Below are positions 1-33,576 of a stretch of DNA of 33,576 nucleotides, piece after piece. Numbering within the stretch: the stretch's first letter is position 1; each line of letters begins with the position of its first letter. This DNA is from Pseudomonadota bacterium (GTDB taxonomy: Bacteria; Pseudomonadota; Gammaproteobacteria; Burkholderiales; Burkholderiaceae_C), in contig JAUNHQ010000034.1 of the NCBI GenBank assembly GCA_030535425.1, positions 1-33,576 of the forward strand, given 5' to 3'. The notes under the pieces are model-generated. The model was not told the DNA's origin and ran no database searches. It saw nothing but the letters and a program-made list of their open reading frames with translations. Made by a program: the position numbers and the translations under genes.

Positions 1-1512
1 CCAGGGCTTGTCCCAGCCGGCGGCCAGTTGCGAGCAAAAGGGGTATTCGTGCGCATGCTCGGCCATGAAAAAGCGCCGCATGTTGCGCACGACCATGAGG
101 ATGTGCTGGTCCACGGTGTAGACGTGGAACAAATCGTGCTGCATTTGCCCCACGATGCGGCGAAAGGGCCACAGGTAGCGGCCCAGCACGCTGGTCTGGT
201 TCATCAGCCGCAGGGCGTGGGTGATGCCCTGGGGCTGTTGCAGCAGGGCCAGAAAGGTCTGGCGGTTGACGGGGTCGGCGCGAAAGGCCGGGTTCATCAG
301 CGTGCGGGCGTGGTAGAGGGCGCGCAGCGTGCGGGCGGACAGGCCTTTGAGTCCTTCGGTCTGCGCGTAGAGCAGGAAGGTTTCCAAGATGGCGTGGGGC
401 TGGCGCTGGTACAGATCGTCGCTGGCCACTTCGATCAGGCCGCCTTTGTCGAAGAACCGGGGGTTGATGGGGCGCAGCGCGGGCGCGGCCTGGCCCTGGC
501 GCGCGCGCAGGGTTTCTTCCAGCCCTTGCAGCAGGATCTGGCTGAGCTGGGTGACGGCTTTGGCGGCCCAGTAGTAGCGGCGCATCAGCACTTCGCTGGC
601 GCGCAGGGTCAGGCGGCCTTCAGGGTTGAAGCGGTGTTGCAGGCCAAAGGATTCGGCCACGGCGTTTTGCAGGTCGAACACCAGGCGGTCTTCGCGCCGC
701 TTGGCGATCAGGTGCAGCCGCGCGCGGATGGTGGCCAGCAGCGCCTCGTTGTGGCGCAGCTGGCGCGCCTCGTGCGGGGTGGCCACGCCGGCGCGGGCCA
801 GGTCTTGCCAGTGGTGGCCCAAGCCGGCGGCGCGCGCCACCCACAAAATCACTTGCAGATCGCGCAGGCCGCCGGGCGATTCTTTGCAGTTGGGCTCCAG
901 CGCGTAGGGGGTGTCTTCGTATTTCAGGTGGCGCTGGCGCATCTCCAGCCGCTTGGCGGTGAAAAACGCCAGCGGGTCCATGCGGGCCATGAAGCGTTGC
1001 TGAAACTGCTTGAACGCCTGCCGGTCGCCCGCGATCAGGCGCGCTTCCAGCAGCGCGGTCTGCACCGTCACGTCTTCGGCGGCCAGGGCCAGGCTGTCGT
1101 CGGCGGTGCGCACGCTGGAGCCGATTTCCAGCCCCACGTCCCAGCAGCGGGTGATGAACGCCTCGATGCGCTGGCGCAGCGCCTCATCGCGCGTGGGGTC
1201 GGCATCGGGCGGCAGCAGCACCAGCACGTCCACGTCGGAGTAGGGAAACAGCTCGCCGCGCCCATAGCCGCCCACGGCCAGCAGCGCGCAGCGGGGGCAG
1301 AAGCTGGCGGCCTGCCACAGTGCGCGCAGGGTGTCGTCGGTCAGCGCGCTCAAGCGCGCCAGCGCCTGGCGCACGCGGCGCACGGCCAGGCCCGTGCCGT
1401 GCATGGCGGCCAGCAGGTCGGCCTTGCGCTGGCGGTAATCGGAGCGCAGGCGGGCGGTGGTGTCGTCGGCCCCGCCAGGGGGCAAGGCGCTGGCGGCGGG
1501 CGGGGGGCTCAT
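1..1512 (-). CDS. glnD: [Protein-PII] uridylyltransferase/uridylyl-removing enzyme GlnD, N-terminal part (cut by window edge)
   Basis: GlnD senses glutamine and uridylylates or de-uridylylates the PII proteins GlnB/GlnK, setting nitrogen status in the cytoplasm. The minus strand reads open from ATG at 1512 to base 1 with no stop, giving 504 codons of a family usually about 850-900 residues long. Seen: the nucleotidyltransferase motif [20 protein letters not shown] with its paired Asp residues, then a long helical region containing [20 protein letters not shown], and near the window edge [14 protein letters not shown], which leads into the HD domain. The rest of the HD domain and both ACT domains lie outside. 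The start codon overlaps the map stop (ATGA), which implies translational coupling. Identification is firm; only the left end is missing. Confidence 0.95.
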
Positions 1513-2327
1513 GCCGCGCTGGCCGCGGCCTGGATGAAGGCGGGCGGCGGCGGGCTGCCGGCCGAGAGGGTGAGCACCTCATAACCCGTGGGCGTGACCA
1601 GCACCGTGTGCTCCCACTGGGCCGAGAGGCTGCGGTCCTTGGTGACGATGGTCCAGCCGTCGTTCAATTCCTTGATCTCGCGCCGGCCCAGGTTGATCAT
1701 CGGCTCGATGGTGAAGGTCATGCCCGGCACCAGCTCTTCGCCCGTGCCGGGCTTGCCGTAGTGCAGCACCTGCGGGTCTTCGTGAAAGGTCTGGCCAATG
1801 CCGTGACCGCAGAACTCGCGCACCACCGACAAATGGTGCCCTTCGGCAAATTTCTGGATGACGTGGCCAATGTCGCCCAGCCGCGCGCCGGGCTTGACCT
1901 GCGCAATGCCCAGCCACATGGCTTCATAGGTCAGCGCGCACAGGCGTTTGGCGGCAATCGAGCATTCGCCAATTTCGAACATGCGGCTGTTGTCGCCGTA
2001 CCAGCCCTCGGGGGTGATGACGGTGACATCCACATTCACGATGTCGCCCTTTTTCAGCGGCTTGTCGCTGGGGATGCCGTGGCACACCACCTGGTTGACC
2101 GAGGTGCACACATGGCCAGGGTAGGGCGGGTAGCCGTGCGGCTGGTAGCCAATGGTGGCCGAGCGCGTGCCGCGCGCAGCCATGGCGGCGGCGGCCAGGC
2201 GGTCGATCTCCAGCGTGGTGATGCCGGGCCGGATGTGCGGCGTGATGTCGTCCAACACCTCGGAGGCAATGCGGCAGGCCTGGCGCATGGCGGCAATGCC
2301 CGCGTCGTCTTTGATGGTGATGCTCAT
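1509..2327 (-). CDS. map: Type I methionine aminopeptidase
   Basis: Cytosolic metallo-exopeptidase that removes the initiator methionine from nascent proteins. The 272 residues match the usual length of the bacterial type I enzyme. The five metal ligands can be placed: D100, D112, H175 (CGHGIG), E208 (TIEPM) and E239 (WEHT). The substrate-pocket His region is in NQVVCHGIP (H83). The ATG at 2327 gives the normal N-terminus. The C-terminal tail, rich in Pro and Ala, overlaps the start of glnD by four bases (ATGA), so the two are likely one transcript. The gene diverges from the sigma-54 regulator, and its promoter must lie in the short 2328-2400 interval that also holds a 13-bp inverted repeat. 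Confidence 0.97.
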
Positions 2328-2369
2328 GAGGCGGGATTATCGCCAGCTCAGTCGATGAGCGCGGCCTGC

Positions 2370-2401
2370 ACGGGCGGCATGTCCTCTAACATGCCGCCCG
2401 T
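2370..2401. promoter_or_regulatory. Perfect 13-bp inverted repeat at the start of the sigma-54 regulator gene
   Basis: Arms ACGGGCGGCATGT (2370-2382) and ACATGCCGCCCGT (2389-2401) are exact reverse complements around the 6-nt spacer CCTCTA. Each arm carries an in-frame ATG of the regulator (2379 and 2391), and a third ATG (2403) follows at once. It could be an operator shared by the divergent map and regulator genes, or an mRNA hairpin that hides the start codons. There is no T-run, so a terminator is unlikely. Confidence 0.6.
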
Positions 2402-3932
2402 CATGCCTGCTTCGCCTGCCACGCCGTCACCGTCATCCGTTCTGCCGCTGGAGGCTGGCGCCATCCTGGCGCTGGCGGCGCGCTCCATGTTCGATCTGTT
2501 CGCCAATGCCAGCCAGGGCATGCTGCTGGTTGACCGCGATGCGCGCGTGGTGTGGATCAACGACTTGTACCGGCGCTATCTGCCCGCCTTGGGCTTTGCG
2601 CGCGAGCAGGACTTTGTGGGGCATCCCGTGGCCAGCGTGGTGCAGAACACCCAGATGCACCGCGTGCTGGAAACGGGCCAGCCCATCTTGCTGGATTTGC
2701 TGACCAACCGGGCAGGCACCTTCGTGGTCAGCCGCATCCCGCTGCGCGACGAAGCGGGCGCCGTGATTGGCGCCCTGGGCATCGTGCTGTTCGATCAGCC
2801 GGCAGCCAACCTGCAACCGCTGATCGCCAAGTTTGCCCGCTTGCAGCAAGAGCTGGATGCCGCGCGGCGTGAGCTGGCCTTGCAGCGCAGCCGCCCGGCC
2901 ACGCCTGGGCAGCGCCAGGCGCGCCACAGTTTTGCCAGCTTCATTGGTAGCAGTGCCGCGGCGGTGGCCGTCAAGCGCCAGGCCCGGCGCGCGGCCCAAT
3001 CGGCCAGCCCGGTGCTGCTGCTGGGCGAAACCGGCACAGGCAAGGAGTTGCTGGCCCATGCCATCCACGCGGCATCGGCGCGCGCGGGCGGGCCGCTGGT
3101 CAGCGTCAACATTGCCGCCATTCCGGAAACGCTGCTGGAAGCCGAGTTCTTTGGCGTTGCCCCTGGTGCCTACACAGGCGCAGGCAGCAAAGGCCGCCAA
3201 GGCAAGTTCAAGCTGGCCGATGGCGGCACGCTGTTTCTGGACGAGATTGGTGACATGCCCATCAGCTTGCAGGCCAAGCTGCTGCGCGCTCTGCAGGAAG
3301 GCGAAATCGAGCCGCTGGGCAGCAACCAACTGCAACCCTTTGACGCACGCATCATCGCCGCCACCAGCCGCGATTTGCCCGCGATGGTGCGCCAGGGGCG
3401 TTTTCGCGAAGACCTGTACTACCGCCTGAATGTGCTGCCCATCCATGTGCCGCCACTGCGTGCCCGGCGCAGCGATCTGCCTGCGCTGGTGGAAGCCTTG
3501 GGCGAAGACATGGCCCAGCGCGGCACCCCGCCGCCTGAGCTGACCCCCGCCGCCATGGCACTGCTGGCTGCGCAGCACTGGCGCGGCAACATCCGCGAGC
3601 TGCGCAACGTGCTGGAGCAAGCCGTGCTCAGCGGCGATGGCGGCGTGCTGGATGCACCGCACATGGCGGCCGTGCTGCGCCAGTCGGGCCTGTCAGAGCT
3701 GGCGCCTGCCGCGGCTTGGCCGCCCGAGCTGTCTGCCAGTGCCTCGCCTGGGGCCGATGACGCCTTGTTGCGCCCGTTGGCCGAGCAGGTGGCTGAGCTG
3801 GAGCAGCGCGCCATTGCCGCCGCGCTAGCCGCTTGCCAAGGCAACAAGCTGGCCGCTGCGCGCCGCTTGGGCATCTCGCGCGCTAAGCTGTATGACCGTC
3901 TGGAAAACCCTGATCTTTTTTCGGGCATTTGA
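2391..3932 (+). CDS. Sigma-54-dependent transcriptional activator (PAS - AAA+ - Fis HTH)
   Basis: Bacterial enhancer-binding protein that remodels sigma-54 RNA polymerase by ATP hydrolysis. From the ATG at 2391 (513 residues): a PAS-like sensor at about 20-140 (starts MFDLFANASQGMLLVDRDAR), a linker with coiled-coil character, and the AAA+ domain with Walker A GETGTGKE (212-219), the sigma-54 contact loop GAYTGA (259-264, Tyr in place of Phe), Walker B LFLDE (281-285) and the arginine-finger region REDLYYRL. A Fis-type helix-turn-helix NKLAAARRLGISRAKLYDRL ends the protein (485-504). No phosphoreceiver domain is visible, so activation is probably by a ligand bound to the PAS domain (inference). 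The start is uncertain: in-frame ATGs at 2355, 2379, 2391 and 2403 all lack a clear ribosome site. It is followed immediately by a large dyad and a -24/-12 promoter, so the adjacent transporter operon is the obvious target. Confidence 0.93.
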   Translation: MPPVMPASPATPSPSSVLPLEAGAILALAARSMFDLFANASQGMLLVDRDARVVWINDLYRRYLPALGFAREQDFVGHPVASVVQNTQMHRVLETGQPILLDLLTNRAGTFVVSRIPLRDEAGAVIGALGIVLFDQPAANLQPLIAKFARLQQELDAARRELALQRSRPATPGQRQARHSFASFIGSSAAAVAVKRQARRAAQSASPVLLLGETGTGKELLAHAIHAASARAGGPLVSVNIAAIPETLLEAEFFGVAPGAYTGAGSKGRQGKFKLADGGTLFLDEIGDMPISLQAKLLRALQEGEIEPLGSNQLQPFDARIIAATSRDLPAMVRQGRFREDLYYRLNVLPIHVPPLRARRSDLPALVEALGEDMAQRGTPPPELTPAAMALLAAQHWRGNIRELRNVLEQAVLSGDGGVLDAPHMAAVLRQSGLSELAPAAAWPPELSASASPGADDALLRPLAEQVAELEQRAIAAALAACQGNKLAAARRLGISRAKLYDRLENPDLFSGI

Positions 3933-3970
3933 CTAATATTTAGACATTTCATTGTCTGAATATCAGTCAA
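3929..3970. promoter_or_regulatory. Large near-perfect dyad: probable upstream activating sequence for the sigma-54 activator
   Basis: Arms at 3929-3946 and 3953-3970 are complementary at 16 of 18 positions around the spacer TTTCAT; the inner core is AGACA-N6-TGTCT. Each arm also contains a smaller dyad (CTAATATTTAG at 3933-3943 and CTGAATATCAG at 3956-3966) whose centres are 23 bp apart, about two helical turns. The site is AT-rich in a GC-rich context, overlaps the regulator stop codon and lies about 165-180 bp upstream of the -24/-12 promoter, a usual enhancer distance. A terminator is less likely because no T-run follows. Confidence 0.7.
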
Positions 3971-4029
3971 TGCGCGGCTTGGTGCTGCCTTTTACCTTGG
4001 CAGGGCGCGCGCCGCAGCCTGTCCATGAA

Positions 4030-4085
4030 ACGGGTCTGTGAACGGGTCTGCGCCTGGTGCTGGGCCGCGTATCGCCCAACCAGGC
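4030..4085. other. Tandem 9-mer and imperfect hairpin between enhancer dyad and promoter
   Basis: ACGGGTCTG occurs twice (4030-4038 and 4042-4050) in a 12-bp register. Just after it, GCCTGGT (4052-4058) pairs with ACCAGGC (4079-4085) and GGGC (4062-4065) with GCCC (4074-4077). This lies in the looped region between the putative enhancer and the promoter. No specific protein site is recognised. Confidence 0.3.
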
Positions 4086-4117
4086 CAACCCCTAGCCGGG
4101 CCTACCCAGCGGGATGC

Positions 4118-4134
4118 CTGGCACGCCATATGCA
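4118..4134 (+). promoter_or_regulatory. Sigma-54 (-24/-12) promoter of the transporter operon
   Basis: CTGGCACGCCATATGCA matches the consensus YTGGCACGRNNNTTGCW at nearly all positions, with GG (4120-4121) and GC (4132-4133) separated by exactly 10 bases. Transcription would begin near 4145, leaving a leader of about 27 nt that includes AGGAG (4158-4162) before the ATG at 4172. Confidence 0.85.
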
Positions 4135-4171
4135 ATGAGCGGGTGCAGAACTACGACAGGAGATATGTCCC

Positions 4172-5359
4172 ATGCATCGCCGCACCCTCATCAGCTTCAG
4201 CTCCCTGGCCGCCCTGGCGGCGCTGTCTGGCCCCGCCCTGGCCGCGGGCGATATCAAGATTGCCCATGTCTACAGCAAGACCGGCCCGCTGGAAGCCTAT
4301 GGCAAGCAAACCCACACTGGCCTGATGATGGGCCTGCACTACGCCACTGGCGGCACCATGCAGGTAGCGGGCAGGAAGCTGGTGGTGATTGAAAAAGACG
4401 ACCAGGGCAAGCCCGACCTGGGCAAGAGCCAGCTGGCTGCTGCCTACGCCGACGACAAGGCCGATCTGGCCGTCGGCCCCACCTCCAGCGGCGTGGCCCT
4501 GGCCATGCTGCCGGTGGCCGAGGAGTACAAGAAGATTTTGCTGGTCGAGCCCGCCGTGGCCGACAGCATCACCGGCGACAAGTGGAACAAGTACATCTTC
4601 CGCACGGGTCGCAATTCCAGCCAGGACGCCATTGCCAACGCCGTGGCGCTGGACAAGCCAGACACCGTCATCGCCACGCTGGCGCAGGATTACGCCTTTG
4701 GTCGCGACGGCGTCAAGGCTTTCAAGGACGCACTGAAAAAAGCCAAGCTGGTGCATGAGGAATACCTGCCGACCAACACCACGGATTTCACCGCCGGTGC
4801 GCAGCGCCTGATCGACAAGCTCAAGGGCCAGCCCGGCCGCAAGATCATCTTCGTCATCTGGGCGGGCGCGGGCAACCCCTTCAAGATCGCCGACCTGGAC
4901 TTGAAGCGCCACGGCATCGAAATCGCCACTGGCGGCAACATCCTGCCGGCCATGGCCGCCTACAAGAATCTGCCGGGCATGGAAGGGGCCACGTACTACT
5001 ACTTCGGCATTCCCAAGAACCCCGTGAACGAGGCGCTGGTGTCCGAGCACTACAAGCAGTTCAAGCAGCCGCCGGACTTTTTCACCGCAGGGGGTTTTTC
5101 AGCCGCCATGGCCATTGTCACGGCCTTGAAGGCCAGCGGCGGCGACACGGGCACCAACAAGCTCATCAAGACCATGGAAGGCATGAGCTTTGAAACGCCC
5201 AAGGGCAAGATGACCTTCCGCACGCAAGACCACCAGGCCATGCAGAGCATGTACCACTTCAAGATCAAGGTGGACCCGGCCTTTGCCTGGGGCGTGCCTG
5301 AACTGGTGCGCGAGATCAAGCCCGAGGACATGCAGGTGCCCGTGCGCAACGGGCGCTGA
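4172..5359 (+). CDS. ABC transporter periplasmic substrate-binding protein (LivJ/LivK-like, Peripla_BP_6)
   Basis: Captures a small ligand in the periplasm for the adjacent LivGFHM-type importer. The 395 residues begin with a Sec signal peptide (MHRRTLISFSSLAALAALSG, probable cleavage after ALA at about residue 24). The mature protein starts GDIKIAHVYSKTGPLEAYGK, the family's typical first strand and ligand loop. Further landmarks are VGPTSSGVALAMLPVAEE, IFRTGRNSSQDAIANAVA and ATLAQDYAFGRDGVKAF, the usual two-lobed fold. It begins 10 nt after an AGGAG ribosome site and directly under the -24/-12 promoter. Members of this family carry branched-chain amino acids, amides, urea or aromatic acids; the ligand cannot be read from the sequence. 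The companion hydrolase suggests an ester or amide, as inference only. Confidence 0.93.
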   Translation: MHRRTLISFSSLAALAALSGPALAAGDIKIAHVYSKTGPLEAYGKQTHTGLMMGLHYATGGTMQVAGRKLVVIEKDDQGKPDLGKSQLAAAYADDKADLAVGPTSSGVALAMLPVAEEYKKILLVEPAVADSITGDKWNKYIFRTGRNSSQDAIANAVALDKPDTVIATLAQDYAFGRDGVKAFKDALKKAKLVHEEYLPTNTTDFTAGAQRLIDKLKGQPGRKIIFVIWAGAGNPFKIADLDLKRHGIEIATGGNILPAMAAYKNLPGMEGATYYYFGIPKNPVNEALVSEHYKQFKQPPDFFTAGGFSAAMAIVTALKASGGDTGTNKLIKTMEGMSFETPKGKMTFRTQDHQAMQSMYHFKIKVDPAFAWGVPELVREIKPEDMQVPVRNGR

Positions 5360-5368
5360 AGGCGCCCG
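5350..5368 (+). other. Hairpin across the stop codon of the binding-protein gene
   Basis: CGGGCGC (5350-5356) pairs with GCGCCCG (5362-5368) around the loop TGAAG, which contains the stop codon. No T-run follows, so it is not a simple terminator; a role in 3'-end stability or attenuation is inference. Confidence 0.45.
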
Positions 5369-5426
5369 GGTGCCCGCATGGCTGTAATGGCGGCCTGGCT
5401 TGGCCTTTTGCCGCCCAAGCCGGTTG

Positions 5427-5447
5427 ATGGCGGCTGCGTGCCGCCAT
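5427..5447 (+). other. Perfect 8-bp hairpin in the binding protein-livG intergenic region
   Basis: ATGGCGGC (5427-5434) pairs with GCCGCCAT (5440-5447) around TGCGT. It lies in the 196-nt gap that separates the binding-protein gene from livG, while the genes after livG overlap. Such hairpins often protect the upstream mRNA so that binding protein exceeds transporter; that role is inferred here. Confidence 0.45.
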
Positions 5448-5555
5448 GAAGCTGAAAAACCGGGTTTCATTCGCGCTGCCTGCGCTGGCGGTGCAGGTCT
5501 GCTTTTAGTCGTGACGTGCATCCGTGTCATGGTGTTTTCCCACTGAACATTTTTC

Positions 5556-6320
5556 ATGCTTTCGACCGAGAACCTGACCATCCGCTTTGGCGGCCATGTG
5601 GCCGTCAACGCGGTGACGTGCAGCTTTGCGCCGGGCACGTTGACGGCCATCGTCGGCCCCAACGGCGCGGGTAAAACGACGTATTTCAACCTGATCTCGG
5701 GCCAGCTCAAGGCCACGGCGGGCAGCGTGCGGCTGGGCGGACGAGACTTGTCCGGGCTGCCGCCGTCGGCGCGCACGCGTGCGGGGCTGGGGCGTGCATT
5801 CCAGCTCACCAACCTGTTTCCCAACCTGTCAGTGCTGGAGAACGTGCGCCTGGCAGTGCAGGCCACGCGCCATGCGGGGCTGAACCTGTTGAGTATCTGG
5901 AGCGATCACCGCGAGATCACGCGGCGCGCGCACGAGATTCTGGAGGCCGTGTCCATGGGCGAGCGCCAGCACATGCCCGTGGCCAGTCTGCCGCATGGCG
6001 ATCAGCGCAAGCTGGAGGTGGCGCTGCTGATGGCGCTGGACCCGCAGGTCTATATGTTTGACGAGCCCACCGCAGGCATGAACCATGACGAAGCGCCCGT
6101 GATCCTGAATCTGATTCGCGAGCTGAAAAAGGACAAAACCAAAACCATCTTGCTGGTGGAGCACAAGATGGATGTGGTGCGCGAGCTGGCCGATCGCATC
6201 ATCGTGCTGACCAACGGCACGCTGGTGGCCGATGGCGAGCCGGCCGAGGTGATTGCCTCGCCCGTGGTGCAACAGGCCTACCTGGGCGTGGCGGCGGCTG
6301 AGGCGGAGGAGGGCGCATGA
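5556..6320 (+). CDS. livG: Branched-chain-type ABC transporter ATPase, LivG family
   Basis: One of the two cytoplasmic ATPases that power the HAAT-family importer. 254 residues, the family's usual length. Walker A GPNGAGKTT at 34-42, Q-loop in AFQLTNLF, signature region LPHGDQRKLEVA (LivG proteins use a divergent signature rather than LSGGQ), Walker B VYMFDEPTAGM and switch His in LLVEHKMDVV. The symbol denotes the family; the substrate may not be leucine. No Shine-Dalgarno sequence is obvious before the ATG at 5556, so expression relative to the binding protein may be low. The 3' end overlaps livF by four bases (ATGA). Confidence 0.93.
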   Translation: MLSTENLTIRFGGHVAVNAVTCSFAPGTLTAIVGPNGAGKTTYFNLISGQLKATAGSVRLGGRDLSGLPPSARTRAGLGRAFQLTNLFPNLSVLENVRLAVQATRHAGLNLLSIWSDHREITRRAHEILEAVSMGERQHMPVASLPHGDQRKLEVALLMALDPQVYMFDEPTAGMNHDEAPVILNLIRELKKDKTKTILLVEHKMDVVRELADRIIVLTNGTLVADGEPAEVIASPVVQQAYLGVAAAEAEEGA

Positions 6321-7045
6321 GCCAGGATGTGTTGCTTGAGCTGCAAGGGGTGCACACGCATATCGGTGCCTACCACATCCTTCACGGCGTGGATTTGCAG
6401 GTGCCGCGCGGGCAGTTGACCATGCTGCTGGGGCGCAATGGGGCGGGCAAGACCACCACGCTGCGCACCATCATGGGCCTGTGGCGTGCCAGCGCGGGCC
6501 GCATCACTTTCAACGGGCAGGACATCTCGGCCTGGCCCACGCCGCGCATCGCGCAGCAGGGTGTGGCCTACGTGCCGGAGAACATGGGCATTTTTGCCGA
6601 CCTGACCGTGAAGGAGAACATGCTGCTGTCCGCGCGCAGCGCACGCACGGCGGCGCAACTGGATGAGGCGCGCTTGCAGTGGATCTTCTCGCTGTTCCCG
6701 GCCATCGAGAAGTTCTGGAACTACCCCGCGGGCAAGCTGTCTGGCGGGCAAAAGCAGATGCTGGCCGTGGGCCGCGCCATCACTGAGCCGCGCGAGCTGC
6801 TCATCATCGACGAACCCAGCAAGGGCCTGGCGCCCGCCATTGTCAACAACATGATCGATGCCTTCTCACAACTCAAGGCCAGCGGCGTGAGCATTTTGCT
6901 GGTGGAGCAAAACCTCAGCTTTGCCAAACGTCTGGGCGACACGGTGGCGGTGATGGACGATGGCCGCGTGGTGCATACGGGCTCCATGCAGGCGCTGTCC
7001 GAGGATGAGGCTTTGCAGCAATCGCTGCTGGGGCTGTCGCTATGA
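6317..7045 (+). CDS. livF: Branched-chain-type ABC transporter ATPase, LivF family
   Basis: Second ATPase of the heterodimeric motor. 242 residues with Walker A GRNGAGKTT (39-47), Q-loop and partner contacts in VAYVPENMGIFADLTVKEN (the VPE motif is typical of LivF), signature KLSGGQKQMLAVGRA, Walker B LLIIDEPSKGLAP and switch region LLVEQNLSFA, where LivF has Gln in place of the usual His. It starts inside the livG stop (ATGA) and its own stop overlaps the livH start the same way, so the three genes are translationally coupled. The ligand is set by the binding protein and permeases, not by this subunit. Confidence 0.94.
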   Translation: MSQDVLLELQGVHTHIGAYHILHGVDLQVPRGQLTMLLGRNGAGKTTTLRTIMGLWRASAGRITFNGQDISAWPTPRIAQQGVAYVPENMGIFADLTVKENMLLSARSARTAAQLDEARLQWIFSLFPAIEKFWNYPAGKLSGGQKQMLAVGRAITEPRELLIIDEPSKGLAPAIVNNMIDAFSQLKASGVSILLVEQNLSFAKRLGDTVAVMDDGRVVHTGSMQALSEDEALQQSLLGLSL

Positions 7046-8028
7046 ACGGCACGACACGCATGGACTACAAGCCCTTGCTGCTGGTGCCGCTGGCGGCGCT
7101 CGTGGCGCTGCCGCTGGTGGGCTCGGGCAGCACTTGGCTGACGCTGACCGTGGCCGGGCTGGCCATGGGCATGATTATCTTCATCATCGCCTCGGGGCTG
7201 ACGCTGGTGTTCGGCCTGATGGACGTGCTGAATTTCGGGCACGGCGTGTTTATTGCGCTGGGCGCCTTCGTGGCCGCCAGCGTGCTGGGCAGCATGGGCG
7301 ACTGGACGGCTTCGGCCAGCTTGTGGCGCAACCTGGTGGCGGTGTTGCCCGCGATGCTGGTGGCCATGCTGGTGGCGGGGGCGCTGGGGCTGGCGTTTGA
7401 GCGTTTCATCGTGCGCCCGGTCTATGGCCAGCACCTCAAGCAGATTCTCATCACCATGGGCGGCATGATCATTGGCGAGGAGCTGATCAAGGTGATCTGG
7501 GGGCCGCAGCAGATTCCGCTGCCGCTGCCCGAGGGCATGCGCGGCGCGGTGCTGCTGGGTGATGCGGCGGTGGAGAAATACCGCCTGCTGGCGGTGGCTG
7601 TGGGGGCGGCGGTGTTTGCGGCCCAGGTCTGGGTGCTGACGCGCACCAAGGTGGGCCTGCTGATCCGCGCGGGCGTGCAAGACGGCGAGATGGTGCAGGC
7701 GCTGGGCTACCGCATCCGCCGCTTGTTCGTGGGCGTGTTTACCGTGGGCAGCGCGCTGGCCGGGCTGGGCGGCGTGATGTGGGGGCTGTACCAGCAAAGC
7801 GTGGTGCCGCAGATGGGCGCGCAGGTCAATGTGCTGATCTTCATCGTCATCATCATCGGTGGCTTGGGCAGCACGCTGGGTGCGCTCATCGGCGCCTTGC
7901 TCGTGGGGCTGATGGCCAACTACACCGGCTTTCTGGCGCCCAAGCTGGCTTTGTTTTCCAACATCGCGCTCATGGTCGCCATCTTGCTGTGGCGCCCGCA
8001 GGGTGTGTACCCGGTGGCCAACCGCTGA
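7042..8028 (+). CDS. livH: Branched-chain-type ABC transporter permease, LivH family
   Basis: Inner-membrane channel subunit of the importer. 328 residues with about eight hydrophobic segments. The family hallmark is IASGLTLVFGLMDVLNFGHG near residues 50-70, followed by a long periplasmic loop and, near the C-terminus, LIFIVIIIGGLGSTLGALIGALLVGL, which includes the glycine-rich coupling region. The start ATG at 7042 overlaps the livF stop. Unlike the preceding junctions, the gap to livM is about 100 nt and is occupied by an ATAGCT-type interspersed repeat. Confidence 0.92.
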   Translation: MNGTTRMDYKPLLLVPLAALVALPLVGSGSTWLTLTVAGLAMGMIIFIIASGLTLVFGLMDVLNFGHGVFIALGAFVAASVLGSMGDWTASASLWRNLVAVLPAMLVAMLVAGALGLAFERFIVRPVYGQHLKQILITMGGMIIGEELIKVIWGPQQIPLPLPEGMRGAVLLGDAAVEKYRLLAVAVGAAVFAAQVWVLTRTKVGLLIRAGVQDGEMVQALGYRIRRLFVGVFTVGSALAGLGGVMWGLYQQSVVPQMGAQVNVLIFIVIIIGGLGSTLGALIGALLVGLMANYTGFLAPKLALFSNIALMVAILLWRPQGVYPVANR

Positions 8029-8044
8029 AAGGAGATTGGCCATG

Positions 8045-8106
8045 ATAACTATAAAATCAATAGCTAAAAACGCGCGCCAATCAAGCGCAAATGCTATTTT
8101 TTGTTT
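8045..8106 (+). repeat. ATAGCT-family interspersed repeat, copy A (within the transporter operon)
   Basis: Contains CTATAAAATCAATAGCT, able to form a small stem, then a GC-rich middle and the hallmark end GCGCAAATGCTATTTTTT. It shares ATAGCT, a spacer of about 20-22 nt and GCGCAAATG with copies at 19701, 24061 and 30908, all in the same orientation. It splits livH from livM. Confidence 0.6.
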
Positions 8107-8127
8107 TATGTCCGAAAGGGGTGCCGC

Positions 8128-9195
8128 ATGCTGAGCCGCCTGCTTTCGCACGATTTGCCCCGCAACAGGCTGCTCAGCCTGATGCTGCTGGCCATTTTGC
8201 TGGGCCTGGCGTTCGCGCCCTTCATCTTTCCCGGTGTGAAGGCGCTGAATGTGGCAGCCAAGATTTTGGTGTTCATCGTGCTGGTGGCGGGGTTTGACCT
8301 GCTGCTGGGCTACACGGGCATCGTCAGTTTTGCGCACACCATGTTTTTTGGCATCGGCGCCTATGGGGTGGCCATTGCTTCCAGCCGGCTGGGCGCGAGC
8401 TGGCAGGCGCTGGGCCTGGGGGTGGGCGCGGCACTGCTGGTGTCGCTGGCGCTGTCGGTGCTGATCGGGCTGTTTTCTCTGCGCGTGCGGGCCATCTTCT
8501 TTGCCATGATTACCCTGGCCGTGGCCGCCGCATTTCAGACCCTGGCTTCGCAGCTGTCAGACCTGACCGGCGGCGAAGACGGCCTGACCTTCCGCCTGCC
8601 GGAGTGGCTCTCGCCCAGCTTCGAGCCGTTTGAAAGCGAGTTTCTGGGGGTGCTGATCGACGGGCGCATCATCAGCTATTACCTGCTGTTCGTTTGCGCC
8701 GTGCTGCTGGTGCTGCTGTTGCTGCGCATTGTCAACTCGCCCTTCGGGCGCGTGTTGCAAGCCATTCGCGAAAACGAATTCCGTGCCGAGGCCATTGGCT
8801 ACCGCGTGGTGGTGTATCGCACGCTGGCCAGCGTGCTGTCGGCGCTGGTGGCCTGCCTGGCCGGCTGCATGCTGGCCATCTGGCTGCGCTACAACGGGCC
8901 GGATACGTCGCTGTCCTTTGAAATCATGATGGACGTGCTGCTCATCGTCGTCATTGGCGGCATGGGCACTGTCTATGGCGCCGTGATCGGCTCGGTGCTG
9001 TTCGTGGTGGCGCAAAGCTACCTGCAGGATTTGCTGCGGCTGGGGCACGAGGCCACGGCGGCCTGGCCGCTGCTGCCCGCGCTGTTTTCGCCCGACCGCT
9101 GGCTGCTGTGGCTGGGCCTGCTGTTTGTGTTGTCGGTGTATTACTTCCCCACTGGTGTGGTGGGGCGGCTGCGCGCGCGCGGCGCGCACCACTGA
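8128..9195 (+). CDS. livM: Branched-chain-type ABC transporter permease, LivM family
   Basis: Second inner-membrane channel subunit. From the ATG at 8128 (355 residues), preceded by AAAGGGG, rather than an in-frame TTG at 8101 that lies in the repeat. About nine to ten membrane segments. Family hallmarks: VLVAGFDLLLGYTGIVSFAH with FFGIGAYG following, and the cytoplasmic loop VLQAIRENEFRAEAIGYRV that contacts the ATPases, then VVIGGMGTVYGAVIG. A stretch of acidic, polar residues (TGGEDGLTFRLPEWLS) forms the expected periplasmic loop. The hydrolase gene follows 53 nt downstream and probably belongs to the same transcript. Confidence 0.93.
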   Translation: MLSRLLSHDLPRNRLLSLMLLAILLGLAFAPFIFPGVKALNVAAKILVFIVLVAGFDLLLGYTGIVSFAHTMFFGIGAYGVAIASSRLGASWQALGLGVGAALLVSLALSVLIGLFSLRVRAIFFAMITLAVAAAFQTLASQLSDLTGGEDGLTFRLPEWLSPSFEPFESEFLGVLIDGRIISYYLLFVCAVLLVLLLLRIVNSPFGRVLQAIRENEFRAEAIGYRVVVYRTLASVLSALVACLAGCMLAIWLRYNGPDTSLSFEIMMDVLLIVVIGGMGTVYGAVIGSVLFVVAQSYLQDLLRLGHEATAAWPLLPALFSPDRWLLWLGLLFVLSVYYFPTGVVGRLRARGAHH

Positions 9196-9248
9196 GGCGG
9201 CGGCCGCAGACCGCTGGTTTTGACCCCACGTTTTTTCCCGCACCGCTC

Positions 9249-10145
9249 ATGAGCATGCCGTTTTCATCGCACTACGTTCGCTGCGCTGGCCGCGAGCTTC
9301 ACTACACCGACTGGCATCCCGCTGGCAATGCGCCCGTGCGCGGCACTGTCGTGGCCTGGCATGGCCTGGCGCGCACCGGGCGCGACATGGACGAGCTGGC
9401 CGCACACCTGTCGGCACGGGGCTGGCGCGTGGTCTGCCCCGACATGCTGGGCCGCGGGCTGAGCCAGTGGGCAGCCGATCCGCCCAAGGAATACTGCCTG
9501 GCCTTTTATGCACAGCTGGCTGAAGAGCTGCTGGCACAACTGGGCATTGCGCAATGCCACTGGGTCGGCACCTCCATGGGCGGGGCTATGGGCACTGTGG
9601 CGGCATCGGGCCTGGTGCAGCCGGCGCTGGCGCGGCGCATTTGCAGCCTGGTGCTCAACGACAACGCGCCCGAGCTGGCCGCGCCCGCGCTGGAGCGTAT
9701 CAAGGCCTATGCGGGCCAGCCGCCCGCCTTTGATACGGTGACGGCGCTGGAGAGCTTTTTCCGCACGGCTTACCAGCCCTACGGCTTTCTGACCGACGCA
9801 CAGTGGCGCCGCCTGACCGAAACCAGCACCCGGCGCCTGCCCGATGGCCGCGTGACCCCACATTACGATCCGGCCATCGTGGGCCAGTTCATCCATCACC
9901 CGCAGGACTACAGCATCTGGCCGCATTACGACGCGCTGCGCATTCCCGTGCTGTTGCTGCGCGGGCAGGCTTCAGACCTGGTGCGGCGCGAAACCGCCGA
10001 GGCCATGTGCCAGCGCGGCCCGGGCGCGCACGGCCTGCTGCAATGGATCGAGGTGCCTGACTGCGGGCACGCCCCGGCGCTGAATGTGCCGCAGCAACTG
10101 GCCTGGGTAACGGATTTTCTGGAGCGCGCCAGCCCGGTGCGCTGA
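9249..10145 (+). CDS. Alpha/beta hydrolase, last gene of the sigma-54 operon
   Basis: Predicted cytoplasmic serine hydrolase of 298 residues from the ATG at 9249 (an in-frame ATG at 9255 is an alternative). Seen: the oxyanion segment VVAWHGLARTG, PDMLGRGLS, the nucleophile elbow GTSMGG with Ser109, a likely acid at Asp243 (RGQASD) and the catalytic His274 (CGHAPAL). There is no signal peptide. The fold covers esterases, C-C hydrolases, amidases and lactonases, and the reaction cannot be assigned from sequence. Its position after the transporter, with no terminator between, suggests it hydrolyses the imported compound. Its end converges on the minus-strand DUF2145 gene 85 bp away. Confidence 0.85.
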   Translation: MSMPFSSHYVRCAGRELHYTDWHPAGNAPVRGTVVAWHGLARTGRDMDELAAHLSARGWRVVCPDMLGRGLSQWAADPPKEYCLAFYAQLAEELLAQLGIAQCHWVGTSMGGAMGTVAASGLVQPALARRICSLVLNDNAPELAAPALERIKAYAGQPPAFDTVTALESFFRTAYQPYGFLTDAQWRRLTETSTRRLPDGRVTPHYDPAIVGQFIHHPQDYSIWPHYDALRIPVLLLRGQASDLVRRETAEAMCQRGPGAHGLLQWIEVPDCGHAPALNVPQQLAWVTDFLERASPVR

Positions 10146-10187
10146 CACGGCCAGGCTTTTTCAAGCAGCGCGGCCACCGTGGCCGTG
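10146..10187. other. Inverted repeats between convergent genes
   Basis: CGGCCAC (10171-10177) is followed after one base by GTGGCCG (10179-10185), and CACGGCC (10146-10152) can also pair with GGCCGTG (10181-10187). This could act as a transcription barrier between the hydrolase and DUF2145 genes; no T-run is present, so it is a weak call. Confidence 0.3.
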
Positions 10188-10230
10188 CCGGTACGTGTGG
10201 CACAAGCAGTGGTGCGGCGGCGCTGGCGCT

Positions 10231-11193
10231 TCAGGGCCGCAGGGGTTGCACCGTATCGCCCGCCTCGGCCACGCACAGGCCCTCGGGGGTATCGGGCGGC
10301 AGGGGCTGCCAGCCGTGGCGGGTGACGATTTTTTCGCCGTCCAGGCAAAACGCCAGCCGCTGCGCGCCAGGGGCTTGCTGGCGGGCAAAGGCTTCCAGCG
10401 CATCGGGCAGGCTGATGTCTTGCATCAGGCCCAGCTGGTCGTCCTCGGGGTGGTCGTTCAGGTGGATCAGGGGCATCAGGCTGGCGGCCAGCTTGGTCAG
10501 GTGCGAGCCGATGTTGACCCGCGTGGGCGTGTAGCCCGCCGCGCGCAGCCAGTGCTGCGCCTGCTGGCGCAGATCGGGCGCATCCGGCAGCTGGCCCCAG
10601 GCGGCGGCCATCAGCTCGGCCACCCACTGGTTGCAGTTTTGGTAGAGCGTGCTGAAAGGGTAGGCGTTGGCGCTGTAGGTGGCGGCCAGCAGGCGCTGCG
10701 CCAGCGGTTTGTGCAGCGCCGTGGTGCGCAGCGCGTCAGCCTGCCCGGCAGGCAGCAGCACCAGCGACACATGGGCCGCGCCGGGTGCGTCGGCACTCAG
10801 CAGAAAACCGGCCAGCCCCTGGTCAAACAGGCGCGGGCGGCCTTCGTCGCAGTCGTAATACAGCTGGCGCACCGACCAGGGCACGTCTGTCCCATCGGCC
10901 AGCAGCACGCCGGCGTGCGAATAGCGCAGCCCAAAGCGCTCCAGGCTCAGCCCGCTGCGGCCAATCAGGGCAATGCGCGCACCGCTGGCGCTGACGGCCG
11001 CGCGCACGGCGCTGGCCAGTTGCAGGATGCGGTCTTGCGTGGCGGCCGACTGTGTTGGCCCCGGCTGGCAAAACGCCATGGAACTGCCCGCCGATGGGCT
11101 GGCGGCGGCGGGCAGACAGGCCATGCCAGCTGCCGCCATCAGGGCGGTGGCCAGATAAGCGGCCAAGCGGCGGCGCAGGGCAGGGTGTGGCAA
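10231..11193 (-). CDS. DUF2145-family exported protein, possible papain-like fold
   Basis: A 320-residue protein of a family without an assigned function. A signal peptide is likely (three Arg at 7-9, hydrophobic LAAYLATALMAAAGMACLPA, cleavage near AAA-SPS at about residue 31). Conserved-looking blocks are RYSHAGVLL (His93) and TLYQNCNQWVAELM (Cys187). A His before a Cys in such contexts is the order in circularly permuted NlpC/P60-like proteins such as YiiX; catalysis is therefore my inference. The start is a TTG at 11193, chosen because no in-frame ATG precedes the signal peptide; a later ATG would lose its charged end. It lies 22 nt behind the next small exported gene, so they are probably co-transcribed. 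Confidence 0.75.
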   Translation of the reverse strand: MPHPALRRRLAAYLATALMAAAGMACLPAAASPSAGSSMAFCQPGPTQSAATQDRILQLASAVRAAVSASGARIALIGRSGLSLERFGLRYSHAGVLLADGTDVPWSVRQLYYDCDEGRPRLFDQGLAGFLLSADAPGAAHVSLVLLPAGQADALRTTALHKPLAQRLLAATYSANAYPFSTLYQNCNQWVAELMAAAWGQLPDAPDLRQQAQHWLRAAGYTPTRVNIGSHLTKLAASLMPLIHLNDHPEDDQLGLMQDISLPDALEAFARQQAPGAQRLAFCLDGEKIVTRHGWQPLPPDTPEGLCVAEAGDTVQPLRP

Positions 11194-11215
11194 GAGGGGT
11201 TTCAGCGCCAGTGGC

Positions 11216-11689
11216 TTACAGCGGGCGCGTGTTCAGCTCGCGCTGGGTGGCATCGGCCAGCACCAGAAAGAAAGGCTCGTTTTGCGCGCCGCGCGCAAAT
11301 TGCAGGCCATAGTCGCGCCGCTGCACCTGAATCACCTCGCCTGCGGCGGGCCGTTGCGCCCCAAAGGCTTGAGCGGGCACGTCCAGCTCAAAGGCCGGGG
11401 CGGCATCGTCTTGCGGCACCAGCGCCAGACGCAGCGTGCGGCCCTGCGCATCCACGGCGGCCACCCCGTCCACCCGGTAGCCGCCCGCGGGGATCAGGGC
11501 AGTCTTGTCCCCATCGCCGCCCCCAGCCAGGCCCGAAATGGAATCTGACGAACCGCGCAGCGAAGCCGAACCGGCGCTGCTGGCCGACGAACCCGCGCTG
11601 GACGTGGCGGTGACCAGGCTGTCGGCCTGGGCGGGCAAGCTCAGGGTCAAGGCGGCAAAGGCCAGAGCGGCCAAGGGAAGGTGTGTCAT
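11216..11689 (-). CDS. Small exported protein of unknown function, partner of DUF2145
   Basis: 157 residues. Residues 1-22 (MTHLPLAALAFAALTLSLPAQA) form a clear signal peptide with AQA cleavage, followed by a Ser/Gly/Ala-rich low-complexity stretch (about 24-60). A compact domain (about 65-157) comes next, with predicted beta-strands such as RTLRLALVPQDD and EVIQVQRRDYGLQFARG. I do not recognise the family. It is the first gene of a two-gene minus-strand unit with the DUF2145 protein, so the two may work in the same periplasmic process. Divergent from the thioesterase/GNAT gene across about 160 bp. Confidence 0.7.
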   Translation of the reverse strand: MTHLPLAALAFAALTLSLPAQADSLVTATSSAGSSASSAGSASLRGSSDSISGLAGGGDGDKTALIPAGGYRVDGVAAVDAQGRTLRLALVPQDDAAPAFELDVPAQAFGAQRPAAGEVIQVQRRDYGLQFARGAQNEPFFLVLADATQRELNTRPL

Positions 11690-11850
11690 GGTGTGGCCTT
11701 GTCAGGCAGTCAAAAGGCGCCAAGGGTAAGGCAAAGGGCCAGCCCGATGCGCCGCTTGGGCGAGTCTGGGCAGGACAAAAACAGGTGATCATGAAGGTCT
11801 CGGTCATTTGCCCCTGATGCATTCGTACCTCATTGCTTACCCGCTTCATC

Positions 11851-12735
11851 ATGATGCAGCCTTCGGACTTTCGTTTTCACCACCCTTTGCACGCGCGCGC
11901 AGCCGGGGTGGACAGGCCAGGCACGGCCCTTTTTTCGCATGAGCTGATGGACTTTGACAGCGCCTTTGCCCACTACTGGCGGGCGCTGGCCGTGCCCTAC
12001 GCTGCGGCGATGCAGCGGCTTGGGGGGCACATCGTGCTGCGCAAGGCCACGGTGGAATGCCGCACGGCCCCCCGCGTGGGCGAGCCGCTGGATGTGGCCC
12101 TGCGCTGCGAGCGCATCGACCACGCCGGCATGCGCTTTGTTGGCGCCATCTTTCATGACGGGCAATGGCTCAGCGCGGGCGAATGGGTCTGCGACTTTGC
12201 CGATGCGGTGACGCACGCCAGCCGCCCGGTGCCCGCGCCGCTGCGCCAGCTGCTGCAAGCCTACGAAGCCGGTCAGCCCATCACCCGCGTGCAGACCGGT
12301 GACTGGGCCACCCTGGCCGACGCGGCCTCGGCCGTGCGCACGGCGGTTTTCGTTGAAGAGCAGGGCATTTCCCGCGATGACGAATGGGACGCCGCCGACC
12401 CCACGGCCGTGCACGTGGTGGTGCACAACCTGCTGGACATGCCCGTGGCCACTGGCCGCCTGCTGCACGAAGGCCGCCCAGGCAGCGGCACCGCCCGCAT
12501 TGGCCGCGTGGCGGTGGACAAAAGCTTGCGCGGCACGCACCTTGGGCAGCAGGTGATGCAGGCGCTGCAACAGGCCGCCTTGGAACGGGGCGACCGCCAC
12601 GTCGTGCTGAGCGCCCAGCGCAGCGCCGAAGGGTTTTATGCACGCCTGGGTTACGTGGCGCAGGGCGAGCCTTACGAAGAGGTGGGCATTGCGCACATCG
12701 ACATGCGGCGGGCTTGGGGCGTTGTGGGGGGCTGA
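11851..12735 (+). CDS. Hot-dog thioesterase-like / GNAT acetyltransferase fusion
   Basis: 294 residues with two domains. Residues 1 to about 135 resemble the YbgC/4-hydroxybenzoyl-CoA thioesterase hot-dog fold (FRFHHPLHARAAGVDRPGTA, then MDFDSAFAHYWRALAVPY, then TVECRTAPRVGEPLDVALRC). Residues of about 150-290 form an ElaA-like GNAT domain: RTAVFVEEQGISRDDEWD, the acetyl-CoA loop RVAVDKSLRGTHLGQQVM, and SAQRSAEGFYARLGYVA. The usual thioesterase acid is not clearly placed, so thioesterase activity is doubtful. The ATG at 11851 was chosen over an upstream TTG (11833); a second ATG follows directly. Both halves handle acyl-CoA, but the substrate is unknown. Confidence 0.8.
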   Translation: MMQPSDFRFHHPLHARAAGVDRPGTALFSHELMDFDSAFAHYWRALAVPYAAAMQRLGGHIVLRKATVECRTAPRVGEPLDVALRCERIDHAGMRFVGAIFHDGQWLSAGEWVCDFADAVTHASRPVPAPLRQLLQAYEAGQPITRVQTGDWATLADAASAVRTAVFVEEQGISRDDEWDAADPTAVHVVVHNLLDMPVATGRLLHEGRPGSGTARIGRVAVDKSLRGTHLGQQVMQALQQAALERGDRHVVLSAQRSAEGFYARLGYVAQGEPYEEVGIAHIDMRRAWGVVGG

Positions 12736-12754
12736 CGAAAATAGTGATCTGACC

Positions 12755-13195
12755 CCGATTTTCTTGGATCTGTGAGTGGCTCACCAGCACGCGGTTTTGC
12801 TCCGCCTGCACAGGCTGCCGCAACAGAGCCAGCGAATGCGCAATGCGCGCTTGTCTACCGTCGTGTTGCGACAGCAGGTCCAGTAGCATGCGGCCAAAGG
12901 CGATGTGGGCAAAGTCGTGGCAGCGCGCGTAGGGGCTGGACAGCAGCAACCTGGCCCAGGCCGTGTGGCGCTGAAGTTGGCGGGGCTGCTCAATGCTGTC
13001 TACCCCGTCCCGGTCGGTGGCGCCGTGGCGAAAGGAAAGTAAACCACCAGCTGGCCTTATTCAAGGCACGCAGCAGCGCGGCTCGATCGTTTGCTGGCCC
13101 TGCCGCTGGCTGGGCGTGTGCAGGCCCACTGAGCAGTGGTGCGGCCAGGCTGGCGGCGATAAAGAAGGTGCGGCGGGAACGAAGCGAGGGGCCTC
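12755..13195 (-). pseudogene. Decayed exported histidine phosphatase
   Basis: The 530-bp gap after the GNAT gene has no intact gene, but the minus strand carries fragments in order in two frames. First comes a Tat/Sec-like signal RSRRTFFIAASLAAPLLSG ending HAQ (near 13190-13100). After a frame change comes FRHGATDRDGVDSIEQPRQL (around 13025), then LLLSSPYARCHDFAHIAFGR (around 12950-12890) and finally NRVLVSHS (around 12780). RHG, SPYxRxxDFA and VSHS are the ordered signature blocks of the histidine phosphatase superfamily; the middle is shortened and no start codon survives. The family assignment is from motif order only. Confidence 0.6.
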
Positions 13196-13265
13196 TATAG
13201 GAACGGCTGAATAGGTGGCGGTGCTGAAATTTTAAATTGACTCCAGTTTTTAGGGTTTAATTTTC

Positions 13266-14087
13266 TCACGATTGTTGGTTTGGTGTTTTTTCTTGATTGA
13301 CTGATGCTGGGTTATCGCTTTCGATGTAGAGGTCCGCATTGTTATGAATAATCGTCAGTTTTTTTCCTGCTTCTTGTTCTGTGATGATATAAAAATGTCT
13401 GGTTGTTCTGAGTAGAAGTTTGCCTTTGATGATTGATTCTTTATTTGCCTTGTTGATTATATTGACGGGTATTTCGCCGCCAACCCGAAATTGCTGTAGT
13501 GAAATTTCAATCAAATCCGCTGTCACATTGCGAAAAACAAAAGGAAGAAAAGCTGTGACGCCAATGAATGCGGCTGTGGGAATCCAATTGCTAAGTTTCT
13601 TCTTTATGTCTTCACCAATGAATGACGACAAGTAGATGCACACAAAAAGAGAAAAAAATGATATCCCGAGATATATATTTGGTTTTTCGGCTTGCAGCAA
13701 GCTATAGAAAAGCTGGTAGTGCATGATTGATGCCGTGAAGAAAAGCGCCCATGTCAACCAGCGATAATCTCCATATTTTCCAGTTCTTTTTTCTTCTATG
13801 ATGGCCGCTTTAAATAATATAATAAATCCGAATAAAAATAATGAAACGAAAAACAAGAATATGAATTCGGCTACAATTAGCGTCCTCATTCCGAAGGCGT
13901 CCTCGGAAATGAATTCATAAGAGAAAAACCTCTTTTCTGCCATGTAGATCATGGTGAAATACATTGGCAGGAATCCAAACCAAGATGCTGATATGAAAGC
14001 AATCAGTGCTCTGTATAGGAATGGCTTTATTTCGATGGGACGTTCTGCTTTGTTTGATCTGAAAATTGGTTTTGTTAGGTTTTTCAT
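13266..14087 (-). CDS. AT-rich multi-pass membrane protein of unknown function
   Basis: 273 residues. About five membrane segments can be seen: roughly 24-48, 70-97 (VAEFIFLFFVSLFLFGFIIL), 110-132, 138-158 and 168-187. A soluble C-terminal part of about 80 residues follows (SIIKGKLLLRTTRHFYIITE, then KKLTIIHNNADLYIESD), predicted to be beta-rich and cytoplasmic or periplasmic. Start: ATG at 14087 with AAAGGA about 8 nt upstream. Base composition and codon use (many AAA, ATT, TTT) differ sharply from every neighbour, and the gene sits beside a decayed gene, which argues for acquisition by transfer. I do not recognise the family. Confidence 0.8.
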   Translation of the reverse strand: MKNLTKPIFRSNKAERPIEIKPFLYRALIAFISASWFGFLPMYFTMIYMAEKRFFSYEFISEDAFGMRTLIVAEFIFLFFVSLFLFGFIILFKAAIIEEKRTGKYGDYRWLTWALFFTASIMHYQLFYSLLQAEKPNIYLGISFFSLFVCIYLSSFIGEDIKKKLSNWIPTAAFIGVTAFLPFVFRNVTADLIEISLQQFRVGGEIPVNIINKANKESIIKGKLLLRTTRHFYIITEQEAGKKLTIIHNNADLYIESDNPASVNQEKTPNQQS

Positions 14088-14378
14088 TGATGCATCCTTT
14101 CGAAATGAGTAAGGATTTGAAAAAAATAGAATTAGATTAAATTTTGGAATGCCTCAAAATTCCTCAAAGCCAGATGTGGCTAAAACCACTTTTGCGTAAA
14201 CCTCAGCGCATGCCTGCTTGACCGTATGCCTGGCGTGCGCAGTCCGCTGCCGCACAGCTTGCCGCTTGGTTCAGAAACCGTGCAGCGCATGGCACCACCT
14301 AAAATCCTAGTCCCGGCCCACGCCCCAGTTAGCGGCGTGCATTTCTGATCCCTCTTACCTTTACTTCAAGCCCTCGCC
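14088..14378. other. Divergent intergenic region upstream of purL
   Basis: The left half (to about 14170) is AT-rich and belongs with the foreign membrane gene; it includes GGAAT/ATTCC and GTGG/CCAC small dyads. The right half returns to the host's GC content and must carry the purL promoter. A TAAAAT near 14298 is a possible -10 but lacks a convincing -35. No RNA gene was seen. Confidence 0.4.
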
Positions 14379-17300
14379 GTGACCCAGCACATCCATTTTT
14401 TCGACGGCGGCAACGCCTTGAGCGACTTTCGTGCGCGCCAGCTGCTGCCGCGCTTGCAGGCGGTGGCGCCCGCCGTGGCTTCGGTGCGTGCGCGGTTTGT
14501 GCATCTGGCCGGGTTTGATGCGCCGCCGGATGCGGACACGCTGGGGCGTTTGGCGGCGCTGCTGACGTATGGCCCGCCGTGGCAGGGGGCGCAGGCCGAG
14601 GGCGATGCGGTCACGCTGGTGATGGCGCCGCGCCTGGGCACGGTGTCGCCCTGGGCCAGCAAGGCCACGGACATTGCGCGCAACTGCGGCATCGCCCTGC
14701 ACCGGGTGGAGCGCTTGGTGCAGTACCACATTGGCCTGTCGCGCAAGCTGATAGGGCGCAACCAGCTATCGAAAGATGAGCTGGGTGCGCTGGCCGCGCT
14801 GCTGCACGACCGCATGACCGAAAGCGTGCTGGACAGCCGCGAGGCCGCGCGTGCGCTGCTGACGGAGCTGACACCCGAGCCGCTGGCGCAGGTGGACGTG
14901 CTGGGCGCGGGCCGCGCGGCGCTGGTGCAGGCCAATGCCGCATGGGGCCTGGCGCTGAGCGATGACGAGATGGATTACCTGCTGGCGGCTTTCACGCAGC
15001 TGGGGCGCAACCCCACGGATGTGGAGCTGATGATGTTTGCCCAGGCCAACAGCGAGCACTGCCGCCACAAGATTTTCAACGCGCAGTTCACCATTGACGG
15101 GGCGGCGCAGGCGCAAAGCCTGTTTGCCATGATCCGCCATACCGAGCAGCAAAGCCCGCAGCACACCGTGGTGGCCTACAGCGACAACGCGGCGGTGATG
15201 GAAGGCGGCGAGGTTGAGGTTTTCAGGCCCCAATCGGCCTTTGGCGCGCACCCAGAGCGCGCGAGCAGCTATCAAAAAGATACTTCCTTGCGCCATGTGC
15301 TGATGAAGGTGGAAACGCACAACCACCCCACGGCGATCAGCCCTTTTCCGGGGGCGGCCACGGGGGCGGGCGGCGAGATCAGGGACGAGGGCGCCACGGG
15401 GCGCGGTGCGGTGCCCAAGGCGGGGCTGACGGGCTTTAGCGTGAGCAAGCTGTGGGGCGGCATGAGCGATGCGCCCGGCGGCAAGCCTGCGCACATGGCG
15501 CACCCGCTGCACATCATGACCGAGGGGCCGCTGGGCGGCGCGGCGTTCAACAACGAGTTTGGCCGCCCCAATCTGGCGGGGTACTTCCGCGAATACGAGC
15601 AGGTGTTCGATGGCGCAGACGGTGCAGGCCATGCCGGCGGCCCGGTGGTGCGCGGCTACCACAAGCCCATCATGATCGCCGGGGGGTTGGGCAGCATTGA
15701 CGCGCGGCTGACGCACAAGGTGGCGTTTGCCCCCGGCACGCTGCTGGTGCAGCTGGGCGGGCCGGGCATGCGCATTGGCATGGGCGGCGGCGCGGCCTCG
15801 TCGCTGGCGGGCGGGGCCAACGCGGCGCATCTGGACTTTGACTCGGTGCAGCGCGGCAACCCCGAGATCGAGCGCCGCGCGCAAGAGGTCATCACCGCCT
15901 GCCAGGCGCTGGGCGATGCCAACCCCATTTTGGCCATTCACGACGTGGGGGCCGGGGGCCTGTCCAACGCTTTTCCTGAGCTGGTCAACGACGCTGGGCG
16001 CGGCGCGCGCTTTGACCTGCGCGCCGTGCCGCTGGAAGAAAGCGGCCTGGCGACCAAGGAGATTTGGTGCAACGAAAGCCAGGAACGCTACGTGCTGGCG
16101 CTCAACAACGTGCAGGCGCCCGAATCGCTGGCGCTGTTTGAGCGCATCTGCGCGCGCGAACGCTGCCCGTTTGCCGTGGTGGGCGTGGCCACGGATGAGC
16201 GGCAGCTGGTGGTGGGCGATGTGGATTTGCCCCTTGCTCCGCTGCCAGAAGGCGGCCATGAGGGCAGCCATGAATGCGGCCATAGTGGGCGCGCTGCGGG
16301 TCAGCAGGCGGGTGTGCCTGCACCCCAACCCGCCCCCGGCGCGGCAGCAAGCCAGCCCGTGGACATGCCCATGAACGTGCTGCTGGGCAAGCCGCCGCGA
16401 ATGCACCGCGACGTGCAATCGGTGGCGCGCCGCTTTGCGCCCCTGAACCTGGACGGCGTGACGCTGCAAGACGCCGTCATCCAGGTGCTCAGCCACCCCA
16501 CGGTGGCCAGCAAACGCTTTCTCATCACCATTGGCGACCGCACCGTGGGCGGCCTGACCCACCGCGACCAGATGGTGGGCCCCTGGCAAGTGCCCGTGGC
16601 CGACTGCGCCGTGACCCTGGCTGACTTTGCCGGCTTTGCCGGCGAGGCCATGAGCATGGGCGAGCGCACGCCGCTGGCCGCGCTGGATGCGCCCGCCTCT
16701 GGCCGCATGGCCGTGGCCGAAAGCATCACCAACCTGCTGGCCGCCCCCATTGAGCTGCCCCGCGTCAAACTCAGCGCCAACTGGATGGCCGCCTGCGGCG
16801 AGCCGGGCGAAGACGCGGCGCTGTACGCCACCGTCAAAGCCGTGGGGCTGGATCTGTGCCCCGCGCTGGGCATCTCCATCCCCGTGGGCAAAGACAGCCT
16901 GTCCATGCGCACGCAGTGGCAGGGCGAGGACGGGGCGGCGCAAAAAGTCGTCTCGCCCGTCAGCCTCATCATCAGCGCCTTTGCCCGCGTGGACGACGTG
17001 CGCGGCACGCTTACCCCGCAGCTCGACCGCGAGCAGCAAAGCACCCTGGTGCTCATCGACCTGGGGCGCGGGCAGCACCGCATGGGCGGCTCCATCCTGG
17101 CCCAAACCCTGGGCCAAAGCGGCGGGCCGGTGCCCGATCTGGACGATGCCGCGCTGCTGAAAAACCTGGTGGCCGCCATCAACCAGCTGCGCGCCGAAGG
17201 AAAAATCCTTGCCTACCACGACCGCAGCGACGGCGGCCTGCTGGCCTGCGCCGCCGAAATGGCCTTTGCCGGCCGTGTTGGCGTGGCGCTGAACGTGGAC

Positions 17301-18614
17301 ATGCTCATCACCGAAGGCGACGGCATCAGCGACAGCCGCATGGAAACGGGCGACGCCAAGAACTGGGCCAGCCAGGTCAGCGCCCGGCGCGAAGAACTCA
17401 CCCTCAAAGCCCTGTTCAGCGAAGAACTGGGCGTGCTGCTACAAGTGCGCAGCGCCGAGCGCGATGCCGTGATGCAAGTGCTGCGCGCCCACGGCCTGTC
17501 CGCATGGAGCCACGCTGTCGGCACCACCCGCCCAGACAGCGCTCCCATCGACAAAGGCAAAGGCAGCTTGAGCGTGTGGCGCGACACGCGCGAAATCTTC
17601 AGCGCCAGCCTGTTCGATCTGCAACAGGTGTGGGACAGCGTGAGCTGGAAAATCGCCCGCGAGCGCGACAACCCCGAGTGCGCCGACATGGAACACGCGG
17701 CCGCAGGCCACCTGGCTGACAGCGGCCTGCATGTGCACATCTGCCCAGATCTTCAGCGAAAAATGGCCGAAGCGCTTGGTGGGAGCGTGCAAGCAGCTAT
17801 CAAAAAAGAAGCAAACGCCGCCTCTGCGGCCAGCCCCGCCATCCTCAGCGCCCGCCCCAAAGTCGCCATCTTGCGCGAGCAAGGCGTCAACAGCCACGTG
17901 GAAATGGCCTATGCCTTTACCGAAGCGGGCTTTGAAGCCTTTGACGTGCACATGACCGACCTGCAAACCGGCCGCGCCCGCCTGGCCGACTTTGCCGGCC
18001 TGGTCGCCTGCGGCGGCTTCAGCTATGGCGACACCCTGGGCGCGGGCATTGGCTGGGCGCGCTCCATCACCTTCAACCCGCAGCTGGCCGAGCAGTTTGG
18101 CCAATTCTTCCAGCGCGGCGACACCTTTGGCCTGGGCGTGTGCAACGGCTGCCAGATGTTTGCCGAGCTGGCCGACATCATCCCCGGCGCCAGCGCGTGG
18201 CCGCGCTTTACCACCAACGCAAGCGAACGCTATGAAGCCCGCCTGTCGCTGGTAGAAGTGCTGGACTCGCCCAGCCTCTTTCTGCAAGGCATGGCCGGCA
18301 GCCGCCTGCCCATTGCCGTGGCGCATGGCGAAGGCTTTGCCAACTTCAGCCAGCGCGGCAACGCGCAGCAGGTCATTGCCGCCATGCGCTACGTGGACGG
18401 CCAGGGTCAGCCCACCGAAGCCTATCCCCACAACCCCAACGGCAGCCCCGGCGGCCTGACGGCCGTGACCACCGCCGACGGGCGCTTCACCGCCATGATG
18501 CCGCACCCCGAGCGGGTGTTCCGCAACATCCAGATGAGCTGGACCCCGCTGCCCAAGAGCGACTTCAGCCCCTGGATGCAGATCTGGCGCAACGCGCGCA
18601 AGTGGGTGGGCTAG
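14379..18614 (+). CDS. purL: Phosphoribosylformylglycinamidine synthase, large single-chain PurL
   Basis: Catalyses ATP- and glutamine-dependent conversion of FGAR to FGAM, step four of purine synthesis, in the cytoplasm. The 1411 residues start at GTG 14379 ([16 protein letters not shown] is the normal N-terminus); the E. coli protein is about 1295. Seen: PurS-like N-terminal domain, the linker motif [14 protein letters not shown], the first AIR-synthase-like half with [20 protein letters not shown] and [14 protein letters not shown], the second half with [20 protein letters not shown], and a C-terminal class I glutaminase with Cys1255 (GVCNGCQ), His1376 and Glu1378 (HPERVF). The extra length comes partly from low-complexity insertions: a Gly/His repeat at 625-636 plus an Ala/Pro/Gln tail, and repeat-derived segments at 295-305 and 1135-1147. 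All lie outside the recognised catalytic motifs, so the enzyme should be active. Confidence 0.97.
15261..15292 (-). repeat. ATAGCT-family repeat fragment inside purL (copy E)
   Basis: On the minus strand it reads ATCTTTTTGATAGCTGCTCG, matching the first half of the interspersed family (compare TTTTTTCAATAGCT at 30919). It shares the 15-mer AGCAGCTATCAAAAA with copy F at 17793. It is translated in frame as [11 protein letters not shown] (residues 295-305), just before the [10 protein letters not shown] motif. Confidence 0.5.
16252..16287 (+). repeat. Three tandem 12-bp units in purL encoding a Gly/His repeat
   Basis: GCGGCCATGAGG, GCAGCCATGAAT and GCGGCCATAGTG follow one another without gaps. 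In the purL frame they give [12 protein letters not shown] (residues 625-636). The segment is followed by an Ala/Gln/Pro-rich stretch up to [11 protein letters not shown], which resumes the conserved fold. Slippage of a four-codon unit explains the pattern. Confidence 0.75.
17785..17818 (-). repeat. ATAGCT-family repeat fragment inside purL (copy F)
   Basis: On the minus strand it reads TTGCTTCTTTTTTGATAGCT followed by GCTTGCACGC. Compared with copy D (TTGCTATTTTTTCAATAGCT), 17 of 20 bases agree. In the purL frame it encodes [13 protein letters not shown], part of the flexible linker before the glutaminase domain. Confidence 0.55.
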
Positions 18615-18679
18615 GGCCCGCCTGCTGCGCGGACATGCCGGTGAAGGGACATGGCCGCCGCAGGCGGTGGCGGTTGCCG

Positions 18680-19666
18680 TCAGTGCCCAAGGGAAGAAGG
18701 CGAGGCGCAGTTGCCCGGGCTGGGCCAGCGTCCTTGCGCAGCCGCCAGCGTCAGTGTGGACTGAAAGCGGCGCGGCTGGCCGGTGATGGGGTCGTCAAAC
18801 GCCAGTTCGCGCGCCAGCAGTTGCAGCGGGCGCGTCTGATCGTCGGGGGCGCCGGGCGGGTGCAGCACCTGGGGGTAGAAGGCATCGCCCAGCAGGGGCA
18901 GGCCCAGCGCCTGCATGTGCAGGCGAAGCTGGTGGCGCCTGCCGGTGATGGGCCGCAGGCGGTACAGCGCCCAGGGGCCGTCAGGGCCAGGGGGCAGCAC
19001 GGCAGCCAGCGCCATGTGGGTTTCGCTGTTGGGGGCGCCAGGCACTTCGCGGCTGATGAAAAAGTGGCTGGCATCGGGTTCGAGGCGGCTGCGGTGGGTG
19101 CGCGGAAAGGCCAGATGCGGGTGGTGTGCGGCCACGGCCTCGTACAGCTTGTGCATGCGGCGATCGCGCAGCAGCGCCTGGTAGGCATGGCGGGTGTGCG
19201 GCTGCACGGCAAAGGCGACGAGCCCGGCGGTGTCGCGGTCGATGCGATGAATGGGGCTCAAGCCCTCCAGCCCCAGCCGTTGCTTGAGCCGCACCAGCAG
19301 GCTGCGCTGCACGAAGCGGCCGCTGGGGGTGACGGGCATGAAGTGCGGCTTGTCGGCCACAACCAGCCATTTGTCTTGAAAAACGATGCGTTCCGTTTCG
19401 GCAGCGGGCGGCTCGTCAGGCGTATGCCGGTAATAGAACAGGCGCTGGCCAGGCTGACAGGGGGTGTCGGCGCGCAGGGGCTGGCCATGTTCGTCAAGCA
19501 CGCCGCCGCTGGCCATGCGCTCGCGCCACTGGCTGACCGACAGGGCGGGCAGGCGGCTGGCCATGAAGTCGGCCACGCTGGCCCATGGCCCGCCGGTGAC
19601 GGCCACGCAGCTGGCGCTGACGCCAGCGCGCATGGGTAAGACGGCGGGGCGGGCAGGGCGGCTCAT
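18680..19666 (-). CDS. RluA-family pseudouridine synthase
   Basis: Isomerises a specific uridine in rRNA or tRNA. From the ATG at 19666, behind GAGGG; an in-frame GTG at 19684 is possible but less likely. 328 residues: an N-terminal S4-like region (about 28-80), then the catalytic domain with VVADKPHFMPVTPSGRF, the active-site motif SPIHRIDRDTAGLVAFA (catalytic Asp at about 146), KLYEAVAAH and RPITGRRHQLRLHMQALGLP, which closes the family pattern. The target nucleotide cannot be told from sequence; this subgroup resembles enzymes annotated simply as RluA-like. It is convergent with purL (65 bp gap) and follows dnaJ with a repeat in between. Confidence 0.92.
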   Translation of the reverse strand: MSRPARPAVLPMRAGVSASCVAVTGGPWASVADFMASRLPALSVSQWRERMASGGVLDEHGQPLRADTPCQPGQRLFYYRHTPDEPPAAETERIVFQDKWLVVADKPHFMPVTPSGRFVQRSLLVRLKQRLGLEGLSPIHRIDRDTAGLVAFAVQPHTRHAYQALLRDRRMHKLYEAVAAHHPHLAFPRTHRSRLEPDASHFFISREVPGAPNSETHMALAAVLPPGPDGPWALYRLRPITGRRHQLRLHMQALGLPLLGDAFYPQVLHPPGAPDDQTRPLQLLARELAFDDPITGQPRRFQSTLTLAAAQGRWPSPGNCASPSSLGH

Positions 19667-19700
19667 GCCGCCCTCGTGCGGCACGCATGAAGATGGGGGA

Positions 19701-19762
19701 TGTTTGCTTTTAAAAATATAGCTAACATTGACCGTCTGTCAAGCGCGAATGGCCTTTTTGAC
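19701..19762 (+). repeat. ATAGCT-family interspersed repeat, copy B
   Basis: Reads TTGCTTTTAAAAATATAGCT, then a spacer, then CAAGCGCGAATGGCCTTTTT. It is the most diverged of the intergenic copies but keeps ATAGCT and GCGCGAATG in the family spacing. It lies between the ends of dnaJ and the pseudouridine synthase start. Confidence 0.5.
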
Positions 19763-19793
19763 TGATGATGCTCAAGGCGCTGCAAAAGGTGGC

Positions 19794-20906
19794 TCAGGCG
19801 CCAAAGAAGTTCTTCAGCCGGTCGGTCCAGCTTTCGGTGCTGGGCGAGTGCTTGGCACCGCCTTTTTTGAGCGAGGCGTCGAATTCCTTGAGCAGCTTTT
19901 TCTGGTGTTCGGTCAGCTTGACCGGCGTTTCGATGCTGATGTGGCAGTACAGATCGCCTGGGTAGGACGAGCGCACGCCTTTGATGCCCTTGCCGCGCAG
20001 GCGGAACTGCTTGCCTGCCTGCGTGCCTTCGGGTATGTCGATGGCGGCCTTGCCGCCCAGGGTGGGCACTTCGATTTCGCCGCCCAGAGCGGCGTCGGCA
20101 AAGCTGATGGGCACCACGCAGTGCAGGTCGTCGCCGTCGCGCTCGAAGATGTCGTGCTTGGCGATGCGGATTTCGATGAACAGATCGCCCGGCGGGCCGC
20201 CGTTGGTACCGGGCTCGCCATTGCCAGTGCTGCGGATGCGCATGCCGTCGTCGATGCCGGCGGGGATTTTCACTTCCAGCGTTTTCTGGCTCTTGATCTT
20301 GCCCTGGCCGTGGCAGCTGCCGCAGGGGTCTTTGATGAGCTTGCCCGTGCCCCGGCAGTGGGGGCAGGTCTGTTGCACACTGAAAAAGCCCTGGCGCATC
20401 TGCACCACGCCCTGGCCGTGGCAGGTGCCGCAGGTGGTGGCGCTGGTGCCGGGTTTGGCGCCGGTGCCGCCGCAGGTGTCGCAGTCGTCCCAGCTGGGGA
20501 TGCGGATTTGCGCGTCTTTGCCGCTGGCGGCTTCTTCCAGGGTGATGTCCATGGCGTAGCTCTGGTCGGCGCCGCGGTACATCTGCCGCCCGCCGCGCCC
20601 GCCGCGTGCGCCGCCGCAGATGTCGCCAAAGGCTTCGGCAAAGCCGCCAAAACCCTCGGGGCCGCCGCGCATGTTGGGGTCTACCCCGGCGTGGCCGTAC
20701 TGGTCGTAGGCGGCTTTTTTCTGCGGCTCAGAGAGGACTTCGTAGGCTTCCTTGGCCTCTTTGAACTTCAGCTCCGCTTCTTGCGCGTTGCCCTGGTTGC
20801 GGTCAGGGTGGTACTTCATCGCCAGCTTGCGATAAGCCTTTTTGATTTCATCGTCGCTGGCGTTTTTGGGCACGCCGAGGACTTCGTAGTAGTCGCGCTT
20901 GGACAT
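19794..20906 (-). CDS. dnaJ: Chaperone DnaJ (type I Hsp40)
   Basis: Co-chaperone that delivers unfolded proteins to DnaK and stimulates its ATPase. 370 residues: J domain at 1-70 with HPD (33-35), a short Gly/Phe-rich segment, and a zinc-binding domain with four repeats [24 protein letters not shown] and CGSCHGQG. The C-terminal substrate-binding and dimerisation region contains [15 protein letters not shown] and [18 protein letters not shown]. In the Gly/Phe region the usual FGDIFGG reads FGDICGG, a single Phe-to-Cys change that could be tested. In the usual grpE-dnaK-dnaJ order it would follow dnaK closely, but here a four-helix-bundle gene intervenes; its own ribosome site is weak. Confidence 0.97.
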
Positions 20907-20925
20907 GGGGCAAAGAGGTTAAGCG

Positions 20926-20946
20926 CTCAGCGTTGGGCGTTGAGCG
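20926..20946. repeat. Heptamer array, dnaJ side of the four-helix-bundle cassette
   Basis: Three consecutive 7-mers, CTCAGCG, TTGGGCG and TTGAGCG, variants of TTGAGCG, followed by a weaker AATTGCG. The TGA stop of the four-helix-bundle gene (20929-20927) lies within the first unit. It is in inverted orientation to the array at 21286-21313. Confidence 0.75.
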
Positions 20947-21292
20947 AATTGCGCAAGCCGTTGAGCAGGGCATAGAGCCGATCTATGCGGGCTTGCAATG
21001 GAGGGAGGCTGTCTTGCGTCAAAAAACCTAAGGCAGCTGAAAGCAGCACTTGAGTTTGCAGCTCGTTGAGCGAACCGCGGGCCACGGTGACGAAGTGAGA
21101 GAACTCTTTTTTGGTACTTCTGCCTGCGCCTTCAGCCAGATTGGAGGGGATGGAGACTGCAGCGCGTCGCATTTGAGACTTGAGGCCAAACGTTTCCTCT
21201 TGCGGAAATCGTTCGGTGTGCTGATACACAAGCCTGGCAAGCTCGAATGAGACTTGCCAGGCCAGCAGGTCGCGGAAATTCCGCACGCTCAA
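20927..21292 (-). CDS. Four-helix-bundle protein (23S rRNA-intervening-sequence/Avd-like family)
   Basis: 121 residues with the family signature throughout: FRDLLAWQVSFELARLVYQ, PQEETFGLKSQMRRAAVSIP, SNLAEGAGRSTKKEFSHFV, ARGSLNELQTQVLLSAALGF. Members form small helical bundles that oligomerise into pentamers; they are encoded in rRNA intervening sequences or as free genes, and the related Avd acts in diversity-generating retroelements. Function is generally unknown and no reverse transcriptase is nearby. The probable start is a TTG at 21292 located in the flanking heptamer array, and the stop is inside the opposite array, so array sequence encodes both ends of the protein. It sits between dnaK and dnaJ, which are normally adjacent, with 26 nt to dnaK and 20 nt to dnaJ, and so is likely co-transcribed in the heat-shock operon. 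Confidence 0.88.
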   Translation of the reverse strand: MSVRNFRDLLAWQVSFELARLVYQHTERFPQEETFGLKSQMRRAAVSIPSNLAEGAGRSTKKEFSHFVTVARGSLNELQTQVLLSAALGFLTQDSLPPLQARIDRLYALLNGLRNSLNAQR

Positions 21293-21313
21293 CGTCCAAC
21301 GCTCAACGCTGAA
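21286..21313. repeat. Heptamer array, dnaK side of the four-helix-bundle cassette
   Basis: Four consecutive 7-mers: CGCTCAA, CGTCCAA, CGCTCAA and CGCTGAA (minus strand TTGAGCG and variants). It starts 5 bp beyond the dnaK stop codon and includes the TTG start of the four-helix-bundle gene. Confidence 0.8.
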
Positions 21314-21318
21314 CGGGT

Positions 21319-23256
21319 TTAGTCTTTCTTGACTTCCTTGACCTCGGCATCGACCACGTTGTCATCGGCCGGGGCGGCAGAAGCGCCTGCGCCAGGTGCG
21401 GCGCCACCGGCTGCGCCTGCGGCGGCAGCGGCTTGGGCTTCGGCGTAGAGCTTCTCTCCCAGCTTCTGGCTGGCGGTGGTCAGGGCTTCGGTCTTGGCCT
21501 CGATGGCGGCCTTGTCGTCGCCTTTGAGGGCTTCTTCCAGGGCCTTGGCGGCTGTGTCGATTTGCTCTTTCTCAGCCGCATCCAGCTTGTCACCGTGTTC
21601 GGCCACCGACTTGCGCACGCTGTGCAGCAGGGCGTCGCCCTGGTTGCGGGCCTGCACCAGTTCCAGTTTCTTGTGGTCTTCGGCGGCGTTGAGCTCGGCG
21701 TCTTTGACCATTTGCTGGATTTCGGCTTCGCTCAGGCCGGAGTTGGCCTTGATGGTGATCTTGTTTTCCTTGCCCGTGGCCTTGTCTTTGGCAGATACGT
21801 GCAAGATGCCGTTGGCGTCGATGTCGAACGTGACCTCGATCTGGGGCATGCCGCGCGGGGCGGGGGCAATGCCTTCGAGGTTGAACTCGCCCAGCAGCTT
21901 GTTGCCGCTGGCCATCTCGCGTTCGCCCTGGAAGACCTTGATGGTCACGGCCGGCTGGTTGTCGTCGGCGGTGGAGAAGGTCTGCGCGAACTTGGTCGGG
22001 ATGGTGGTGTTCTTGGTGATCATCTTGGTCATGACGCCGCCCAGGGTTTCAATGCCCAGGGACAGGGGGGTCACGTCCAGCAGCAGCACGTCCTTGCGGT
22101 CGCCCGAGAGCACCTGGCCCTGGATGGCAGCGCCCACGGCCACGGCTTCGTCGGGGTTGACGTCCTTGCGCGGCTCTTTGCCGAAGAACTCCTTGACCTT
22201 GTCCTGCACCTTGGGCATGCGGGTCTGGCCGCCGACCAGGATCACGTCATGGATGTCGCTGACGGACACGCCCGCGTCTTTGATGGCGATGCGGCATGGC
22301 TCGATGGAGCGCTCGATCAGGTCTTCCACCAGGCTCTCGAACTTGGCGCGGGTGAGCTTGATGTTCAGGTGCTTGGGGCCAGAGGCATCGGCCGTGATGT
22401 AGGGCAGGTTGATGTCGGTGGCCTGGCTGCTGGAGAGCTCGATCTTGGCTTTTTCAGCGGCTTCTTTCAGGCGCTGCAGGGCCAGCACGTCTTTGGACAA
22501 GTCAACGCCTTGCTCTTTCTTGAACTCGGCAATCACGTAGTCGATGATGCGCTGGTCGAAGTCTTCACCGCCCAGGAAGGTATCGCCGTTGGTGGAGAGC
22601 ACTTCGAACTGTTTTTCGCCATCGACGTCGGCGATTTCGATGATGGACACGTCGAACGTGCCGCCGCCCAGGTCATACACGGCGATCTTGCGGTCGCCCT
22701 TGTCCTGCTTGTCCAGGCCGAAGGCCAGGGCCGCGGCGGTGGGTTCGTTGATGATGCGCTTGACGTCCAGCCCGGCGATGCGGCCCGCGTCCTTGGTGGC
22801 CTGGCGCTGGCTGTCGTTGAAGTAGGCGGGCACGGTGATGACGGCCTCGGTCACGGGCTCGCCCAGGAAGTCCTCGGCGGTTTTCTTCATCTTGCGCAGG
22901 ATTTCGGCACTGACCTGCTGGGGGGCTTTCTTGTCGCCGCGCGCGCGCACCCAGGCATCGCCGTTGTCGGCCTGGATGATTTCAAAAGGCATCAGGCTGA
23001 TGTCTTTTTGCACCTCGGCGTCGGTGAACTTGCGGCCAATCAGGCGCTTGATGGCGTACAGCGTGTTCTTGGGGTTGGTGACGGCCTGACGCTTGGCGGG
23101 CGCGCCCACCAGCACTTCACCGTCTTCCTGGTAGGCCACGATGGAGGGCGTGGTGCGTGCGCCTTCGGCGTTTTCGATCACGCGGGTGGTGTTGCCTTCC
23201 ATGATGGCCACGCAGCTGTTGGTGGTGCCCAGGTCAATGCCAATGATTTTTCCCAT
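21319..23256 (-). CDS. dnaK: Molecular chaperone DnaK (Hsp70)
   Basis: ATP-driven cytosolic chaperone for folding and stress recovery. 645 residues, the normal length. The nucleotide-binding domain shows [31 protein letters not shown] and [14 protein letters not shown]. The linker [15 protein letters not shown] is followed by the substrate-binding domain and an Ala/Gly-rich tail ending in the acidic, Lys-containing [11 protein letters not shown], equivalent to the EEVD-like end. GGAG lies about 6-10 nt before the ATG at 23256. The 104-nt gap to grpE holds a CTTGAAA but no matching -10, so it probably depends on the promoter upstream of grpE. A direct repeat AAAGCATTC occurs twice in the leader. 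Confidence 0.98.
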
Positions 23257-23360
23257 GTGTGTTCTCCGTGAATGCTTTAAAAAGTTGGAATGCTTTGGAA
23301 ACTGCGGCTGGATGCGGTTTTTTCAAGCGTGCCGGCGCTGTGTTTTGAGCGCCAACGCGC

Positions 23361-23939
23361 TTACTGCGGCGGCGCGGCCACGGTGACCAGGGCAGGGCGC
23401 AGCACGCGCTCGGCAATCAGGTAGCCTTTTTGCAGCACGCTGACCACGGTGCCGGCTTCTTGCTCGGCGGGCACCATGCTGATGGCCTGCTGGCTGGCGG
23501 GGTCGAACTTTTCGCCGGCAGCGGGGTTGACCTCGATCACTTTGTGGCGCTCCAGCGCGCTGATGAGCTGGCGCAGCGTGGCCTCGGTGCCTTCGCGCAG
23601 CTGCGTGGCGCTGGCGTTGTCCACCGCCAGGGCCGCTTGCAAGCTGTCGAGCACGGGCAGCAGGCTTTCGGCAAAGCTTTCGATGGCGAATTTGCGCACC
23701 TTGGCCACTTCTTCGTCGGCACGGCGGCGTGCGTTTTGCGCCTCGGCCTGCGCGCGCAGGGCCTGATCGGTCAGCTCGGCCACCTTGGCTTTGAGGGCGT
23801 CGGCTTCGGCGCGGACGTTGTCCAGCTCGGCCAGGGCGTCGGCCTCGTTGGCGGCTGCGGCGGCCTCGATTTCCTCGGGGGACATGGACGGATCGATGGA
23901 GGGGTCAAACGGCTGGGAGGGCTGTTGCGGGTCGGACAT
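23361..23939 (-). CDS. grpE: Nucleotide exchange factor GrpE
   Basis: Releases ADP from DnaK in the chaperone cycle. 192 residues: an acidic, Pro-rich N-terminus, a long coiled coil (about 35-90, including [20 protein letters not shown] and [20 protein letters not shown]), and the C-terminal beta domain. The latter contains [20 protein letters not shown] and [20 protein letters not shown], the family's most conserved stretch. It is the first gene of the minus-strand grpE-dnaK-(four-helix bundle)-dnaJ run. A sigma-32-like promoter lies about 80 nt upstream. Confidence 0.97.
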
Positions 23940-24019
23940 AGGCGGATAAGTGCGGATAAAGGCAACTGTGCAGGCGCGAAGCCTGTTGTGGTGACGTGGT
24001 GACGAAAGACTGCCAGGGC

Positions 24020-24047
24020 ATGTGGGCGCTGGGCGGCGGTTTTCAAG
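24020..24047 (-). promoter_or_regulatory. Sigma-32-type heat-shock promoter upstream of grpE
   Basis: On the minus strand CTTGAAA (24047-24041) is followed after 14 nt by CCCACAT (24026-24020), close to the sigma-32 consensus CTTGAAA-N11-16-CCCCATNT. It would start transcription near 24012, about 70 nt before the grpE ATG, and serve the whole chaperone operon. Confidence 0.7.
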
Positions 24048-24060
24048 AGGACGGGGTTTA

Positions 24061-24120
24061 ATGCTACTTTTTATATAGCTTTAAACCCTTGTGTATTGCG
24101 CGCAAATGGACATTTTCTTA
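24061..24120 (+). repeat. ATAGCT-family interspersed repeat, copy C
   Basis: Reads ATGCTACTTTTTATATAGCT, then TTAAACCCTTGTGTATTGCG, then CGCAAATGGACATTTTCTTA. It aligns closely with copy D at 30908 along its whole length. It lies between the FKBP terminator and the grpE heat-shock promoter. Confidence 0.75.
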
Positions 24121-24144
24121 ATGTGTGCTTCTTGTCGCGCACGT

Positions 24145-24168
24145 AAAAAAACCGCCTCAGGGGCGGTT
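24145..24168 (-). terminator. Rho-independent terminator of the FKBP gene
   Basis: AACCGCC (24150-24156) pairs with GGCGGTT (24162-24168) around a 5-nt loop. On the minus strand the stem is followed by a T-run (24150-24145). It stops FKBP transcription before the grpE operon. Confidence 0.85.
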
Positions 24169-24192
24169 GGCCGATTCAGCGAGCGGGGGGCG

Positions 24193-24549
24193 TTAGCCCG
24201 AGACGGCTAGCAGCTCTACGTCGAACTTCAGCGTGGCGTTGGGCGGAATGACGCCACCTGCGCCGCGCGCGCCATAGCCCAGCTCGGGCGGAATGATGAG
24301 GGTGCGCTGCCCGCCCACTTTCATGCCGGCCACACCCTCGTCCCAGCCTTTGATGACATGGCCTGCGCCCAGCGGAAAGGCAAAGGGCTGGTTGCGGTCG
24401 CGGCTGGAGTCAAACTTGGCGCCCTGCTGGCCATTGGCGTAGAGCCAACCGGTGTAGTGCACGGTGACGGTCTGGCCGGGCTGGGCCTGGGCGCCGGTGC
24501 CAGGCTGTGTGTCGGTGATTTGCAGGCCGCTGGGAAGAAGACTGGTCAT
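24193..24549 (-). CDS. FKBP-type peptidyl-prolyl cis-trans isomerase
   Basis: Cytosolic proline isomerase of 118 residues, a single FKBP domain without signal peptide. Seen: TVTVHYTGWLYANGQQGAKF, SSRDRNQPFAFPLGAGHVIK, GWDEGVAGMKVGGQRTLIIP and ELGYGARGAGGVIPPNATLK, with the drug and substrate pocket residues (Tyr, Phe, Asp, Phe, Ile, Trp, Tyr) of FKBP12-like proteins. Start: ATG at 24549, giving the usual N-terminus; the longer in-frame start at 24633 adds a Pro/Ile-rich segment unlike the family. The ribosome site is weak for either. It stands alone, ended by a strong terminator, next to the chaperone operon. Confidence 0.93.
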   Translation of the reverse strand: MTSLLPSGLQITDTQPGTGAQAQPGQTVTVHYTGWLYANGQQGAKFDSSRDRNQPFAFPLGAGHVIKGWDEGVAGMKVGGQRTLIIPPELGYGARGAGGVIPPNATLKFDVELLAVSG

Positions 24550-24669
24550 GGGGGTGGTGGGGCAAATGGCAATGGGACAAATGCCAGGCAACCACGCGGC
24601 AGGGTGCCTGGGCAAGAGGGGAGAAGAAGGCAAGGAAAGCTTGCGGTGCCAGTCAAGGGCGCAAGCCGG

Positions 24670-24978
24670 TTACTTTTTCTTGGTTTGCGCTGCGACCCAT
24701 TTGGTGGCAAAGGCTTGCAGATCGGACAGGCGCTTGATGAGGTCAGAGCCGCTCAGGGTGAGGCTGTAGCCGTCGCTGTCGTGGGTGACAAAGCCTGCGG
24801 CGCGCAGCTCTTTGAGGCGGGTGTTGAGGGTGTTGGGGGTGATGCCGCCCACGCTGTCTTGCAGCAGGCGGAAGGTTTGGGGGTGGCCGTCGCGCAGTGC
24901 CCACAGCACGCGGATGGCGTAGCGTGATTCCAGCAACGCCAGCAGCTGACCTGTGGCAGCGTTTTCCTTGGAACTCAT
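24670..24978 (-). CDS. Small winged-helix transcriptional regulator (HxlR-like)
   Basis: 102 residues from the ATG at 24978, which has GAGGAG 9 nt upstream; the long open frame upstream of it is non-coding. Pattern: ESRYAIRVLWALRDGHPQTF, then the helix-turn-helix LLQDSVGGITPNTLNTRLKE, then LRAAGFVTHDSDGYSLTLSG as recognition wing, ending in a Lys-rich tail. This fits HxlR/PadR-like winged helices that bind DNA as dimers. No ligand domain is present. A TGAAAC-N7-GTTTCA dyad in its own promoter is a likely binding site. Targets are unknown; the nearest genes are FKBP and moeA. Confidence 0.8.
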   Translation of the reverse strand: MSSKENAATGQLLALLESRYAIRVLWALRDGHPQTFRLLQDSVGGITPNTLNTRLKELRAAGFVTHDSDGYSLTLSGSDLIKRLSDLQAFATKWVAAQTKKK

Positions 24979-25035
24979 GTCTGGCTTCTCCTCAAGTGGC
25001 GCGGTGTGCGCTGGGTGAAATATAGCGCAAATTAC

Positions 25036-25054
25036 TGAAACGCTAGCAGTTTCA
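25036..25054. promoter_or_regulatory. Dyad in the promoter region of the winged-helix regulator
   Basis: TGAAAC (25036-25041) and GTTTCA (25049-25054) are exact inverted repeats around GCTAGCA. On the minus strand a possible -10, TATATT, lies just downstream, so a dimer bound here would cover the promoter. The right side, TTTCATAGCTTTCTGCGC, also resembles the ATAGCT repeat family, so part of it may be repeat debris. Confidence 0.5.
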
Positions 25055-25173
25055 TAGCTTTCTGCGCTGCCAGTTCGTGGGGTTGGTGCTACAAATAGGG
25101 GAATGCCGCTTGACCGGCTTCCTGGCTTGCGGCTAAGAGTGTATCGACAGTGATACAGCTTTTGCAGCGACCT

Positions 25174-25337
25174 TAGGGCCTGTTGAGAATGAGCATGACA
25201 GCGGGCTTGAGGCCAAAACGGCATCTATGGCGTTGTCAATGCTCGCCATGGCTGGGCTATGCCTGCACTTGACGCCTTGTATCTGCCTATTTTTGGCACT
25301 CCATCCCGCTGCGCCCGCCCATTCCCAACAGACCCTA
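25174..25337. mobile_element. MITE-like element (about 164 bp) with 20-bp terminal inverted repeats
   Basis: The ends 25174-25193 (TAGGGCCTGTTGAGAATGAG) and 25337-25318 read inward (TAGGGTCTGTTGGGAATGGG) agree at 17 of 20 positions. Nested symmetric pairs inside (AGCGGG at 25200 with CCCGCT at 25305; GCCAAAA at 25212 with TTTTGGC at 25291) show that the whole element can fold on itself. It has no convincing gene. TA at both outer ends could be the target duplication. The right end supplies the TAG stop codon of moeA. This is the main content of the 356-bp gap between the regulator and moeA. Confidence 0.75.
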
Positions 25338-26627
25338 GCCCAGCAAGCCTTCAAACATCATCACGGGCACCTGTTCGCCAGCGGCCACGTCGCCCTGTTC
25401 GTGGCTCAGCATGATCAGGCCGTTGGCTTGCACCATGGAGCTGAGCACACCCGATCCCTGATGGCCGGTGCTGCGCACACTGAGGCTGCCTTCGGCTTGC
25501 TGGGTGACGATGCCGCGCTGGTATTCGGTGCGCCCAGGTTTTTTGCGCAGCGTGTGTTCGCTGCGCGCCATCAGGGGTGGGGGGGCGGCTGTGTCGCGCG
25601 CACCCATCATGTGCAGCAGAGTCGGGCGCACGAAAGCGAGAAAGCTGACCATGGCGGCCACGGGGTTGCCGGGCAGGCCCAGCAGCAAGGTGCTGCCCTG
25701 GGCTGTGCCAATGCGTCCGGCGGCCATGGGGCGGCCTGGGCGCATGGCGATGTGCCAGAAGGCGACTTCGCCCAGCTCCTGCAGGATGGCCTGGGTGTGG
25801 TCTGCTTCGCCCGCGCCCACGCCGCCGCTGGTGATGAGGGCATCGGCCTGGGCGGCTGCATGTGAGAAAGCTTCGCGCAGCAGGGCCGGGTCGTCGCGAA
25901 TGACGCCCAGGTCGATCACGTCCACACCCAGCCGGGTGAGCAGGCCGTGCAGGCTGTAGCGGTTGCTGTCGTACACGGCGCCAGGGCGGGGTGGCTGGCC
26001 AGGGGCGAGGATTTCGCTGCCAGTGGACAGGCAGGCCACGCGCAGGCGGCGATAGACGGGCGCCTGTGTCAGCCCCAGACTGGCCAGCAGGCCCAGCGCG
26101 GCAGGGCCCAGGCGCTCGCCTTGGCGCAGTGCGGGCTGGCCAGCCATCAGGTCTTCGCCGCGCTGGCGGCGGTGGGCGCCGGGGCGCACGGTATCGGCGG
26201 GGATGTGCACGTGCTCGCCCCGCACCTGGGTGTGCTCTTGCGGCACCACGGTGTCCAGCCCATCGGGCAGGGTCGCGCCGGTCATGATGCGCAGGCACTG
26301 GCCCTTGCCCACGGGGCCGGTCCAGGGCTGGCCGGCCAGGGCCGTGCCGATGACATGCAGGGTCAGGGGCTGGCCGGGCGCCATCTGGCTGCCGGCAAAG
26401 GCGTAGCCGTCCATGGCAGCGTTGTCATGCGCGGGCACGCTGATGGGCGAGATGATGTCGTGCGCCAGCACGCGCCCCAGGGCTTGCAACAGGGATACGG
26501 TTTCCTGCTCTTGCGGCGGCAGCGGCCAAGCCAGCCGAAGCAGGTCAGCCAGTACCTGATCGACAGGCGTGTCAGCAGGCGTATCGCCTGCGGGTGTGCT
26601 GAGGGGCGGAGGCGAGGTGTCGGTCAT
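25335..26627 (-). CDS. moeA: Molybdopterin molybdenumtransferase MoeA
   Basis: Inserts molybdate into adenylylated molybdopterin in the last step of molybdenum-cofactor synthesis. 430 residues. Seen: ISVPAHDNAAMDGYAF, GQCLRIMTGATLPDGLDTVV, the nucleotide-fold domain with CLSTGSEILAPG and VYDSNRYSLHGLL, ALITSGGVGAGEADHTQ (commonly SGGVSVGEADY/F; the acidic residues are kept), MRPGRPMAAGRI and LLLGLPGNPVAAMVSF. The C-terminal domain ends at a TAG that is part of a MITE inverted repeat. It follows the EamA transporter by 69 nt, within the moaA-mobA run. Confidence 0.95.
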   Translation of the reverse strand: MTDTSPPPLSTPAGDTPADTPVDQVLADLLRLAWPLPPQEQETVSLLQALGRVLAHDIISPISVPAHDNAAMDGYAFAGSQMAPGQPLTLHVIGTALAGQPWTGPVGKGQCLRIMTGATLPDGLDTVVPQEHTQVRGEHVHIPADTVRPGAHRRQRGEDLMAGQPALRQGERLGPAALGLLASLGLTQAPVYRRLRVACLSTGSEILAPGQPPRPGAVYDSNRYSLHGLLTRLGVDVIDLGVIRDDPALLREAFSHAAAQADALITSGGVGAGEADHTQAILQELGEVAFWHIAMRPGRPMAAGRIGTAQGSTLLLGLPGNPVAAMVSFLAFVRPTLLHMMGARDTAAPPPLMARSEHTLRKKPGRTEYQRGIVTQQAEGSLSVRSTGHQGSGVLSSMVQANGLIMLSHEQGDVAAGEQVPVMMFEGLLG

Positions 26628-26696
26628 AGCCGCAAAGGCGAAAAGAGGCGGGAAGGGGTATCCAAAAGGAAAAGCTGCACAGCGTACTTCAAAACC

Positions 26697-27614
26697 TCAG
26701 GGCTGCATGCGCCCCAGGTGCATCAGCGCCATGCCTGCCACCACAATGGCGCCGCCTGCGGCCAGCGAAATGTGCATGGGCTCGCGCAGCCACAGCGTGG
26801 CCAGCGCCACGCCAAACACTGGCACCAGCATGATGTAGGCCGATGCGCTGCCTGCCCCCAGGGCTTTGATGCCTTCAAAGTACCAGGCATAGGCCAGCGT
26901 GGTGGACAGCAGCGCAATGGCCAGCAAATACAGCCAGATATCGACAGGCGCGGCCCAGGCCGCTTGCCAGCCGGCCACGCCCTCTGTTGCCAAACTGGCG
27001 GCGGCGAGCATGGCTGCGCCCAGCAGCGCCGTGGCGCAGGTGGCCACAAAGGGGTCGATGCCCTGCATGACCACGCGCCCCATCAGCGTGTAGGCCACCC
27101 AGCAGGCCACGCAGCCCAGCATCAGCCATTCGCCCAGGCCCAGGCCGCCGCCCAGCAGCAGCCAGGGTGCGCCCTGGGCCATGGTAATGAGCGCGCCGCC
27201 AAAGGCCAGCGCCATGCCCAGCATGATGCGGGTGTTGAGCCGCTCGCCAAACAGCCAGGCCGCCAGCGCCAGGGTGACGGCGGGGTTGATGGCTACGATG
27301 ACCACGGCGCGCCCGGCAGGCATGTGCTGCAAGCCCGCCATGAACAGCGCCGCATAGCCAAACACCCCGGCCGCCGCCGCCGCACTCAGCCCCAGCCACT
27401 GCCGCGTGCTCAAGGCGCGCAACTGCCGCAGTTGCCCGCGCCAGGCCAGCCACAGCAGCAGCGCCGCGCTGGCCAGTCCAAAGCGCCACGCCGAGGCCGT
27501 CAGCGGCGGCAGGGCTTGCGCCACCACGCGCGCCCACGGCCATGACGCGCCCCACAGCGCGGCCATGGCCAGCAGGCGCAGATGAACGGGCAGGGTGGAC
27601 GTGTTAACGGACAT
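26697..27614 (-). CDS. EamA-family (drug/metabolite transporter) membrane protein
   Basis: 305 residues from the ATG at 27614, ten hydrophobic segments arranged as two EamA repeats of five. Typical features are MAALWGASWPWARVVAQALP in helix 1, ALFMAGLQHMPAGRAVVIVA and NPAVTLALAAWLFGERLNTR at the end of the first repeat, and YAWYFEGIKALGAGSASAYI with PVFGVALATLWLREPMHISL in the second. Members export amino acids, metabolites or drugs; the substrate cannot be told. It lies between mobA (44 nt) and moeA (69 nt) in the same direction, so it is probably transcribed with the cofactor genes although no link to molybdenum is known. Confidence 0.9.
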   Translation of the reverse strand: MSVNTSTLPVHLRLLAMAALWGASWPWARVVAQALPPLTASAWRFGLASAALLLWLAWRGQLRQLRALSTRQWLGLSAAAAAGVFGYAALFMAGLQHMPAGRAVVIVAINPAVTLALAAWLFGERLNTRIMLGMALAFGGALITMAQGAPWLLLGGGLGLGEWLMLGCVACWVAYTLMGRVVMQGIDPFVATCATALLGAAMLAAASLATEGVAGWQAAWAAPVDIWLYLLAIALLSTTLAYAWYFEGIKALGAGSASAYIMLVPVFGVALATLWLREPMHISLAAGGAIVVAGMALMHLGRMQP

Positions 27615-27658
27615 CGGCAAGTCAATCGTGGAAAAAGAAAATGCGACAACCCTGGCGC

Positions 27659-28315
27659 TTACGTAGGTTGCACGCAGGCTCGGCATGGTGGGGCGGCTTG
27701 TTCCAGCCAATGCAGCTCAGCCAGGGTGTTGGCGTTGGCAAAGGCCAGCGGGTCATCGTCTGGCGGGCCAAAGGGCGCCAGGGCTGGGCCGTGCTGCGCG
27801 GCCCAGGCGCCCACTTTGCGCCCGCCAGCGGCCAGATAGGCTTGCAGGCTGCCTTGCAGATGGGTGCGCATCAGGCAAAACGTGGGTTGCGCTTGCGGAC
27901 GGCCATCGCCGCCAGGGGCGGTGGCCATGGCGATATCGGCCTTTTGCGCTTGAAGGGCGTGCGCAAGGCGCTCGCAAAGCGATAGCGGAAAGCGCGGCAC
28001 GTCGCAGGGCACGGTCAGCAGCAGCGGGGTGCGGGCATGGGTCAGCCCGGTCAAAAAGCCGGCCAGTGGCCCGGCAAAGCCGGGCAGCGCGTCGGCATGC
28101 ACGGGCACGCCCAGGCGCTGGTAGTCGCCCAGGTGCCGGTTGGCGCTGATGAGCACGTGCGCGGGTGGCAGGGTTTGCTGGCGCAGCCGCTGCAAGGCGT
28201 TGGCCGCCAGGGGCGCGCCGTGAAAAAGCTGCAAGCCCTTGTCTGCCCCGCCCATGCGGCTGCCTTGGCCGCCGCAGAGGATGAGGGCGGTGATGGGTGG
28301 GAAAGCAGCGGTCAT
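27659..28315 (-). CDS. mobA: Molybdenum cofactor guanylyltransferase MobA
   Basis: Attaches GMP to molybdenum cofactor to form the bis-MGD used by DMSO-reductase-family enzymes. 218 residues. The nucleotide-binding loop LILCGGQGSRMGGADKGLQ begins at residue 11, with Arg20 and Lys26 in the expected places. PGFAGPLAGFLTGL and LTVPCDVPRFP, containing the metal-binding Asp, follow. The C-terminal end is a little longer than usual and Cys-containing (PPCRACVQPT). The start at 28315 gives the correct N-terminus. Its presence implies that the organism makes a bis-MGD enzyme such as nitrate reductase or formate dehydrogenase, which is not in this window. Confidence 0.95.
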   Translation of the reverse strand: MTAAFPPITALILCGGQGSRMGGADKGLQLFHGAPLAANALQRLRQQTLPPAHVLISANRHLGDYQRLGVPVHADALPGFAGPLAGFLTGLTHARTPLLLTVPCDVPRFPLSLCERLAHALQAQKADIAMATAPGGDGRPQAQPTFCLMRTHLQGSLQAYLAAGGRKVGAWAAQHGPALAPFGPPDDDPLAFANANTLAELHWLEQAAPPCRACVQPT

Positions 28316-28394
28316 GCCCCGCAGTATCGGCCATGACGGCCGGCGCGTGGAGGCTTGGCCATGCGAATCAGGAGCCCCAAAAAGAAAGGGCTGT

Positions 28395-29528
28395 TCAGCC
28401 GCCGATGTAGCTCATCTCCACCCGGCGCGCGCTTTGCTGCGTGTCGGGCGGTAGGCTGGCGCGCAGCTGGCTGTAGCGGTCGGTGCGGCCTTGCCAGATG
28501 GCGGCCAGGGTGTCGCTCAGTTGCGCGTCGGTTGCGCCGCTGCGCAGCAGGGCGCGCAGGTCGTAGCCCTGGCTGGCGAACAGGCACAAAAACAGCTTGC
28601 CGTCCATGGACAGGCGGGCGCGGTTGCAGTCGCCGCAAAAGGCCTGGGTGACGCTGCTGATGAAGCCGACTTCGCCCAGGGCCGGGTCGTGCTGCCCGTC
28701 TGCGCCGGCGTAGCCCCAGCGCTCGGCGGTTTCGCCTGGCTGGCTGGGGGGCAGGGGGACAAGGGCAAAGGTGCTGTGCAGACGCGCGCGCACTTCGGCC
28801 GAGGGCATCACTTCGTCCAGACGCCAGCCGTTGGTGGCGCCCACGTCCATGAATTCGATGAAACGCAGCGCCACGCCGGTGCCTCGAAAGTGCCGCGCCA
28901 TGGGCAGGATTTGCTCGTCGTTGGTGCCGCGCTTGACGACCATGTTGACCTTGATCGGGCCTAAGCCTGCAGCGCGCGCGGCGTCGATGCCGCGCAGCAC
29001 TTCGGCCACGGGAAAGTCCACGTCGTTCATGGCGCGGAAAACCTCGTCGTTCAGCCCGTCCAGGCTGACGGTCACGCGCTGCAAGCCGGCGTTTTTGAGC
29101 GCCTGGGCCTTGCGGGCCAGCAAGCTGGCGTTGGTGGTGAGGGTGATGTCCAGCGGCTGGCCTTCGGGGGTGCGCAGGGCGGCCAGTTGGGCCACCAGCG
29201 CTTCCACCCCCTTGCGCAGCAGCGGTTCGCCGCCGGTCAGGCGCAGCTTGCGCACGCCGTGGGCGACAAAACGCTGGGCCAGGCGCGTGATTTCCTCAAA
29301 CGAGAGCAGGGCGCTGTGGGGCAGGTAGCGGTATTGCTGGTCGAACACTTCCTTGGGCATGCAGTAGCTGCAGCGGAAGTTGCAGCGGTCGGTCACGCTG
29401 ATGCGCAGATCGCGCAAGGGCCGGCCCAGCGTGTCGTGCAACAGTCCCGGGGGCGCGCCCGCAGCCAGCGGCGGCAGGGGCAGCGGCGCTGCGCGGTGAT
29501 CGACCAGGGGAATGACGCGTTCAGCCAT
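28395..29528 (-). CDS. moaA: GTP 3',8-cyclase MoaA (radical SAM)
   Basis: First enzyme of molybdenum-cofactor synthesis, converting GTP to 3',8-cyclo-GTP with MoaC downstream. 377 residues from the ATG at 29528. The radical-SAM cluster motif CNFRCSYC uses Cys49, Cys53 and Cys56; [14 protein letters not shown] follows. The second cluster is carried by [18 protein letters not shown], and the protein ends in the functionally needed Gly-Gly (SYIGG). The N-terminal extension of about 30 residues is Pro/Ala-rich. It heads the minus-strand run moaA-mobA-EamA-moeA and diverges from the thiolase gene across 99 bp. Confidence 0.96.
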
Positions 29529-29627
29529 GAGGGGCTGGATTATCCCAAAGCGCCTGCGCCGCAGCTCGCGGCATACTGTGCGCATTGGCAGCTTTTTTCA
29601 TCCCAACCCTCAAGGAGACTGTGCATC

Positions 29628-30812
29628 ATGACCCGTGAAGTTCTCGTCCTCAGCGGTGTGCGCACCGCCATCGGCACGTTTGGCGGCAGCCTGAAAGACA
29701 TTCCCCCCGTTGACCTGGCCGCCACCGTGGTCAAGGAATCGCTGGCGCGCGCCGGCGTGGCCGGGCAGGACGTGGGCCACGTCGTCTTCGGCCACGTGGT
29801 CAACACCGAGCCGCGCGACATGTACCTGAGCCGCGTGGCTGCCATCAACGGCGGCTGCCCCAAGGAAACCCCGGCCATGAACGTCAACCGCCTGTGCGGC
29901 TCGGGCCTGCAAGCCATCGTCAGCGCCAGCCAGGCCGTGCTGCTGGGCGATTGCGACGTGGCCATTGGCGGCGGCGCAGAGAACATGAGCCGCGCCCCCT
30001 ACGCCAGCCTGAACACCCGCTGGGGCGCGCGCATGGGCGACACGCAAATGGTGGACATGATGGTGGGCGCGCTGCACGACCCCTTCCACAAAATCCACAT
30101 GGGCGTCACCGCCGAAAACGTGGCCAAGGAATTCGGCATCAGCCGCGCCGACCAGGACGCGCTGGCGCTGGAAAGCCACCAGCGCGCCGAGCGTGCCTGG
30201 GCCGAAGACCGCTTCAAGGGCCAGATCGTGCCCATCACCCTCAAAACCCGCAAAGGCGAGGTCGTATTTGACAAGGACGAACACTTCCGCCCCGGCGCCA
30301 AGCTGGAAGACTTCCAGAAAATGAAGCCCGTGTTCCTGAAGGAAGACGGCACCGTCACCGCCGCCAACGCCAGCGGCATCAACGACGCCGCCGCTGCCGT
30401 GGTGCTGATGGAAGCCGCTGCCGCCGGCAAGGCAGGCGTCAAGCCCCTGGCCCGCCTGGTGGGCTATGCCCACGCCGGGGTGGAGCCCAAGATCATGGGC
30501 ATCGGCCCCGTGCCCGCCACCCAGGCCGTGCTGAAGAAAACGGGCCTGAAGCTCGACCAGATCGACGTGATCGAAGCCAACGAAGCCTTTGCCGCCCAGG
30601 CCGCCGCCGTGACCAAGGGGCTGGGGGCCGACCCGGCCAAGGTCAACCCCAACGGCAGCGGCATCTCGCTGGGCCACCCCATTGGCGCCACCGGCGCGGT
30701 CATCACCGTCAAGGCCATTCACGAGCTGCACCGCACCGGCGGCAAATACGCGCTGGTGACCATGTGCATCGGCGGCGGCCAGGGCATTGCCGCCATTTTT
30801 GAGCGGCTGTAA
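29628..30812 (+). CDS. Acetyl-CoA C-acetyltransferase (thiolase, PhaA/BktB type)
   Basis: Condenses two acetyl-CoA or cleaves beta-ketoacyl-CoA; biosynthetic type by length (394 residues) and similarity to PhaA. Catalytic residues: Cys90 (NRLCGSGLQAI), His350 (GHPIGATGA) and Cys380 (MCIGGGQG). The substrate-binding loop region HMGVTAENVAKEFGISRADQ and EANEAFAAQAAAVTKGLG are also conserved. AGGAG is 12-13 nt before the ATG at 29628. The gene stands alone with a strong terminator after it, so it is not part of a visible pha cluster; roles in polyhydroxybutyrate synthesis and fatty-acid or amino-acid breakdown are both possible. Confidence 0.95.
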   Translation: MTREVLVLSGVRTAIGTFGGSLKDIPPVDLAATVVKESLARAGVAGQDVGHVVFGHVVNTEPRDMYLSRVAAINGGCPKETPAMNVNRLCGSGLQAIVSASQAVLLGDCDVAIGGGAENMSRAPYASLNTRWGARMGDTQMVDMMVGALHDPFHKIHMGVTAENVAKEFGISRADQDALALESHQRAERAWAEDRFKGQIVPITLKTRKGEVVFDKDEHFRPGAKLEDFQKMKPVFLKEDGTVTAANASGINDAAAAVVLMEAAAAGKAGVKPLARLVGYAHAGVEPKIMGIGPVPATQAVLKKTGLKLDQIDVIEANEAFAAQAAAVTKGLGADPAKVNPNGSGISLGHPIGATGAVITVKAIHELHRTGGKYALVTMCIGGGQGIAAIFERL

Positions 30813-30859
30813 GCCCTGGCCTGGGGGCGATAGCCCCGCTTTTCTCTCCCGTGTCAACG

Positions 30860-30894
30860 CGCCCGCTGGCCTATGCGCCAGCGGGCGTTTTTTT
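30860..30894 (+). terminator. Rho-independent terminator of the thiolase gene
   Basis: A perfect 11-bp stem, CGCCCGCTGGC (30860-30870) with GCCAGCGGGCG (30877-30887), loop CTATGC, followed by seven T (30888-30894). Confidence 0.93.
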
Positions 30895-30907
30895 GGGGGG
30901 TGGATGC

Positions 30908-30970
30908 TGATTGCTATTTTTTCAATAGCTTAAAACCGTTGTGTATCGCGAGCAAATGCCATTTTCTAAT
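30908..30970 (+). repeat. ATAGCT-family interspersed repeat, copy D
   Basis: Reads TTGCTATTTTTTCAATAGCT (GCTATT/AATAGC can pair), then TAAAACCGTTGTGTATCGCG, then AGCAAATGCCATTTTCTAA. Best match to copy C. It lies between two terminators of convergent genes, an inert site that fits a selfish or structural repeat. Confidence 0.75.
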
Positions 30971-30994
30971 GGAATTGATACGGGCGTGGGACAC

Positions 30995-31027
30995 AAAAAA
31001 AAACGGCACCCGAAAGGGTGCCGTTTT
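30995..31027 (-). terminator. Rho-independent terminator of the iron-binding-protein gene
   Basis: A 12-bp perfect stem AAAACGGCACCC (31000-31011) with GGGTGCCGTTTT (31016-31027) and a GAAA tetraloop. On the minus strand it runs into a long T-tract (31003-30995). It may also work weakly on the plus strand. Confidence 0.92.
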
Positions 31028-31052
31028 GTTGAGCCTGTCAGGCAAGGCCGAT

Positions 31053-32102
31053 TTACTTGTAGCCCACGCGGTCCAGCATCTGCTGCACGCGCACCTGGTT
31101 GGCGCCCACCTTGCTGATGGGAATGGTTTCGCTCTTGAAGCTGCCGCCCCCGGTCATGGCCTGCAAGGCGGGGTTGTCGGTGCTCACCCCCTTGGCCACG
31201 GGCCACTCGTTGTTGCCATTGGCAAAGTAGTGCTGGGCCTGCGGGCTGGCCAGGTATTCGAGAAACTTGATGGCATTGGCCTGGTTCTTGGCGTGGCGCG
31301 CCACGGCGGCGCCGGCCACGTTGACGTGCGTGCCCCAGGTGCCCTGGTTGGGGAACACCACGCCTACTTTTTCGGCCACGGCCTTGTCTTCGGGCTTGGT
31401 CGAGCGCATCAGGCGCGCCAGGTAGTAGCTGTTGGTGATGGCCACCTGGCATTCGCCAGCGGCCACGGCGCGGATCTGGTCGGTATCGCCGCCCTTGGGC
31501 GCGCGCGCCATGTTGTCCACCAGACCCTTGAGCCAGGCTTCGGTTTTCTCCGGGCCCAGGTGCTCCATCACCGCGCCGAACAGGCTCAGGTTGTACGGGT
31601 GCGAGCCGCTGCGCGTGCACAGGCGGCCCTTGTTTTTGGGCTCGGCCAGCTCTTCGTAGGTGTCCACGTCTTCGGGCTTGACCTTGGCCTTGTCGTACAC
31701 CACCACGCGCGCACGGGTGGAAAAGCCAAACCAGGGGGTGCCGCCATCGGCCGCAGGCGTGGCCCGCAGGCTCTCGGGAATGGCCTGCTCCAGCACCTGC
31801 GATTTGATGGGCAGGTACAGACCGTCTTGCTCGCCGCGCCACAGGCGCGCCGCATCCACCAGCAAGATCACGTCGGCGGGCGAGGCGCTGCCTTCGGCCT
31901 TCAAGCGCGAGATGATGCCCGCGTCATCGGCATCCACGCGGTTGATCTTGATGCCCGTGGCCTTGGTGAAATCGTTGTACAGCGCTTCATCCGTGCTGTA
32001 GTGGCGGGCCGAGTACAGATTGAGCACTTGCTCTTGTGCCTGAGCGGCGCCCGCGCACAGCGCGAGCACGGCTGCCAGCAAGGCGGCGGATGGTTTTTTC
32101 AT
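31053..32102 (-). CDS. Iron(III) ABC transporter periplasmic binding protein (FutA/FbpA type)
   Basis: Binds ferric iron in the periplasm for an ABC importer. 349 residues with a signal peptide (MKKPSAALLAAVLALCAGAA, cleavage after AQA at 22). The mature protein starts QEQVLNLYSARHYSTDEALY, as in FutA1/FbpA. Other hallmarks are DVILLVDAARLWRGEQDGLY, GFSTRARVVVYDKAKV and the paired iron-ligand tyrosines in AITNSYYLARLMRS, then NQGTWGTHVNVAGAAVARHA. No permease or ATPase gene adjoins it and a strong terminator follows, so it works with subunits encoded elsewhere. A Fur-like site overlaps the promoter. Confidence 0.95.
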   Translation of the reverse strand: MKKPSAALLAAVLALCAGAAQAQEQVLNLYSARHYSTDEALYNDFTKATGIKINRVDADDAGIISRLKAEGSASPADVILLVDAARLWRGEQDGLYLPIKSQVLEQAIPESLRATPAADGGTPWFGFSTRARVVVYDKAKVKPEDVDTYEELAEPKNKGRLCTRSGSHPYNLSLFGAVMEHLGPEKTEAWLKGLVDNMARAPKGGDTDQIRAVAAGECQVAITNSYYLARLMRSTKPEDKAVAEKVGVVFPNQGTWGTHVNVAGAAVARHAKNQANAIKFLEYLASPQAQHYFANGNNEWPVAKGVSTDNPALQAMTGGGSFKSETIPISKVGANQVRVQQMLDRVGYK

Positions 32103-32175
32103 GCGAGACGATCCTTGAACGAATGAAAAAAAGTGAACACGACGCTGCGCAGCAAAGCGTCAGCAAAGGGCGCAG

Positions 32176-32203
32176 ATCATACCGAAACAAGAATGGTTCT
32201 CAA
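32176..32203 (-). promoter_or_regulatory. Sigma-70-type promoter with overlapping Fur-like box
   Basis: On the minus strand TTGAGA (32203-32198) and TATGAT (32181-32176) are 16 nt apart. TGAGAACCATTCTTG (32202-32188), overlapping the -35, matches the 7-1-7 Fur pattern TGATAATNATTATCA at 9 of 14 positions and contains the dyad AGAA-N3-TTCT. This fits iron repression of the binding-protein gene about 86 nt downstream. Confidence 0.6.
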
Positions 32204-32395
32204 TTTTTTTCGGCACTCTTGCAGCGGCATGCAGCGCCCGATGGCCGGAAGGCATGACATGGGTAAAAGCGCGCCATGAAAGGCGCGCCGGGCGCACACA
32301 TGTGATGGCCATAATCAGCACGCGCCCTTTGCGCCAACGACAGCGCAAGGCTGTGGCGGGCGCTTTTCATTTCTCGTGACAACAGCTTCTTGTCC
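32204..32395. other. Region upstream of ureD
   Basis: Holds a hairpin GCGCGCC (32269-32275)/GGCGCGC (32282-32288) with loop ATGAAA and no T-run. No convincing -24/-12 or -35/-10 promoter for ureD was identified, and ureD has no strong Shine-Dalgarno sequence. Confidence 0.35.
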
Positions 32396-33229
32396 ATGAC
32401 CTGGCACGCCAGACTTTCGCTGCACTACGCCTTGAGCGATGCCGGGCAGACCGTGGCTCGCCACCGGCACGAAGGGCCGTTGCGCGTGCTCAAAAGCCTG
32501 TACCCCGAAGGCCCGCGCGTGTGCCACAACGTGCTGGTGCATCCGCCCGGCGGCATTGCCGGGGGCGACCGCTTGCAGGTGGACGTGCAGGTGCAGGCCG
32601 GCGCGCACGCCTTGCTCAGCACGCCGGGGGCCACGCGCTTTTACCGCTGCGAGCAGGGCCAGGGCGAGCAGGACGTGCGCCTGCACCTGGCCGAAGGCGC
32701 GCGGCTGGAATGGCTGCCGCTGGAAACGCTGGTGTACCCCGGCGCGCAGGCGCGCAACACGCTGCGCTTTTCGTTGGCGCCCGGCGCGGCCCTGATGGGC
32801 TGGGACGTGCTGGCCCTGGGCCTGCCGCACGCGGGCCAGCCTTTTGACCACGGCCAGCTGTGGCAGCACACCGAATGGCCTGGCGTGTGGCTGGAGCGCG
32901 GGCGCATCGACGGGGCCGACGTGCGCCTGCTGGACAGCCCCGTGGGCCTGGCCGGGCAGCGCTGCCTGGCCACCTTGTATTACGCCAGCGGCACAGCGCT
33001 GCCGCGCGCGCAGCGCGAAGCGGCGCTGGATTTGACGCGCGAGCTTTTGCACACCCATCCCCTGGCCGCGCAGGCCGGGGTGACGATGCCTGACGAGCGC
33101 CTGCTGCTGCTGCGCGTGCTGGCCCCGGTGGCTGAGCCGGCCAGCGAACTGCTGCGCCAGGTGTGGGCGCTGTGGCGCGGGCACTTTTGGCAGGCGGGCC
33201 ATGCGCCGCCGCGCATTTGGGCGGTGTGA
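32396..33229 (+). CDS. ureD: Urease accessory protein UreD
   Basis: Scaffold that binds apo-urease and, with UreF and UreG, guides nickel into the active site. 277 residues from the ATG at 32396 (an in-frame TTG lies two codons upstream). Family landmarks: LSLHYALSDAGQTVARHRHE, GPLRVLKSLYPEGPRVCHNV, VHPPGGIAGGDRLQVDVQVQ, LLSTPGATRFYRC, LEWLPLETLVYPGAQARNTL and GWDVLALGLP. In betaproteobacteria ureD usually heads ureDABCEFG; here the 347 bp after it hold no ureA start but a dispersed repeat, so the remaining genes must lie beyond the window or elsewhere. Confidence 0.95.
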   Translation: MTWHARLSLHYALSDAGQTVARHRHEGPLRVLKSLYPEGPRVCHNVLVHPPGGIAGGDRLQVDVQVQAGAHALLSTPGATRFYRCEQGQGEQDVRLHLAEGARLEWLPLETLVYPGAQARNTLRFSLAPGAALMGWDVLALGLPHAGQPFDHGQLWQHTEWPGVWLERGRIDGADVRLLDSPVGLAGQRCLATLYYASGTALPRAQREAALDLTRELLHTHPLAAQAGVTMPDERLLLLRVLAPVAEPASELLRQVWALWRGHFWQAGHAPPRIWAV

Positions 33230-33369
33230 GGGGGCGCTGTCATGACGGGGCGACTGGGCTGGGGGCGCGAGGCGTGTCTGAAGCCTGCGTTTTTCTGCCC
33301 GCTGGAAACAGGGCTGCGGGGTGTGGCCAAGCGGCGCTGGGTGAAGCTTGTGCGGGAAGCTTTCCTCTG

Positions 33370-33576
33370 GTGTTTGTTCCAGCCGCCGAGGCCGGGATGT
33401 GCGCCCGGCAGCGCACCTGCTTTTCTTTGCTCCGTCAAAGAAAAGTAGGCAAAAGAAAGGCGGCCCCGCTGCCCGTGTCCCTACGCTTCGCTACGGGCAG
33501 CCTGCGATGCTCAGACCTGGTGCGGCGCTGCGGAACTCGCTGCGCGGCGTTGCCGCTGCGCTCAAACAACCGCAGC
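33370..33576. repeat. Dispersed intergenic repeat after ureD (runs off the window)
   Basis: The segment has a low-information, hairpin-rich character and no credible gene. It contains a perfect 10-bp stem CTTTTCTTTG (33420-33429)/CAAAGAAAAG (33436-33445), then AGGCAAAAGAAAGGCGGCCC, and several CGCTTCGCTACGGGCAGCC/GAACTCGCTGCGCGGC-like blocks. From memory, this arrangement recurs in many Comamonadaceae intergenic regions; only one copy is seen here. A 68-codon reading frame (33241-33448) runs into it and is not believable. Confidence 0.5.

Follow-up and report, generated by a model that had tools for sequence, protein, structure and literature searches.

The window analyzed here, a stretch of 33,576 nucleotides from a Pseudomonadota bacterium (assembly GCA_030535425.1, contig JAUNHQ010000034.1, positions 1 to 33,576), contains a locus that probably encodes a sigma-54-switched HAAT importer for 3-hydroxybutyrate (3HB) or short 3HB oligomers, the import of monomer and oligomers being taken jointly. 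The interpretation given in an earlier sequence-only reading, that the locus senses, imports and hydrolyses one compound, is supported by the comparisons with related genomes described below, from which we infer the ligand, the effector, the direction of transport, the use of the promoter and the activity of the hydrolase. The gene order claimed in that reading (activator, binding protein, LivG, LivF, LivH, LivM, hydrolase) was confirmed by coordinates and domain matches, and the features of the locus and the gene upstream of it are as follows:

1509-2327, other strand: type I methionine aminopeptidase, upstream of the activator (294 bits, cut-off 171).
2391..3932, + strand: PAS-AAA+-Fis sigma-54 activator P0001, 513 aa (domain matches, GAYTGA loop, orthologues).
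3930..3946, no strand assigned: predicted activator binding site 1, TGACTAATATTTAGACA (inverted repeat; consensus from relatives).
3953..3969, no strand assigned: predicted activator binding site 2, TGTCTGAATATCAGTCA, 23 bp from site 1 (inverted repeat; relatives).
4119..4133, + strand: predicted -24/-12 sigma-54 promoter, TGGCACGCCATATGC (consensus match, relatives), with a predicted start at ~4145.
4172..5359, + strand: HAAT-type periplasmic binding protein P0002 (domain match).
5556..6320, + strand: LivG-type ATPase P0003 (domain match).
6317..7045, + strand: LivF-type ATPase P0004 (domain match).
7042..8028, + strand: LivH-type permease P0005 (domain match).
8128..9195 from ATG, + strand, the frame being open from TTG 8101: LivM-type permease P0006 (domain match).
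9249..10145, + strand: alpha/beta hydrolase P0007, a predicted cytosolic 3HB-oligomer hydrolase (domain match; no visible signal peptide).

Downstream of the hydrolase, a gene for a DUF2145 protein is located on the other strand.

A domain search of P0001 returned PAS_4, Sigma54_activat, AAA_lid_14 and HTH_8, in agreement with the PAS-AAA+-Fis architecture first assigned to it. Its translation contains a GAYTGA loop, which is of the GAFTGA type characteristic of sigma-54 activators. P0001 thus combines the Sigma54_activat domain, the GAFTGA-type loop and the Fis-type HTH by which a bEBP is recognized. The AAA+ and Fis-type domains are shared with the models of PrdR, NorR and PrpR, which are sigma-54 activators without a receiver domain, but P0001 scores under the cut-off of every one of the 25 models listed of the 31 matched. 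RpoN is encoded in the window's assembly (423 bits, cut-off 277). An orthologue of the activator was found in 60 of the 119 same-genus or same-family genomes searched, and G021, at 89% identity, has the activator closest to that of the window among the genomes sampled.

The predicted promoter at 4119-4133 has the GG-N10-GC spacing and a single mismatch to TGGCACGN4TTGC. It is the only promoter-like site in the window with a single mismatch, among 23 such sites found at ≤2 mismatches versus 31.8 expected; by itself, the match in the window is weak. It gains weight from the relatives, because NGGCAYRN4NTGC occurs in every one of 73 distinct gaps between activator and binding-protein genes (that of the window among them), with 0.8 expected from shuffles. 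These gaps were taken from 78 loci (again with the window's) that have a gap of 60–470 nt, longer or unmeasurable gaps being left out. The -24/-12 promoter match with exact spacing that had been read from the letters is borne out, with its weight coming from the motif in the relatives.

An inverted repeat over the activator stop codon, also read earlier as a dyad with 18-bp arms, was found again at 3929-3946/3953-3970, where 18-nt arms that are 89% complementary and separated by a 6-nt gap overlap the TGA at 3930-3932. The dyad resolves into two 17-bp near-palindromic sites (3930-3946 and 3953-3969) with 4 and 2 mismatches, respectively, to TGTCTGAAWTTCAGACA, the consensus of a 17-bp palindrome in the relatives. 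At ≤4 mismatches, at least one copy of this consensus, which was derived from the same, mutually related sequences in which the sites were then counted, is present in 68 of the 73 distinct gaps and at least two copies in 42, making a total of 122 sites versus 0.55 expected. In a split-half test, with the consensus itself coming from all regions, 35 of 37 held-out regions exceeded the 95th percentile of reversed regions. Adjacent copies are most commonly spaced by 24 bp (19/54), 19 bp (14/54) and 23 bp (6/54). The distance from the site centre to the predicted start has a median of 110 bp and a range of 66–207 bp, and the two site centres of the window, at 207 and 184 bp, fall at the long end of this range. 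No site was found at ≤4 mismatches in the blocks of L252 and L253.

Loci with inserted DNA indicate to which gene the palindromes belong. In 14 regulator-anchored loci, at least 1.2 kb is inserted after the activator, the insert being a chemotaxis receptor gene in five of them (L166, L170, L171, L172 and L178). A site lies ≤450 bp from the binding-protein gene in ten of these loci and near the activator stop in one, none was found between the two, and three loci have no site at the threshold used. The named set of loci anchored on the binding protein, in which some of the same genomes apparently recur, has a site near the binding-protein gene in eight of ten cases with inserts. Since the palindromes stay by the binding-protein gene when DNA intervenes, they belong with the transporter promoter, and we rejected the readings in which the dyad terminates transcription or forms part of the activator gene. 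A wide regulon is not supported either, as few sites occur off the locus at ≤2 mismatches genome-wide. At this threshold, TGTCTGAAWTTCAGACA matches the window's assembly at its own locus only, and ≤3 mismatches add three places; of 21 chosen genomes, 12 have a site at ≤2 mismatches, nine of them at the locus, with six places elsewhere, and the reversed pattern, used as a control in the same 21 genomes, matched in one. With a predicted -24/-12 promoter, upstream sites and RpoN in the genome, the locus has the sequence features of a sigma-54-controlled operon, and the conserved sites and promoter support its putative local control by sigma-54.

The comparison with related genomes that had been suggested as a check found activator, transporter and hydrolase to be linked in the relatives as well, so that the lack of linkage named beforehand as a refutation did not occur. 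The activator-only search covered 199 genomes, and the orthologue cut was set by eye in the gap between E values of 3.6e-113 and 1.9e-86, with orthologues having at least 52% identity. Besides the window's activator, this gave 65 orthologues, 60 from the same genus or family by label and five from different families within the order, and each was inspected over as much as 14 kb of downstream sequence. At 54 of the 65 loci, all in the same family, the activator is followed by a complete transporter on its own strand, and 53 of these 54 blocks include the hydrolase; the exception, L139, stops at a contig edge. Six of the 11 loci without a whole transporter hit a contig end. The contig ends after part of the block in L129 and L132, within 0.8 kb of the activator match in L134 and L185, and 1.6 kb and 4.5 kb past it, without transporter, in the same-family loci L180 and L152, respectively. 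The block of L152 is on another contig, together with genes for a depolymerase, a 3HB-oligomer hydrolase (3HBOH) and the hydrolase, and that of L153 lies 20 kb downstream of the activator in the same orientation and includes 3HBOH and the hydrolase. In L182, L183, L184 and L187, which are outside the family, the transporter is absent downstream of the activator. Outside the family, the link between activator and transporter loosens: none of the five regulators there (48–52% identity in the locus comparison) adjoins this transporter. One adjoins an acyl-CoA ligase and another HAAT transporter, one shows nothing and one is cut short, and near the remaining two, at distances of 3.2 and 10.9 kb, 3HBOH is encoded on the opposite strand.

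The transporter consists of a Peripla_BP_6 binding protein, two BPD_transp_2 permeases and two ABC_tran ATPases, as is characteristic of the HAAT family. LivJ/LivFGHM and UrtABCDE belong to the same families and have the same composition of one binding protein, two permeases and two ATPases, and this fold and gene set would also suit a common importer of branched-chain amino acids or urea located beside a sigma-54 regulator. However, none of the five transporter proteins reaches the NCBIfam cut-off of a Liv or Urt model that it matched, and the block differs from both systems in having its own sigma-54 activator and a hydrolase. In a rough alignment of P0002 with E. coli LivJ (24% identity, approximate and possibly off by a residue), Thr102 is replaced by Val and Glu226 by Ile, and Ser79 is kept. 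We take Thr102 and Glu226 to be the residues that hold the ammonium group of the ligand. On this approximate alignment, the LivJ-like alpha-ammonium contacts of amino-acid-binding HAAT proteins are thus missing, and their loss would suit a ligand without an amino group. With the PHB genes in the blocks of relatives as a further argument against it, a plain amino acid or urea importer is highly improbable, and we rejected it on the sub-cut-off scores and the lost LivJ contacts. The nearest solved relatives of P0002 are PDB 3n0x and 3nnd (E 1.2e-171), presumably a binding protein of R. palustris, for which we know of neither a ligand nor an operon; no paper in the open literature was found to name any two of 3N0X, 3NND and R. 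palustris.

The identity of the compound as 3HB or its oligomers is suggested by the genes for depolymerase, 3HBOH, acetoacetate-CoA ligase and 3HB dehydrogenase inside the blocks of relatives. Among the 54 whole blocks, 11 contain a secreted type-2 scl-PHA depolymerase, 17 contain 3HBOH and 20 contain either. Acidovorax radicis N35 (L058) is an environmental relative whose block has both. Of the named loci found via the binding protein, many of which are cut by contig ends, the best 80 of 569 include the activator in 72 cases, the hydrolase in 48, 3HBOH in 29, the depolymerase in 24, a chemotaxis receptor in six and acetoacetate-CoA ligase in two. Scored against family models with one or two members per family, the depolymerases reached 394 and 408 bits (cut-off 280), 3HBOH 1056 bits (cut-off 27) and acetoacetate-CoA ligase 923 bits (cut-off 639). 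The depolymerase of L039 (Comamonadaceae bacterium OH2545_COT-014) is present in G021 at 100% identity. A similar arrangement was found on a plasmid of the alphaproteobacterium Mariluticola halotolerans, where the genes for a sigma-54 regulator with 46% identity along its length, a 3HB dehydrogenase that scored 370 bits (cut-off 307), the binding protein (69%), the transporter and the hydrolase (50%) stand in a row; the nearest promoter-like run upstream of this operon, identified by eye, ends in GA, not GC. The transporter of L234, which belongs to a different family of the same order, is adjoined by genes for an acyl-CoA ligase and 3HBOH.

That the cargo is some other short acyl or hydroxy acid, or an ester of one, and that PHB enzymes joined the block only in some lineages because their products share the route, is in our view unlikely. 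Such an acid would agree with the 34 of 54 blocks in which both secreted enzymes are absent, and with three of the four plasmid loci viewed, out of six found, in which the relatives (binding proteins 63–65% identical) have genes for AMP-binding (acyl-CoA ligase), MaoC and enoyl-CoA hydratase proteins as neighbors and none that is named as a 3HB gene. The one hydrolase compared from these loci, that of the Nitratireductor plasmid, showed no similarity to P0007. Neither depolymerase nor 3HBOH was found in L237-L240, which are of another class by label and of alphaproteobacterial type, with a 45–48% regulator by the binding protein. Against another acid stands the occurrence, across the relatives and at differing positions, of four enzymes of one pathway in the block, which cover the steps from polymer to oligomer, 3HB, acetoacetate and CoA ester. 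The converse test, which covered 130 genomes from the family, argues in the same direction. Twenty of 34 strong 3HBOH matches come from genomes known to carry an activator orthologue, and 13 of these 20 lie ≤15 kb from the activator, with one more within the block at 26 kb. For the type-2 depolymerases, 29 exceeded the cut-off and 13 are in activator-bearing genomes, ten of them ≤15 kb from the activator and one more in a block on another contig. Oligomer hydrolases are not exclusive to this transporter, since off-block 3HBOH genes are near a different HAAT transporter in three of the four genomes inspected (L254-L256, not L257).

Within the favored assignment to 3HB or its oligomers, the choice between oligomers and monomer only as the cargo is the step that we hold least firmly. 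Uptake of monomeric 3HB only, with the hydrolase acting on a different ester or on PHB oligomers inside the cell, is a tenable though not a favored sub-case. It would agree with 3HBOH in 17 of the 54 blocks, an enzyme that would release monomer outside and whose N-terminus in L044, the one inspected, appears exported, and with 3HB dehydrogenase within the Mariluticola operon. However, no other enzyme occurs in the block as constantly as the hydrolase, which is far more frequent than the secreted enzymes, and the N-terminus of P0007 has no visible signal peptide; a near-constant hydrolase of this kind favors oligomer import. In the alignment of P0007, H38-G39, a GTSMGG run with S109, and H274 are kept in 27 of 27 sequences and D243 in at least 90%, residues with presumed functional roles.

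The window's assembly is a draft of 3.3 Mb in 144 contigs and 88.6% complete. It encodes a 3HB dehydrogenase outside the block (355 bits, cut-off 307). At this completeness, it gave no match to 3HBOH or, among the depolymerases, to the type-2 enzyme with models that matched the relatives, and a search for a depolymerase gene remnant between the window's binding protein and LivG gave no match. As neither of these two secreted enzymes was found in its assembly, the organism may use material freed by others.

Taken together, these data suggest a model for the locally regulated uptake of extracellular PHB breakdown products. The PAS domain of the activator would sense such a product or a metabolite of it, and the activator would bind the two palindromes far upstream of the predicted start and drive RNA polymerase-sigma-54 at the -24/-12 promoter ahead of the binding-protein gene. 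Together with LivGFHM, the binding protein would then bring 3HB or short 3HB oligomers into the cell, where the cytosolic alpha/beta hydrolase would cleave imported oligomers and the 3HB dehydrogenase encoded elsewhere in the genome would yield acetoacetate. A bolder version, which we put forward tentatively, is a 'selfish' polyester uptake in which the ABC importer takes 3HB oligomers intact and hydrolysis is finished intracellularly, under the system's own sigma-54 sensor, with some species lacking the depolymerase and living on polymer opened by others.

The predicted substrate is shared with hbtABC of Ruegeria pomeroyi. That system is a TRAP transporter, whereas the one in the window is of the ABC type and comes with a sigma-54 activator of its own and a hydrolase. 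A 2023 article names hbtABC as the sole 3HB uptake system confirmed in bacteria (PMC10130141). The available portions of PMC10130141, PMC7830162, PMC13373117 and PMC7199957 describe no system that joins a HAAT importer, sigma-54 and a PHB depolymerase. Likewise, the open literature, in which subscription journals are largely missing, yielded, by titles and opening lines of abstracts, no HAAT importer for 3HB and no sigma-54 control of such a block, so that, within that literature, the parts are known and a description of the predicted substrate and circuit was not found. PHB is a natural polyester and a commercial biodegradable plastic, and little is known about the bacterial uptake of its products. 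If our interpretation is right, a substrate, a regulator, an operator and an enzyme partner would be assigned to this block, which would help to recognize PHB consumers in metagenomes and offer a simple candidate for a 3HB-responsive switch.

The spacer separating the two predicted activator-binding sites (3930-3946 and 3953-3969) from the -24/-12 promoter (4119-4133) was the longest among the regions measured, and a 12-bp tandem duplication lies within it at 4029-4052. Further downstream, an A+T-rich, repeat-like stretch at 8040-8110 lies between LivH and LivM; its minus strand could form a hairpin resembling a terminator. Among the 261 loci compared, a near copy of this stretch was found only in L121, a locus of the same assembly.

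A tandem pair of binding-protein genes precedes the transporter in L043, L044, L062, L074, and L125, the sequence of L062 stopping short of the transporter genes themselves. In L254 (genome G102), L255 (G104), and L256 (G061), off-block genes for hydrolases of 3-hydroxybutyrate oligomers adjoin a second, different HAAT importer, with a LivG-like component at 38-39% and a LivF-like one at 41-43%; L160 and L173 have a similar second importer after the block. At L182 (5698-15410), a regulator ~52% identical to that of the window has as neighbors an acyl-CoA ligase, an ETF gene, and a HAAT operon other than the one in the block. We regard this locus as a cousin system whose substrate is probably a different acid.

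L248 (5261-8931) comes from a different family of the order. Here the binding-protein gene is preceded by genes for a TonB-dependent receptor and for a hydrolase that resembles that of the window block (P0007) at 37%, as though a dedicated receptor carried the substrate across the outer membrane. Five further loci (L166, L170, L171, L172, and L178) share the order activator, chemotaxis receptor, binding protein, and their receptor may steer the cells toward the block's own compound.
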